From Sulfurimonas sp. (GTDB lineage Bacteria > Campylobacterota > Campylobacteria > Campylobacterales > Sulfurimonadaceae), in assembly GCA_026988245.1 (NCBI GenBank), contig JALSLR010000044.1, forward strand, positions 1-55,942: a stretch of 55,942 nt of DNA, written 5' to 3'. The number at the start of each line of letters is the position of its first letter. The first letter of the stretch is position 1. Shown here piece by piece: positions 1-55,942 of the stretch. The translations under genes were made by a program, and so were the position numbers. The notes below the pieces were generated by a model, which saw only the letters and a list, made by a program, of their open reading frames with translations, did not search any database and was not told the origin of the DNA.

Positions 1-116
1 CATTATAGCAGATACACTACTACTGCGTTAAAAACTCTTGAAGCTACTAGTAGCTCCTGCGAATTTTCGCCTTGTATTAGCATATCTGCTATAATGCTGA
101 GGATACAAGGGTTTTT
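1..116. repeat. Palindromic MITE-like element upstream of moaD
   Basis: Positions 1-14 and 83-96 are a perfect 14-base inverted repeat (CATTATAGCAGATA and its complement). Inside lie a perfect 14-base palindrome at 42-55 (AGCTACTAGTAGCT) and competing stems: CTTGTAT 71-77 with ATACAAG 103-109, and AGCAT 79-83 with ATGCT 94-98. The left end may continue outside the window. Terminal inverted repeats around a sequence of about 96 bases without an ORF fit a small non-autonomous element. A structured leader for the molybdopterin genes is the alternative. No promoter can be assigned with certainty, though TATAGT near 130-136 could serve. Confidence 0.5.
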
Positions 117-152
117 AGAGGTGCCCTAAATATAGTTATAGGAATTTATTTT

Positions 153-374
153 ATGGTTAGAGTAGAATTTTTAGGTCCAATACAAAAAGACGCATTAGAG
201 TTAGACATAGCAAACTTAAACGAATTAGCAAAAATACTTCAAGATGATGCAGAGCTTACAGAATGGTTAAGTAACTCAGCCGTAGCAGTAAATGATACCC
301 TCGTAGCATCATTAGAATGTGAGTTAAAAGATGGCGACAAAGTTTCACTTTTACCTCCTGTTTGTGGTGGTTAA
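153..374 (+). CDS. moaD: Molybdopterin synthase small subunit MoaD
   Basis: This is the sulfur carrier of molybdopterin synthase, which with MoaE converts cyclic pyranopterin monophosphate to molybdopterin in the cytoplasm. The 73-residue product has the ubiquitin-like fold pattern and ends in the required Cys-Gly-Gly, with the terminal Gly-Gly (72-73) being the site of adenylation and thiocarboxylation. The length is normal for the family. An AGGAA ribosome binding site lies before the ATG. It directly abuts moaE (the moaE GTG follows the TAA) and is followed by moeA, so the three form a molybdenum cofactor operon, probably serving molybdoenzymes such as nitrate reductase or formate dehydrogenase elsewhere in the genome (inference). 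Confidence 0.93.
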   Translation: MVRVEFLGPIQKDALELDIANLNELAKILQDDAELTEWLSNSAVAVNDTLVASLECELKDGDKVSLLPPVCGG

Positions 375-815
375 GTGATGCTAGAGTTACATGATGGTGG
401 GCTTGATGTGCCAGAAATTTTAAAGTCGTGGTATATACAAGAGGAAAAAAGTAACTATGGTGCTTACATACCTTTCATAGGTACTATTCGTGATGAAGAT
501 GGTATAGATGGACTAAGTTTTGATGTGTATGAACCCATACTTGAGTCTTGGTTTAAAGCTTGGCAGGTAAAAGCCAAAGAAAAGGGAGCTATCATCAAAA
601 TGGCACACTCTAAAGGTGATGTTATGCTTCATGAGTCTTCATATATAGCAGCGGTTTTTTCTCCAAAGCGTCGTGTAGCTTTGGAGTTTATAGATGAGTT
701 TGTAGAAGACTTTAAAGCGAGTGCACCCATTTGGAAGTATGACTTAAAAAATCAAGAACGAATCTATGCAGCTGATCGATCAACTGCTATTAAAGGAAGT
801 GGAATTTTATCATGA
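375..815 (+). CDS. moaE: Molybdopterin synthase large subunit MoaE
   Basis: This is the catalytic subunit that inserts two sulfurs from MoaD thiocarboxylate into the pterin precursor. The 146-residue protein carries the MoaE core: AHSKGDV at 77-83, SPKRR at 96-100 and APIWK at 117-121. Lys114 and Lys121 are spaced like the E. coli catalytic lysines 119 and 126. Two starts are possible, GTG at 375 or the adjacent ATG at 378; both follow the same GGTGG-like binding site, which lies inside the end of moaD. The last four bases (ATGA) overlap the start of moeA, so translation is probably coupled. Confidence 0.93.
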   Translation: MMLELHDGGLDVPEILKSWYIQEEKSNYGAYIPFIGTIRDEDGIDGLSFDVYEPILESWFKAWQVKAKEKGAIIKMAHSKGDVMLHESSYIAAVFSPKRRVALEFIDEFVEDFKASAPIWKYDLKNQERIYAADRSTAIKGSGILS

Positions 816-2023
816 ATTTATTATCATATGAAACAAGCCAAAGTATGCTCGATTTACTTAAGGTAAACGGATTAAAAAAAGAAAGAGTACCTTTATCGTC
901 ATCACTTGGCAGAGTCTTAGCATCAGACATAGTAGCCAAGCACAACGACCCTCAATTCCCAACTGCATCTATGGATGGATATGCTATTAAATATGCTGAT
1001 CAAGATTTAGATTTTATCACTATACTTGGAGACAATCCCGCTGGTAAAGATGAAAAACGTGTAGTACAAAGTGGAGAGTGTATTAAGACTTTTACAGGTT
1101 CTAAGATGCCTGAGGGTGCAAATACTCTCATTCAAATAGAAAATGTATCTGTAAATGAGGGCAAAATTTCCATAGATGAGCGAGTAGAATTAGGCTGGTC
1201 AATTCGTCCAATAGGTGAAGGCTATAAGGCAGGAAATGTTCTTATAAAAAAAGGTACAAAAATTGGCTTTGCTGAGATAGGTGTGATGGCAGGACTCAAC
1301 TGTGTCATGGTAGAAGTGGCACTGCGTCCTCGTGTTGCTGTCATCTCTACTGGAAGTGAGATTCTTGACTTAGGTGAAGAGAGTGATAACCCTGCACAAA
1401 TACGAAGTTCAAACAACTACACTATTGCTGCTCTTTTTGAGTCAGCTGGTGCTGAGGTTGTTCAACTTGGAACTGTTGGTGATGATAAAGAAAGCATCAT
1501 GGATACATTTAACATCGCACTTGCTTCTTGTGACATACTCATTAGCACGGGAGGAGTAAGTGTTGGGGATTATGACTTTGTAAAAGATATAGTTCCTCGT
1601 TTAGGTGCTGAGGTGATTTTCAAAGGTGTAGCTATCAAGCCTGGTCGTCATATCATGGTTGCTCAAAAAGATAATAGCTTCGTCCTTGCCCTTCCAGGTT
1701 TTGCTTACTCGTCAACTGTGACTGCTATTCTTTATGGACTACCATTAGTGTCTAAGATGTTAGGACGCACTAAAGCCTATACAACTGTAGAAGCAAAACT
1801 AACCCAAGACTTTAAAAAACGTAGTAAAAATACAGAGTTTACGGCTTGTAACATAGAGATAGTAGATGGTCAATATGAAGTAAATTTTCATGGTAAAAAA
1901 GTTGGAAGTAGTGCGATACTTACTAACTTACTAAATAGTTCTGCTTTAATGGTTACTGGAGAAGAGGATGGTAACTTAGAAGCTGGAACCTATGTAAATA
2001 TAATATTATTGGAGAATTTTTAA
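812..2023 (+). CDS. moeA: Molybdopterin molybdenumtransferase MoeA
   Basis: MoeA inserts molybdate into adenylated molybdopterin, the last general step of cofactor synthesis. At 403 residues it has the usual length. Visible hallmarks are SMDGYA at 53-58, STGSE at 179-183 (start of the MoaB/Mog-like domain) and TGGVSVGDYD at 246-255. The C-terminal ~80 residues are the beta-barrel domain IV. The ATG overlaps the moaE stop by four bases. One GATGCTAAG word (antisense, 916-924) lies in the Val-Leu-Ala-Ser stretch near residue 37. The next gene starts immediately after the stop codon. Confidence 0.93.
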   Translation: MNLLSYETSQSMLDLLKVNGLKKERVPLSSSLGRVLASDIVAKHNDPQFPTASMDGYAIKYADQDLDFITILGDNPAGKDEKRVVQSGECIKTFTGSKMPEGANTLIQIENVSVNEGKISIDERVELGWSIRPIGEGYKAGNVLIKKGTKIGFAEIGVMAGLNCVMVEVALRPRVAVISTGSEILDLGEESDNPAQIRSSNNYTIAALFESAGAEVVQLGTVGDDKESIMDTFNIALASCDILISTGGVSVGDYDFVKDIVPRLGAEVIFKGVAIKPGRHIMVAQKDNSFVLALPGFAYSSTVTAILYGLPLVSKMLGRTKAYTTVEAKLTQDFKKRSKNTEFTACNIEIVDGQYEVNFHGKKVGSSAILTNLLNSSALMVTGEEDGNLEAGTYVNIILLENF

Positions 2024-2572
2024 ATGAAAGCGTATTCTATTAACCCTAATGTAAAAGAGGTCAAAGCCATAGAAATAGACATGCAACCAAATACAGTCTA
2101 TAGTTTTTTTAACTCCATCTTAGTTGACGATATAAGCACTCTTCCAAGTCATACTATCTATACTGATGCAAATGCTCTTTCCAATGATGCTACGCCTTTT
2201 TACATAGGCAATCAACTCCTTGTTGGGGATGCGCTCATTATAGGAAAAGAAGGTATTGCAGAAGTTGATGCAACTATACCTTTAGAAAATTTAACTGAGA
2301 TTGTAAATTACGAAGTCTCAGACTTTTACATACAAACTTTAAAATTATTAGGTACTTCAGATATAAACTTATATAAACTTTTTGAAATAAAAAAAGAAGA
2401 CGGTGAGCTTATCCAGTTAAATACTGAGTGGGTACTTTATGTTTTTAGTATATCAGACTTAAGAACTCAAGAATTTTTTATACATAAGTTACAAACAGCA
2501 GTTGATGAGAAAGAGGATATGTTACAACATATCCAAAAAATGGCTATATTAGCACTTCAAGCTGGGGCTTAA
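2024..2572 (+). CDS. Unknown protein coupled to moeA, DUF3846-like N-terminus
   Basis: A 182-residue cytoplasmic protein with no signal peptide or membrane segment. The first ~85 residues (MKAYSINPN, YTDANAL, and GNQLLVGDALIIGKEG) resemble the small DUF3846-type beta fold in which a short protein returns a display or status value; this match is from memory and tentative. The C-terminal ~95 residues are acidic and helical. The ATG follows the moeA TAA with no spacer, so it is very probably co-translated and may belong to the cofactor pathway, but no catalytic motif is visible and I give no function. Confidence 0.8.
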   Translation: MKAYSINPNVKEVKAIEIDMQPNTVYSFFNSILVDDISTLPSHTIYTDANALSNDATPFYIGNQLLVGDALIIGKEGIAEVDATIPLENLTEIVNYEVSDFYIQTLKLLGTSDINLYKLFEIKKEDGELIQLNTEWVLYVFSISDLRTQEFFIHKLQTAVDEKEDMLQHIQKMAILALQAGA

Positions 2573-2585
2573 ATCTTTACTTTTT

Positions 2586-2646
2586 GTACGACTGAAGTCG
2601 TACCTCCGATTTGATGCAGTTCCTGGAGGTGTGGCTTTAGCCTCAC
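2586..2646. repeat. Paired REP-like hairpins between convergent genes
   Basis: Three stems lie in the 70 bases between the convergent unknown gene and rnhB: GTACGACT/AGTCGTAC at 2586-2603 (8 bp, 2-base loop), CCTCC 2603-2607 with GGAGG 2625-2629, and GTGTGGCT/AGCCTCAC at 2629-2646 (one mismatch), which runs over the rnhB stop codon. T-rich sequence precedes the first. They could act as a bidirectional terminator. The 'GACTGAAGTC' and 'GGCTTTAGCC' cores look like dispersed repetitive hairpins rather than unique terminators (inference). Confidence 0.6.
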
Positions 2647-3191
2647 TCTAAAGCTTTAAGCTTATAACTTCTTCTATGTATGGGGCAATAACCATACTTT
2701 CTAATCATCTCTACATGAAGCTTTGTTCCATACCCTTTGTGTCTCTCAAAGCCATACTTAGGGTAGTCCTTAGCATCACGGATGATGTTGTTGTCGTGTG
2801 TAACTTTTGCAAGTATGGATGCGGCACTTACCTCTGCAACTTTCCCGTCCGCTTTTACCATAGTGTTTAATCCATCCACTCCAAAAGTACAATTTCCATC
2901 AAAGAGATACTCATCTGCCTTGAGTTTTGTTTTTATCTCCATGAGTGCATCATGCATACATTGTGAGATACCCTTAGCATCAACATCTTGTGGAGATATA
3001 ACTACTATGTAATGCTGTGAATTTGGAACTATTTTCTCGTAAAGGATGGAGCGTTTTTTTTCAGTTATTTTTTTAGAATCATTGAGTCCCTCTATCTTAG
3101 CATCATTAGTAAAAATACATCCAGCGACAACTAAATCTCCTGCAATCGGACCACGACCAGCTTCGTCTATCCCACATAGTTTAGTTTTCAT
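2643..3191 (-). CDS. rnhB: Ribonuclease HII
   Basis: RNase HII removes RNA primers and misincorporated ribonucleotides from RNA-DNA hybrids. The signature CGIDEAGRGPIAG gives the catalytic Asp9 and Glu10; further acidic residues appear in EYLFDGN and near KVTHDN. At 182 residues it is slightly short but complete. The ATG at 3191 is preferred to an in-frame TTG at 3206. Its start lies inside the last codons of the vapC-like gene, so the two are coupled. Three copies of GATGCTAAG (2769, 2973, 3096) encode Asp-Ala-Lys here, an unusual density for a short gene. Confidence 0.93.
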   Translation of the reverse strand: MKTKLCGIDEAGRGPIAGDLVVAGCIFTNDAKIEGLNDSKKITEKKRSILYEKIVPNSQHYIVVISPQDVDAKGISQCMHDALMEIKTKLKADEYLFDGNCTFGVDGLNTMVKADGKVAEVSAASILAKVTHDNNIIRDAKDYPKYGFERHKGYGTKLHVEMIRKYGYCPIHRRSYKLKALE

Positions 3192-3582
3192 TAAACCAAT
3201 TTTCAACTTTCAATCCATCAACTCTTTGAAACTCTTTTATATTTCTGGTCACTAAAGTCAAATTATTGGATAATGCACATCCTGCTATTAAAGTGTCTAT
3301 TGGACCAATGGGTGTACCAGCTTTTTCCAATAATGCTCTAATATTTGCACTGCTCTTCGCCTCTTTTTGTGAAAAATCAACTATATTTATATCTGAGAGT
3401 AAACTGTCTAATTGTTCTTTTCTTTTTCTAGAATTATTGGACTTTGCTATACCAACTTCAAGTTCATATATTACTATTGATGGTACATATATATCTTTAG
3501 GAGAATGACTAAATAAAGTCTTTTTTATATCGCCTATACCTTTAAAAAAATAGATAATTGTATTTGTATCTAGTAGATACAT
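3181..3582 (-). CDS. vapC: VapC-like PIN-domain toxin
   Basis: This is a 133-residue PIN-domain ribonuclease of the type II VapBC kind, expected to cleave tRNA or rRNA when unneutralised. PIN acidic residues are visible: Asp5 (LLDTN), Glu40 (YELEVG), Asp96 (IDTLIAG), with Asn114 in TRNIKEF at the fourth position. The length is typical. It overlaps the antitoxin stop by one base and the rnhB start by 11 bases. There is no promoter of its own. The exact RNA target cannot be read from the sequence. Confidence 0.87.
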   Translation of the reverse strand: MYLLDTNTIIYFFKGIGDIKKTLFSHSPKDIYVPSIVIYELEVGIAKSNNSRKRKEQLDSLLSDINIVDFSQKEAKSSANIRALLEKAGTPIGPIDTLIAGCALSNNLTLVTRNIKEFQRVDGLKVENWFNEN

Positions 3583-3812
3583 TAAAACTCTTCTCTTTGA
3601 GTATCTTGGGCTTTGGTATCTCGTATCTCTTCTAAAGAGCTAAAATCATTCCATTGCCCACTAAGTTCTTTTACTTCATCACTCCAGCTGTTAGTGATTT
3701 TTTTTTCTAATATTTTTGAGATAAATTTACTAATAGATACCCCAGTCGATGATGCTAATTCTTTAATCTTTGATTCTAGTTGATTATCCATGTATATTGT
3801 AACTTGTGCCAT
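3582..3812 (-). CDS. Ribbon-helix-helix antitoxin (VapB-like)
   Basis: This 76-residue partner of the PIN toxin starts with a ribbon-helix-helix pattern (MAQVTIYMDNQLESKI..., then STGVSISKFIS) for DNA binding. The C-terminal half is the acidic toxin-binding tail ending QREEF. The ATG at 3812 is chosen because AAGGAG stands just upstream; a longer frame from 3896 lacks a binding site and its N-terminus looks unstructured. The antitoxin-before-toxin order and the one-base TAATG overlap are typical. It likely represses its own promoter through the repeat at 3828-3847. Confidence 0.85.
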   Translation of the reverse strand: MAQVTIYMDNQLESKIKELASSTGVSISKFISKILEKKITNSWSDEVKELSGQWNDFSSLEEIRDTKAQDTQREEF

Positions 3813-3827
3813 CAGTAACTCCTTGTG

Positions 3828-3847
3828 TATATGTGGACTTATATGTG
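3828..3847 (-). promoter_or_regulatory. Candidate antitoxin operator, direct repeat
   Basis: CACATATA occurs twice on the minus strand (complement of 3828-3835 and 3840-3847), spaced 12 bases start to start, directly upstream of the antitoxin binding site. Direct repeats about one helical turn apart are common targets of ribbon-helix-helix antitoxins. The role is inferred from position alone. Confidence 0.45.
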
Positions 3848-3877
3848 TTATCTTATCATCTTTGTGTAAACAAGCTA

Positions 3878-4942
3878 TCAATCTCCTAATGCCCATATAT
3901 CAAAGGGTATCATCTCAACTTCTGAGAGGGGATGGTTTATTCCTCCCTCTCTACTCATTGTTATGATTGTTATTTTTTTAATTTGATAGGTAAAGATGAA
4001 CTCTTCTATAGTTTGAATCTTTTTAAAAAGTACACGCTCCTCAGCAAAAGGCATAGGAAGAATTATCTCATCGTTATTTGGTAAGTAAAACTCTATCCCC
4101 TCATCATAGTAGCAAAGTGTATCATGCTTGAGAAGTTCTAAAAAAATCATATTTTCAAAAAGTCTTCCGAAGTGTTTTCCGATGCTAAGAGCAGGTTTGA
4201 GTGATATATCGCAGAGGTAGAGTTTTTTTGTAGCTTTGGGATGCTGATTTTTTGAGAGTGTATGGAGGTAGTTTTTTTGAATAAGTGCGTCATAACTTTT
4301 ATAAAGTTTATCTTTAGATACTTTCATAGTAAGTTTAAGTCTTTCATATATGGAAAATGCAGAGACTTTTTGCGCCATCACTTTTGCACAGTATTTGAGT
4401 ATCTCAAACTCTTGTGATGCTAAGGAGAGACGCAGAGATTTTTGTATGTAGTTATTGCGTTCATCTGGGGTAACTTTATGCATATGAGCAAAGCCACCAA
4501 GCTGAAAGAAGTGGTTAAGGGCAGTAGAATCATACTTATGCTCATAAGCCAAAAACTCTTCATAATCAAGTGGATACAGCTGGATAGACTTTAAAAAATC
4601 ATAATTATAATTTACTTGAGATATCAGTATAAGCTGAGACACATTTACAAACTTGAATTGAGGTGAAAAGTTGTCTAAAACTAAGGTGTTTATTTTGTTT
4701 TCAAGACAGTATGATGCTAAGAGTTTATTAAAAGCATCTATTTCTATACGTACATCTTCACAGTTTATATAGAGGTAGGAGCTTTTTTTTAAGGTAAGTA
4801 AGTAGTGTTTGACAAGCTTTGTTTTTCCACTTTGAGTTATGCCATGTATTTGGTAAGATTCATCTCTTAGATATACTTTACGATAATGAAACTTCTCTAT
4901 AATGATATCAGTTTTATAAAACTCTTCTAGTAGATTTAACAT
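3878..4942 (-). CDS. AAA_14/DUF4143-type ATPase
   Basis: A 354-residue ATPase with a Walker A GITQSGKT near residues 34-41 and a Walker B-like NTLVLDNF. A helical and winged-helix region follows, then a C-terminal domain resembling the degenerate nuclease-like part of prokaryotic AAA_14/DUF4143 proteins; the GxEaDF...K catalytic pattern is not clear. The function of this family is poorly known. Its ATG shares one base with the stop of the upstream glycosyltransferase, so it is the last member of the translationally coupled gtr cluster. It holds three GATGCTAAG words, all antisense. Confidence 0.75.
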   Translation of the reverse strand: MLNLLEEFYKTDIIIEKFHYRKVYLRDESYQIHGITQSGKTKLVKHYLLTLKKSSYLYINCEDVRIEIDAFNKLLASYCLENKINTLVLDNFSPQFKFVNVSQLILISQVNYNYDFLKSIQLYPLDYEEFLAYEHKYDSTALNHFFQLGGFAHMHKVTPDERNNYIQKSLRLSLASQEFEILKYCAKVMAQKVSAFSIYERLKLTMKVSKDKLYKSYDALIQKNYLHTLSKNQHPKATKKLYLCDISLKPALSIGKHFGRLFENMIFLELLKHDTLCYYDEGIEFYLPNNDEIILPMPFAEERVLFKKIQTIEEFIFTYQIKKITIITMSREGGINHPLSEVEMIPFDIWALGD

Positions 4943-6417
4943 TATTGAACTTGAAAAAGAGTCCTATTTTTATTTTGAAACTTCTCAATGAGCTTATATT
5001 TAAAGTGAGTTTTAAAATTTTCTATATTTCCATTCCCAACAACTATATAGGCGTTGGCTTGTGATGCATTTAGCTGTTTTTCAAACGTAGTATAGTCGAT
5101 TTTTAAAGATTTTCTCTTCATCGTATCATTTGAACTTACTAAGATTGCCTCATCCCAAGAATAGTATTGTGCAGAGAAAGGGCGCTCTGCTATATAGTAT
5201 ATTTTTGCCTTAGTTGTATTGATGTTTTGGTAGTGTTGTATTAAAAATTTATCACTATTAATAGCATCAGGCTTTGCAATGATGTAGATATTGGCAATGA
5301 ATAGTAATAGAGGTATAAAGAGTATAAGCCCATATGCAATATTTTTTGAAAAGAGTTTTACTGTGAAAGAAGATTTCTCTAGGAGTAGTGCTATGAGTAT
5401 AGCTAAGGCAGGTAGTGCTGGAAGATTATATGTCCATAGTACATTGCCTGAGAGTGTAAAAAAAGTCATGGTAAAGATAGACCACATTATAAAGTAGCTT
5501 ATAATAGAGTTTTGTTTAAGTGTTGAAAATAGGTTTGGCTTTTTTTTGATATGTTTTATGATAGATGAAAATACAAGAAAAACCCATGGTAAAGTTGAGA
5601 GTATCCACATCAACCAAATCATTCCGTGAAATTTTTTATGGGCTACACCATATAAATCTCCAGACCAACCAGAATCTACAAAACGTTTATAGTGCTCACC
5701 GATGATAAAGTAGTCTAAAAAACCTGGAGTTTTTAACTCGGCTAAGATATACCAAGGGATGGAGATGATAAGCATCAAAGTTATTCCGCTAAACCAAGGA
5801 AGCATTCCAAGCTTCATAAAGCGTGTTTTAAAGTCAAAAACTATCCAGAAAAAGATACTACCACCAGCTAAAACAATAGCAAGTGGACCTTTAGCAAGTA
5901 TCCCTATCGCTAGACCTATAAAAAAAAGATAACCCCAGTAAGACTCTTGCTTTTGTAACAACATCACAAAAGAGATCATAGATAAAGTTGTTGCAAAAGT
6001 AAGGTAAGGATCTGTTAAAATAGCCCCAGAGAGTGCATAGGTAAGCAAAAAACTAAAATAGATGAGTATAGCCCAAAGTGCACTTTCTTTTGAGTGAAAT
6101 CTTTTGACATAGATGTAAATCAAACGCATACTCATGAGTGTAAATATTAGTGCAGGAAATCGTGCTGAAAAATCATTGATACCAAATATATTGATAGAAA
6201 ATGCCTCCATCCAAAATGAGAAAGGAGGTTTACCCCAAAAAGGGATATCTAGGTCATAATAGGGTGTAATCCAGTCTCCACTCATAGCCATGATAAGGGC
6301 AGTATGTGCATACCTTGCTTCTGTCGTATCTGTTAGGGGGATACTTAGCATTCCGAAAATTCTAGCGAGTATCATAAACCCTAAAATAGTATAAAGTATT
6401 TTGAAGTTTTTGCTCAT
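4942..6417 (-). CDS. ArnT-like / PMT family membrane glycosyltransferase
   Basis: This 491-residue integral membrane protein has about a dozen hydrophobic segments. The N-terminus contains the GT39/GT83 pattern with periplasmic acidic residues: LTDTTEARY (Asp30, Glu33, Arg35, Tyr36) and FWGKPPFSFW. Such enzymes transfer a sugar from a polyprenyl-phosphate donor to lipid A, protein or surface glycan at the periplasmic face. The preceding GtrA and GT2 genes, overlapping by four bases, would make and flip the donor, so a three-step surface modification system is inferred. Acceptor and sugar are unknown. No GATGCTAAG word occurs in the three gtr-type genes. Confidence 0.85.
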   Translation of the reverse strand: MSKNFKILYTILGFMILARIFGMLSIPLTDTTEARYAHTALIMAMSGDWITPYYDLDIPFWGKPPFSFWMEAFSINIFGINDFSARFPALIFTLMSMRLIYIYVKRFHSKESALWAILIYFSFLLTYALSGAILTDPYLTFATTLSMISFVMLLQKQESYWGYLFFIGLAIGILAKGPLAIVLAGGSIFFWIVFDFKTRFMKLGMLPWFSGITLMLIISIPWYILAELKTPGFLDYFIIGEHYKRFVDSGWSGDLYGVAHKKFHGMIWLMWILSTLPWVFLVFSSIIKHIKKKPNLFSTLKQNSIISYFIMWSIFTMTFFTLSGNVLWTYNLPALPALAILIALLLEKSSFTVKLFSKNIAYGLILFIPLLLFIANIYIIAKPDAINSDKFLIQHYQNINTTKAKIYYIAERPFSAQYYSWDEAILVSSNDTMKRKSLKIDYTTFEKQLNASQANAYIVVGNGNIENFKTHFKYKLIEKFQNKNRTLFQVQ

Positions 6418-7358
6418 GAGTTATCTTTTTTAGAGATAAGTTTTTTTACGAGGTATATTGGTCTTTGTTTGGATTCTATATATATTTTTCCTATATACTC
6501 ACCAACTATTCCTATCCCAAGAAGCTGTACCCCACCTAAAAAAGTTATAATCGCCATCGTCGAAGGGTACCCATGTACAGGGTCACCTAAAAGCAATGAT
6601 TTAAATGCGATGTAAAGACCAAACACAAAGCCAAACAGTGCAGAGATAACACCTAGTATAGTTGATACTCTTAGAGGGTGAATAGAAAAAGAGGATATAC
6701 CTTCAAATGCAAGCTGAAAGAGTGAGGCATAGTTTTGCTTTGCAATACCTGCAACTCTTGGTTCTCTTTGATACTCTAAGGTGTAGGTATCCATACCTAT
6801 CCAAGCAAATAGCCCTTTAGTGTATCTGTTTCTTTCTGGAAGTTTTTGAAGGGCTTGGACTGTTTTACGGTTCATAAGACGGAAGTCACCAACATCTTCA
6901 GGGATGTGAAAATCACTAAGTTTATTGAGAATTCTGTAAAACCAATAAGCACTTTGTTTTTTTGCCATACTCTCCCCATCTCTTATAGTTCTTTTCATTA
7001 GAACAGTATCTACATCTTTTTCTTTGTAGACCTTTAGCATCTCAGGGATAAGCTCAGGTGGGTCTTGTAAATCAGCATCCAAGATGATGACAGCATCACC
7101 TAGGGCGAAGTCAAATCCAGCGCTTAAAGCTGCTTCTTTACCAAAGTTTCTACTAAGCAGGATAGCTTTAACTCTAGCATCGTCTTTTGCTAAGGCAGTG
7201 ATAAATTGAGCACTCTCATCCTTGCTTCCATCATCTATATATAAGATTTCATATTCAAGGTTGAGCTTATTGAGTACATCAGTAACTCTTTTGTGGCATA
7301 TCTCTAAGACCTCAATTTCGTTATAAAGAGGTATAATGATAGATAGTTCTGGTGTCAA
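6414..7358 (-). CDS. Polyprenyl-phosphate glycosyltransferase (GtrB/ArnC-like GT2)
   Basis: This 314-residue family 2 glycosyltransferase attaches a sugar from a nucleotide donor to undecaprenyl phosphate on the cytoplasmic face. The GT-A signature is clear: DDGSKDES at 42-49 and the metal-binding D94-A-D96 in ILDADLQDPPEL. Two C-terminal membrane segments (about 236-258 and 268-290) are characteristic of the GtrB/DPM1 group. It overlaps both neighbours by four bases. The donor sugar (for example glucose, or aminoarabinose as in ArnC) is not determined. Confidence 0.88.
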   Translation of the reverse strand: MTPELSIIIPLYNEIEVLEICHKRVTDVLNKLNLEYEILYIDDGSKDESAQFITALAKDDARVKAILLSRNFGKEAALSAGFDFALGDAVIILDADLQDPPELIPEMLKVYKEKDVDTVLMKRTIRDGESMAKKQSAYWFYRILNKLSDFHIPEDVGDFRLMNRKTVQALQKLPERNRYTKGLFAWIGMDTYTLEYQREPRVAGIAKQNYASLFQLAFEGISSFSIHPLRVSTILGVISALFGFVFGLYIAFKSLLLGDPVHGYPSTMAIITFLGGVQLLGIGIVGEYIGKIYIESKQRPIYLVKKLISKKDNS

Positions 7359-7744
7359 TGTGATTCCTTTGGTTTAAAAACAATATATTTGTAAATAATA
7401 AAATTAAGTACCATAATTATAGCAGTAGTACTTAACTGAGCGATTATGATGTTCCATAGGAGTTGTTCATAAAAGAGTGCAAAGAGTACTATATTGGCGA
7501 TAAATCCAAAACTAACGCTCAGTGTGTATGTGAAAACAGCACGATAGTGTGATTCATTGGATTCAAATGTATAATGGTATTGTACTATATAATTAAGTAT
7601 AGCACCAAAAAGTGCTCCAACTGTAGTAGCAAGCAGCGGTAATGTGTCAAAGTAAATTAATAATGTCATAGCAGTATAGTGGAGAGCAGTAGCACTCCCT
7701 CCACCAATAAGAAAATTTTTAATCTGCGTTATCTTGTGTTTCAT
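7355..7744 (-). CDS. GtrA-like flippase
   Basis: A 129-residue protein with four transmembrane helices of the GtrA family, thought to flip polyprenyl-linked sugars across the inner membrane. The N-terminal FLIGGGSATALHY and the FIANIVLF and LNFIIYKYIVF segments match the family layout. It is the first gene of the four-gene unit gtrA-GT2-ArnT-like-ATPase. The region upstream contains a 13-bp inverted repeat and is shared with the divergent S10 operon. Confidence 0.85.
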   Translation of the reverse strand: MKHKITQIKNFLIGGGSATALHYTAMTLLIYFDTLPLLATTVGALFGAILNYIVQYHYTFESNESHYRAVFTYTLSVSFGFIANIVLFALFYEQLLWNIIIAQLSTTAIIMVLNFIIYKYIVFKPKESH

Positions 7745-7785
7745 TTATACCTAATAGTTCTGTTTAATCTTAAAAACATTATAGC

Positions 7786-7838
7786 ATATCTTTGTTTTTA
7801 AATTAAAACAAAGATATAGTTTCCTTGTTAAAAGGAAA
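7786..7838. repeat. Two adjacent hairpins between gtrA-like gene and rpsJ
   Basis: A perfect 13-bp inverted repeat (ATATCTTTGTTTT 7786-7798, complement at 7805-7817, 6-base loop) is followed at once by a 7-bp stem TTTCCTT 7820-7826 / AAGGAAA 7832-7838. They stand between the divergent gtr cluster and the S10 promoter. AT-rich stems next to a divergent promoter may be an operator or a transcription block; the role is unknown. Nothing coding is seen in 7745-7961. Confidence 0.6.
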
Positions 7839-7899
7839 TAAAAATAAAAGAATTTTACTTTTTAACCCCAATATCCTTGAATATCTCAGCTTGTTTGGG

Positions 7900-7940
7900 T
7901 ACAATTCGCGTTCACTAAATATAGTTAGGCATGACCTAAC
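7900..7940 (+). promoter_or_regulatory. S10 operon promoter and leader hairpin
   Basis: TACAAT at 7900-7905 is followed by the discriminator TCGCGTTCACT (7906-7916). The same block with one base changed precedes rpmJ at 29983-29999. A GC-rich discriminator right after the -10 box is the pattern associated with (p)ppGpp and initiating-NTP control of ribosomal promoters in other bacteria. The leader holds a small hairpin GTTAGG/CCTAAC at 7924-7940, 22 bases ahead of the rpsJ start codon. Confidence 0.7.
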
Positions 7941-7961
7941 GAGTTCTTTAGAAGGAAAACA

Positions 7962-8273
7962 ATGGAAAAGATTCGTTTAAAATTGAAAGCTTATGATCAT
8001 CGTGTACTTGATAGATCAGTAGCATCAATCGTTGAGGCTGTAAAGCGTACAGGTGCGGTTATCCGTGGTCCAATACCTTTACCAACTAAGATTCGTAAAT
8101 ATACTGTTTTAAAATCAGTTCACGTTAACAAGAAAGCTCGTGAGCAGTTTGAAATCCGTATGCACGCTAGAATGATTGATATTGTTTCTGCTACGCCAGA
8201 AACTGTAGATTCATTAATGAAACTTGACTTAGCACCAGAAGTAGACGTAGAAGTACGTTCTATGGATAAGTAA
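7962..8273 (+). CDS. rpsJ: 30S ribosomal protein S10
   Basis: S10 sits in the head of the 30S subunit and, with NusB, acts in antitermination. The product is 103 residues, the same as E. coli, with the conserved GPIPLPT loop and HARMIDI near the C-terminus. It is the first gene of the S10 unit, with an AGAAGGAAA binding site. Codon use is GGT/CGT/GTT-rich as expected for high expression. Confidence 0.97.
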
Positions 8274-8283
8274 GGAGACTGTC

Positions 8284-8874
8284 GTGGAATATATAGTTGA
8301 AAAAATCGGTATGAGCCGTACAATCACAGTACCAAGTAAACCAGTTACTCTCTTAAGAGTTCTTGATCAAAAAGTATGTGAAGTTAATGCAACAGAAGGG
8401 AAAATTGCAACTGCAATTGTTTCTTACTCAAGTGGTAAAAAAATGAACAAAACAATAGAAGGTCAGCAAAAGAAATATAGCCTTTCATCTGAGTTTAACC
8501 GTTTTGTTACTTTAGAAGTAGCAAACACTGAAGCTGGAGATTTAGATTTGACTCCTTTAGCAGAAGCTAAAGTTTTAAAATCTACTTTTACAACTAAAGG
8601 TCGCGGTTTTGCTGGTGCAATGAAACGTTGGAATTTCGGTGGTGGTCCTGCGTCTCACGGTCATAGATTTGGTCGTAGAACAGGTTCAATCGGTAATGCA
8701 GAATGGCCAGGTCGCGTAATGAAGGGTAAAAAAATGCCAGGTCATTACGGAAATGTACAAAATAGCGTTAAAAATGAGATCGTTTCTTACGATGCTGAAA
8801 ATAATATCATCGCGGTATTAGGTTCTGTATCTGGAGCTAACGGTACATTAGGTCGTGTAAAGGTAGCTAAATAA
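8284..8874 (+). CDS. rplC: 50S ribosomal protein L3
   Basis: L3 nucleates 50S assembly and its loop reaches the peptidyl transferase centre. The 196-residue product starts at GTG after AAGGAG. The conserved loop is present ([10 protein letters not shown], then [12 protein letters not shown] and GKKMPGH). The residue that is the methylated Gln150 in E. coli (GSIGQ) is Asn here, so an L3-type glutamine methylation at this site is not expected. The stop overlaps rplD. Confidence 0.96.
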
Positions 8875-9488
8875 TGAGCGCAATCGTTTTAAATGAAAAA
8901 ATGGAAAAAGCATCTGAGTTAGCATTACCTGAGTCTTTCTCAGGTATTAACCCTCATAACCTTTACCTTTATGTTAAGTCTGCTCAAGCTGCACAACGTG
9001 CAAATACAGCAACTGCTAAAGGTAGAAGTGAAGTTCGCGGTGGTGGTAAGAAACCATGGGCTCAAAAAGGTGGCGGTCGCGCTCGTGCTGGTTCACGTCG
9101 TTCTCCTATCTTCGTAGGTGGTGGTAAGGCATTTGGTCCTCATAACAACCGTAACTACAATTTAAAAGTAAATAAAAAGCAAAAGAAATTAGCTTTAAAT
9201 TTTGCTTTAAATGAGCATGCACAAAATGGTACTCTTTTTATAGTTGATAACATCGAAGTTGCATCAGGTAAAACTAAAGATGCAAATGCAATGTTTAAAC
9301 TACTCAATCAAAGAGATACTCTTTTTGTAAAATCTTTATTAGATGAGCCAACGTTTTTAGCTTTTGAGAATTTATCTCAAACTTACGTTATCGAATCAAA
9401 TGAGTTAAACGCATACTTAGCTGCAAATTATCGCTCAATAGTGATAGAAAAAGCAGTATGGGAACAACTAACTGGAGAGGTTAAATAA
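8874..9488 (+). CDS. rplD: 50S ribosomal protein L4
   Basis: This 204-residue L4 binds 23S rRNA and lines the exit tunnel with its extended loop ([29 protein letters not shown]). In E. coli L4 also represses the S10 operon through the leader; whether the short leader here supports that is unknown. The ATG overlaps the rplC stop (TAATG) and its own stop overlaps rplW, so the three are translationally coupled. Confidence 0.96.
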
Positions 9489-9769
9489 TGGCTGATATTA
9501 CAGATATTAAATCTATTCTATATACAGAGAAGACTTTAGGTATGCAAGAAAGAAACGTAATCGTTGTTACAACTTCTACTCGTGTAAACAAGACTGGTCT
9601 TAAGGAAATTTTTCGTGAGTACTTTGGAATTGTTCCAAAAAATGTTAACTCACTAAATCAAACCGGAAAAGTAAAACGTTTCCGTGGTGTACAAGGTAAG
9701 CAAAATGACTTCAAAAAGTTTTATGTAACTTTACCTGAGGGTGCACAAATAGAAAGTTTGGCGGTATAA
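9488..9769 (+). CDS. rplW: 50S ribosomal protein L23
   Basis: L23 lies at the tunnel exit and docks trigger factor and SRP. The 93-residue product contains [13 protein letters not shown] near the N-terminus and the [18 protein letters not shown] region that binds 23S rRNA. Order and spacing (overlap with rplD, one base before rplB) follow the S10 operon. Confidence 0.96.
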
Positions 9770-9770
9770 C

Positions 9771-10616
9771 ATGGCAATTAAAACTTATAGACCGATAACT
9801 CCGTCTCGTCGTTTTTATACAAATGTTGACAGTTCTGACATTACAGCAAAAGCAAGTGTTCGTTCACTTCTTAAAAAGCTTCCTGTTCACGCTGGTCGTA
9901 ACTCAAATGGTCGTATCACTTCTCGTCATAAAGAGGGTGGGGCTAAAAAACTTTATCGTATCATCGATTTCAAAAGAAATAAATTTGATATCCCAGGTAC
10001 AGTAAGCGCTATCGAGTATGATCCGTATAGAAACTGTCGTATTGCACTTATCACATATGCTGATGGTGAAAAAAGATATATTCTTCAACCAAAAGGTCTT
10101 GAAGTAGGGACAACAATTCTTTCAGCAGAAGCTGGACTTGATGTTAAACCTGGTAATACTATGAAGTTAAAGAATATACCTGTTGGTACATTGATTCATA
10201 ACATAGAGTTAAAGACTGGTAAGGGCGGACAAATGTGTCGTGCTGCTGGAACATCTGCTCAGATTATGGGTCGTGATGGTAAGTATGTTTCTTTACGTAT
10301 GCCTTCTTCAGAGATGCGTTTAGTTCTTGGTGAATGCCTAGCTACAGTTGGTAGTGTTGGAAATGAAGAATATTCTAACATCGTTATCGCTAAAGCTGGC
10401 CGTACTCGTCACATGGGAATTCGTCCTCAAACTCGTGGTTCAGCAATGAACCCAATTGATCACCCGCATGGTGGTGGTGAAGGTAAAACGAATTCAGGTC
10501 GTCACCCAGTTACTCCTTGGGGTAAACCAACGAAGGGTGCTAAAACTCGTCGTAAGAAAGCTAGTGATAAACTAATCATCACTCGCCGTAAACCAAATGC
10601 AAAAAGGGTAGGATAA
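9771..10616 (+). CDS. rplB: 50S ribosomal protein L2
   Basis: L2 supports subunit association and peptidyl transferase assembly. The product of 281 residues shows [16 protein letters not shown] in the N-terminal half and the diagnostic [15 protein letters not shown] with the conserved histidine near the active centre. The C-terminal tail is basic ([11 protein letters not shown]). The start ATG follows one base after rplW, consistent with tight coupling. Confidence 0.97.
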
Positions 10617-10617
10617 G

Positions 10618-10893
10618 ATGGCTCGTTCAGTAAAAAAAGGTCCATTCATTGATGACCATTTAATGAAAAAAGTTGTTGCAGCTAAGGCTGAAAATAACAA
10701 AAAACCTATTAAGACTTGGTCAAGAAGATCTATGGTTCTTCCGGATATGGTTGGTTTGACATTTAATGTTCACAACGGACGTCAATTTGTTCCTGTATAT
10801 GTTACAGAGAATCATATTGGATATAAACTTGGTGAGTTTGCACCAACACGTACATTCAAGGGCCATAAGGGCTCTGTTCAGAAGAAAGGGTAG
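10618..10893 (+). CDS. rpsS: 30S ribosomal protein S19
   Basis: S19 binds the head of 16S rRNA with S13. The 91-residue protein begins [15 protein letters not shown] and includes the family core [12 protein letters not shown] and [15 protein letters not shown]. Size and position between rplB and rplV are canonical. Confidence 0.97.
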
Positions 10894-10895
10894 TC

Positions 10896-11213
10896 ATGGC
10901 TAGAGCATTATTAAAATTTATCCGTGTATCACCTATTAAATCTCGTCTTGTTGCAAGAGAGATTCAAGGTATGAATGCTGAAGAGGCTCTTGCAGCTTTA
11001 GAATTCACTCCAAACAAAGCAGCTAAAATCATCTATAAAGTTCTTGCATCAGCAGTAGCTAATAGTGGTAATGAAGCTAGTGACTGTGTTGTAACATCTT
11101 GTCGTGTTGATAACGGTCCAGTTCTGAAGCGTTTTCGCCCAAGAGCACGTGGTATGGCATCGGGAATCCGTAAGCCAACAGCACATATCTTAGTAGAAGT
11201 AGAGGGTAAATAA
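10896..11213 (+). CDS. rplV: 50S ribosomal protein L22
   Basis: L22 contributes a beta-hairpin to the peptide exit tunnel and is a site of macrolide resistance mutations in other bacteria. The 105-residue product has [16 protein letters not shown] at the N-terminus and the hairpin [18 protein letters not shown]. It lies between rpsS and rpsC with two-base gaps. Confidence 0.97.
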
Positions 11214-11215
11214 TT

Positions 11216-11932
11216 ATGGGTCATAAAATTAATCCTATCGGTTTACGTCTTGGTATCAATCGTAACTGGGAATCTCGTTGGTTTCCTAACTTTAAGACTG
11301 CAGCAGCATCTTTAGGTGAAGATTACAAGATAAGAACATTTTTAAAGAAAGAACTTTACTATGCTGGTGTTGCAAACATCATTATAGAAAGAACAGTAAA
11401 GCGTCTTCGTGTAACTATCGTTGCAGCTCGCCCTGGTATCATTATTGGTAAAAAAGGTGCGGACATAGAGAAGCTTAAAACTAATCTTCAGAAGCTTATC
11501 GGTAAAAATATATCTGTAAACATTAAAGAAGAGAAAAAAGCAAACACTTCTGCGCAACTTGTTGCTGAGAACGTAGCTACTCAACTAGAGCGTCGTATCG
11601 CTTTTAGACGTGCTATGAAAAAAGTTATGCAAAATGCACAACGTTCTGGTGCTAAAGGTATCAAAGTTGCAGTAGCTGGTCGTCTTGGTGGAGCTGAAAT
11701 GGCTCGTACTGAATGGTATTTAGAAGGACGTGTTCCACTTCATACTCTTCGTGCTAAAATTGATTATGGTTTTGCTGAAGCACAAACTCAATACGGAATT
11801 ATCGGTATTAAAGTTTGGATCTTCAAAGGGGAAGTTCTTACTAAGGGCGTACCTGTTGAAGTAGCAGATGATAAAAAAGAGCGTCCACGTAAACGTGCTC
11901 CAAGACGCGAAAATAACGAAAAGGCTGAATAA
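11216..11932 (+). CDS. rpsC: 30S ribosomal protein S3
   Basis: S3 forms part of the mRNA entry channel. The 238-residue protein starts [14 protein letters not shown], has the KH-domain loop [13 protein letters not shown] and the C-terminal core [19 protein letters not shown], then a highly charged tail. The TAA shares one base with the rplP ATG. Confidence 0.97.
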
Positions 11933-12357
11933 TGTTGATGCCAAAAAGAACAAAATACCGTAAAATGATGAAAGGGCGTAACCGTGGTTATGCTCGTAGT
12001 GGATACTCATTAGCATTTGGTGATATAGCTTTAAAAGCTGTTGAAGCAGGTCGTATCAACTCTCGTCAAATAGAGGCTGCTCGTATTACAGCTACTCGTG
12101 CGATTAATCGTCAGGGTAAGATCTGGATTCGTGTATTTCCTGCTAAGCCAATTACTAAACGTCCTCTTGAAGTACGTATGGGTAAGGGTAAGGGACCAAT
12201 CGATCATTATGTTATGAACATTAAACCTGGTCGTATAATTTTTGAAATGGCTGGTGTTCCAGAAGAGTTAGCTCGTAAAGCGCTTACTCTTGCATTACAC
12301 AAGTTACCATTCAAAACAAAAATAATCACTGCGGAGATGAACAATGAATTATTCTGA
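11932..12357 (+). CDS. rplP: 50S ribosomal protein L16
   Basis: L16 is near the A-site of the 50S subunit. The 141-residue protein begins [12 protein letters not shown], close to the usual MLxPKRTKxRK, so the first ATG (overlapping the rpsC stop) is accepted. [12 protein letters not shown] and the GRIIFEMAG stretch are typical. Its end overlaps rpmC by 14 bases. Confidence 0.97.
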
Positions 12358-12532
12358 TTTATCGGGTAAAACTGTAGCTGAATTAAACGCTATGCTTAAA
12401 GAGAAGAAAACTGAACTTTTCACTCTTAAGATTAAAAAACAGATGATGCAACTTCAAAATACTAGCGAACTTAATGTAGCTAAAAAAGATATTGCACGTA
12501 TCAATACTGCAATAACTGCTGTAGCTAAGTAA
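12344..12532 (+). CDS. rpmC: 50S ribosomal protein L29
   Basis: L29 is a small helical protein by the tunnel exit. This 62-residue product has the pattern [20 protein letters not shown] followed by FTLKIKKQ. It starts 14 bases inside the end of rplP, a usual arrangement for coupled ribosomal genes. Confidence 0.95.
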
Positions 12533-12542
12533 GGGGTGAGAA

Positions 12543-12788
12543 ATGACACATAAACGTGAAATTCAAGGTAAAGTTGTAAAAATTTCAGGCGATAAAACTA
12601 TCAGTATGGTAGTTGAACGTCGTGTAATGCATCCTCGTTACCATAAAGTTGTAAAAAAGTTCAAAAAGTATCTTGTTCATGATGAGAGAAATGAGCTTAA
12701 AGTTGGAGACGAAATTATCGCAAGAGAATGTCGTCCACTTTCTAAGACTAAATCTTTTAGGCTTAAAACAGTAGTAGGAGGTGAATAA
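12543..12788 (+). CDS. rpsQ: 30S ribosomal protein S17
   Basis: S17 is a primary 16S rRNA binder. The 81-residue OB-fold protein shows [16 protein letters not shown] and [19 protein letters not shown], with [14 protein letters not shown] at the end. A GGGGTGAG binding site precedes it. The stop overlaps the rplN start. Confidence 0.97.
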
Positions 12789-13156
12789 TGATTCAAGGTT
12801 TTACTCGTCTTACAGTTGCTGATAATACTGGTGCTAAAGAGATTATGTGTATTAAGGTACTTGGCGGTTCTAAGCGTCGTTATGCATCAGTAGGTGACGT
12901 TATCGTTGCTTCTGTTAAAAAAGCGACACCAACTGCTAAAGTTAAAAAAGGTAAAGTTGTAAAAGCTGTTGTAGTTAGAACGCATAAAGAGATTCACCGT
13001 GAAAATGGTTCTCTTATTCGTTTTGATGACAATGCGGCTGTTATACTTGATGACAAGAGAGAGCCAATCGGTACTCGTATTTTCGGACCTGTTGGTCGTG
13101 AAGTTCGTTATGCTGGTTTCATGAAAATTGTATCTCTTGCTCCGGAGGTTGTTTAA
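12788..13156 (+). CDS. rplN: 50S ribosomal protein L14
   Basis: L14 contributes to the inter-subunit bridge. The 122-residue protein is the canonical length, starts [19 protein letters not shown] and contains [18 protein letters not shown] and [13 protein letters not shown]. It overlaps rpsQ and rplX by one base at each end. Confidence 0.97.
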
Positions 13157-13386
13157 TGGCAAAGTTTAATTTCAAAAAAGGTGATACTGTAGAAATTATC
13201 GCTGGAGATGACCGTGGTACTAAAGCTACTGTACTTGAAGTACTAGTGAAAAAGAACAAGGTTATCGTTGAGGGTTGTAAGATTGCTAAAAAAGCAATTA
13301 AGCCAACTGAAGAGAATACTAAAGGCGGACATATCAATAAAGAGATGCCAATAGATATTTCTAATGTTCGTAAAGTGGAGGCATAA
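13156..13386 (+). CDS. rplX: 50S ribosomal protein L24
   Basis: L24 is an early assembly factor of the 50S subunit. The 76-residue product contains the KOW motif ([19 protein letters not shown]) and [13 protein letters not shown]. It is shorter than the ~104 residues of E. coli, as is usual in this phylum. It sits between rplN and rplE. Confidence 0.95.
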
Positions 13387-13388
13387 TA

Positions 13389-13934
13389 ATGGCACGCTTA
13401 AAAGAAAAATATTTAGCTTTAAAAGCTGAATTACAAAAAGATTTAGATATCAAAAATCCAATGCAGACACCAAAACTTGAAAAAGTTATCATCTCTGTAG
13501 GTGCTGGTTTTGCTATGAAAGATAATAAGCTTATCAAAAACATTGAAGATACTATCAGTACAATTGCAGGTCAACGTGCAACTACTGTAATCGCCAAAAA
13601 ATCTGTTGCAGGATTTAAAGTACGTGAAGGTATGCCTGTTGGTATCCGTGTAACCTTACGTGGTGAAAATATGTATAATTTCTTTGACCGCCTTGTATCT
13701 ATTGCACTTCCACGTGTAAAAGATTTCCGTGGTGTTCCAAGTAATGGTTTTGATGGATCTGGTAACTATAACTTTGGTTTACAAGAGCAATTGATCTTCC
13801 CAGAAGTTTCTTATGACTCTATTATGCAAATCCATGGTATGAATATTACTGTTGTAACATCAGCAGATAGTGATAAGGCAGGATTTGCTCTTTTAGAGAA
13901 ATTAGGTATGCCTTTTACAAAAGGGAGTAACTAA
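13389..13934 (+). CDS. rplE: 50S ribosomal protein L5
   Basis: L5 binds 5S rRNA and the P-site tRNA. The 181-residue protein has [16 protein letters not shown], the loop [20 protein letters not shown] and [19 protein letters not shown], all family features. The TAA overlaps the rpsN ATG. Confidence 0.97.
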
Positions 13935-14119
13935 TGGCTAAGAAATCAATGATCGCTAAAGCGGCAAGAACTCCAAAGTTCAAAGTTCGTGGTTATACGA
14001 GATGTCAGATTTGTGGTCGTCCACACTCTGTTCTACGTGACTTCGGAATCTGTCGTATCTGTTTTAGAAAAATGGCAAATGAGGGATTAATCCCAGGTGT
14101 TAGAAAGTCTTCTTGGTAG
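13934..14119 (+). CDS. rpsN: 30S ribosomal protein S14, zinc-binding type
   Basis: This is the short 61-residue S14 with four zinc-ligand cysteines in CQICGRP and [11 protein letters not shown], ending PGVRKSSW. Zinc-type S14 is the usual form in Campylobacterota. It is the last gene before an unusual 150-base gap holding two repeat hairpins; rpsH follows. Confidence 0.97.
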
Positions 14120-14163
14120 GCATCAGCCAACCAAGATGAAACTTCTAATAATTAGCAGTTAAT

Positions 14164-14243
14164 AGATTCCAAATCAAGTTTGGAATGACGAGTTTGTTTG
14201 GAATGACAATAACGTAGTCATCCTGAACTTGATTCAGGATCTA
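14164..14243. repeat. Two hairpin repeats inside the spc operon
   Basis: The 150 bases between rpsN and rpsH contain two members of a dispersed hairpin family, at 14164-14190 and, in opposite orientation, 14217-14243. Each has constant TAGA and TGAC flanks and a TCAAG-type loop, but different self-complementary stems (TTCCAAA/TTTGGAA and TCCTGAA/TTCAGGA). A half copy, TTTGGAATGAC, lies between. A further weak hairpin overlaps the rpsN stop (14111-14136). No promoter is obvious, so the operon may be transcribed through. Confidence 0.7.
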
Positions 14244-14269
14244 TATTAACTTGCAAACAAGGAATTTAA

Positions 14270-14665
14270 ATGATAAATGATTTAGTATCAGATTCTTTAA
14301 CAAGAATCCGTAATGCTGGTATGAGAAAATTAAATGCTGCTACACTTGTTCACTCTAAGAGTGTTGAAGCTATGGTAAATATTTTGGTTGATAAAGGTTA
14401 CTTAGAAAGTGCTAACGTTGTTGAAGATGGCGTTAAAAAAACTATCAAAGTTGCATTAAAATATGATGACAACGGTGTAGTTGTTATCAATGAGATGAAG
14501 AGAGTTTCTAAACCTGGTAGACGTGTCTACAAAGGTAAAGAAGATATTAAACGTTTCAAAAATGGTTATGGAACTATTATAGTTTCTACTTCACACGGCG
14601 TACTCCCTAATGATAAAGCTTATGAGCTTGGCATTGGTGGCGAAGTTATGTGTACGATTTGGTAG
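14270..14665 (+). CDS. rpsH: 30S ribosomal protein S8
   Basis: S8 is a central-domain 16S binder and, in E. coli, the repressor of the spc operon. The 131-residue protein starts [16 protein letters not shown] and ends with the diagnostic [16 protein letters not shown] and [10 protein letters not shown] clear AAGGAA binding site precedes the ATG after the repeat-containing gap. Confidence 0.97.
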
Positions 14666-14674
14666 GGGGAGATT

Positions 14675-15211
14675 ATGTCAAGAATTGGTAAAAAACCTAT
14701 AGATTTTGGAGCTGATGTTAAAGTTAGCACAAAAGGTGATGTAATAACTTTCGTTGCTGGAAAAAACACTGTTGATTTAGATACTAAAGGTAACGTTGAG
14801 TTTTCTGTTGAAGGTAGTGTTTTAACTTTCGCTCTTAAAAGTGAAGCGAAAGAGCATAGAGCTTTTTGGGGAACGTACCGTGCATTAGCACAAAATATAG
14901 TAACTGGTTTAACAACTGGATACACTAAGCAATTAGAGATTAACGGTGTTGGTTATAGAGCTGCTGTTAAAGGTAATGTTCTTAATCTTCAACTTGGTTT
15001 CTCTCATGATATTAACTACGATTTGCCGGATGGCGTCGAAGCGAGTGTAGAGAAAAATGTTATTACTTTAAAGTCACATGACAAGCAAAAGCTTGGTCAA
15101 GTAGCTGCAGAAGTAAGAAGTTTCCGTCCACCAGAGCCTTACAAAGGTAAAGGTGTGAAATACATGGATGAGCATATCGTGCGTAAAGCCGGTAAAACTG
15201 CTGCTAAATAG
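14675..15211 (+). CDS. rplF: 50S ribosomal protein L6
   Basis: L6 is part of the GTPase-associated region. The 178-residue protein begins MSRIGKKPIDFG, has the QLEINGVGYRA core and ends with the highly conserved RPPEPYKGKGVKY and RKAGKTA. A GGGGGAG site precedes the ATG. Confidence 0.97.
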   Translation: MSRIGKKPIDFGADVKVSTKGDVITFVAGKNTVDLDTKGNVEFSVEGSVLTFALKSEAKEHRAFWGTYRALAQNIVTGLTTGYTKQLEINGVGYRAAVKGNVLNLQLGFSHDINYDLPDGVEASVEKNVITLKSHDKQKLGQVAAEVRSFRPPEPYKGKGVKYMDEHIVRKAGKTAAK

Positions 15212-15223
15212 TAAGGATAAAAG

Positions 15224-15580
15224 ATGAATGCAAAAGTATTAAAAACTAAAGTCGCAACTCGCCTAAAGCGTAAGCGTCGTATCCGTGCGAAAATCAGTGG
15301 TAGTGCTACACTTCCTCGTGTGTCTGTGTTTCGTTCAAACCGTTATTTAAGTGTACAAGCTGTTGATGATGTTACTGCAACAACATTAGCTTCTTTACAT
15401 TCTAAAATAACTGGACATAAAGCAAACAAAGAAGGTGCAGCTGCACTAGGTGAAGCATTCGCTGCTACACTTAAAAAAGCTAAAATTTCTGAAGTTGTAT
15501 TTGATCGTAATGGTTACCAATACCACGGTGTTGTAGCTGCATTTGGTGACGCACTTCGTGCGAACGAAATTAAGTTCTAG
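15224..15580 (+). CDS. rplR: 50S ribosomal protein L18
   Basis: L18 attaches 5S rRNA to the 50S subunit. The 118-residue product has an Arg/Lys-rich N-terminus ([15 protein letters not shown]), then [16 protein letters not shown] and the C-terminal [10 protein letters not shown]. Position between rplF and rpsE is canonical. Confidence 0.96.
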
Positions 15581-15586
15581 GAGAGC

Positions 15587-16030
15587 ATGATGGAAATTAA
15601 TAGAGATGACTTCGAAGAAGCAATCGTAAATATTGGCCGTGTAACAAAAGTTGTAAAAGGTGGACGTAGATTCCGTTTTACTGCACTTGTTGTTGTAGGC
15701 GATAAAAAAGGTACTATTGGTTATGGTACAGGAAAAGCAAAAGAGGTTCCTGATGCTATTAAAAAAGCAGTAGATGAAGCGTTTAAAAATCTTACAACTG
15801 TAAGTATTAAAGGTACAACTATTGCACATGATATTGAGCATAAATTTAATGCAAGTACAATTCTTTTAAAACCAGCATCTGAAGGTACAGGTGTTATCGC
15901 AGGTGGAGCAGCTCGTCCTGTTCTTGAGCTTGCAGGTTTTCAAGATATACTTACAAAATCAATTGGCTCAAACAATCCAAATACTCTAGTGCGCGCAACT
16001 GTCGAAGCACTAGGTCGTTTAAAAGGATAA
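15587..16030 (+). CDS. rpsE: 30S ribosomal protein S5
   Basis: S5 works at the decoding site with S4. The 147-residue protein lacks a long N-terminal extension compared with the 167 residues of E. coli. The loop [13 protein letters not shown] (site of spectinomycin resistance elsewhere) and [14 protein letters not shown] are clear. In many bacteria rpmD follows; here rplO follows directly, with no L30 gene. Confidence 0.96.
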
Positions 16031-16031
16031 T

Positions 16032-16433
16032 ATGATGGGTATAGAAAATTTATCACCAGCTGAGGGTTCAACAAGCAACCGTAAAAGAGTTGGTCGTGGA
16101 CAAGGTTCTGGAACTGGTAAGACTGCAGCTCGTGGTCAAAAAGGTCAGAAATCTCGTTCAGGTTACAAGAGAAAAAGAAACTTTATTGGTGGACAACTTT
16201 CGTTAGCGAAAATTATGCCAAAAATTGGTTTCTTTTCTCGTAATATTAAACCTTACGTTATTAACGTTGAGAGAATTACTGCAGTTGCCCAATTAAGCGA
16301 GATTACTATGGAAACTATCCGTGGTGTGCATAAAATTGCTAATTCCGTAACTAAGGTTAAATTAGTTGGTGCGTCTGCTAAAGACTTAGCTTCTAAAATT
16401 AAAGACGACAACGTTACAACTACAGGTAAATAG
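16032..16433 (+). CDS. rplO: 50S ribosomal protein L15
   Basis: The 133-residue L15 has the typical N-terminus [18 protein letters not shown] and the basic [19 protein letters not shown]. It starts two bases after rpsE, confirming the absence of rpmD at this locus. Either of two adjacent ATG codons may be used. secY follows immediately. Confidence 0.96.
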
Positions 16434-16435
16434 TC

Positions 16436-17698
16436 GTGAATAAATCTCTTGTTAATAAGATACTTATTACAGTAGGGTTTTTATTTATATATCGTTTACT
16501 GGCATACGTGCCAGTACCTGGTGTTGATACTGCTGTCATAGCATCATTCTTTGATTCACATCAAGCTGACGCACTTGGACTATTTAATATGTTCAGTGGA
16601 AACGCTGTTGAGAGACTATCTATCATTTCCCTTGGTATCATGCCTTATATTACTGCTTCTATTATTATGGAACTTCTCGCTGCAACTTTTGCACCACTTG
16701 GTCAAATGAAAAAAGAGCGTGACGGTATGGTGAAGTATATGCAAATTATTCGTTATGCGACTATTGTAATTACTCTTATCCAAGCAGTTGGTGTAAGTGT
16801 TGGACTTCAAAGTTTAACAGGCCCAACTGGAAATTCTGCGATATTAGCTGATCAAAATACATTCATTATGCTGGCAGCCATTTCAATGCTTGCTGGTACT
16901 ATGTTACTTATGTGGATTGGTGAACAAATTACTCAAAGTGGTATTGGAAATGGTATATCTTTAATCATCTTCGCTGGTATTGTTTCTGCAATTCCCTCAG
17001 CTATTGGTCAGAGTATAACAATGGTTAATACAGGAGCGATGAGTTTCCTTACTATTTTAGCAATTCTTGCTCTTATTTTAGGAACTGTTGGTGTTATTAT
17101 CTACGTTGAACTTGGTGAGCGCCGTGTGCCTATTACCTATGCTAAAAAGACAATGATGCAAAACCAAAACAAAAGAGTTATGAACTATATCCCTATTAAA
17201 GTAAATTTAGCTGGTGTTATTCCAGTTATCTTTGCTAGTGCGATACTTATGTTTCCTATGACTGTTTTATCAAGTAGTACAAATCCTACTATGCAGGCAA
17301 TAGCAGATGTATTAAATCCAAACAGTTACTTTTTTAACTTTTTGACATTTATGTTTGTGATTTTCTTTGCATTCTTTTATGCAAGTATTACATTTAATGC
17401 AAAAGATATTGCAGACAATTTAAAAAGACAGGGTGGCTTTATTCCTGGTATTCGTACAGGTGTTGCTACAAAAGACTTTTTAAATACAACTGCTAGTAAT
17501 TTAACTATAACGGGTGCTTTTTACCTTGGTCTTGTTGCTACATTACCTTTTATGATTATTAAGGGGATGGGTGTACCCTTCTTCTTTGGTGGAACAGCCG
17601 TTTTAATTGTTGTTCAAGTTGCACTTGATACTATGAGAAAAATTGAGGCTCAAGTTTACATGAGTAAATATGAGACACTAAGTGCTGTTGGTTTATAA
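16436..17698 (+). CDS. secY: Preprotein translocase subunit SecY
   Basis: SecY is the ten-helix channel of the general secretion system. The 420-residue product starts at GTG. Landmarks are AYVPVPGVDT in the first periplasmic loop, MPYITASIIMELL, QSGIGNGISLIIFAG, ERRVPITYAKK in the cytoplasmic loop and DNLKRQGGFIPGIRTG. It follows rplO as in most spc operons; adk, often next, is absent and map follows. Confidence 0.97.
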   Translation: MNKSLVNKILITVGFLFIYRLLAYVPVPGVDTAVIASFFDSHQADALGLFNMFSGNAVERLSIISLGIMPYITASIIMELLAATFAPLGQMKKERDGMVKYMQIIRYATIVITLIQAVGVSVGLQSLTGPTGNSAILADQNTFIMLAAISMLAGTMLLMWIGEQITQSGIGNGISLIIFAGIVSAIPSAIGQSITMVNTGAMSFLTILAILALILGTVGVIIYVELGERRVPITYAKKTMMQNQNKRVMNYIPIKVNLAGVIPVIFASAILMFPMTVLSSSTNPTMQAIADVLNPNSYFFNFLTFMFVIFFAFFYASITFNAKDIADNLKRQGGFIPGIRTGVATKDFLNTTASNLTITGAFYLGLVATLPFMIIKGMGVPFFFGGTAVLIVVQVALDTMRKIEAQVYMSKYETLSAVGL

Positions 17699-17701
17699 TT
17701 A

Positions 17702-18460
17702 ATGTCTATTGCACTTAGAAAACCTCAAGAAATTGAGAAACTAAGAGCTGCTAACAAGATTGTTGGTGGTGCCTTAGAGCTTCTTGCTCAAAATACTAAA
17801 GTCGGAATCTCTTTAAAAGAGTTAGATGCTATGGCAGAGGATTATGTTCGAAGTCATGGGGCTAAACCCTCTTTTAAAGGTCTCTATGGTTTCCCCTCAG
17901 CAGTTTGCTGCTCCCTAAACCAAACTATCATTCATGGTATTCCAACTGATTATAAACTCCAAGAAGGTGATGTGATTGGTTATGATATTGGTACTGAGTT
18001 AGATGGTTGGTTTGGTGATGCAGCTATCACTGTAGGTGTAGGTAAAATTTCTTCTGAAGATGAGAAACTTATTGCTTGTGCAAAAGAAACCTTATATGAA
18101 GCGATAGAAAGTATCAAGGTAGGAATGAGATTCAAAGAATTATCTCAAGTTTTAGAAAACTCTATTCGAGGTCGTGGATTTGTTCCTTTATATGACTTTT
18201 GTGGTCATGGTATTGGTAAAAAACCACATGAAGAACCAGAGATTCCTAATTATTTAGAAGGTAAAAATCCCAAACAAGGCCCAAAGATAAAAAACGGTAT
18301 GATTTTTTGTTTAGAGCCTATGATTTGTCAAAAAGATAGCGCTAAGCTTATTTTAGAAAATCAGTGGGATGTTGTTAGTGCCGATGGATTACGCGGTTCA
18401 CACTATGAGCATACTGTTGCAATTGTCAATGGTAAAGCTGAAATATTATCTCTGGCGTAG
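17702..18460 (+). CDS. map: Methionine aminopeptidase
   Basis: This 252-residue type I enzyme removes the initiator methionine from nascent proteins. Metal ligands are visible: Asp in GYDIGTELDGWFGDAAIT, His in FCGHGIGKKPHEEP, Glu in FCLEPM and Glu in HYEHTVAI. It lies three bases after secY and before infA, an arrangement shared by many bacteria. Confidence 0.96.
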   Translation: MSIALRKPQEIEKLRAANKIVGGALELLAQNTKVGISLKELDAMAEDYVRSHGAKPSFKGLYGFPSAVCCSLNQTIIHGIPTDYKLQEGDVIGYDIGTELDGWFGDAAITVGVGKISSEDEKLIACAKETLYEAIESIKVGMRFKELSQVLENSIRGRGFVPLYDFCGHGIGKKPHEEPEIPNYLEGKNPKQGPKIKNGMIFCLEPMICQKDSAKLILENQWDVVSADGLRGSHYEHTVAIVNGKAEILSLA

Positions 18461-18471
18461 AGAAAAACAGA

Positions 18472-18504
18472 GTAAATTCTAAAGATTCTTTCAAAGGAAT
18501 TTAC
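18472..18504 (+). other. Hairpin in the map-infA spacer
   Basis: GTAAATTC (18472-18479) is perfectly complementary to GAATTTAC (18497-18504). The 8-bp stem lies 20 bases before the infA ATG. It might modulate infA translation or be an RNA processing site; the sequence does not decide. Confidence 0.4.
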
Positions 18505-18523
18505 ACTATAAAAGGACTTATAA

Positions 18524-18742
18524 ATGGCTAAAGCTGACGTTATAGAAGTTGACGGCAAGATTGTTGAAGCATTACCAAATGCAACATTTCGTGTTGAGTT
18601 AGAAAATGGACACGTTATATTATGTCATATTGCTGGAAAAATGCGTATGCACTACATCAAAATACTACCAGGAGATAAAGTTAAACTAGAACTAACTCCA
18701 TATTCACTCGATAAGGGTCGTATTACTTATAGATATAAGTAA
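18524..18742 (+). CDS. infA: Translation initiation factor IF-1
   Basis: This 72-residue OB-fold protein blocks the A site during initiation. It shows the family features [33 protein letters not shown] and GRITYRYK. An AAAGGA binding site precedes it. In many genomes rpmJ-rpsM come next; here a convergent regulator gene follows and rpmJ lies about 11.4 kb downstream. Confidence 0.97.
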
Positions 18743-18750
18743 ACTCCTTT

Positions 18751-19434
18751 CTATATATCGAGTTTCTCAAGAATTTTTTGAAAATTAACTATATTGATTT
18801 TTTTTCTTGAGAGGTCGATTATTCCATCTTTTTTTAGTTTTTGCAAACTTCTGTTAACCACTTTTCTTACACTTCCAACCATTGAAGCTAAATCTTCATG
18901 TTTAAGATTATCTATCACTTTGAGAGTAGCTTTATTGTCTTTCATATAGGTAAATTTTGTAAAAAGCTGTAGTACACGTTGATAGACATCATAAAATGAG
19001 ATATTTATAGCCAACTCCTCCATTGACTTTAACTGTGAAGCTAAGTAGGTATAAAAATAGACTCGAAACGCATTGTCATCAAGTATCATGTTTTGTATGT
19101 CAGATAGTGGTACTTCAATGAGTTCAACATCTTCTAATACTTCAGACAGATAGTCTCTTGAAGAACCATCAAGAAGTGAGACTACATCAAACATATCACC
19201 ACGAGTAAGTAAGTAAAGAGTTAGCTCCCTTTGGGAGTTGAAATCAATCTGAAATATTTTAACTTTACCTTGTAAGATAAAATAAAAATATTGACTAGTA
19301 TTGAGACTATTGAGCGGGTCCTCCCCTTTTTTTAAAAAAATCTTTTTTTGATTTTTTACTAAATGGGGAAGAGTGCTAAGTTCTTTGAGTACTAGTTGTT
19401 GAGAATTTAATTGAACTTGTTTTTCATTTTTCAT
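18751..19434 (-). CDS. Crp/Fnr-family transcription regulator
   Basis: A 227-residue regulator with an N-terminal cyclic-nucleotide-type effector domain (FILQGKVKIF, LTRGDMFDVVSLLDG) and a C-terminal helix-turn-helix (HEDLASMVGSVRKVVNRSLQKL, about residues 175-200). No N-terminal Fnr-type cysteine cluster is present, so it is not a classical oxygen sensor. It is the last gene after two hsp20 genes on the same strand with a 36-base gap, and could be co-transcribed. Neighbouring nnrS and nitrite/sulfite reductase genes suggest a redox or nitrosative signal (inference). Confidence 0.88.
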   Translation of the reverse strand: MKNEKQVQLNSQQLVLKELSTLPHLVKNQKKIFLKKGEDPLNSLNTSQYFYFILQGKVKIFQIDFNSQRELTLYLLTRGDMFDVVSLLDGSSRDYLSEVLEDVELIEVPLSDIQNMILDDNAFRVYFYTYLASQLKSMEELAINISFYDVYQRVLQLFTKFTYMKDNKATLKVIDNLKHEDLASMVGSVRKVVNRSLQKLKKDGIIDLSRKKINIVNFQKILEKLDI

Positions 19435-19470
19435 TCCATATAGTACACAAAGTTTTTAAAAATATCTAAA

Positions 19471-19896
19471 TTATTTTATAGATATAGATTTTGGTTTTGC
19501 TTTTTTTGTTTTTTGTAACTCTATAGTGAGCCTTCCATCATCTAAAGAGGCGCTGACTTTATCTGTATCCACGCTTTCTGGAAGGACATATCTGCGCTCA
19601 AATTTCCCAAAAGCACTTTCGCATACGTAGTAGTTCTCACGTGTTATTTCATTTTTATATTTTCTTAACGCGCTAACTATTAAGATGCCATCTTCAACTT
19701 TGATATCAACATCCTCTTTTTTAACACCAGGAAGATCAACCTCAAGATGAAAGCTACTATCTTCTTTTTTTGCTAGGTTTGAAAAAGGGAGATGAGAAGC
19801 TAGGTTATCAAAAGTATCTGCAACTTTATTTGCTACAACTTCAACACTTTTTTCTATTTTTGAACCAATATCTTTTGTACTTTTAACGATGTTCAT
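19471..19896 (-). CDS. Hsp20-family small heat shock protein (second copy)
   Basis: This 141-residue alpha-crystallin chaperone holds unfolding proteins until refolding. The core is clear: FHLEVDLPGVKKEDVDIKVE, then RYVLPESVDTDKVSASLDDG and RLTIELQKTK. The N-terminus (KSTKDIGSKIEKSVEVVANK) is amphipathic and differs from the upstream paralogue. It follows the first copy after 10 bases and precedes the Crp-type gene. Confidence 0.92.
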   Translation of the reverse strand: MNIVKSTKDIGSKIEKSVEVVANKVADTFDNLASHLPFSNLAKKEDSSFHLEVDLPGVKKEDVDIKVEDGILIVSALRKYKNEITRENYYVCESAFGKFERRYVLPESVDTDKVSASLDDGRLTIELQKTKKAKPKSISIK

Positions 19897-19906
19897 AACT
19901 TCCTCC

Positions 19907-20356
19907 TTATTTGATATTTATTTTTTTTACTTTATCAACTTTTGCACTCTCTAGTTTAGGTACGACTACTTCTAAGACACCATCTTCATTCTCAGCATGG
20001 ATGTTCTCTATATCTGCTTCTTCTGGAAGGGAAAAAGAGCGTGAAAAAGAACCAAAACTACTTTCAACTTTGTAATAGTTTTCCTCTTTAATCTCCTCTT
20101 TGATTTTTCTTTCTCCAGAAACTGTGAGGGTCCCATCTTCTACTTGTATGGAGATGTCTTCTTTTTTTACACCTGGTAAATCTAGCTCTATATGGTAGGC
20201 AAACTCACCCTCTCTTGTGTTTATAGTAGGTGAAAAATCCTCTTGGGATGAGCTGCTTGTCTCATTATCAAAATCATTAAACATTGAATTAAGAAGGTCA
20301 AAACCTCTTTTAAATTCTCTCATTTTGTAGTTTGGATTGTATCTAGTTACTAACAT
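19907..20356 (-). CDS. Hsp20-family small heat shock protein (first copy)
   Basis: A 149-residue small heat shock protein with a Hsp20 core: FAYHIELDLPGVKKEDISIQ, SFGSFSRSFSLPEEADIENI and GVLEVVVPKLE. The N-terminal RYNPNYKMREFKRGFDLLNSMFNDF is typical for bacterial class A Hsp20. It is the first gene of the hsp20-hsp20-regulator group. An AAAGGAG binding site and the palindrome at 20397-20411 lie upstream. Confidence 0.93.
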   Translation of the reverse strand: MLVTRYNPNYKMREFKRGFDLLNSMFNDFDNETSSSSQEDFSPTINTREGEFAYHIELDLPGVKKEDISIQVEDGTLTVSGERKIKEEIKEENYYKVESSFGSFSRSFSLPEEADIENIHAENEDGVLEVVVPKLESAKVDKVKKINIK

Positions 20357-20396
20357 AATAAACTCCTTTTAAGCCTTTATGGCTTTTATATTTTTT

Positions 20397-20414
20397 AATT
20401 ACAGTGTAATTGTA
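20397..20414 (-). promoter_or_regulatory. Promoter and palindromic operator of the hsp20 group
   Basis: Read on the minus strand, a TACAAT box (20414 to 20409) runs into AATTACACTGTAATT (20411-20397), a 15-base palindrome with a single central base, about 40 bases before the first hsp20 ATG. A palindrome covering the -10 and start region suits a repressor site. The binding protein (the adjacent Crp-type regulator or a heat-shock repressor) is unknown. A small AAGCC/GGCTT stem lies between it and the ribosome binding site. Confidence 0.5.
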
Positions 20415-20449
20415 GAAAATATTTTAAAAGAGTTCTGCCCCCTAGGTAG

Positions 20450-21643
20450 CTATTTTTTTCCTCTTACGAGAATTGGAAGAAATTTTGCACTCCAGAGTAT
20501 AAATAGTAAAAGCCAAGCACTAAAAGATATATCAAAAAGAAAGTTTTTATCCCAAGATAAGCCTATATTCAAACTATATAAAAATCGAATTAAAACGACT
20601 ACTTGTACAAAGATAAATAAGCTCTTAACAAAGCCATTTGCTTGGGGTGGTTGCCCTGAGTGTCCGTAGGTTACACGTGTTCCAAAACCTATAAGAATAG
20701 TTGTTAAAAAACCGATAGCTAAGAGATGCATCCCAAGATATACAAAGTCTGTATCGAACATTAGTTCAGCAAAAAGAGAGAGAGCATCTATAAAAAAAGC
20801 AAGAGGTAACCAAAAAAGACCAAGATGCAGTACCCAGATGATAGCATGAGCATTTTTATCTAACATTTTCCAAGCTAAAAATTCATTGAGTAGATAGGCC
20901 CCTAGTAGGACATCAAGGAGTATCTCTGCTATTTTTACATACTCATAAGTATGAAAGGTTACAAGAAGAGTTTTCATGATAAAAAGTACAAAAACCGCAC
21001 TCACAAACCGTTCATCTTTTGCTTCCATAGAGTGAGAGAAAAAAGGAATCATTCTTTGCCCTACACTAAATGTTAAAAAGATTAAAAACATATAAAAAGA
21101 GAAAGTCACTGCAAAGTGTTCCAATGGATGAAACACAGTAGATAATACCATCAAAATATTTCCATATAATCCAAACTTAAAAGCACGAAGAATCCAAAAT
21201 GGATCTTCAAGGTTTGCAGCATCACTTTTATCAAATAATGTGCGTAGTTTAGTTACTATCTTATAATGTCCAAAGATAAGTAAAAGCATAGATGCTAAGA
21301 TAAGATAAAAGTGGATAAACAAACCAATGATAAAAAGCACATTTCCTATGAGGTTGATTGTAAATACCTTTAAATAATAGGGCTTTTCAATAGGCTCTTC
21401 CCCACAATAACGAGGATATGTTGTAAATAAAAATCCTGTAAATATGTTCGTAAAAACAATAAATATAAGTGAATAGACATGAAAAAGCTCTTCGTCCATA
21501 TGTATATGGAGTACCCCTTTGTGTGTTAAAGCAAAGATAAGCATCAAAATAATTGCATTGACTACACCTAATGTAAAAAAAGGCTGGTGTACTTGTGAGA
21601 GAAAATAGTTCTCTTTTTCTTCTTCTTCTTTTGAATAGGTCAA
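20450..21643 (-). CDS. nnrS: NnrS family haem-copper membrane protein
   Basis: A 397-residue protein with about twelve transmembrane helices. The C-terminal TILIGFGTRVTYGHSGQPP motif is diagnostic for NnrS, a protein linked to nitric oxide tolerance in denitrifiers and Vibrio; its exact activity is not settled. Histidines that could ligate haem appear in QVHQPFF, HIHMDEELFHVY and FHPLEH. Its ATG overlaps the stop of the upstream radical SAM gene by four bases, so the two are translated together. Confidence 0.87.
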   Translation of the reverse strand: MTYSKEEEEKENYFLSQVHQPFFTLGVVNAIILMLIFALTHKGVLHIHMDEELFHVYSLIFIVFTNIFTGFLFTTYPRYCGEEPIEKPYYLKVFTINLIGNVLFIIGLFIHFYLILASMLLLIFGHYKIVTKLRTLFDKSDAANLEDPFWILRAFKFGLYGNILMVLSTVFHPLEHFAVTFSFYMFLIFLTFSVGQRMIPFFSHSMEAKDERFVSAVFVLFIMKTLLVTFHTYEYVKIAEILLDVLLGAYLLNEFLAWKMLDKNAHAIIWVLHLGLFWLPLAFFIDALSLFAELMFDTDFVYLGMHLLAIGFLTTILIGFGTRVTYGHSGQPPQANGFVKSLFIFVQVVVLIRFLYSLNIGLSWDKNFLFDISFSAWLLLFILWSAKFLPILVRGKK

Positions 21644-22890
21644 ATTAAAAACTCCATATTTAGTTTTTTAGCATAGCTACTGAGCATTGCTCTTTCAAAG
21701 TCATTATTCGTTGCATATTGGTAGCCAAAAGTTTTAGCCCACATAGAGTGCTCCTCCATGCAGAGGTAAAAAAATACCTTAGCATCGCCTTTATGCCAAG
21801 ATGAAAAACTTTCATAAGCATGACTAAACATCTCTTGTTTAATCTCATCAGAGTAGGAGCTCTTGCCACTAGCATCATGCATGGGAATCTGGGTTATCTT
21901 ACTTTTAAACTCCCGTCCACGTAACTGTTTTATTACCGGTTTTATAAATGTAAGTGTACCAAAACTCACTAAGGCTACCTCTTGCGATGTGAAAGTTTCT
22001 TGCAACAATGTATAAACTTTAAGGTATTCATCTAAATAACCCTCATACTGAACTATAGGATGAAAATGAAAACCAACTTTTATCCCTTTATCTGCAAGTT
22101 TTCTTGCACTTACGATTCTCTTTTGAAGAGATGCTGTGAGGTGCTCTTCGTTATCTATAATGGTTTGGGTATTAAGCGACCAAGTACAGAGTATATTTTT
22201 TGGTACATCGTTATCTAAAAAGTATTTGATGTTATCAGATTTTGTTTTGAACTCTAGTATGACGTTTGGATTGTGTGTCGCAAAAGAAAAAAGTGCGTCT
22301 AATACACCCTCACGATTCCCAAACATTAAAGAATCAGATGCTTGCCCTGTCCCAATATGGTATGTCTTGTTTGGCTCAAGTTGCAAGTTTAAAAGTTTAT
22401 CTTTAAAAGCACTGTCAAAAGTGATGGTATTTTGGTTGTAAAAAGATTGTATAGAACAATATGAACAGTCAAAGCCACAAGATTCAACAGCATCAAGTGT
22501 AAGCAAGTTACAACATCGTGTCTTTTCTGATGCTACGGGACATAAGCCTAAACCAAGACCCTCTTTATGCTCTGTCTTAAAAGTATATTTTTGCTCTTTT
22601 GGTATATTCTTAGGGGTAAAATCATCATAAGAGTTTGGTTTATTGCGTAGTGCATCATAAGTTTTTTTAAGCCTAGCCATGGCAACTTTTTTGTTATCAT
22701 GCTCTGGAAAAATCTCTATAAGTGTTTTTTCATCCCACATCCTCAAATCTCTTGCGATGTTAATGGTTTGTTTTATATCTTGTAGTGATAATCTAAGCTC
22801 AGTTGCTTTGTTTTGAATAAAATTTTGTTCATCATGTGGTAGCAAGTCAAAAGTAGTATTTTTAATTGCATTGAGAAATTTATCTGTCAT
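21640..22890 (-). CDS. Spore photoproduct lyase-like radical SAM protein
   Basis: A 416-residue radical SAM enzyme of the SPL (SplB-like) family. The cluster motif is Cys-x3-Cys-x2-Cys in ESCGFDCSYCSIQSFY; TYHIGTGQASDSL and FHFHPIVQYEGY are further SPL-type segments. In spore formers SPL repairs thymine photodimers; in this non-sporing phylum the substrate is unknown. ATG at 22890 is preferred to a TTG at 22926, because the TTG lies in a likely promoter (TTGACA, then TACAAT five bases before the ATG). nnrS overlaps its end. Confidence 0.8.
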   Translation of the reverse strand: MTDKFLNAIKNTTFDLLPHDEQNFIQNKATELRLSLQDIKQTINIARDLRMWDEKTLIEIFPEHDNKKVAMARLKKTYDALRNKPNSYDDFTPKNIPKEQKYTFKTEHKEGLGLGLCPVASEKTRCCNLLTLDAVESCGFDCSYCSIQSFYNQNTITFDSAFKDKLLNLQLEPNKTYHIGTGQASDSLMFGNREGVLDALFSFATHNPNVILEFKTKSDNIKYFLDNDVPKNILCTWSLNTQTIIDNEEHLTASLQKRIVSARKLADKGIKVGFHFHPIVQYEGYLDEYLKVYTLLQETFTSQEVALVSFGTLTFIKPVIKQLRGREFKSKITQIPMHDASGKSSYSDEIKQEMFSHAYESFSSWHKGDAKVFFYLCMEEHSMWAKTFGYQYATNNDFERAMLSSYAKKLNMEFLI

Positions 22891-22894
22891 ATGA

Positions 22895-22926
22895 AATTGT
22901 AGCAATAAATTATTAAAATATGTCAA
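22895..22926 (-). promoter_or_regulatory. Promoter of the SPL-like gene, probably leaderless
   Basis: On the minus strand TTGACA starts at 22926 and TACAAT occupies 22901-22896, with a 19-base spacer. TACAAT ends only five bases before the ATG at 22890 and no ribosome binding site is present, so the transcript should begin at or next to the start codon. The long spacer weakens the -35 assignment; the -10 box is preceded by TTGC. Confidence 0.45.
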
Positions 22927-22993
22927 TTTGTCATACTTTTTACAATAAATAGTTTTTTAATATATACTTTTTTATTTGTAAGAGGAGTAATAG

Positions 22994-23338
22994 ATGATAC
23001 TTGGAAAATGTCCCTACTGTGAAGATGGCAAGATAGAGGTGCGTGACAAAGAGGTGAGTGGTAAAAAAGTAAAACTCTATGCTTGTTCTAATGCTCACTG
23101 GACTACAGAAGATGGAGAGATGTTTGAACTTCGTGAAGATGCTACATGTGATTTTAGAATTTGGCAAAATACACTAGGGCGTTATGGAAAATGGCTTTCA
23201 TATAAAGAGATTCGAGAACTCTTAAGCGAGGAAGAACTAGAAGTGGAACTTCTAAGTAAAAAACATGGAAAGAAAATTTACTATAATAAACATATAGTTT
23301 TAAATCAAGAATACGGAGTAAGTGTTCTTTGGGATTAA
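22994..23338 (+). CDS. Small zinc-finger protein with topoisomerase C-terminal repeat pattern
   Basis: A 114-residue cytoplasmic protein. Cys6-x2-Cys9 (GKCPYCEDG), Cys31 in LYACSNAHW and Cys52 in TCDFRIWQNTLG resemble the C-terminal zinc and Toprim_Crpt repeats of topoisomerase I/III, as a stand-alone module. A GAGGAG binding site precedes the ATG. It lies between the divergent SPL-like gene and the histidine kinase. A nucleic-acid binding role is inferred; no partner is evident. Confidence 0.75.
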   Translation: MILGKCPYCEDGKIEVRDKEVSGKKVKLYACSNAHWTTEDGEMFELREDATCDFRIWQNTLGRYGKWLSYKEIRELLSEEELEVELLSKKHGKKIYYNKHIVLNQEYGVSVLWD

Positions 23339-23356
23339 ATAAGGTAAAATGAACAG

Positions 23357-24445
23357 ATGAATAAGTATCAAGAAGCGATAGAGAGTACAAATATTGTCTC
23401 AAAAACTGACCGTGAAGGGATTATCACTTTTGTCAATGATGAGTTCTGTAAAATTTCTGGCTATAGCAAAAAAGAACTTATAGGCAAAAATCACAATATA
23501 GTCCGACATCCAGATGTTGATGCTAAGAGTTTTAAAGCCTTATGGGATACTATAAAAAATAAAAAAATTTACAAAGATACAGTTAAAAACCTGACGAAAG
23601 ATGGTAAAACTTTTTATGTAAACACTACAGTAATACCAATACTTGATGAAAACGAAAATATAAAAGAGTACATAGCTATCCGTTATGATGTGACCAATGA
23701 GATGCTCTATAAACAACAAGTTCAAGATGAGATAGCAAAAAATAAGATAAAGCAAAAAGCGATGCTAACGCAAGCTCGTCACGCTTCTCTTGGGCAAATG
23801 TTAGCAAATATTGCACATCAATGGAGACAGCCATTAACGGAATTAAATCTTAATCTTTACAATATGAAGCGTTCAGTTGGTGATTTGGATCGTATAGATG
23901 AGTATTATGCTCAAAGTAAAGAGCTTATAAAATCTATGTCAAGTACTATAGATGATTTTACAAACTTCTTTACGCCAGATAGAGAGGTGAAAACATTTAA
24001 AGTTGAACTTAGCATCAACGAAGCTGTGAAACTCCTAGAAGAACGTTTAAAAAAATCAATGATCGATATATCATTGGAACTGAGTGATGCTAAGGTAGTT
24101 GGAGTGGCCAATGAAGTAACTCAAGTGATAGTTAATATACTCAATAACGCTGCAGATGCTTTTGAGCATAACGGAGTTTTGCTTCGTCAAATAGATATCT
24201 TATCTACAGAGGATAAAGAAAACATATATATAGAACTACGGGATAATGCAGGAGGAATAGATAAAAAAAATATAGATCGTATATTTGAACCATATTTTAC
24301 AACTAAACATCAAAAAAGTGGGACTGGACTTGGTCTTTTTATGTCTAAAATGATTTGTGAACAAGGAATGGATGGACTCATAGAGGTAAAGTCTAAAAAG
24401 GGAACTACTACATTTAGCATCACACTACCATTGGCTTTATCATGA
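23357..24445 (+). CDS. PAS-domain sensor histidine kinase
   Basis: A 362-residue soluble kinase without membrane segments. An Aer-like PAS domain fills residues 1-110 (NHNIVRHPDVDAKSF, a flavin- or redox-sensing type). The phospho-accepting His154 is in NIAHQWRQPLTEL, the form typical of Campylobacterota. N-box IVNILNNAADAF, DNAGGI and GTGLGLFMSK complete the ATPase domain. It overlaps the response regulator by four bases. Two in-frame GATGCTAAG words encode Asp-Ala-Lys. Confidence 0.93.
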   Translation: MNKYQEAIESTNIVSKTDREGIITFVNDEFCKISGYSKKELIGKNHNIVRHPDVDAKSFKALWDTIKNKKIYKDTVKNLTKDGKTFYVNTTVIPILDENENIKEYIAIRYDVTNEMLYKQQVQDEIAKNKIKQKAMLTQARHASLGQMLANIAHQWRQPLTELNLNLYNMKRSVGDLDRIDEYYAQSKELIKSMSSTIDDFTNFFTPDREVKTFKVELSINEAVKLLEERLKKSMIDISLELSDAKVVGVANEVTQVIVNILNNAADAFEHNGVLLRQIDILSTEDKENIYIELRDNAGGIDKKNIDRIFEPYFTTKHQKSGTGLGLFMSKMICEQGMDGLIEVKSKKGTTTFSITLPLALS

Positions 24446-25116
24446 AAGATAAAAGGCTCAAACAATTTAAAGTTTTACTGGTAGAGGATGAAGAAAATAT
24501 TGCACAACTTTTAAAGAGTGCCTTGGGTGAGTATTTTCGTAGTTTTTTAGTAGCAAGTGATGGCGTAGAAGGTTTTGATATTTTTACTAAAATCTCTCCT
24601 GATATCATCATTACAGATATTATGATGCCCCGCGAAACTGGTTTGGAGATGGCAAAAAAGATAAGAGCGGTTAGTCAAAATATCCCTATTATTATTTTGA
24701 GTGCTTTTAGCGAAAAAGAGAAACTATTTGGGGCGATAGATGTAGGGGTTACAAAGTATTTTACAAAACCATATGATCCAGAAGATATTTTAGAGTATAT
24801 CCTTAGCATCGCTCCTAAGTTAGGGGAAAAAATTATTCAACTTCCTGAAACCTATAGTTTTCACAAAAACAGTGCTTCGTTATATAAAGATAAAAAGTAT
24901 ATACCTCTGAGCAAAAAAGAGGTAAAGCTCATGGAACTATTTTTAGACGCACCAGATACTATACTCACATACGAATCCATAAAAGATGCTCTTTGGAAAG
25001 ATGAAGTTGTCAGTGATGAGCGCTTGAGGACTTTTATAAAGCGCTTTCGTGAAAAAACCTCCAAGAGTTTTATACAGACTCTTAAAGGGATAGGGTATAG
25101 ACTTAACGGAAGTTAG
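24442..25116 (+). CDS. OmpR-type response regulator
   Basis: A 224-residue regulator with a receiver domain (acidic Glu15-Asp16-Glu17, phosphorylation site Asp59 in IITDIMMP, Lys109 in FTKPYD) and a C-terminal winged helix (EVKLMELFLDAP to FIQTLKGIGYRL). It is the cognate partner of the overlapping PAS kinase. Its end overlaps the convergent reductase gene by 14 bases, leaving no room for a terminator. Targets are unknown; the adjacent reductase is a possibility. Confidence 0.94.
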   Translation: MKDKRLKQFKVLLVEDEENIAQLLKSALGEYFRSFLVASDGVEGFDIFTKISPDIIITDIMMPRETGLEMAKKIRAVSQNIPIIILSAFSEKEKLFGAIDVGVTKYFTKPYDPEDILEYILSIAPKLGEKIIQLPETYSFHKNSASLYKDKKYIPLSKKEVKLMELFLDAPDTILTYESIKDALWKDEVVSDERLRTFIKRFREKTSKSFIQTLKGIGYRLNGS

Positions 25117-26797
25117 GCCTAGCAATTTTAGGTTTATACATAGGATCAGCACCCTCTATCGTCCATAGCTCCTTAGACTTGATGCTCACAGTCTGTTTAA
25201 AATCTTCGCCTATTTGAAAACTTGGAAATGTACCCATTAGAAGATTTTTTTCTTCTGTGATGCTGAGAGGTTCTTTACATGGCGGGAGTAGTATGCTTCG
25301 TTTAGCTTCTAAGTTTGCTAGGTGCCACAGAGATACAAAGTCTTGAGAATAATTATTGAGGGACTCTCTAGCATACTCTTCAAAATCGCTATAAGCGCTT
25401 AATTCATAGAGATTTATGATGAGTGTAACTACCTCTTTGAGATGGACAAATGGTACCATTGAAAAAAGTTCGCGACCGATACTTTGACCATAGGAATGTT
25501 CAGCACCTATAAAGACACGGCTTCCTGCATCAGTATCTCCAAAATGATTTGTTTTTAAGCCGATAAGGCCGATGTCAGTATGACGATGACGACCACAACC
25601 TTTAACGCAACCAGAAAAACCAACAAAGATGGAATGTTTTTGAATAAGATCAAGAGGGAGATATTTAGTATCTTCTTTGATACTCCAAACAGCAAAGGGA
25701 CAAAGATTACCAGCACAGGCTACTACAGTAGAACTTTGAGATGGGGAGCTAAAAGGAACCTCTTTAGTGTTAAGTCCTAGTATATAGATGTTTTGATCGA
25801 TTCCAAAACGTATCTCAGCATTTTCTTTAGTAGCAAAAGATGCTAACATACTCATCTCATCGGCATCAAGTTTTGAGAAGTTTGTTTGGTACACAAAGGC
25901 AAATTTCCCATCTTTAAGTTCACGAAATTCTTGAAATTCACCTTTATGAAGTTCTAATTGTCCTGCACTTACAAAATCTTTTTTATACTCTTTTTTGATA
26001 TGTTCTTTTAATCCATCCATACCGATATCTTCTATGAGGTAAAAGAGGCGTGTTTTTGAACGAGAAAACCTTGAACCATGAAGATAAAACGCTTCTGTGA
26101 ATGCCTTGAAAAACTCAAATACTTCCTCTTTTTCTAAGAAGATATTTGCATCTTGTGCCACTTCTGTGTTTTTTCCGCCCATATAAACGTTAAACCCAAA
26201 AGTCGTGTCTTTTTTTGCTAAGGCAAAATAGATGTCATTTGCAAAAAATGAACTTACATTGACTGAGTTACCAGAGATTCCTATTGATACACGTCGAGGG
26301 AGCATACCTACATAACGAGGGTTTTCTAAGATGAACTCTTGCATCTGTTGTATGATGGGATAGCACTCTATCTCGCTTTCGTTTATAACTCCATCATAAG
26401 CATCTGTCACAATGTTGCGTATATTGTCACCAAAGCTTTGCCATGTTGTCAGTGTAGTCGCATTTATTTTATCCCATATCTCACGTATGTCATCTACATA
26501 TATATCATGAAGTTGAATACCACCGCGAGCGGTAAGGACGATGGTTAAGTCATACTCTTTGACAATCTCTGCAACTTTTTGGAAGTTTTCTGTAGTGATA
26601 CGTCCACCAGGGATGCGGATGCGGATAGTAAACTCATCTTCAAGGAAGTCTGTAGTAAAGATTCCAAAATCTTGAAGGTAAAATCTATCCCCTTCTCCTA
26701 AGCTCTCAAAGTCTAAACTCTCAAACTCTTTATAGTAATCAATTGGCTTTAAGCGAGCTTTGTAACGTTCACGTTTGTTAAGTATTTCTTCTGACAT
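25103..26797 (-). CDS. Siroheme nitrite/sulfite reductase
   Basis: A soluble 564-residue reductase of the ferredoxin-type NirA/Sir family, reducing nitrite to ammonia or sulfite to sulfide by six electrons. N-terminal landmarks are RIRIPGGRIT and FGDNIRNIVTD. The [4Fe-4S]-siroheme ligands are in VACAGNLCPFA and SGCVKGCGRHRHTDIGLIG. The first pair is spaced Cys-x4-Cys instead of the usual Cys-x5-Cys. Start 26797 is chosen because GGAG lies seven bases upstream; a second ATG at 26809 would add four residues. The substrate cannot be told from sequence. Confidence 0.88.
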   Translation of the reverse strand: MSEEILNKRERYKARLKPIDYYKEFESLDFESLGEGDRFYLQDFGIFTTDFLEDEFTIRIRIPGGRITTENFQKVAEIVKEYDLTIVLTARGGIQLHDIYVDDIREIWDKINATTLTTWQSFGDNIRNIVTDAYDGVINESEIECYPIIQQMQEFILENPRYVGMLPRRVSIGISGNSVNVSSFFANDIYFALAKKDTTFGFNVYMGGKNTEVAQDANIFLEKEEVFEFFKAFTEAFYLHGSRFSRSKTRLFYLIEDIGMDGLKEHIKKEYKKDFVSAGQLELHKGEFQEFRELKDGKFAFVYQTNFSKLDADEMSMLASFATKENAEIRFGIDQNIYILGLNTKEVPFSSPSQSSTVVACAGNLCPFAVWSIKEDTKYLPLDLIQKHSIFVGFSGCVKGCGRHRHTDIGLIGLKTNHFGDTDAGSRVFIGAEHSYGQSIGRELFSMVPFVHLKEVVTLIINLYELSAYSDFEEYARESLNNYSQDFVSLWHLANLEAKRSILLPPCKEPLSITEEKNLLMGTFPSFQIGEDFKQTVSIKSKELWTIEGADPMYKPKIARPNFR

Positions 26798-26854
26798 AGC
26801 AAACTCCATTTATTTAGAGATATACTAGCTAAAAATAATAAATATATAATTGAC

Positions 26855-27556
26855 TTATCTAAATATTATATTTAAATCACTAAAAAGTTTTGCGTTATCA
26901 AATTTTTTACTAGCTTTACTCATATCACCAATATTGGTTCTTGTATCCATAAACTCTTGAATATAGTAGTTTTTCTTATATCCTCTTTTGACTAAATCAA
27001 TGATTATATTATTTATATCGTCCTCGTTAAGTAAGTCTGCATGAAGTGTTGTGCGTACTTCAAACTCTAATCGTGATGCTAAGAGAAAGTTTAGGGTTTG
27101 TGAAAATTCATCATACTTGATTGATTTCGTGATGCTAAGATACTTGCTTTTAGGTGCTTTATAGTCAAGTGCTAAAAAATCTAAAAGCTTAGCATCATAT
27201 AACTCTTTTACTTGTTGTGGGTTAGTGCCATTAGTATCTAGTTTTATCTTAAATCCAAGCTTTTTTATCTCTTGGCAAAACTCTAAAAGCTTATGAGTTG
27301 TAGCTTCTCCTCCAGAGAGAACTACAGCATTGAGTTTACCTATCCTTGTTTTTAAAAAATCTAATACGTCATTAAAACTTAATGAACCATTTCTTGCATA
27401 AACTATATCAGCATTGTAGCAGTATGAACAACGCATATTACACCCACTTAGCCATACTATGCAGGCTAGTTGATTTGGGTAGTCTAAATGTGTGAACTTA
27501 GTAAGGTCATAAACAACCTTGCTATTGAGTGAACTGTTTTCGCTGTTTATGTTCAC
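26855..27556 (-). CDS. nrdG: Anaerobic ribonucleotide reductase activating protein NrdG
   Basis: This 233-residue radical SAM enzyme generates the glycyl radical on class III ribonucleotide reductase. Cys39-x3-Cys43-x2-Cys46 lies in SGCNMRCSYCYN; LSGGEATTH and KLDTNGTNP are the usual glycine-rich and SAM-binding segments. The GTG start lies 35 bases inside the upstream 49-residue glycyl-radical frame, so it is coupled to its own target. Three GATGCTAAG words occur in it, in three different reading frames. Confidence 0.92.
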   Translation of the reverse strand: MNINSENSSLNSKVVYDLTKFTHLDYPNQLACIVWLSGCNMRCSYCYNADIVYARNGSLSFNDVLDFLKTRIGKLNAVVLSGGEATTHKLLEFCQEIKKLGFKIKLDTNGTNPQQVKELYDAKLLDFLALDYKAPKSKYLSITKSIKYDEFSQTLNFLLASRLEFEVRTTLHADLLNEDDINNIIIDLVKRGYKKNYYIQEFMDTRTNIGDMSKASKKFDNAKLFSDLNIIFR

Positions 27557-27671
27557 CTGTTTTTCCTATGTTAAAACTCTCAACTGGTCTATGGTAACCC
27601 ATAACTCTAGTGTACACTATACATTTTTGTCTTTTAGCCGTGTTATTATTTAATATCTCTTCTTTGCTCAT
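27522..27671 (-). CDS. Separate glycyl-radical segment of anaerobic ribonucleotide reductase
   Basis: A 49-residue frame between nrdD and nrdG. Its core CIVYTRVMGYHRPVESFN and following GKTGEHKQR match the extreme C-terminus of single-chain NrdD proteins (RVxGY, then a RPV..N.GK tail). Gly25 would carry the radical. The main NrdD lacks this segment. An AAGGAG binding site six bases before the ATG shows that it is translated on its own. It would act in trans, like the YfiD spare part for pyruvate formate-lyase (inference). The gene is too small for routine callers and overlaps nrdG by 35 bases. Confidence 0.82.
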   Translation of the reverse strand: MSKEEILNNNTAKRQKCIVYTRVMGYHRPVESFNIGKTGEHKQRKQFTQ

Positions 27672-27690
27672 TTTGTTCTCCTTTTATAAT

Positions 27691-27766
27691 GTAGATTCCG
27701 TGTCAAGCACGGAATGACGATTTTTGTTATTCCAAACTTGTACCACAAGGGTAAGATGATTTGGAA
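27691..27766. repeat. Hairpin repeats between nrdD and its tail gene
   Basis: 27691-27719 is a full member of the dispersed hairpin family: TAGA flank, ATTCCGTG/CACGGAAT 8-bp stem, TCAAG loop and TGACG flank. A second structure at 27730-27766 pairs TTCCAAA with TTTGGAA and, nested, CTTG with CAAG. Together they fill most of the 100-base gap between the NrdD stop and the ribosome binding site of the 49-residue frame. Confidence 0.7.
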
Positions 27767-27771
27767 GCTAT

Positions 27772-29865
27772 TTATGCACTATTTTCTTGTAATAATATTT
27801 CCTCATCACACTTAGGACAGAACTCATGTTCCCCTGAAATATATCCGTGTTTAGGACATACAGAAAATAGAGGTGTCACCGTGATGTATGGAAGTCTATA
27901 GTTTGATATGACGTTTTTAACTAACTTTCTACATGCCTCAGTTGAACTGACTTTTTCTTGCATATACAGATGAAGTACAGTGCCACCTGTGTATTTACAC
28001 TGTAGTTCATCTTGTAGGTCAAGTGCTTCAAATGGGTCATCAGTATGCCCAACAGGGATTTGAGATGAGTTTGTGTAGTAGATGTTCTCACCCATCCCCG
28101 CTTGAATGATGCTGTTTTTATATCGTTTTTTATCCTCCTTAGCAAATCTATATGTAGTACCCTCAGCTGGTGTTGCTTCTAGGTTGTAAAGGTTTCCAGT
28201 TTCTTCTTGAAACTCCACCATTCTCTCCCTCATATGATTTAGTAGTTTTACTGCGAATTCTATGCCTCTTTCATCACTAACATCATAGGCATCACTAGTA
28301 AAGTTTCTTACCATCTCATTAATTCCGTTTATGCCAATAGTAGAAAAATGGTTATTAAAGTTATGTAAATATCTTGCTGTATATGGGAAAAGTCCTCGGT
28401 CATACATATCTTGAATGAAGACTCTTTTCTTCTCTAAGGTAGACTTAGAGTACTGCATTAGTTCATCAAGTCTTGCCACTAATGAGTCATAATCGCCCTT
28501 ATACAAAAATCCAAGTCTCGCCATGTTTATAGTTACTACACCTATGCTCCCAGTCATCTCAGCACTTCCAAAAAGACCACCGCCACGCTTAAGTAACTCA
28601 CGTAAGTCTAGTTGTAACCTACAACACATACTTCTTACATGACCTGGTTTATAAGCGTCTTCATTCTCTACAAGCTTACCCTTAGCATCACGCTTATACT
28701 GGCTTCCTATAAAGTTTTGAAAATAAGATGAGCCAATTTTTGCAGTGTTCTCAAAAAGCAAGTCAGTATTTTCTCCATACCAGTCAAAATCTTCTGTTAT
28801 GTTTACAGTAGGAATGGGAAAAGTAAAAGGTTGTCCCGTTTTGTCACCCTCAGTCATCACTTCGTAGTACGCTTTGTTGATGAGGTTCATCTCTTTTTGG
28901 AAATGTTTATAAGTCATAGATATTAAACTAATAGAACCTCTTTTAGATGCTTCTTCTTCAAGCGAACTGTCTAGAATATCACGAAAAAGATGCGCAGCTT
29001 TAGAAGTAGGAATTTGATCTTTTAAGTCATCTGGCACACTCCAGTCTATGGTTACATTTGTAAAAGGGGATTGTCCCCAACGAGCAGGAACATTGAGGTT
29101 ATATATAAAGCTTCTTATAGCTTTTTTAACATCTTTATACTCTAGTTTGTCTTTAAATACATAGGGTGCTAAGTAAGTATCAAATGAAGAAAAGGCTTGT
29201 GCTCCAGCCCATTCACTTTGTAAAATACCAAGAAAATTTGCCATCTGTCCAAGTGCTTCACGGAAGTGCCTCGGTGCATCAGACTCAACTCTCCCCCGAA
29301 CTCCATTAAAACCCTCATCAAGCAATACTCTTAAACTCCAACCAGCACAATACCCAGTTAAACAATCTAAATCATGTATATGATAATCCCCATTGCGGTG
29401 GGCGTAACCCTCTTCTTTAGAGTAGATTTTATCTAGCCAGTAGTTTGCTACAACTTTTCCAGCTGTGTTGTTGATAAGTCCTGCATTAGAGTAACCAGTA
29501 TTTGAGTTAGCCTTGATTCTCCAGTCAGTTCCGTTTATATATTCTTCTATAGTTTGAGTTGAATTTATGAAAGTAGTATCAGTATCTAAAATATCATCAC
29601 GTTGCATCTTATGTGTATGACGGTAAATCATAAAAGAACGCATCACTTCAAAGTAACGTGCCTTATAAAGCTCTTTTTCGATGAGGTCTTGTATATCTTC
29701 AACCGCTATTGCTCTTTTTGACTTAAGTGCATCAAGGACATTGAAGAATATAGTGCTATCATAAAGTGTGTTTTCGCTTTTAAAAGCTTTTTTGATGGCG
29801 TCTTCTATCTTGTAAGATAAAAACTCTTTTTCTTTTCCATCTCGTTTTAAAATCTTCTCAACCAT
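27772..29865 (-). CDS. nrdD: Anaerobic (class III) ribonucleoside-triphosphate reductase NrdD, lacking the glycyl-radical tail
   Basis: NrdD makes deoxynucleotides without oxygen. The 697-residue chain has an N-terminal ATP-cone (VEKILKRDGKEKEFL, 1-90), the catalytic barrel (NTAGKVVANYWLD, YNLNVPARWGQSPFTN, TINMARLGFL, FSTIGINGINEM) and a zinc ribbon near the C-terminus with Cys670, His673, Cys683 and Cys686. It ends ten residues after the ribbon, where single-chain homologues continue into the radical-bearing RVxGY motif. That motif is encoded by the next, separate gene. Upstream lies the divergent rpmJ operon. Confidence 0.93.
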   Translation of the reverse strand: MVEKILKRDGKEKEFLSYKIEDAIKKAFKSENTLYDSTIFFNVLDALKSKRAIAVEDIQDLIEKELYKARYFEVMRSFMIYRHTHKMQRDDILDTDTTFINSTQTIEEYINGTDWRIKANSNTGYSNAGLINNTAGKVVANYWLDKIYSKEEGYAHRNGDYHIHDLDCLTGYCAGWSLRVLLDEGFNGVRGRVESDAPRHFREALGQMANFLGILQSEWAGAQAFSSFDTYLAPYVFKDKLEYKDVKKAIRSFIYNLNVPARWGQSPFTNVTIDWSVPDDLKDQIPTSKAAHLFRDILDSSLEEEASKRGSISLISMTYKHFQKEMNLINKAYYEVMTEGDKTGQPFTFPIPTVNITEDFDWYGENTDLLFENTAKIGSSYFQNFIGSQYKRDAKGKLVENEDAYKPGHVRSMCCRLQLDLRELLKRGGGLFGSAEMTGSIGVVTINMARLGFLYKGDYDSLVARLDELMQYSKSTLEKKRVFIQDMYDRGLFPYTARYLHNFNNHFSTIGINGINEMVRNFTSDAYDVSDERGIEFAVKLLNHMRERMVEFQEETGNLYNLEATPAEGTTYRFAKEDKKRYKNSIIQAGMGENIYYTNSSQIPVGHTDDPFEALDLQDELQCKYTGGTVLHLYMQEKVSSTEACRKLVKNVISNYRLPYITVTPLFSVCPKHGYISGEHEFCPKCDEEILLQENSA

Positions 29866-29982
29866 ATATTTGCTCCTAAATTAATGGTAAAATTTTATAG
29901 TTTTTTGTGTTAGATGATGCTAAGAATATTTGTCACGTAGATGTCATGCAATCTCTTAATATTAAATTTACATTAATTTAGA

Positions 29983-30083
29983 TACAATACGCGTTCACTT
30001 TAGAGTTTTGGTCAAGAAATGGAGTGTTTTTACCTATGCATTTATGTCTAGATAAAAGTATTGGTAGGTAGTTTCTACCTACC
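29983..30083 (+). promoter_or_regulatory. rpmJ-alpha operon promoter and leader hairpin
   Basis: TACAAT (29983-29988) followed by ACGCGTTCACT (29989-29999) repeats the S10 promoter block with a single difference. The ~120-base leader contains a perfect 9-bp stem with a TTT loop (GGTAGGTAG 30063-30071, CTACCTACC 30075-30083), 38 bases before the rpmJ ATG. The stem is a candidate autoregulatory or attenuator structure. The space 29866-29982 holds the nrdD promoter side and one intergenic GATGCTAAG (29916-29924). Confidence 0.68.
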
Positions 30084-30121
30084 TCAAAACAGCTAAAGAA
30101 GATTATACACAAGGACTTTCT

Positions 30122-30235
30122 ATGAAAGTAAGAGCTTCAGTTAAGAAGATGTGTGACGATTGTAAAATCGTTAAGAGAAAAGGCGTTGTAAGAGTAATCT
30201 GCAAAGTTAAAAAACATAAACAGAGACAAGGATAA
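30122..30235 (+). CDS. rpmJ: 50S ribosomal protein L36
   Basis: A 37-residue protein too short for standard callers. It reads [19 protein letters not shown] and ends KKHKQRQG, with zinc ligands Cys11, Cys14, Cys27 and His32, the zinc-binding form of L36. An AAGGA binding site lies upstream and rpsM follows after two bases. It heads the transcription unit containing rpsM, rpsK, rpsD, rpoA and rplQ. Confidence 0.96.
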
Positions 30236-30237
30236 CC

Positions 30238-30600
30238 ATGGCTCGTATATCTGGTGTTGATTTACCTAAGAAAAAACGTGTAGAGTACGGTTTAACGTAT
30301 ATCTATGGAGTTGGTTTACATGCATCTCGTCTCATTTTAGACGCGACTGGCATTGACTATAATAAAAGAGTTTTTGAGTTAACTCAAGAAGAAGTGGCAG
30401 CTATAACTGCGGAAATCCGTGCCAACCATATGGTTGAAGGTGATTTACGTAAAAAAGTTGCAATGGATATTAAAGCACTTATGGACGTTGGTTCATACCG
30501 TGGTTTACGTCACCGTAGAGGGCTACCGTGTCGTGGTCAAAAAACTAAGACAAATGCGCGTACTCGTAAGGGTAAACGTAAAACTGTCGGCGCAGCGTAA
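30238..30600 (+). CDS. rpsM: 30S ribosomal protein S13
   Basis: S13 contacts the P-site tRNA and the 50S subunit. The 120-residue protein begins [19 protein letters not shown] and ends with the basic [19 protein letters not shown] tail. The helix-two-turn-helix region is intact. It follows rpmJ by two bases. Confidence 0.97.
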
Positions 30601-30611
30601 GGGATTAGATT

Positions 30612-31004
30612 ATGGCAAAAAGAAAAGCTGTTAGAAAAAAAGTAGTAAAGAAAAATATTGCACGTGGTATTTGCCACATAGCTGCATCATTTAACAATAC
30701 ACTTGTAACTATTACAGATGAGATGGGTAACATGATTGCTTGGAGTTCTGCTGGTTCTTTAGGATTTAAAGGTTCTAAAAAATCAACTCCATTTGCTGCA
30801 CAAGCTGCTGTTGAAGCTGCTGTTGAAAAAGCGCAAGTACATGGTATAAAAGAACTTGGTATTAAAGTTCAAGGTCCTGGTTCAGGTCGAGAAACTGCAG
30901 TGAAAGCTGTTGGTGCTATTGAAGGGATTCGTGTTACATTTATGAAAGATGTTACACCTTTACCACACAATGGTTGTCGTGCGCCTAAGCGCCGTAGAGT
31001 TTAA
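30612..31004 (+). CDS. rpsK: 30S ribosomal protein S11
   Basis: S11 lies on the platform of the 30S subunit. The 130-residue protein shows [18 protein letters not shown], the [14 protein letters not shown] segment and the C-terminal [18 protein letters not shown], all conserved. It sits between rpsM and rpsD. Confidence 0.97.
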
Positions 31005-31015
31005 GGAGATTACTG

Positions 31016-31642
31016 ATGGCAAGATATAGAGGTCCAGTAGAGAAAATCGAAAGAAGATTTGGAGTAAGCCTTAACCTTAAAGGTGAGCGTCGTTTAGCAG
31101 GAAAATCTGCATTAGAAAAAAGACCTTACGGTCCTGGTCAACATGGTCAAAGACGTAAGAAAGTTTCTGAGTACGGTTTACAATTAAACGAGAAACAAAA
31201 AGCAAAATTCATGTATGGTGTTTCTGAGAAACAATTCCGTGCACTCTTTGTTGAAGCAAAACGTCGTGAAGGTAATACTGGTACAAACCTTATTACACTT
31301 ATCGAGCAAAGACTTGACAATGTAGTTTATAGAATGGGATTCGCATCTACTCGTAGATTTGCTCGTCAACTTGTAACGCATGGTCACTTTTTAGTTGATG
31401 GTAAAAAACTTGATATCCCTTCATACCGTGTTAAGCCTGGTCAAAAAATTGAAGTAAAAGAAAAATCAAAAACAAATCCGCAAATTGTACGCGCAATGGA
31501 ATTAGTAAGCCAAACTGGTTTAGCTCCATGGGTAGACATCGATGCTGATAAAGTTTTTGGAATCTTTACTCGTTTACCGGAACGTGACGAAGTAGTTATC
31601 CCTGTTGAAGAGCGTTTAATCGTTGAACTTTACTCGAAATAA
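31016..31642 (+). CDS. rpsD: 30S ribosomal protein S4
   Basis: S4 is a primary assembly protein and, in E. coli, the translational repressor of the alpha operon. The 208-residue product starts [19 protein letters not shown], has [11 protein letters not shown] and the S4 RNA-binding domain [21 protein letters not shown]-terminal zinc cysteines are absent. The rpmJ leader hairpin could be its target (inference). Confidence 0.97.
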
Positions 31643-31661
31643 AAAATAAAAAGGCGTATGT

Positions 31662-32654
31662 ATGAAAAAAATTAAGACTACACCACTTGCTCCGCAACAG
31701 TTTGAAGTAGAGCAAATTAGCGAGAATGAGGCTAACATAATGGCATATCCATTTGAAACTGGATATGCAATATCTTTAGCGCATCCTCTTCGCCGTTTTT
31801 TATTAAGCAGTTCTGTTGGGTACGCTCCAATCGCTATTAAAATCGAGGGTGCGAAACATGAGTTTGACTCAGTTCGTGGTATGCTCGAAGATATTTCTGA
31901 CTTCATTTTAAATCTTAAAGAGATTCGCTTTAAGTTAAATGGTGAAGCCGAAGAAGTTGAGATAAATTACTCTTTCGCAGGTCCTTGTGAAGTTAAGGGT
32001 GGTGATTTGTCTAATGATGAAGTTGAAGTTGTAACTCCAGATGCTTATTTAGCAACATTAAATGAAGATTCAACACTTAACTTCACTATTAAAATAGCTC
32101 AAGGTATTGGGTATGTTCCTAGTGAAGATACGCATGATGAGTTAGAAGATGGTTATATCGCACTTGATGCATATTTTACTCCTGTTCGTAGTGCTACGTA
32201 CAAGATAGAAAATGTACTTGTTGAAGATAATCCTAACTTTGAAAGAGTAGTATTAAACATTAGAACTGATGGTCAGATTACACCAGTTGATGCATTTAGA
32301 AACTCTTTAGAAGTTATGTATGCACAACTTGCAGTATTTAATAGTGAAATAAGTGTAAAAGCTCCAACTACAATAGAAAGAGTTGAAGAATCACCAGATT
32401 TGAAAAAGCTTACTGCACATATAGACTCACTAGGTCTAAGTGCTAGAAGTTTTAACTGTCTTGATCGTTCTAGCATCACTTTAATTGGTGAAATTGCACT
32501 TATGAGTGTCAATGATCTTAAAAACGTTAAAAACCTTGGTAAAAAATCTTATGATGAGATAGTTGAAAAGGTTTTAGAGTTTGGATACGAAGTTGGGGCT
32601 GATTTAGCTGATGACGTAGTTACTGCTCTTAAAAAACAAATAGAAGCAAAATAA
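31662..32654 (+). CDS. rpoA: RNA polymerase alpha subunit
   Basis: Alpha nucleates RNA polymerase assembly and contacts activators. The 330-residue chain has the N-terminal dimerisation domain ([39 protein letters not shown]) and the C-terminal domain after a linker, with [21 protein letters not shown] and [12 protein letters not shown]. It lies between rpsD and rplQ as in most bacteria. Confidence 0.97.
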
Positions 32655-32663
32655 GGAAGAAAC

Positions 32664-33014
32664 ATGAGACATCGTCATGGATATCGTAAACTAGGTCGTA
32701 CAAGTTCACATAGAGCTGCGTTACTTAAAAACCTTAGTATTTCGTTAATTGAACATGGTAAAATTGAAACTACTGCTATTAAAGCAAAAGAGTTACGTTC
32801 ATACGTAGAAAAACTTATCACTATTGCTGGTAAGAATGACTCTAACGCTCATAGAACAGTATTCGCGGCGCTTCAAAGTAAAGAAGCAACTAAAACTCTA
32901 TTGAATGATATTGCTCCGAAGTACGTTGAACGTGCTGGTGGGTATACTAGAATCACTAGAACAAGAATTCGTCGTGGCGATGCTACGACTATGGCCTTCA
33001 TTGAATTAGTATAA
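32664..33014 (+). CDS. rplQ: 50S ribosomal protein L17
   Basis: The 116-residue L17 begins [17 protein letters not shown] and shows [16 protein letters not shown] and [17 protein letters not shown]. It closes the alpha operon. A GC-rich structured spacer follows. Confidence 0.97.
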
Positions 33015-33017
33015 CGA

Positions 33018-33095
33018 AAAGGGAACTAGTCCCCTTCTCTACGCTAACGCTGAGTTCCCCTCGGCGGGAAGCCCACGCACAGTAAACCGTGCTCA
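33018..33095 (+). other. GC-rich structured spacer after rplQ
   Basis: About 80 bases with much higher GC than the surroundings. GGGAACT (33021-33027) pairs with AGTTCCC (33053-33059); CCCCTCGGCGGG and a GCAC/GTGC stem follow. No T-run follows the stems, so it is a poor intrinsic terminator. It may be a foreign or repeat fragment, or part of a structured RNA. Nothing coding is seen here. Confidence 0.45.
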
Positions 33096-33157
33096 ACAAC
33101 TTACACTTATTTAGTGGTAATCACATTTCCCCATATTTTCATAAAGCGAGACAAATT

Positions 33158-34285
33158 ATGGCTAACATAGCATTTGGTACACAAAGAATTTCCGTACATA
33201 ATCCACAACACATTCAGGCTTTAAAAGAGGCTATACGTTCAGGCATAACTATGATTGATACATCATGTTCATACCTTAATGGTGAAGCACATCGTGCAAT
33301 TGCTTTAGCTTTTAGAGAGTTTGATGATGATATTAGAGATAATATTGAAATAGTGACTAAATTTAATATTATGGGGAAACCTATATTTGAACAATATGAA
33401 GATGCTATAAAAGATTTACAAGTTAAAAAATTGGATTGTTTTTTAATAGAAAATATAGAATCTTTAGTGATAGATTTAATCAAAAATGAGACAAATGTTG
33501 ATGATAAATTAGATGAAATAAACCGTGTAATCTATGATGCCTTTTTAGACTTGGAATCCTTAGTTCAAGACCTAAAAATATCTTCATACGGAATAAGTGC
33601 CGAAAATTTCTCTCAAGAACATATGTCTGAGCAGTTTATCCCTTATGAAGATTTGATAACTTTAGCAGATAGCGCATCCCAAGAGATAAAAAATGATACG
33701 CACTCTTTTACTACTATAGAACTGCCTATCAATATACTTGAACGTACAGGTTTACAATGCGCTGAATGGGCAAAAGAAAATGGCTTAAAAGTGATAGCAA
33801 ACAGACCGCTTAATGCTTTGCATAATGATTTAATGTATAGATTAGCAGATTATTCTGAATCGAATGAGTATTACCATCATCTTAATGAGATGTTAGATGT
33901 GACAGATACTGAGATGCTACGTCCTTTGTTTAACCTCTTTGAACAACTCGATATCTCTAAGCATAAGTTTGGTTGGATAGGGGATTATGAGAACTTTCTT
34001 TATGCGCAGGCCCTCCCTCATATGAAAAATACTCTTAAAGTAATAGATGAAAAAAATAGAGAAACAATGCTGAATTTTATAGAATTATTTTTAACTGAGT
34101 ATCAACAAATGGTAAAGTATGAATGCTCAAAAAACACACATATAGCGCTAAAAGAAATTTTGAGTGACTGTAAAGAAGCACTGCAAATATGTGCAATAGA
34201 TTTTTTAAAATCATCTCATGATATAGACTTTATAGCAGTTGGCATGAGAAAACCCTCTTACGTAAGTGAAATTTTAGCAATCTAA
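33158..34285 (+). CDS. Aldo/keto reductase-like protein
   Basis: A 375-residue soluble protein whose first ~130 residues follow the aldo/keto reductase barrel: IAFGTQRISVHNPQHIQALKEAI, ITMIDTSCSYLNGEAHRAI and EIVTKFNIMG, and near the end DIDFIAVGMRKPSYV. The canonical catalytic Tyr position falls at SCSYLNGE (iDTA..YG in typical enzymes). The middle is long, acidic and helical. ATG at 33158 is chosen over a GTG at 33089 because the extra N-terminus is not family-like. Substrate unknown; it stands alone after the alpha operon. Confidence 0.75.
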   Translation: MANIAFGTQRISVHNPQHIQALKEAIRSGITMIDTSCSYLNGEAHRAIALAFREFDDDIRDNIEIVTKFNIMGKPIFEQYEDAIKDLQVKKLDCFLIENIESLVIDLIKNETNVDDKLDEINRVIYDAFLDLESLVQDLKISSYGISAENFSQEHMSEQFIPYEDLITLADSASQEIKNDTHSFTTIELPINILERTGLQCAEWAKENGLKVIANRPLNALHNDLMYRLADYSESNEYYHHLNEMLDVTDTEMLRPLFNLFEQLDISKHKFGWIGDYENFLYAQALPHMKNTLKVIDEKNRETMLNFIELFLTEYQQMVKYECSKNTHIALKEILSDCKEALQICAIDFLKSSHDIDFIAVGMRKPSYVSEILAI

Positions 34286-34340
34286 ATCACTTTTTTTTAA
34301 ATACTAGATATAATACTTTAGAATAATTCTAAGGTGAAGT

Positions 34341-35543
34341 ATGTCAAAAGTGAAAAATACTATTATCATTATTGGTGGTGGATACGCTGGATTACAGGCT
34401 GTAGAGGAATTAGCACAAGAATCCACTAATGAGATAAAACTATTTGATAAAAATCCTTACCATTATATGCAAACAGATGTCTATGACTTGATAGCAAATG
34501 AGGGAGATTTCGCTGATGTTACTATAGACCTATGTACCTTTTGTACAGGCTTTTGTGGTAATGCAACTTTTTTTAAAGAGGAAGTTACTACTATTGATTT
34601 TATCAATAAAAAAGTTATTACTGAGCAACAAAGATATTCTTATGATTATTTGGTTCTAGCAGTTGGGGCTAGGACTAAATTTTATTCAAATGTGATAGGT
34701 TTAACAGAGCATGGCTATGGAGTAAAGGCTCTGCACCGTGCTATGTATTTTAAGCAAAAATTTGAGATGAGTTTATTCAAAAAACTTGATGAGGGAGGGC
34801 GTTATTGCCAACCGCTTACTATAGTTGTAGCAGGTGGAGGACTGAGTGGTGTTGAGATAGCAGCACAGATGGCATCTTTTGCAAAAGCTTTTTATGAAGA
34901 AAATAACTTTATATGTAGAAAACTCAATATCGTTTTAATAAATTCAGGAGCTAAAATTCTTCAAGGTGTCCATCCTAAATTAGTGAGGCAATCTCAACAT
35001 CGTCTTGACTCTTTAGGCGTGATAACTAAAACAAATCAAAAAGTAGTTGAAGTCAAAGAAGATGAAGTTACACTAAGTAATGGTGAAGTGATACAGATGG
35101 ATTATATGATATTTGCTGGTGGGATAGAACCAAATGGACTTGTATTTGATTTAGATATATATAAAACTAAATTAGGGTATATCGAGGTCAATGAGTATCT
35201 GCAATCAACACAGTATGATAATGTTTATGCTATAGGAGATTGTACAACAATTTATCATAAACAAAAACCTCTTGCCCCTACAGCAGACGTAGCTGAGCAG
35301 ATGGGTATCTTATGCGCAAAAAATATAAATAATAGTATTTATAATAAAAAACTTTTGAAACATCGCATAAAATCTCGTGGAATACTTATAGCCTTAGGGC
35401 GTGGTTATGCAGTTGCTTCGCTTTTTGGTATAAATATCAAAGGCTATCTCGCGTACCTATTGAAAAAAATGGTAGAAAAAATCTATGCTTTTAAGCTTGA
35501 TCGTCGTTCTCGGGCTGGTTGCAACAAGATATTTAATAACTAA
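34341..35543 (+). CDS. NDH-2/SQR-like FAD-dependent pyridine nucleotide oxidoreductase
   Basis: A 400-residue flavoprotein with two dinucleotide-binding motifs (IIIIGGGYAGLQA at 8-20, IVVAGGGLSGVEIA near 165-178) and the FAD-closing NVYAIGDCTT. The C-terminal segment (GYLAYLLKKMVEKIYAFKLD) could be a membrane anchor. These features fit type II NADH:quinone dehydrogenases. A cysteine cluster Cys65-x2-Cys68-x3-Cys72 is unusual for NDH-2 and leaves open an SQR-like or thiol-linked activity. It is preceded by its own AGGTGAAG binding site. Confidence 0.82.
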   Translation: MSKVKNTIIIIGGGYAGLQAVEELAQESTNEIKLFDKNPYHYMQTDVYDLIANEGDFADVTIDLCTFCTGFCGNATFFKEEVTTIDFINKKVITEQQRYSYDYLVLAVGARTKFYSNVIGLTEHGYGVKALHRAMYFKQKFEMSLFKKLDEGGRYCQPLTIVVAGGGLSGVEIAAQMASFAKAFYEENNFICRKLNIVLINSGAKILQGVHPKLVRQSQHRLDSLGVITKTNQKVVEVKEDEVTLSNGEVIQMDYMIFAGGIEPNGLVFDLDIYKTKLGYIEVNEYLQSTQYDNVYAIGDCTTIYHKQKPLAPTADVAEQMGILCAKNINNSIYNKKLLKHRIKSRGILIALGRGYAVASLFGINIKGYLAYLLKKMVEKIYAFKLDRRSRAGCNKIFNN

Positions 35544-35548
35544 TTTGT

Positions 35549-35554
35549 TATAAT
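35549..35554 (+). promoter_or_regulatory. -10 box immediately upstream of ABC ATPase start
   Basis: TATAAT ends five bases before the ATG at 35560, and no ribosome binding site is visible. If used, it gives a leaderless transcript starting at the AUG. The layout is the same as at the SPL-like gene (22890). Confidence 0.45.
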
Positions 35555-35559
35555 AAATA

Positions 35560-36204
35560 ATGAATTTACTCAAAGCAACAAACTTATCTCACACTTTTGA
35601 CAATAAACTTTTTAATGATGTATCATTAGAATTAAATAGTGGTGAGAGTTTAGCCATCATAGGTTTAAGCGGTAGCGGAAAATCTACACTCTTACATATA
35701 TTATCTACATTACTATCTCCTGATGAAGGTAGAGTTTTTTTATTTGGTGAAGATGTCTCTAGTATGACAGCAAAAAGGTTGTCGGAGATTAAAAGAGATT
35801 CTTTAGGGCTTGTTTTTCAACAACACTATCTTTTTCGTGGCTTTAGTGTTATAGAAAATCTAGAGGTTGCTGCTATGTTAGCTGAACAAACAATTGATGA
35901 GAAGCTTTTAAGTCGTTTAGGCATAGAAGAGACAAAAGAGCAAAAAGTAACGGAACTCTCTGGTGGACAACAACAGCGTGTCTCTATAGCAAGAGTATTA
36001 ACGAAAAAACCTCAAATACTTTTTGTAGATGAGCCAACAGGAAATTTAGACAATATTACAAGTAATGAAGTCAAAGAGATACTATTTGACTATGTGAAAG
36101 AACATAATGCAGGAATGATTCTTGTCACTCACAATGAAGAGTTTGCCTCAAGTTGTGACAAAGTTTACCGTTTAGAAAATACTGAGCTAAAGGTTATAAA
36201 ATAA
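35560..36204 (+). CDS. LolD/FtsE-like ABC transporter ATP-binding protein
   Basis: A 214-residue ATPase with Walker A GLSGSGKST (35-43), Q-loop GLVFQQHYLF, signature LSGGQQQRVS, Walker B ILFVDEPTGN and the switch His in LVTHNEE. It belongs to the MacB/LolD/FtsE group. No permease gene is adjacent. The position directly before fliR is conserved in Campylobacter, where it is likewise of unknown substrate. Its start lacks a Shine-Dalgarno sequence. Confidence 0.9.
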   Translation: MNLLKATNLSHTFDNKLFNDVSLELNSGESLAIIGLSGSGKSTLLHILSTLLSPDEGRVFLFGEDVSSMTAKRLSEIKRDSLGLVFQQHYLFRGFSVIENLEVAAMLAEQTIDEKLLSRLGIEETKEQKVTELSGGQQQRVSIARVLTKKPQILFVDEPTGNLDNITSNEVKEILFDYVKEHNAGMILVTHNEEFASSCDKVYRLENTELKVIK

Positions 36205-36207
36205 GCT

Positions 36208-36972
36208 ATGTCTTGGCTTGATGTTTTTTCACAGTCTTATGTAGTCGGTTTTATACTTTTATTTTTTCGTTTTGCTGCAATGTTTTTAGCAACGCCTATC
36301 TTCTCTCATCAAAGTATACCAATGACTATAAAGGCATCAATGGCATTTTTTTTTACAATAGTATTTTACTCATCCATGCCAGAGTTAGCAATAACTATCT
36401 CTTTTCCAACTATTGTCCTAGCTATATTAAGTGAGATGTTATTTGGTTTAGCTATAGGGATAATACTTCAAATATCTTTTAATGTTATCACTTTTGCAGG
36501 GGGAATCATCTCTTTTATGATGGGCTTCTCTATGGCAAGCGCTATTGATCCTCAGTCTGGTGTAAGTATGCCGATAGTATCACAATTTTTATCTTTGATG
36601 GGTTTAATGGTATTACTATCCATTGATATGCATCATTGGGTACTTTTATTTGTGAGTGATTCTCTTTCACATATACCTCTTGGTGGCTTTATTATGGAAG
36701 AAGAATTATTTAGTTATATTATCTATGCAACAGGTAAAATGTTTTTAGTTGGCTTTATGATAGCTTTTCCTATCATAGCCTTAACATGGCTATCTGATGT
36801 GATTTTTGGAATGTTGATGAAAACTATGCCTCAGTTTAATCTACTTGTAATTGGTTTTCCAATCAAAATTATGGTCTCTTTTGTAGTTCTAATTGCAACC
36901 TTCAGTGCAAGTATGTTAATCCTTAAAAATGAAATGTTAGAAGCTTTTAACTATTTAAGGATGTTTTTTTAA
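36208..36972 (+). CDS. fliR: Flagellar biosynthesis protein FliR
   Basis: FliR is part of the export gate of the flagellar type III secretion system. The 254-residue protein has six hydrophobic segments and family landmarks FFRFAAMFLATPIFSHQ near the N-terminus and FPIKIMVSFVVLIATF near the C-terminus. It starts three bases after the ABC gene and precedes the acidic receiver-like protein, the order found in Campylobacter. Confidence 0.92.
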   Translation: MSWLDVFSQSYVVGFILLFFRFAAMFLATPIFSHQSIPMTIKASMAFFFTIVFYSSMPELAITISFPTIVLAILSEMLFGLAIGIILQISFNVITFAGGIISFMMGFSMASAIDPQSGVSMPIVSQFLSLMGLMVLLSIDMHHWVLLFVSDSLSHIPLGGFIMEEELFSYIIYATGKMFLVGFMIAFPIIALTWLSDVIFGMLMKTMPQFNLLVIGFPIKIMVSFVVLIATFSASMLILKNEMLEAFNYLRMFF

Positions 36973-37007
36973 TATTTTTTTGATACAATAATACAAAGGA
37001 TAAACTT

Positions 37008-38543
37008 GTGAAAATTCTTCTAATAAATGATAACCCAGTTGTAAACAAATTAGTAACCTTGAGTGCTCAAAAAACTTCAGACTCGTTAGAAAGTGTTGAA
37101 AATATTGATGATATTAGTCTTGATAGATATGACTTATTAGTGATAGATGACACTCTTTATTCAGCAGAAGTAATGGATGATTTAAAATCAAAGGTACAAT
37201 TTGATAAATCCTTATATATTTGTTCAAAAGATGCTGATGAAATAGAAGAATTTACGAAGATACTAAAAAAACCTTTTTTGCCTACAGATTTAGTAGAGAT
37301 GTTTTCTTCATTAGGTCGAGAAGCAGAAGTGAATGTAGAACAATTAGCCGATAGCTTAGCAAGTGAAGAAGTTGAAAGCTTTGAAGAAGCGAACCAAACC
37401 GATGAATTAGAAGATTTCAACTTAGAGTTAGACTCTGAGCTCGAAGATCTAGGAATAGAAGAAGAGGAGAAGCCTGAAGAACTTTCTGAGGATGACTTAG
37501 AAGATTTTTCTTTAGATAATGAAGCATTAGCCGAGGATGACATAGCTTTAGAGGATATAGAGTTAGAAGACATGGACTTAAATGATTTAAGTGAAGTGCC
37601 AGAGGTAGAATCAGGATTTGATGAAGAACTTGATTTAGATTCTTTAGACTTAGGTGAAGAATTAGCTCCTGTTGAAGAATTAGCTCCTGTTTTAGACGAA
37701 GAAGAAGTTCAAGAAGTTCAAGACTTACTAGAAGAAGTAAATGAGGAAGCTGAAAGCTTAGATTCAGAATTTGACGATTTAGAAGATATAAGTTTAGATA
37801 CTGCTGTTGAAGCTTTAGATATAAGCGAAGAACCTGATACGGAACTTGAAAATTTAGAGGAATTAACTGAAGAAATTTCAAGTGAACCTGATACTCTAGA
37901 AGATAAAAACTTGGATGCAGCTGTTGAAGCATTAGATATCGATTCTGAAGATGATTTGAACTTAGATGTAGAGTTAGAAGAGATAGGGGAACTAGAAGAC
38001 TTAAGTTTAGAATCGGAGTCTGAAATGGGTCTTGAAGCTGAAAACTTAGAGGTAGAAGAACCTGATGACCTAGAACTAGATGATGAATTATTTTTAGCAG
38101 ATTCCCATGGAGAGGATACAGAAGCTAATTCAGAAAATTCTGCCGATGATGAAGTAAATGATGCAGTTGAAAGCTTCCAAGAAGAACCCCAAGAGCTAAA
38201 CATAGAAGCACAAAACTTAGAAGAACTGATAGAATCAGCTGAAGAAGAGCTCACTCAAGAAGACTTAGAGAGTGAAGTCAATTTAGATGAGTTTGGTGAG
38301 CTAACTACAAATGAATTAAAACTAGCGCTTGGCGAAGAAGTGAATGAAGTGGTAGATTCAGAAGTAAATGAAGAACAGCCTGAAGATAGCTTAGAAGAAA
38401 CAATACAAGATACACAGATAACGGCCGATAATAATGGAATAGAAGCACTCAAAAAACTTTTAAAAGCACTTTCAAATGAAGACGTAGCAGCTTCAATGAA
38501 GGGTATGAAAGTAAATATTAATTTTGAATTTGGTGATAAGTAG
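37008..38543 (+). CDS. Highly acidic protein with N-terminal receiver-like domain
   Basis: A 511-residue protein starting at GTG after AAAGGA, with a possible TACAAT box at 36984. Residues 1-100 look like a response-regulator receiver: Asp8 in KILLINDNP, Asp47-Asp48 in YDLLVIDDTL and Lys88-Pro-Phe in ILKKPFLPTDL. Residues ~115-470 are an extremely Glu/Asp/Leu-rich, low-complexity repeat region. The last ~45 residues (EALKKLLKALSNEDVAASMKG, then KVNINFEFGD) look ordered. The same place between fliR and gmk holds a 'highly acidic protein' in Campylobacter. A link to the flagellum is inferred from position only. Confidence 0.8.
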   Translation: MKILLINDNPVVNKLVTLSAQKTSDSLESVENIDDISLDRYDLLVIDDTLYSAEVMDDLKSKVQFDKSLYICSKDADEIEEFTKILKKPFLPTDLVEMFSSLGREAEVNVEQLADSLASEEVESFEEANQTDELEDFNLELDSELEDLGIEEEEKPEELSEDDLEDFSLDNEALAEDDIALEDIELEDMDLNDLSEVPEVESGFDEELDLDSLDLGEELAPVEELAPVLDEEEVQEVQDLLEEVNEEAESLDSEFDDLEDISLDTAVEALDISEEPDTELENLEELTEEISSEPDTLEDKNLDAAVEALDIDSEDDLNLDVELEEIGELEDLSLESESEMGLEAENLEVEEPDDLELDDELFLADSHGEDTEANSENSADDEVNDAVESFQEEPQELNIEAQNLEELIESAEEELTQEDLESEVNLDEFGELTTNELKLALGEEVNEVVDSEVNEEQPEDSLEETIQDTQITADNNGIEALKKLLKALSNEDVAASMKGMKVNINFEFGDK

Positions 38544-39166
38544 TGAATTGTGATTCAGGAGCAATTCTAGTACTCTCCGGACCAAGTGGTGCAGGTAAAA
38601 GCACCTTGTTGAATGAAATCATCCCTGATATTGGAGAATGTTACTTCTCTATTTCAACCACTACTAGACCTATTCGTGAAGGGGAATCACATGGTATTCA
38701 CTATTACTTTGTTAGTGAAGAAGAGTTTAAGCAGGATATAGAAGAGGAGATGTTCTTAGAGTATGCCTATGTGCATGGTAATTACTATGGTACATCGATG
38801 AAACCTGTAAAAAGAGCCTTAAAAGCTGGAAAGCTAGTTGTTTTTGACATAGATGTTCAAGGAAATACTGTTGTGACAAATAGACTTGGAGATATTACGA
38901 CGAGTGTTTTTATTTCTCCTCCAACACTTTCAGAATTAAAAAAGAGACTTGAACATCGACAAACAGATGCTCAAGAAGTGATAGATAGACGTATTAAGAT
39001 GGCAAAAAAAGAGATACAAAGAATTTCGGAATACGATTACCTTATTATCAATGATGATTTAGAAGAAGCTGCTAATGTGCTAAGAACTATCGCAAAAGCT
39101 GCAAGATTGAAAATTCCTGGTAATGAGATTAATGAATTTACAAGAAAATGGGAAGATATAGACTAA
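38543..39166 (+). CDS. gmk: Guanylate kinase
   Basis: This 207-residue enzyme phosphorylates GMP to GDP. The P-loop is LSGPSGAGKST, followed by the GMP-binding STTTRPIREGE and HGIHYYF and the lid-region RLEHRQTD. The GTG start overlaps the stop of the acidic protein gene by one base, so they are coupled. tatA follows. Confidence 0.95.
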   Translation: MNCDSGAILVLSGPSGAGKSTLLNEIIPDIGECYFSISTTTRPIREGESHGIHYYFVSEEEFKQDIEEEMFLEYAYVHGNYYGTSMKPVKRALKAGKLVVFDIDVQGNTVVTNRLGDITTSVFISPPTLSELKKRLEHRQTDAQEVIDRRIKMAKKEIQRISEYDYLIINDDLEEAANVLRTIAKAARLKIPGNEINEFTRKWEDID

Positions 39167-39213
39167 AGAGAGTGTTTTTCTTTTCGATAAGAGAATTTAC
39201 AGCAAAAAAAAGC

Positions 39214-39219
39214 TATACT
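39214..39219 (+). promoter_or_regulatory. Probable -10 box for tatA-argS
   Basis: TATACT lies 35 bases before the tatA ATG in the 87-base gmk-tatA spacer, followed by CACGCA and an AAGGAAA binding site. No -35 element is evident, as is usual in Campylobacterota promoters. Confidence 0.4.
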
Positions 39220-39253
39220 CACGCAATTTTAATTTTTAATAAGGAAATATACT

Positions 39254-39487
39254 ATGGGAATGCCTAGTGGAACAGAACTACTGATAATTTTTGGAATTAT
39301 CGTACTATTATTTGGTGCAAAAAAGATACCTGACTTAGCAAAAGGTCTTGGAAAAGGGATCAAAAACTTCAAAGCAGAAATGAAAGAAGTAGATGCAGAA
39401 GAAGTAGCATCAGATGCACCAAAAAAAGTTGAATCAGCTGATGAAGTAGCTGCAACTGAAGCTCCAAAAACAACTACACAAGCTTAG
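39254..39487 (+). CDS. tatA: Sec-independent translocase protein TatA
   Basis: TatA forms the pore of the twin-arginine export system. The 77-residue protein has one N-terminal membrane helix ([20 protein letters not shown]), the amphipathic helix [17 protein letters not shown] and an acidic Ala-rich tail. TatB and TatC are not in the window. It lies between gmk and argS as in Campylobacter. Confidence 0.94.
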
Positions 39488-39489
39488 CC

Positions 39490-41097
39490 TTGAAACAAAG
39501 AGTACAAACACTTCTTCAGGGCATTCTAGGCCGTGAAGTAGTTTTAGAAAAACCTCGGGACCGTTCATTTGGTCATTTTGCAACCCCAATCGCTTTTTCA
39601 CTTGCCAAAGAGTTAAGAAAATCACCTATGCTTATAGCTGATGAATTAGCATCATCTTTTGATGGACATGAAGAATTTTCAGTAGTTGAAGCTGTTAAGG
39701 GCTACTTGAATTTTAGATTAAGTGAAAACTTTTTAAATGAGTATGGCACTTGGGCGTTAGATAACCCCGCACTGTTTGCTACTCAAGAAAATAATACAAA
39801 AATTCTTTTAGAATATGTAAGCGCAAACCCTACAGGCCCTCTTCACATAGGTCATTCACGTGGTGCAGTATATGGAAACACTCTTTATCGTTTAGCACAG
39901 CACTTGGGTTATGATATTACTGCTGAGTATTATGTAAATGATGCTGGTAATCAAATAGATCTACTTGGCCTCTCTATTCAACTTTATGCACAAGAAAATA
40001 TTTTAGGTGAAGAGGTAGAGTATCCAGAGTCTTATTATCGTGGTGATTACCTTGATAGCTTAGCAAAAGGTGCAATTGAAAACTTTGGTAAAGAGATTTT
40101 AAATGATGAATCTCGTCAAAAAGAGTTAGCACTTTGGGCGAAAGATGGTGTAATGGAACTTATCAAAAAAGACTTAGCAGATGCTAATATAGTTTTTGAT
40201 ACTTTTGTGTATGAATCCTCCTTGTATAGTGAATGGGATAGAGTGATGGATAAGATGCACGCTAATGATGCTAAGGCTATCTACGAAAAAGATGGAAAAA
40301 TCTGGTTAGCATCAGAGGCTAAGGGTGATGACAACGATAGAGTTGTAGTTCGCGAAGATAAGCGTCCAACTTACTTAGCTGGTGATATAGTCTATCATAA
40401 CCAAAAGTTTGAGCGGGGTTATGATCACTATATCAACATCTGGGGTGCTGATCATCATGGTTATATCCCTCGTGTTGAAGCAGCTGTTGAGTATCTTGGT
40501 TATGATGCTAAGAAGCTTGAAACACTCTTGGCTCAGATGGTAAGTCTACTTAAAGATGGTGAGCCTTACAAGATGTCTAAGCGCGCAGGTAATGTCATAC
40601 TCATGAGTGATATAGTTGATGAGATAGGTGCAGATGCACTGAGATTTATCTTTGCGTCTAAAAAAAGTGATACACCTTTAGAATTTGATATAGAGCAATT
40701 AAAAAAGCAAGATAGTTCTAACCCAATTTTTTATATTCAGTATGCACACGCTAGGATTCAAACTATTATTTCGAAGAGTTCTTTAAGCAAAGAGGAGATT
40801 ATGTCAGCTTCTCTTAAAGGTTTTGATGAAGATGCAGATAATTTAATGTTTGACGCACTCCTTTTACCTGAAGTTGTAGAGGATGCCTTTAACTCTCGTC
40901 AAGTTCAAAAATTACCAGATTATTTACAGTCACTTGCTGCTTCACTGCATAAGTTTTATTATGATGTCCGTATCATCGGTCGTGATGATGAGGCTAAGCT
41001 TTTAAAACTTCTTTTAGTAGTAGCACTTTCTCTTAAAACTGGTCTTGGACTTTTAGGTATACAAGCAAAAGATTTTATGACAAGAAAAGAGGATTAG
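39490..41097 (+). CDS. argS: Arginyl-tRNA synthetase
   Basis: A class I synthetase of 535 residues. HIGH-type motif LHIGHSRG (118-125), KMSK-type YKMSKRAGN and the C-terminal anticodon-binding part (IQYAHARIQTI) are clear. The start is TTG at 39490, two bases after the tatA stop; the sequence MKQRVQTLLQGILG matches the usual N-terminus. Two GATGCTAAG words encode Asp-Ala-Lys. The 3' end overlaps the convergent L,D-transpeptidase-like gene by four bases. Confidence 0.95.
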   Translation: MKQRVQTLLQGILGREVVLEKPRDRSFGHFATPIAFSLAKELRKSPMLIADELASSFDGHEEFSVVEAVKGYLNFRLSENFLNEYGTWALDNPALFATQENNTKILLEYVSANPTGPLHIGHSRGAVYGNTLYRLAQHLGYDITAEYYVNDAGNQIDLLGLSIQLYAQENILGEEVEYPESYYRGDYLDSLAKGAIENFGKEILNDESRQKELALWAKDGVMELIKKDLADANIVFDTFVYESSLYSEWDRVMDKMHANDAKAIYEKDGKIWLASEAKGDDNDRVVVREDKRPTYLAGDIVYHNQKFERGYDHYINIWGADHHGYIPRVEAAVEYLGYDAKKLETLLAQMVSLLKDGEPYKMSKRAGNVILMSDIVDEIGADALRFIFASKKSDTPLEFDIEQLKKQDSSNPIFYIQYAHARIQTIISKSSLSKEEIMSASLKGFDEDADNLMFDALLLPEVVEDAFNSRQVQKLPDYLQSLAASLHKFYYDVRIIGRDDEAKLLKLLLVVALSLKTGLGLLGIQAKDFMTRKED

Positions 41098-41777
41098 TCC
41101 AGAGGTAACTCTGGATATAAACTCTTAACTTCATCTAAGTACTGTTTTGGTACTTGTATAAGTATCGGATTTTTATCTTTATCTAACCACTCTACTACCC
41201 TTTGTAAATCTTCATATTTCATTGAGGTGCAACCAGCAGTTGGAGCATCTTTATGTTTTTGAACATGGATAAATATACAAGAGCCCGCGTTTTTTTTCCC
41301 AATACTATTATGTTGCACTACTATACCTAGTTCATATTGTTTATCTTGTCGTTTCATATACTCAAAACTTTTAGGTTGTATGTTTGGCATTTGTATAATC
41401 TGGTTGTAGTTTTTATGCTTAGCATCATCAACGCAGATAAGATTTTGTGTAGCTTGCATGTAGGGCATATTTGTAGTGTTGCTTTTAGCATATCCAAATA
41501 CTTTACTTAATTTGAAAATCCCTATAGGTGCTTTTTTATCTCCCTCAACTTTTTGAGGTTCATTTAGGTCATGTTTTATCTCTAAATGTGAAATTCCCCA
41601 AGCTAGTCCATTTTTACCTAAATTAACATCAGTAGTTTTAAAAACTTGTTTTTTAGCTTCAAAACATCGTAATTTAGCCTTTTTTGCATTAAAATCATCA
41701 CTTACAACTAAAATAATTTGGTTAGAGGCGTACAAAAAGATTTGTAAATTTATTATAATTAAGAATGTATTTAGCAT
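41094..41777 (-). CDS. YkuD-type L,D-transpeptidase-like protein
   Basis: A 227-residue exported protein: residues 1-17 are a hydrophobic signal segment. The YkuD active site is visible as CIFIHVQKHKDAPTAGCTSM with catalytic His and Cys. Such enzymes cross-link or trim peptidoglycan peptides, and in Campylobacter and Helicobacter related proteins influence cell shape. The extended KVEGDKKAPIGIFKLSKVFGY is the substrate-groove region. It is transcribed away from the GNAT gene. Confidence 0.85.
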   Translation of the reverse strand: MLNTFLIIINLQIFLYASNQIILVVSDDFNAKKAKLRCFEAKKQVFKTTDVNLGKNGLAWGISHLEIKHDLNEPQKVEGDKKAPIGIFKLSKVFGYAKSNTTNMPYMQATQNLICVDDAKHKNYNQIIQMPNIQPKSFEYMKRQDKQYELGIVVQHNSIGKKNAGSCIFIHVQKHKDAPTAGCTSMKYEDLQRVVEWLDKDKNPILIQVPKQYLDEVKSLYPELPLD

Positions 41778-41833
41778 AAGATATGTTACTATTACTAAAA
41801 TATGAAAGAGATTAATTTTAAAGAGAAAATATT

Positions 41834-42457
41834 ATGAGTATAAAAATCAGAAAAGCAACACAGGATGATGCGGACTTTTTAGCACAAATGATTTTACAAA
41901 GCTCTCGAGCTGAGAAAAAAGTCAGTATGTTTGATTTAGTGTTTGATACAAATTCTGATGATGAACTATTGGATAAAATTAAGCAACTTACTACATCTAC
42001 AATAAAAAATTATTGCCATTTTAGTAACTTTTTGATTGCAGAAATTGATGCGAAATGTGTTGGAACTTTATGTAGTTATGAACCACGGATATCGACAAAA
42101 CAATCTTTTTTAGATGCTTTAGTAGAGATAGGAAGTGATTCAAAATTAGATGAGTACCAAGAAATTTTGCATCAGTGTGATTTTGAACAAAATAATCGTA
42201 CATTGATACTTGATTTCATGGAAGAAGTAGATGGTTTTATTGATGTAGGTATTCTTAAGGCTCTTATGACTAAGTCCTTACTTACAGCTAGGCTCAAAGG
42301 TTATACGATTGCACAAACGATTGTAGAGATTGGTTCTCTTGAAACGATGTTATTTTACAAAAAACTTGGCTTTAGCGAGAAAAAACAAAAAGAGTGTGAG
42401 TTATATCGTGAAAAATTTGGAAGAAATGGTCTTGCCCTCTTAGAAATAGAGTTTTAG
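41834..42457 (+). CDS. GNAT family acetyltransferase
   Basis: A 207-residue protein with the GNAT layout: IRKATQDDADFLAQMI at the N-terminus, AEIDAKCVGTLCSYEPR (beta4) and QTIVEIGSLETMLFYKKLGFSEKKQKE (motif A/B end). The acceptor is unknown. The NhaC frame opens inside its last codons, suggesting coupling. Shared promoter space with the divergent L,D-transpeptidase-like gene is only 56 bases. Confidence 0.83.
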   Translation: MSIKIRKATQDDADFLAQMILQSSRAEKKVSMFDLVFDTNSDDELLDKIKQLTTSTIKNYCHFSNFLIAEIDAKCVGTLCSYEPRISTKQSFLDALVEIGSDSKLDEYQEILHQCDFEQNNRTLILDFMEEVDGFIDVGILKALMTKSLLTARLKGYTIAQTIVEIGSLETMLFYKKLGFSEKKQKECELYREKFGRNGLALLEIEF

Positions 42458-42458
42458 C

Positions 42459-43829
42459 ATAGAACCTTCAGCCCTCTCTTTAGTACCCTCTCTTTTAGCT
42501 ATTATTTTAGCTCTACTTACTAGGAATGTGCTTGTCTCCCTCTTCAGTGGGATAGTAGTTGGCGTATTCATTTTAAATGATTTTTCTGTATCAGATTCCT
42601 TGTATGGACTTATGGACTTATTTGTATCTTTATTATCGCAGGGTTGGATACTGAAAACATTGGCGTTCATAGTCCTTGTTGGTTCCATTATGGCTCTTAT
42701 TGATGCATCTGGTGGTATAGCTGGTTTTGTTGATTGGATTGAGAATAAAAAAAATATCGTAAAGTCAAAACGAACAGCATTGCTTCTTAGCTATGCAATC
42801 GGTGTAGTTATTTTTGTTGAGACCTCTATAACTGCACTTGCAGCTGGTGCTGTTGGCAAGTCGTTTTGCAAACAGTATAATATTTCTCAAGCGAAGCTAG
42901 CGTTTGTATGTGATTCTACATCAGCACCTATTGGTTCCCTAATAGTGCTCAATGGATATGGTGCACTTCTTTTAGGTCTTATAACTACCCAAATTACAAC
43001 GGGGTTTATAAGTGGGAATGCACTTGACATTTTACTTAACTCTTTAGTTTATAATATATATGCAATTACTACTCTCATCATTGTTTTTTTAAGTATTTGG
43101 TTTGATATAGACTTTGATGTGATGAAAAGTGCCAAATATCACGAACTTAAACTTAGCTATGCTCATAATAACAAAGCTTCAAAATATTTCATGATACTTC
43201 CTTTAGTTTTGATGATAGTTTTAGTTTTTGTATTTTTATATATTACTGGAGATGGAAATATACTTAAGGGGAGTGGCTCTAGTGCTGTATTTTATACGAT
43301 GCTAAGCACAATTATTTTTATGTTTATGTACTATATGAGTATGAAGGTGATGGATTTTAAGTCATTTATGAAAACTTCATATGCTGGAATGGTGCATCTT
43401 ATCCCTGTAGCATTTGTAATGCTCGCTGCATTTGGGATAGGGGAGGTGACTGGTGAACTCAAAACGGGTGAGTATTTAGCTGTTTTTGCCTCTGGGAATA
43501 TTAGTATCTATTTTTTAGCACCTATTATATTTTTTTTAAGTGCGCTCATGGCTTTTTCTACTGGAACTTCATGGGGAACTTTTAGCATCATGATACCAAT
43601 AGCTGTACCTATGTCCGTTGCTATGGGTTCAGAGTTGCCTCTTGTTATAGGAGCAGTTATCTCTGGTGCCATATTTGGTGATCATGCCTCCCCTATATCT
43701 GATACTACTATAATATCTTCTCTTGCAGCTGAATGTGAAGTGGTGGAGCATGTGAAAACACAACTACCATACGCACTCTTAAGCGCACTTATCTCCGTGA
43801 TAGTGTTTTTTTTACTTAGTGTGATATAA
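42459..43829 (+). CDS. NhaC-type Na+/H+ antiporter, start codon uncertain
   Basis: An integral membrane antiporter of the NhaC/ArsB-type superfamily with about twelve helices. Landmarks are ETSITALAAGAVGKSF, CDSTSAPIGSLIVLNGYG, AFSTGTSWGTFSIMIPIAVP and ISGAIFGDHASPISDTTIISS. Conserved NhaC N-terminal sequence (SALSLVPSLLAIILALLTRN) lies upstream of the first GTG at 42528. The frame is open back to 42450, but no ATG, GTG or TTG occurs there; ATA at 42459 is the only near-start codon at the right place. The true start is therefore probably non-canonical or the codon has mutated. Sodium or another ligand is not fixed. Confidence 0.78.
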   Translation: MEPSALSLVPSLLAIILALLTRNVLVSLFSGIVVGVFILNDFSVSDSLYGLMDLFVSLLSQGWILKTLAFIVLVGSIMALIDASGGIAGFVDWIENKKNIVKSKRTALLLSYAIGVVIFVETSITALAAGAVGKSFCKQYNISQAKLAFVCDSTSAPIGSLIVLNGYGALLLGLITTQITTGFISGNALDILLNSLVYNIYAITTLIIVFLSIWFDIDFDVMKSAKYHELKLSYAHNNKASKYFMILPLVLMIVLVFVFLYITGDGNILKGSGSSAVFYTMLSTIIFMFMYYMSMKVMDFKSFMKTSYAGMVHLIPVAFVMLAAFGIGEVTGELKTGEYLAVFASGNISIYFLAPIIFFLSALMAFSTGTSWGTFSIMIPIAVPMSVAMGSELPLVIGAVISGAIFGDHASPISDTTIISSLAAECEVVEHVKTQLPYALLSALISVIVFFLLSVI

Positions 43830-43830
43830 T
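43825..43830 (+). promoter_or_regulatory. -10 box before the cyclic-nucleotide-domain gene
   Basis: TATAAT overlaps the stop codon of the antiporter gene, 23 bases before the ATG, with AGAAGGAGAG as binding site in between. It suggests that the downstream gene has its own promoter. Confidence 0.5.
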
Positions 43831-43853
43831 TCAGCAAAGCAGAAGGAGAGTTT

Positions 43854-44984
43854 ATGATAAGTATGTTTAAAAATTTAGTCTCGAGTGAGAATGATGCTAA
43901 GAAATATCACCTCCAAAGTTACCATGAAATGCTCGAAGTAGCTCTTGTAAAAGACTATGAATTAAACCCTAATTTTTTAAAATCTATCCAAGAAGAGTTT
44001 AATATTTCTGAACGTGAACATGAGATAATTATGCAAATAATTACAGAATCTAATGATAAACTTAATGTAAACATTTTAGAAATTATCAAAAAGATGGATT
44101 ATTTATCAAAAATTCACAATCAAATTTTTGATGATTTTACAGTTGAAATTGCATTCTTACAAAGTGTGATCGAAGAGGAGTTTAACAAATATTCAAAAAC
44201 ACTGTTCAATCTTTTAGAAAACATCTATATAAACCATGAAACAGAATTTAAAGTCTGTAAAGAAGTCTTTTCATATGAAAAAAATGATATAATATCTTTA
44301 AATACTAAAGTATATCAATTTATGTCACCAACCCTTACAAATGCACTTCAAGAGGTACATAATGCACTGTATTATCCCGTAGAATCTGTGCAAGATAGGA
44401 ACTTAGAGTTAGTTTTAGAACTTTTGAATTTTGAAAATGAACCTATTAATATAGCAAGTTTAGTAGCGATTAAAAATTATGAAACAACTCAGATAGATGT
44501 TGCAAGATTCCTTTCATCTGCTAACGAAGACTTAGTGCAATTAGCAACTAATGTGACGACATCAAATGAGACCATTAACGTATATGAAAAGATGGCATTT
44601 TTAAAAATAGTGCCATTATTTAAATCTTTAGAATTTAAAGAACTTTACAGTGTAGCCTTAAAATCAAAGATGGAAACTTATAAAAAAAATGATAGTGTTC
44701 TTGTACAGGGTGAAAGAGCAGAAAATTTGTATATTATTACTTCAGGGGATGTTGAAGTGGTGAAAAATTCTTTGAAAATAAATGAATTAAGCAGTGGTGA
44801 TTTTTTTGGAGAGATAGCAATAGTTGCAAAAACAAAAAGAACTGCTACTATTAATGCCCTTACAAACTTGAGCGTATTAGTCTTTAGTGAGGATTCCTTT
44901 AATACTCTTATTGAAAAATATCCAAAAATAAGTGTTCAAATAATGAAAGAGATGACAAAGAGACTTCTACAAAACAATTCCTAA
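43854..44984 (+). CDS. Cyclic-nucleotide-binding-domain protein
   Basis: A 376-residue soluble protein. Residues ~1-245 are helical and unrecognised, with a possible HEAT-like character. Residues ~250-370 are a cNMP-binding domain: VLVQGERAENLYIITSGDVEVV, then SSGDFFGEIAIV and KRTATINAL, i.e. the phosphate-binding cassette GEIA..-RTA. No DNA-binding or kinase domain follows, so it may be a ligand-dependent interaction protein. One GATGCTAAG word encodes Asp-Ala-Lys near residue 15. Confidence 0.82.
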   Translation: MISMFKNLVSSENDAKKYHLQSYHEMLEVALVKDYELNPNFLKSIQEEFNISEREHEIIMQIITESNDKLNVNILEIIKKMDYLSKIHNQIFDDFTVEIAFLQSVIEEEFNKYSKTLFNLLENIYINHETEFKVCKEVFSYEKNDIISLNTKVYQFMSPTLTNALQEVHNALYYPVESVQDRNLELVLELLNFENEPINIASLVAIKNYETTQIDVARFLSSANEDLVQLATNVTTSNETINVYEKMAFLKIVPLFKSLEFKELYSVALKSKMETYKKNDSVLVQGERAENLYIITSGDVEVVKNSLKINELSSGDFFGEIAIVAKTKRTATINALTNLSVLVFSEDSFNTLIEKYPKISVQIMKEMTKRLLQNNS

Positions 44985-45008
44985 AGCTTATCTTAAATAG
45001 AATTTCGC

Positions 45009-45048
45009 TATTATTGCGCGTTTATAACTCTCGCAATTTTGTGGGAGT
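45009..45048 (+). promoter_or_regulatory. rpsL operon promoter and leader hairpin
   Basis: TATTAT (45009-45014) is followed by TGCGCGTTTATAA, which shares the CGCGTT discriminator with the S10 and rpmJ promoters. The leader folds into ACTCTCGC 45027-45034 / GTGGGAGT 45041-45048 with two G-U pairs and an AATTTT loop, 37 bases before the rpsL ATG. S7 represses the E. coli str operon elsewhere, so the hairpin's role is open. Confidence 0.62.
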
Positions 45049-45085
45049 TACTATTCTACTGGAAAAATTTAAGTAAAGGAATTGT

Positions 45086-45460
45086 ATGCCTACAATTAAT
45101 CAATTGATACGTAATGAGCGTAAGCGCGTAATAAAAAAGTCTAAATCGGCTGCTTTATTATCTTGTCCTCAACGTCGTGGTGTTTGTACTCGTGTTTACA
45201 CAACTACACCAAAAAAACCAAACTCAGCTTTAAGAAAAGTTGCTAAAGTTCGTTTAACTTCAGGTTTTGAAGTTATTTCTTATATCGGTGGTGAGGGTCA
45301 TAACCTTCAAGAACACTCGATAGTTCTAGTTCGTGGTGGTCGTGTAAAAGATTTACCAGGTGTTAAGTATCATATCGTTCGTGGTGCATTAGATACTGCT
45401 GGTGTTAGTGATAGAACCGTTGCAAGATCTAAATATGGAACAAAACGTCCAAAAAAATAA
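45086..45460 (+). CDS. rpsL: 30S ribosomal protein S12
   Basis: S12 guards decoding accuracy. The 124-residue protein starts [15 protein letters not shown], with [18 protein letters not shown] and [17 protein letters not shown] intact. The lysines whose mutation gives streptomycin resistance in E. coli are present, so a sensitive form is expected. It heads rpsL-rpsG-fusA. Confidence 0.97.
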
Positions 45461-45508
45461 TCTAAGATTATTTTTTTAGTAAAACATTGAGTATCGATTT
45501 TAAATCGA
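45451..45508 (+). terminator. AT-rich hairpins between rpsL and rpsG
   Basis: A7-TAATC at the rpsL end is mirrored by GATTA-T7 (45451-45477), a long AT-rich inverted repeat containing the rpsL stop and followed by the T-run, which resembles a weak intrinsic terminator or attenuator. A second stem TCGATTT 45494-45500 / AAATCGA 45502-45508 follows, then a weaker AGATTT/AAATCT pair near 45532. They could set the rpsL to rpsG ratio. Confidence 0.5.
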
Positions 45509-45550
45509 GAAGCGATGACAGAGATTTATAAAATCTTTGAGTAAATATAA

Positions 45551-46045
<495 letters not shown>

Positions 46046-46070
46046 TCTATACGTAATATTTCTAAGTTAT

Positions 46071-46139
46071 ACTAAGCTTCGGCTTAGTTTCACTTTTTTA
46101 AGACCTCTTTTATAAGTATAAAAAATTTATAAAAGAGGT
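46071..46139 (+). terminator. Stacked hairpins between rpsG and fusA
   Basis: ACTAAGC-TTCG-GCTTAGT (46071-46088) is a 7-bp stem with a UUCG tetraloop followed by TTCACTTTTTTA, a good intrinsic terminator. Shortly after, ACCTCTTTTATAA (46103-46115) pairs perfectly with TTATAAAAGAGGT (46127-46139), a 13-bp stem with an 11-base loop, 32 bases before the fusA ATG. Partial termination plus a leader structure would tune EF-G relative to S7. Confidence 0.7.
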
Positions 46140-46171
46140 TATCTCTCAAAACAAAATGAAGGTACTATAAT

Positions 46172-48262
46172 ATGGCAAGAAGTCACAAATTAAATGATGT
46201 AAGAAACATCGGTATTGCTGCTCACATTGATGCAGGAAAAACTACAACAACAGAAAGAATCCTTTTCTATACTGGTGTTGAACACAAAATTGGTGAGGTT
46301 CATGATGGTGCTGCTACTATGGACTGGATGGAACAAGAACAAGAGCGTGGTATTACTATTACTTCTGCAGCTACAACTTGTGAGTGGGCTGGTAAACAGA
46401 TAAATATCATAGATACTCCGGGTCACGTTGATTTTACTATTGAAGTTGAGCGTTCTATGCGTGTACTTGATGGTGCTGTTTCAGTTTTCTGTGCAGTTGG
46501 TGGAGTTCAGCCTCAGTCTGAAACTGTTTGGAGACAAAGAAACCGTTATAAGGTTCCATCTATTGTTTTTGTTAACAAAATGGACAGAACTGGTGCAGAC
46601 TTTTATGAAGTTGAGCGTCAGATTCGTGACCGTCTTAAAGGTAACCCTATGCCTTTTCAACTACCTATCGGTGCTGAAGCTGAGTTCGAAGGTGTAGTTG
46701 ATTTAGTAAAAATGAAAGAGATTGTTTGGGATACTGACGCTGAAATGGGTTCTGCTTATCATGAACAAGATATTCGTGATTCACTAAAAGAAATTTCAGA
46801 TGAGTATAGAGAAAAAATGCTTGAAACACTTTCTGAAGTTGATGGAAATGAAGAGTTTGCTGAAAAATTCTTAGAGGGTGAAGAGATTTCTCAAGAAGAA
46901 ATTAAAGCAGCTATCAAGTCTGCAACTTTAGGCATGGCTGTTGTTCCAATGACTCCAGGTACTGCATTTAAAAACAAAGGTGTTCAAACTTTACTTGACG
47001 CTGTTGTTGATTACCTTCCAAGTCCAGTTGAATCAGAGGCTATCAAAGGTACTTTGATGGATGATGAAGAGGTTGAAGTTGCAGTTGATTCTACTGATGA
47101 TGGTGCATTTGCTGCGCTTGCATTTAAAATCATGACTGACCCATTTGTTGGTGTTCTTACTTTCATCCGTGTATATCGTGGTTCATTAGACTCAGGTTCA
47201 TATGTTCACAATACTACAAAAGATAAAAAAGAGCGTATCGGCCGTATCGTGAAGATGCACGCTATTAAGCGTGAAGAAGTTAAAACTATCTATGCTGGTG
47301 AAATCGGTGCAGTTGTTGGTCTTAAGTCAACTACTACTGGTGATACTCTATGTGATCCAGCTGAAAAAGTTGTACTAGAACGTATGGACTTCCCAGAGCC
47401 AGTTATCTCTGTTGCTGTTGAACCTAAAACAAAAGCTGACCAAGAAAAAATGGGTCTTGCACTTGCAAAACTTGCTGCGGAAGATCCATCTTTCCGTGTA
47501 CATACTGATGAAGAAACTGGACAAACTATTATTTCTGGAATGGGTGAATTGCACTTAGAAATCCTTGTAGATAGAATGAAGCGTGAGTTTACTGTTGAAG
47601 CAGAAGTTGGTGCACCTCAAGTATCTTATCGTGAGTCTATTAAAGATGCGGTTGATCAAGAGTACAAGTATGCTAAACAATCAGGTGGTCGTGGTCAATT
47701 TGGTCATGTTTACATTAAAATCAAACCAGGTGAGCCTGACAGTGGATTTGTTTTCAATAATGAGATTAAAGGTGGGGCTATTCCTAAAGAGTATATCCCT
47801 GCAGTTGAAAAAGGTTGTAAAGAGACTATGGGCGCTGGTGTTCTTGCTGGTTACCCTATGGAAGATATTGAAATTACTCTTTATGATGGAAGTTACCATG
47901 ATGTGGATTCAAATGAGATGGCATTTAAACTTGCTGCATCAATGGCGTTTAAAGAGGGTTGTCGTAAAGCTAATCCTTCTATCTTAGAGCCAATGATGAA
48001 AGTTGAAGTTGAAGTTCCAGAAGAAAATATGGGTGATGTGATTGGTGATCTTAATCGTCGTCGTGGTCAAGTAAACTCTATGGGTGACAGAAGTGGAAAC
48101 AAAATCGTTGATGCACATGTACCATTAGCTGAAATGTTTGGTTATTCAACTGACCTTCGTTCTTCAACACAAGGTCGTGCTACATATTCTATGGAATTTG
48201 ATCACTATGCTGAAGTTCCAAGAAACGTATCTGAAGAGATTCAGAAAAAAAGAAACGGTTAA
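46172..48262 (+). CDS. fusA: Elongation factor G
   Basis: EF-G drives translocation. The 696-residue protein has the G-domain motifs [14 protein letters not shown] (G1), RGITITSAA (G2), DTPGHVDF (G3) and NKMDRTGAD (G4); domain IV ([20 protein letters not shown]) and domain V are complete. Length is standard. A TACTATAAT sequence near 46165 is too close to the ATG to be a usual promoter. A strong terminator follows. Confidence 0.97.
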
Positions 48263-48275
48263 TATAAACTTTTTC

Positions 48276-48315
48276 TTATTCTACCTCAGGTGAGGTAGAA
48301 TTTAAATATTTTTTA
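48276..48315 (+). terminator. Intrinsic terminator after fusA
   Basis: TTCTACCTC (48279-48287) and GAGGTAGAA (48292-48300) form a 9-bp stem with an AGGT loop, followed by TTTAAATATTTTTT. This fits a Rho-independent terminator ending the rpsL-rpsG-fusA unit. Confidence 0.8.
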
Positions 48316-48317
48316 GT

Positions 48318-48323
48318 TATAAT
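48318..48323 (+). promoter_or_regulatory. -10 box for the small exported protein gene
   Basis: TATAAT lies 21 bases before the ATG at 48345; a second TATAAT overlaps the ATG itself. There is no clear ribosome binding site in the short leader. Confidence 0.4.
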
Positions 48324-48344
48324 CTCAAAAAAATATGAGATATA

Positions 48345-49037
48345 ATGCATAAACTACTATCAATCCTCCTTTTAATTAGCTATCTGTTTGTTCAAAATAG
48401 TGCAGCAAAAAGTTTAAATCCAGTTGTATACTCAGCCTTAGGTGACAACATATATAATAATGCAGATGCTATAGCACAGTTACAAAATTTAAAAGAATAT
48501 CAAGTGTATAAAGATGACATTATTAGATATATAAAAGATGTAAAAGCAGCAAAAGTGATGGGGTTTTCCATTGAAGAGGGCGATAAAAGCCTTGATAAGG
48601 GTAAATACCTAAAAATACTTCGTAAATTATCTAAATTAAATGACTTATATGTACAAAATGTAAAAAGTAATTTTAAATATGCAATTAAAAATGAAGACAA
48701 TACACTTTTTGTAAATAGCGTAGATTCTGGTTTACTAAACATTAAGAGATATGAGAATGAAATTAAAAAATACTATAAAACTCATGAAGATGAGATAGAA
48801 AATTATGGAGATATATTAGGAAAATTAGTATCAACTTATGGACCTAAGCGAAAAAAAACAAAAACATCAAGAGGGCCTACAAAAAAGGAGATTCAAGATG
48901 CAAAAATGCGTAGAATCCGATCTAAAGATAAACAAAAGCAAGAGGCTATACAAAAAGAGTTAGAAGAAGAGTTACTGAAGAAAAAAGAAAACATCAGAAA
49001 AGTTCAAAAGAAAGAACTAGAATCTACTTCCAAGTAA
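48345..49037 (+). CDS. Exported coiled-coil protein of unknown function
   Basis: A 230-residue protein with a signal peptide (MHKLLSILLLISYLFVQNSA, cleavage near SAA-K). The mature part is rich in Lys, Asn and Tyr, with KAAKVMGFSIEEGDKSLDKG, and ends in a ~60-residue charged helix (KQKQEAIQKELEEELLKKKE) predicted as coiled coil. No family is recognised. It probably stays in the periplasm. It overlaps the convergent bpt gene by 14 bases. Confidence 0.75.
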   Translation: MHKLLSILLLISYLFVQNSAAKSLNPVVYSALGDNIYNNADAIAQLQNLKEYQVYKDDIIRYIKDVKAAKVMGFSIEEGDKSLDKGKYLKILRKLSKLNDLYVQNVKSNFKYAIKNEDNTLFVNSVDSGLLNIKRYENEIKKYYKTHEDEIENYGDILGKLVSTYGPKRKKTKTSRGPTKKEIQDAKMRRIRSKDKQKQEAIQKELEEELLKKKENIRKVQKKELESTSK

Positions 49038-49737
49038 ATTCTTCTCCTATATTAGGTCTACCTTCAAGAGTAATATAGGGTTTATAGTCTGATTTATAAG
49101 ATAATGAGGGACAGTCTTGGACATAGTATCCTAAGTAAATCCATTTCTTGTTAACCTCTTTAGCATACTTGATTTGTTGGTACAAAGAGAGCTTCCCCAA
49201 GGCGTATTTTCTATAATCGGGATCATAATAAAAGTAGATAGAAGAGATACCATCTTCAAGCACATCTATTAAATCAACTGCTATTAGTTTTTCGGCTTCG
49301 AAGTAAAGTACCTCATAACCAAACTCATTATGCCCATTGATAAAAGAGTTATAATAACTTTCAGGGGTGCTTTTAGAGTAGTCCCAGCCTTTTAAATCTT
49401 GCATATATAGGTGATACTTTTCAAAGAGTCTTAAGTGGTCACGTGATAAGGAAGGACGTTGTACGTAGGAGTCGATGTAGGTTGCTTTTTTTAGTATTCG
49501 TCTAGCAGATTTACTAAACTTAAAATTTTCGACATCTATTTTTATACTTTGGCACTCATTGCAAGATTCGCATACCGGACGAAAATACATCTTTCCAAAA
49601 CGTCTATAACCTCTTTGTATATATTCTTGACAAGTTAAAGCATCACATTCATCAATTATTTTATAGTCCATAATCTGTTCACGGTTATCAAGATAGGAGC
49701 ATTTATCATTTAGTGTAAACTCTTTAAGTATATTCAT
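49024..49737 (-). CDS. bpt: Aspartate/glutamate leucyltransferase (Bpt)
   Basis: This 237-residue aminoacyl-tRNA:protein transferase adds Leu to N-terminal Asp/Glu, marking proteins for ClpS/ClpAP. Hallmarks are GYRRFGKMYFRPVCESCNEC, LKGWDYSKSTPESYYNSF, SIYFYYDPDYRKYALGKLSL and WIYLGYYVQDCPSLSYKSDY. The cysteine pairs near the N-terminus are usual for this ATE/Bpt family. Divergent from the small membrane protein gene. Confidence 0.9.
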   Translation of the reverse strand: MNILKEFTLNDKCSYLDNREQIMDYKIIDECDALTCQEYIQRGYRRFGKMYFRPVCESCNECQSIKIDVENFKFSKSARRILKKATYIDSYVQRPSLSRDHLRLFEKYHLYMQDLKGWDYSKSTPESYYNSFINGHNEFGYEVLYFEAEKLIAVDLIDVLEDGISSIYFYYDPDYRKYALGKLSLYQQIKYAKEVNKKWIYLGYYVQDCPSLSYKSDYKPYITLEGRPNIGEEFTWK

Positions 49738-49790
49738 ATCATGATTTTGACATAATTTGTATTATAAATAAGTTATGTAGTGAGGTATAT

Positions 49791-50111
49791 ATGGAATTTT
49801 TCAAAAAAAATCAAGTTATTATATTTAGATCTTTTGGAGGCTTAATGTTTGTCATAGCCTTTGTTATGTTTTTTTGGACAACACCAAAAGAGGGTTTAAG
49901 CGAAAATGAAAAAGCTGCACGTAATGTTGCCAGAATGGAAGCTAGAATGTCTGGTTCTTCCTCTAGTGCAACGAAGTCCACTAAGCCTTCACATGCTCCA
50001 ATCATGCAGTCATATAAAGATACTCAAGCGAAGCAGGTGAGATATCTACTCATTATCTCTATGATATTAGGGGCTGGATTTTTAGGATACAGCTTTGTTA
50101 GACGCAATTAA
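49791..50111 (+). CDS. Small protein with two membrane segments
   Basis: A 106-residue protein of unknown function with an N-terminal transmembrane segment ([20 protein letters not shown]), a ~45-residue polar loop ([17 protein letters not shown]) and a C-terminal segment ([19 protein letters not shown]) followed by RRN. A GTGAGG binding site and TTGACA/TATAAA-like sequences lie upstream. It overlaps the convergent prfB by 30 bases. Confidence 0.7.
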
Positions 50112-51185
50112 CACTCCCTCAATCATTTCATCAATATCACCGTCAAGTATAGCATTAATATTTGAGTGAGGAATATTTGAACGTGTATCCTTTACCTGTT
50201 GATAAGGCTGCATGACATAACTTCTAATTTGATGTCCCCAACCTATTTCACTTTTTGCTATGCCTGCGTCTTTTGCTTTTTGAGCCTCTAATTCTAACTC
50301 ATAAAGACGAGATTTCAGCATCTTCATTGCTGTATCTTTGTTTCGGTGTTGGCTTCTATCGTTTTGGCATTGGACAACTACTCCCGTTTCTATGTGGGTC
50401 AAACGGATGGCTGATTCTGTTTTGTTGACATGCTGCCCACCAGCACCAGAGGCCCTGTAGGTATCTATACGGATATCTTTGTCCTCTATAACGATGTTGA
50501 TATCATCATCTATCTCAGGGGAGACCATAACAGAGCTAAATGAAGTGTGTCTTTTAGCATTTGAATCAAAGGGGCTTATGCGAACAAGTCTATGAATGCC
50601 ATTTTCAACTTTTAAGTAACCATAAGCATTCTCCCCCTTTATAAGGATGGAAGCATCTTTTATCCCCGCTTCATCACCAACCTGGTAGTCAAGTACCTCT
50701 ACACTAAACCCACGTCTCTCAGCCCAACGTTTATACATACGAAGGAGCATTTGTGCCCAGTCTTGCGATTCTGTGCCACCTGCACCAGGATGGATAGAAA
50801 GGATGGCATTATTTGTATCTGTTTCACCGCTTAGAAGAACTTCAAGCTCCATTTTTTGGATAAGTCCTTCAAGGTTTGATGCATCTGCATACAGAGCTTC
50901 TATGGATTCTTCATCTTTTTCCTCTTTTGCCATAGCGTAGAGTTCTTTAGCATCATCTATGGCTTCTTTTGCAAGAGCATATTTTTCTAATTTTCTTTCA
51001 CATTGTGTTTTTTCTTTTTGAACTATTGCTGCTCGTTTTACATCATCCCAAAATTCTTGTGAGTTTTCAAGTTGGGCGATTTCATCTAGCTTTGTTTGGA
51101 GTTTATCTGGTTGAACCACACCTGTAATATTATCCATTTTAGTGCTAAGGGTTTTTAAAAGTTCAGTATATTCGTAGTTATCCAT
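50082..51185 (-). CDS. prfB: Peptide chain release factor 2
   Basis: RF2 terminates at UGA and UAA. The 367-residue protein carries the stop-codon recognition tripeptide SPF in [16 protein letters not shown] and the catalytic GGQ in [15 protein letters not shown]. The whole gene is in one frame with no CUUUGA slippery site, so no autoregulatory frameshift exists here. ATG at 51185 ([10 protein letters not shown]) is preferred over a longer frame that would run through the shared promoter. Confidence 0.95.
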
Positions 51186-51203
51186 AAATTCAATCCAATA
51201 TTG

Positions 51204-51221
51204 TATAATTGCGCAATTATA
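51204..51221. promoter_or_regulatory. Palindromic divergent promoter of prfB and panC
   Basis: TATAATTGCGCAATTATA is a perfect 18-base palindrome giving a TATAAT box on each strand, one for panC (ATG at 51239, 18 bases after the palindrome) and one for prfB (ATG at 51185, 19 bases from it). The two start sites lie within or next to each other's -10 box, so initiation in one direction should exclude the other. Symmetric bidirectional promoters are known in bacteria. Confidence 0.65.
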
Positions 51222-51238
51222 ACACATTAGGTAAGCAT

Positions 51239-52060
51239 ATGAAGATTATTAAAAATCCAAAAGAATTAAAAATTTATTTAAAAAAGATGCCACAAAGCAT
51301 AGGCTTTGTCCCAACCATGGGAGCTTTACATGAGGGGCATATATCTCTTATACAAAAAGCTAAAAAAGAAAATGAATTTATAGTAGTCTCCATCTTTGTG
51401 AACCCTACTCAGTTTGCCAAAAATGAAGATTTATCCAAATATCCAAATGATACACTCAGAGATGAAAAGATATGCGAAATGAGTGGAGTTGATGTTTTGT
51501 TTTACCCTGATGCTAAAGATATTTATGGTGAAGATGAAGTGAGTGTACTTGCGCCAAATGTACGTGGTTTTGTACTAGAGGGTTATACTCGACCGAGCCA
51601 TTTTAATGGTGTCCTTACAGTGGTGATGAAACTTTTTAATATAGTCAAACCTGATAGGGCGTATTTTGGTAAAAAAGATGCACAACAACTCCATCTTATT
51701 CAACTGATGGTGAAACAACTTTTTATGGATGTTAGCATCATCCCAGTAGATACTATGAGAGAGAGTGATGGACTTGCAATGAGTTCTCGTAATGTCTACC
51801 TCTCCAAAATACAAAGAGAACAATCCTTAAAAATCTCATCTTCGCTGAATCTAGCGAGGGGACTTATCAGTAAAAATATCTATGATGCTAAGAAGATTAA
51901 ACAGCAGATGCGTCAATATTTAGAGCCATTAGAGGTTTATTATGTTGAAGTCTTAGACAGAGAGTTTCATACGATAGATAGTGTAGAGATAGGGAATACT
52001 CTTATTTTAGTAGAGGTAAAAGTTGGAGATACGAGATTACTTGACAATATTTGGCTTTAA
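51239..52060 (+). CDS. panC: Pantothenate synthetase
   Basis: PanC joins pantoate and beta-alanine with ATP, in the coenzyme A pathway. The 273-residue enzyme shows [14 protein letters not shown] (ATP-binding HIGH-like), [35 protein letters not shown] and [12 protein letters not shown] (KMSKS-like). ATG at 51239 fits the family start; an in-frame TTG at 51209 lies in the promoter. The 3' end overlaps ftsI by 24 bases. One GATGCTAAG word encodes Asp-Ala-Lys. Confidence 0.95.
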
Positions 52061-53806
52061 AGGAAATAGATAAGCTTCATTGACCAATATATCTATCATA
52101 TTTTTAAAGACGGGGACAGCTGTTTGGGCTGCAAATTGGCTCTTTTTTGGCTCAATTACAACTACACCCATAGTATATTTGTGGGTAGCATCATTAGCAA
52201 AACCAAAAAAGGCGGTATTGTACTTTTTAACGTATTGACCCTTTTCAACCTTATGTGCAGTTCCAGTTTTACCACCTATCTCTAAGCCTTTGGTAATGGC
52301 CTTTATCCCTGTCCCTTTATTGACAGTTTTTATGAGTACTTTTTTTACCCGTTGGGCTGTTGATGCTTTGATAACTTGGGAGTGTTCTTCTTGGGGAATT
52401 GGTATCTTTTGTCCATATTCGTCTATAAAGGAGTTTATAATTTGGGGTGTAGTTATTTTGCCGTTATTGTTAAAAACACTATAAGCTCGTAGTAGTTGCA
52501 TTAAATTAGCACGCATTCCGTAACCATAGGAGAGGGTTGCTTTGTATATCTCACTATTTAATCGTCTTGGGTTTGGGATGGAGCCTACTTTTTCATAAAT
52601 CAAATCTGGAGTGGAGTATTTTGTAAAACCAAATGCTTTGAGTCCCTCATGAAACTCTACACCGCTAAGTTTTTGTGCAAGTTGTGCCATACCAATGTTA
52701 GAAGAGTGGACTATAACATTTTCAGCTGATAACCAGTCAAACTGATGTTCATCTGTGATGGTTTTTCGTCCTATCTTATAGCGACCATTATGTCCATTAA
52801 CTAAGTCATAAGGGTTGATTCTATCTTTATCGAGTAAAAGAGCAAAAGTGATAGTCTTGATAACACTTCCTGGCTCAAAACTATACTCAATCATCCCTGC
52901 GTTTAAAGAGGGGTAGTCGCTTTTTCTAATTGCTTTTGGGGTATAACGGTTTGAACTGGCTAAAGCGATAACTTTGCCACTTGTAGACTCCATAACAGCA
53001 ACCATAATCTCTTTAGCATCAAGATCTTGTTTCATCATGTCTAGCATCTTCTCAATGCGGATTTGTAAAGATATAGGAATATTGAGTAAAATATCAAGTC
53101 CATTGACTTGTTGTTTTGTAAAACTTTTTTTGTTTAATATGATGTAAGAGTTTACATCACGTCTACCTTGAGAGAGTTCATCAACTCTTGATTCAAGTTC
53201 TGCTTCAAAACGTTTTTCTATTCCTTTGACACCTTTTATTTTTGTGTAGCCATCCTCTTCCACCTTATGTGTATAACCTATGACAGGAGTGAGTAGTTTG
53301 TTGTATGGGTACACTCGGCTTTCACCACTCTCTATGATGCTAAGCCCATGGATAGATTTTGTGCCATTTTTAGCATTGACTCTGGGGATAAAAACTTTAT
53401 ATCGTCTGAGCTCACGCCCTAGTTTTTTGAGATACTGGGCTCGTTTTTGTGAGATGGTATAGCTTAAAACAACGACACCTTTTTTTCGCTTAAGAGTTTT
53501 TTTTACTTTTTTTGGATCAATTCCTGAGTAGATAGAAAAAAGCTGTATAAAGAGTTCTTTTTTTTGTGGGTCAATGTAGTAGGTGTTGACAACAGCTTTG
53601 TAAAGTTTTGAAGTAGAGGCTATAGTAAAACCATCTGCACTTATGATATTGCCTCGCATTGCTTTGGAGGTGTTTTTGGCATACATAGCAGGAAGGTGTC
53701 TAGGTTTAATGACACTAAGCAGCATTACAGATAAAAAGATCAAAAAGCCTAAAACTATGAGGCTAAAGAGTAAAAATATCTTTTTGGATTTATTTTGATT
53801 ATTCAA
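52037..53806 (-). CDS. ftsI: Peptidoglycan D,D-transpeptidase FtsI (PBP3-like)
   Basis: A 589-residue class B penicillin-binding protein for septal wall synthesis. One N-terminal membrane anchor (IFLLFSLIVLGFLIFLSVML), a dimerisation/pedestal domain with RGNIISADG, and the transpeptidase domain with SxxK in FEPGSVIKT, SxN in VHSSNIG and KTG in GGKTGTAHKV. It lies directly downstream of fliE, the same order (pbp-fliE-flgC-flgB) as in Campylobacter, linking division and flagellar genes. Confidence 0.93.
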   Translation of the reverse strand: MNNQNKSKKIFLLFSLIVLGFLIFLSVMLLSVIKPRHLPAMYAKNTSKAMRGNIISADGFTIASTSKLYKAVVNTYYIDPQKKELFIQLFSIYSGIDPKKVKKTLKRKKGVVVLSYTISQKRAQYLKKLGRELRRYKVFIPRVNAKNGTKSIHGLSIIESGESRVYPYNKLLTPVIGYTHKVEEDGYTKIKGVKGIEKRFEAELESRVDELSQGRRDVNSYIILNKKSFTKQQVNGLDILLNIPISLQIRIEKMLDMMKQDLDAKEIMVAVMESTSGKVIALASSNRYTPKAIRKSDYPSLNAGMIEYSFEPGSVIKTITFALLLDKDRINPYDLVNGHNGRYKIGRKTITDEHQFDWLSAENVIVHSSNIGMAQLAQKLSGVEFHEGLKAFGFTKYSTPDLIYEKVGSIPNPRRLNSEIYKATLSYGYGMRANLMQLLRAYSVFNNNGKITTPQIINSFIDEYGQKIPIPQEEHSQVIKASTAQRVKKVLIKTVNKGTGIKAITKGLEIGGKTGTAHKVEKGQYVKKYNTAFFGFANDATHKYTMGVVVIEPKKSQFAAQTAVPVFKNMIDILVNEAYLFPLKPNIVK

Positions 53807-53810
53807 GATC

Positions 53811-54125
53811 TTATAACTGTGTTCGACCTAACTCTTTGTAAGCATTGAGTGCTTTGTTTCGTATCTCAAGCATTAGTTTCATGTTTATCTCTGCTTTACC
53901 GATAGCCATTGCCGCTTGGTGTAAGTCTTTTACTTTTCCAGTAGCCAAATCTGCAACTGCGTGTTCTTTTTCTACTTGGAGTTCATTTATCTCATTAAGG
54001 GCACCTTTGAGGTGATTTGCAAAGCTTTCACCACCAGTAGTTGTTTTACCGGCACCATTTTTTTGTTTTAAAAGATCAGCTGTAGAGGTGCTAGATAAAG
54101 CATTTAAACCACTTGTAACACTCAT
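53811..54125 (-). CDS. fliE: Flagellar hook-basal body protein FliE
   Basis: FliE connects the MS ring to the rod. The 104-residue product shows ESFANHLKGALNEINELQ and the conserved C-terminal LHQAAMAIGKAEINMKLMLEIRNKALNAYKEL cut here into its ends, LHQAAMAIGKAE and IRNKALNAYKELGRTQL. It follows flgC by 26 bases and precedes ftsI by four. Confidence 0.93.
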   Translation of the reverse strand: MSVTSGLNALSSTSTADLLKQKNGAGKTTTGGESFANHLKGALNEINELQVEKEHAVADLATGKVKDLHQAAMAIGKAEINMKLMLEIRNKALNAYKELGRTQL

Positions 54126-54151
54126 AGCTTACTCCTTAATTTTATTTTCAT

Positions 54152-54646
54152 TTATTGTAATAAAGAGATAGAATTATTTGCCATCTCTTTTGCACTTTGA
54201 AATGCCGCTACATTTGCCTGATAACTTCTAGTAGCTTCTACTAAATCGGCCATTTCGATAACAGGATTAATATTTGGGTATGCAACATAACCATTTGCGT
54301 CCGCATCGGGATGATTTGGCTCAAACTTCATCTTTGGCGCACGATCATCTCTAGAAATCTTGTCAACTACTACGCTCATTATAGCAGGATTTACTAACTT
54401 TCCAAATTCACCCTCATCTAAAGGGTCTTGGTACTTAGCAGAATTTGTTTCATCTTTGAGTGCGTTATTGTATTCGTTGTCAAAGTTTATAGCACGAAAT
54501 ACTACCTCTTTACGTCTATAAGGTCCACCCTCTTCAGTCCTAGTTGTTTGTGCATTTGCAATGTTACTAGAGATCACATTTACACGAGCACGTTGCGCTG
54601 AAAGCCCGTAACCACTAATGTCAAAACTATTTAAAAAATCTGCCAT
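54152..54646 (-). CDS. flgC: Flagellar basal-body rod protein FlgC
   Basis: A 164-residue proximal rod protein. The N-terminal LSAQRARVNVISSNIANAQTT and the C-terminal MADLVEATRSYQANVAAFQSAK are the coiled-coil rod signatures. Exported by the flagellar type III system, without a signal peptide. It lies ten bases after flgB. Confidence 0.94.
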   Translation of the reverse strand: MADFLNSFDISGYGLSAQRARVNVISSNIANAQTTRTEEGGPYRRKEVVFRAINFDNEYNNALKDETNSAKYQDPLDEGEFGKLVNPAIMSVVVDKISRDDRAPKMKFEPNHPDADANGYVAYPNINPVIEMADLVEATRSYQANVAAFQSAKEMANNSISLLQ

Positions 54647-54656
54647 TTTCTCTTTC

Positions 54657-55088
54657 CTAACTTAATTTAGTTGATGCTTCTATGACACTTTTATATATCA
54701 TTGAATCTTTTTTTATTGCACTTATGAGTGCTTTAAACATGATGGAGTTTTTACTCAGTTCTGTAGTTTCTACATCTATGTCAACTGAGTTGCCATCGTT
54801 ACGAGCCATATGCCCATCACGAAAAAAAGTAACGGGTTTTGCTGTACTTAAACTTTTTTGTAATGGTATATGCTTCCCATCTGTTTGTGCTAGTCCTAAA
54901 GTATCTTTGTTTTCACTCATGATATCTGCTTTTTTAGCAGATAAATAGTCTGAAAAACGGATATCTCTAGGTCTATAGTAAGGAGTATCAGCATTTGCAA
55001 TGTTAGAGGCAATCATCTTTTCACGAGCAGCACGGAAGTTAAGTGCTTCTTTGGCAAGTGTAGCTGTACGAGAGATACTTACAGACAT
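54657..55088 (-). CDS. flgB: Flagellar basal-body rod protein FlgB
   Basis: A 143-residue rod protein with KMIASNIANADTPYYRPRDI near the N-terminus and ELSKNSIMFKALISAIKK at the C-terminus. It is first in flgB-flgC-fliE(-ftsI). A clear sigma-54 promoter lies 120-140 bases upstream, and its long leader carries a tandem repeat array. An AAAGGAA binding site precedes the ATG. Confidence 0.94.
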   Translation of the reverse strand: MSVSISRTATLAKEALNFRAAREKMIASNIANADTPYYRPRDIRFSDYLSAKKADIMSENKDTLGLAQTDGKHIPLQKSLSTAKPVTFFRDGHMARNDGNSVDIDVETTELSKNSIMFKALISAIKKDSMIYKSVIEASTKLS

Positions 55089-55108
55089 GATATTCCTTTG
55101 TTTAAATC

Positions 55109-55200
55109 GTTATTCTCAGCTGTTAAAACGTGATTCTCAGTTGTCAAATTGTCATTCTCAGCTGTCAAATTGTCATTCTCAGCTTGACTGGGAATCTATT
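55109..55200 (-). repeat. 21-bp tandem repeat array in the flgB leader
   Basis: Three exact-length 21-base units (55109-55129, 55130-55150, 55151-55171) are followed by a partial fourth merging into a hairpin-family element at 55172-55198. On the plus strand each unit starts GT-ATTCTCAG-TGT; units 2 and 3 differ at two positions. On the minus strand two units contain TTGACA. The unit is one arm of the dispersed hairpin family, amplified in tandem. A period of 21 bp is two helical turns. Confidence 0.8.
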
Positions 55201-55207
55201 AGAAGTG

Positions 55208-55227
55208 TAAAGCAAATATAGTTCCAA
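55208..55227 (-). promoter_or_regulatory. Sigma-54 promoter of flgB-flgC-fliE
   Basis: On the minus strand TTGGAAC-TATAT-TTGCTTT has GG (-24) and GC (-12) separated by exactly ten bases, the RpoN consensus seen at Campylobacterota rod and hook genes. Transcription would start near 55200 and give a leader of about 110 bases through the 21-bp repeats. Control by RpoN with the flagellar activator FlgR is known in Campylobacter and inferred here. Confidence 0.8.
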
Positions 55228-55235
55228 GATTATAT

Positions 55236-55325
55236 GTAGACTCTGAATCAAGTTCAGAGTGACGAATCCCTCCGTCATTCCGACAAAACTCCCTGTCATT
55301 CCGTACTCGATACGGAATCTACATA
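55236..55325. repeat. Hairpin repeats between flgB promoter and pilin gene
   Basis: Two members of the dispersed hairpin family, 55236-55264 (stem ACTCTGA/TCAGAGT, loop ATCAAGT) and, reversed, 55295-55325 (stem ATTCCGTA/TACGGAAT, loop CTCGA), with a half copy TCATTCCG between. Together with the tandem array they fill most of the 338-base non-coding stretch 55089-55426. The remainder (55326-55426) is AT-rich leader with a possible GATAAT box near 55371 and an AAGGAG site for the pilin gene. Confidence 0.75.
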
Positions 55326-55426
55326 CATAAAAATTTTATCACTTTAAGCAAACATTAAAGAATAATGTTAGATAATGCTCACAAGGTTACTAGTGTAATC
55401 CAATTTATTACATATAAGGAGTTCTT

Positions 55427-55903
55427 ATGAAAAGAGCTGGTTTTACAATGATAGAATTGATCTTCGTGATCGTTATTTTAGGTATTTTAGCATCTGTAGC
55501 TGTTCCAAAGCTTATTGGGGTTAAAGAAAGTGCTGATGAAGGATTAGTCAAAGGTTTTGTTGGTACATTGAATCGTACAGTTGGTGCTTCAAAATGGAGT
55601 ACATCTTTAATGGATGGTAATAATGGAGCTCTAAGAAATGGTGATAATGGAGATGCAGCTGCATATGACATCACAACTAATGATACTGAATTTCCATCTT
55701 CTTTTAGTGTGATGACAGTTGATGTGAGTACATGTGCCGTATCTACTGCTACAGTTGCTTCTGGTTCAGCAGCTTCAACTTCTACAGACAGTAAATATAT
55801 TATTTTATGTAGAGATGGTAATGCATCATCAGCTCCAAAATTTTGGTATTCAACTGATGGTAATCTAACAGGAACATTCCCGACTACTGGTTTAAAAATG
55901 TAA
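55427..55903 (+). CDS. Type IV pilin / type II secretion pseudopilin-like protein
   Basis: A 158-residue prepilin. The class III signal MKRAG-FTMIELIFVIVILG has Gly5 before the cleavage site and Glu5 of the mature chain; the hydrophobic helix runs to SVAVPKLIG. The mature globular part is Ser/Thr/Asn-rich, with two cysteines (about 103 and 129) that may form a disulfide loop. No assembly genes are near. It could belong to a transformation pilus, a secretion system or a minor pilin set. Confidence 0.87.
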   Translation: MKRAGFTMIELIFVIVILGILASVAVPKLIGVKESADEGLVKGFVGTLNRTVGASKWSTSLMDGNNGALRNGDNGDAAAYDITTNDTEFPSSFSVMTVDVSTCAVSTATVASGSAASTSTDSKYIILCRDGNASSAPKFWYSTDGNLTGTFPTTGLKM

Positions 55904-55914
55904 ATTCTTACTCG

Positions 55915-55935
55915 TTCCCATGCTCTGCATGGGAA
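55915..55935. repeat. Palindromic hairpin at window end
   Basis: TTCCCATGC-TCT-GCATGGGAA is a 9-bp perfect stem with a 3-base loop just after the pilin gene, flanked by CTCG and TGCATAC. It can serve as terminator, but the 'GTTCCCA..TGGGAATGC' form looks like a dispersed repeat known to me from several proteobacterial genomes. Confidence 0.6.
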
Positions 55936-55942
55936 TGCATAC

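Follow-up and report, generated by a model that had tools for sequence, protein, structure and literature searches.

The stretch of DNA analysed here (the window, 55,942 nucleotides from Sulfurimonas sp.) carries a gene that, judged from its sequence, is a divergent chePep of a Sulfurimonas-type bacterium. We put at about 80% the probability that the encoded protein is a polar scaffold that places the phosphatase CheZ at the flagellar pole. The ChePep family is known; its persistence in genomes without FliM, CheW and CheZ seems to be new. We also consider it rather probable that chemotaxis is not the dedicated task of ChePep, and that its core, a receiver plus a C-terminal tail, has an old, phylum-wide, selected function that needs no CheZ, CheW or flagella; several separate groups would have kept this core after losing chemotaxis, and the tethering of CheZ through an acidic linker would be secondary. 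A chemotaxis regulator that seemingly outlives chemotaxis suggests a second job for ChePep, and flagellum-less genomes in which chePep is kept, apparently under selection, would allow the core function to be tested, in harmless bacteria of vents and sediments, without confusion from flagellar phenotypes.

Gene and locus

The chePep-type open reading frame (37008–38543, + strand) has 511 codons, with a GTG start, AAAGGA a short way upstream of it, and a TAG stop, and the N-terminal part of its 511-aa product is matched by both NCBIfam ChePep model NF041272 and a receiver profile. Open reading frames and gene-order comparison identify the upstream neighbour as fliR (36208–36972, + strand) and the downstream neighbour as gmk (38543–39166, + strand); the latter overlaps chePep by one base, the final G of the TAG stop being the first base of the gmk GTG start. 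Because its motif residues are near-invariant over 83 sequences, the comparison indicates that the frame is real and not a chance one. Antisense open reading frames of 138, 171 and 178 aa lie opposite the gene and were dismissed. The host genome contains a single match to this chePep, and the receiver is 54–73% identical to the best 80 of 256 related stretches, 67 of these 80 being from Sulfurimonas.

Gene order was compared over 82 loci, one per genome, that hold both genes. Gmk lies at most 100 nt downstream of chePep in 79 of them, and the two genes overlap in 67, with starts taken from the longest open reading frames. FliR is found within 1 kb upstream in all 42 gmk-holding loci that also hold fliR, and adjacency to gmk is broken in three genomes (G210, G159 and G224). 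The initial annotation described the place between fliR and gmk as conserved in Campylobacter; the conservation stands, while the limitation to that genus does not.

The N-terminal receiver domain

Residues 1–105 (37008–37322, + strand) are predicted to form an atypical receiver domain. The AlphaFold model of residues 1–115 (mean pLDDT 89, pTM 0.82) has strands at residues 2–6, 26–30, 40–47, 64–72 and 84–87 and helices at 10–22, 53–62 and 92–113; residues 73–83 form a loop, and the alpha-4 helix expected there is absent. The best 50 of 115 Foldseek matches (E ≤ 0.001; best E 7.7e-6) are receivers or receiver-bearing proteins, some of them not named so in their titles, and VIA-align 2 gave Z values of up to 14.1 over 114 residues with an rmsd of 2.1 (1ny5_A). 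These matches to PDB receivers support the receiver-like fold that had been proposed from the sequence. Among the same 50 matches is 2i6f, the receiver of FrzS; dozens of other receivers match at least as closely. FrzS is a polar motility protein of Myxococcus xanthus with an unusual receiver at its N-terminus and a different downstream region, and we offer the likeness as an analogy only.

Conservation was assessed over a set of 83 sequences, the window protein included, gathered by similarity to that protein or to the ChePep model; 100 sequences were found, from which those without a 3′ end and those sharing their first 100 residues with another were removed. Helicobacter-type rows are heavily represented, and Met is written for start codons. 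Two of the receiver hallmarks first pointed out hold across this set: the phospho-acceptor-like residue Asp47 (37146–37148, + strand; Asp in 82 of 83, Glu in one) and Lys88-Pro89, which opens a KPFLPT signature at residues 88–93 (37269–37286, + strand; K 83, P 83, F 82, L 83, P 83 and T 79 of 83). Asp8, proposed as a third hallmark, is not one for the family; position 8 is mostly occupied by Gln (23), Asp (19), Lys (13), Asn (11), Ser (5) or Glu (4), and it is the neighbouring residues Asn7 (79/83) and Asn9 (78/83) that are conserved. When the set is thinned to 56 sequences, K88, P89, L91 and P92 are invariant and N7, N9, D47, F90 and T93 are present in at least 90%; more distant homologues depart from some of these motif residues.

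CheY binds metal through an acidic pair that closes strand 1. With positions equated to those of CheY, ChePep resembles CheY-type receivers in its predicted overall fold, the acceptor-like Asp ending strand 3 and the Lys-Pro at strand 5, and differs from them in having Asn at the first place of the acidic pair, in lacking alpha-4 in the model and in not being free-standing. A conserved acidic pair is absent over the 83 sequences. We regard the receiver as atypical because it retains the acceptor-like Asp and the Lys without conserving the metal-binding acidic pair.

The receiver profile has matches in all 298 genomes of the phylum that were searched, the low scorers being partly other receivers; the low-scoring matches that were examined, a subset, were judged by their place beside gmk. 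Nine genomes of family f7 have a gmk-adjacent homologue of 254–334 aa (loci L105, L109–L111, L113, L116–L118 and L122), and Lys88 is replaced by Arg in seven of them.

The acidic linker and C-terminal tail

Residues 106–465 (37323–38402, + strand) make up the large Glu/Asp/Leu region recognized at the outset. Asp+Glu account for 42.5% of these 360 residues and Leu for 15.8%; there are three Lys/Arg, the net charge is −150, and most of the stretch is predicted to be disordered, with pLDDT mostly <50 in the full-length model. The model and the alignment also point to two conserved helical islands. Island 1, at about residues 229–245 (37692–37742, + strand), coincides with a helix predicted at 231–258, with pLDDT blocks of 88 and 81 at 231–250; island 2 is at about residues 401–445 (38208–38342, + strand). 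Both occur mainly in family f1, the family of the window, with island 2 also weakly present at L068 and L072, and they are possible docking motifs for a partner. A role as docks for CheZ was not supported, given that G252, a genome without CheZ, keeps both and that they are mainly a feature of f1. PP2A scaffold matches among PDB sequences (E 0.016–0.19) were set aside as compositional, with no single stretch passing alone; response-regulator chains in the same search were no stronger (E 0.045–0.39).

The protein ends in a conserved tail, residues 476–511 (38433–38540, + strand), delimited by the alignment, the model and a tail profile. A helix is predicted at 477–496, followed by a conserved end of the G-M-x-I-x-I-N-I type, for which the full-length model predicts no strand. 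The tail profile matched 23 of 32 genomes searched (E ≤ 0.01), always at chePep itself; G210 showed an additional, marginal place (E 0.004). It found no match in the other nine genomes, which include the flagellate G008, G044, G122 and G049, or at the nine f7 loci beside gmk. A match of NCBIfam FlaG to the last 97 residues was discarded as weak (17.6 bits against a cut-off of 117), and Pfam gave nothing above cut-off for the whole protein or either end.

Assignment to the ChePep family

NF041272 matches residues 1–99 of the N-terminal part with an E value of 9.3e-6 and 24.7 bits, against a cut-off of 650, and the full-length protein has no match to it at E up to 1. The cut-off is passed in only eight of 298 phylum genomes, all of genus g18; the model is thus narrower than the family, and failing its cut-off says little. 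Those genes over the cut-off that were retrieved (e.g., L002–L005) immediately precede gmk, just like the window gene, in genomes with CheZ, and share the receiver and tail motifs with the window protein. ChePep of H. pylori and of C. jejuni (CJJ81176_1193) likewise combines an N-terminal receiver-like domain, an acidic middle and a conserved C-terminus. We assign the window gene to ChePep because a related receiver, a Glu/Asp-rich middle, a conserved C-terminal segment and the gene order with gmk occur together. It is nonetheless divergent: its receiver is only 26–32% identical to Helicobacter-type receivers, the protein is more acidic than the Helicobacter-type and poorer in Lys/Arg than most of them, and the two linker islands set it apart from known ChePep.

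Proposed role as a polar scaffold

ChePep has been described as a Campylobacterota-specific chemotaxis protein (PMC11237671; PMC9665402) and, elsewhere, as poorly understood (PMC7750401). In H. pylori it takes part in recruiting CheZ to the pole (PMC11237671; PMC7750401), and there CheZ also acts downstream of ChePep in biofilm formation (PMC11237671). The C. jejuni chePep mutant hyper-reverses, at 120/min against 95/min in the wild type (PMC9665402), and hyper-reversal of chePep mutants is reported for H. pylori as well; insertions in chePep lowered C. jejuni colonization of mice (PMC5438104). The function, which the initial annotation gave as unknown, is therefore not wholly so.

The host genome has FliM (E 4.8e-77), nine CheW matches and CheZ (E 2.6e-89), so the published polar-scaffold mechanism is the best guess for the window protein. 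The atypical receiver and the tail would hold ChePep within an assembly at the flagellar pole, with the long, flexible acidic stretch between them spacing or tethering partners, chiefly CheZ, the CheY-P phosphatase. CheY-P would thereby be destroyed close to the motor, and loss of ChePep would raise CheY-P at the motor and lead to too frequent reversal. Which part of ChePep binds what is proposed here on the same footing, as is a receiver that would act without regulated phosphorylation; a search for localisation or binding data for this species found none. The suggestion of a scaffold at the flagellar pole thus agrees with the published role of ChePep, while a purely flagellar role looks too narrow, as genomes without FliM and CheW keep the gene.

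The CheZ N-termini of the phylum (L211–L230) read MTQEELDALM or close to it, with M1, Q3, E4 and E5 invariant in the 19 aligned. Presumably this N-terminus resembles the CheY-binding N-terminus of FliM/FliY.

Persistence of chePep without apparent flagella and chemotaxis

We consider it somewhat more probable than the opposite that the receiver-plus-tail core has an older job independent of chemotaxis, such as organising the cell pole or another cytoplasmic assembly. This is compatible with the polar-scaffold mechanism: CheZ recruitment would have been added later, perhaps together with growth of the long acidic linker. The evidence comes from 45 chosen genomes that were tested for FliM and CheW. 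The same 31 lack both (19 of f4, nine of g20, two of g6, and G086). Pfam's CheZ model proved too weak for the phylum, matching 106 of 298 genomes with two over the cut-off, and an in-phylum profile was built instead, which matched 250 and left 48 without; all 31 are without a CheZ match. Seven of the genomes lacking FliM and CheW (G058, G221, G225, G264, G191, G288 and G211) are single-contig and 99–100% complete, which makes an assembly gap an unlikely reason for the absence in these.

Of these 31 genomes, 29 keep chePep, 28 of them beside gmk (f4 17/19, g20 9/9, g6 2/2); G204 has chePep, and gmk was not found in it. CheZ recruitment is hardly the sole selected function, because the gene is kept in genomes without CheZ. 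Against an older job stands the failure to find chePep in G284 and G086. Conservation in the 29 genes is also incomplete: Lys88 is present in 28, Asp47 in 26 (a count that includes L233 of G063, where the local alignment is doubtful and the residue may be Asn), KPFLP in 26 and Asn7 in no more than 16. The tail profile matched 23 (at about E 0.01 or better).

In the eight genomes of family f8, FliM is divergent (E 1e-38 to 2e-41), CheZ has no match, and CheW is present in both genomes tested (G013 and G057). The family keeps chePep beside gmk in 8/8, which favours the older job, and its ChePep receivers score among the highest in the phylum. FliM E values elsewhere were 1e-48 to 1e-54 in f7, 4e-26 in G222, 4e-58 in G252 and about 1e-76 or better in the remaining positives.

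Two further groupings without CheZ were observed. G252, of the genus of the window, has a more divergent FliM (3.6e-58), lacks a CheZ match and carries no fliR at its chePep locus (L051, C1:1628084–1628956); its flagellar set has possibly been replaced, and its ChePep is short (294 aa), with a strong receiver and tail. Five genomes of genus g17 in f2 (G016, G018, G050, G119 and G124) have a normal FliM (about 1e-76 to 1e-78), no CheZ match, and a chePep receiver match with E values of 1e-18 to 1e-21.

That chePep persists without chemotaxis seems to be unreported in the literature searched; the founding ChePep papers (Howitt 2011; Lertsethtakarn 2015), other subscription papers and preprints lay outside the search. 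Nothing was found joining ChePep with "guanylate kinase" or with the phrase "Campylobacter gracilis". The search for ChePep with Nitratiruptor returned PMC9321776 only, which was also the top result for Sulfurovum with gracilis and which mentions ChePep once, in its reference list. That paper (2022) describes Sulfurovum and Nitratifractor as having no flagella and having lost all chemosensory genes, and says the same of a small clade within Campylobacter (C. gracilis, C. hominis and C. ureolyticus). By gene content f4, g20 and f8 appear to fit groups of PMC9321776, and from the two together we infer that f4 is Sulfurovum-like, g20 C. gracilis-like, f8 Nitratiruptor-like and f7 Arcobacter-like.

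Selection on the receiver and length of ChePep

Receiver dN/dS was estimated pairwise by the Nei-Gojobori method, values being undefined where synonymous sites are saturated; pairs whose receivers were less than 42% identical were left out, other than those of g9, g35 and g20. The six closest pairs without FliM, CheW and CheZ gave 0.10, 0.17 and 0.20 (g40), 0.16 (g45), 0.14 (g6) and 0.27 (g49). Values in flagellate families were 0.12–0.15 in f1 (three of 10 pairs) and 0.10–0.12 in f10 (three of three), so that, by this measure, the constraint on the six closest flagellum-less pairs overlaps that in flagellate species. CheZ-less f8 gave 0.05–0.18 (eight of 28 pairs defined). These low values favour an older job for the core. 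The wider picture is less uniform: g49 gave 0.16–0.30 (four defined of six pairs shown), g20 0.18–0.67 (25 defined of 36), a single very diverged g35 pair 0.95, and three g9 pairs were undefined, many pairs being saturated. In f8, 16 of 28 pairs are more similar in the receiver than in gmk. The reverse holds for all f4, g6 and g20 pairs shown, which counts against the older job; the receiver there evolves faster than a likely essential enzyme.

A different reason for persistence would be translational coupling, with chePep kept in flagellum-less genomes only because the overlapping gmk needs an upstream open reading frame. The frequent overlap of the two genes and the likely essential nature of gmk speak for it. 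Coupling would not preserve amino acids, however, and Lys88, Asp47 and KPFLP are nearly always kept in the 29 genes; G086, moreover, has gmk without an adjoining chePep. The low dN/dS of the six closest pairs makes coupling to gmk insufficient alone, and we judge this explanation unlikely.

Length fits an older job of the core in part. Median ChePep length is 232 aa in genomes without FliM (n = 18), 307 aa with FliM and without CheZ (n = 7) and 489 aa in the others (n = 77), groups that are not independent; the 18 cover 11/19 f4, 4/9 g20, the two g6 genomes and G232, where CheZ matches weakly, and in the 77, CheZ was found and FliM mostly not tested. The smallest forms, of 143–149 aa, hold little beyond receiver and tail. 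This suggests that receiver and tail are the core of ChePep and the acidic linker its adjustable part; that the linker is linked to chemotaxis is our conjecture. Length tracks CheZ imperfectly, however, with open frames of 250 to 690 aa in g20 and short proteins (254–334 aa) in CheZ-positive f7, and the linker islands do not follow CheZ, as G252 illustrates.

Phosphorylation and charge

The scaffold could also be switched by phosphorylation, CheA or another kinase phosphorylating Asp47 so that partners are released or exposed. The receiver fold, the near-invariance of Asp47 and Lys88 and the presence of Asp8 in the window protein itself are consistent with such a switch. We nevertheless think it improbable, as residue 7 is Asn in nearly all sequences, residue 8 is Asp or Glu in only 23 of 83, the model has no helix in the alpha-4 place, and Lys88 gives way to Arg in most f7 loci. 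Phosphorylation control, raised in the initial annotation, is neither supported nor disproved, the metal-binding acidic pair being unconserved in the family. A polyanionic chaperone or buffer in which charge alone matters, another early proposal, has the net charge as its sole evidence and is very unlikely, since the strongest conservation lies outside the acidic part and forms nearly without a linker persist.

In G146 (L252 and L261; C1:493669–493982), an in-frame TAG interrupts the receiver part of chePep, which is either a decayed copy or a sequencing error; this genome has FliM, CheW and CheZ.
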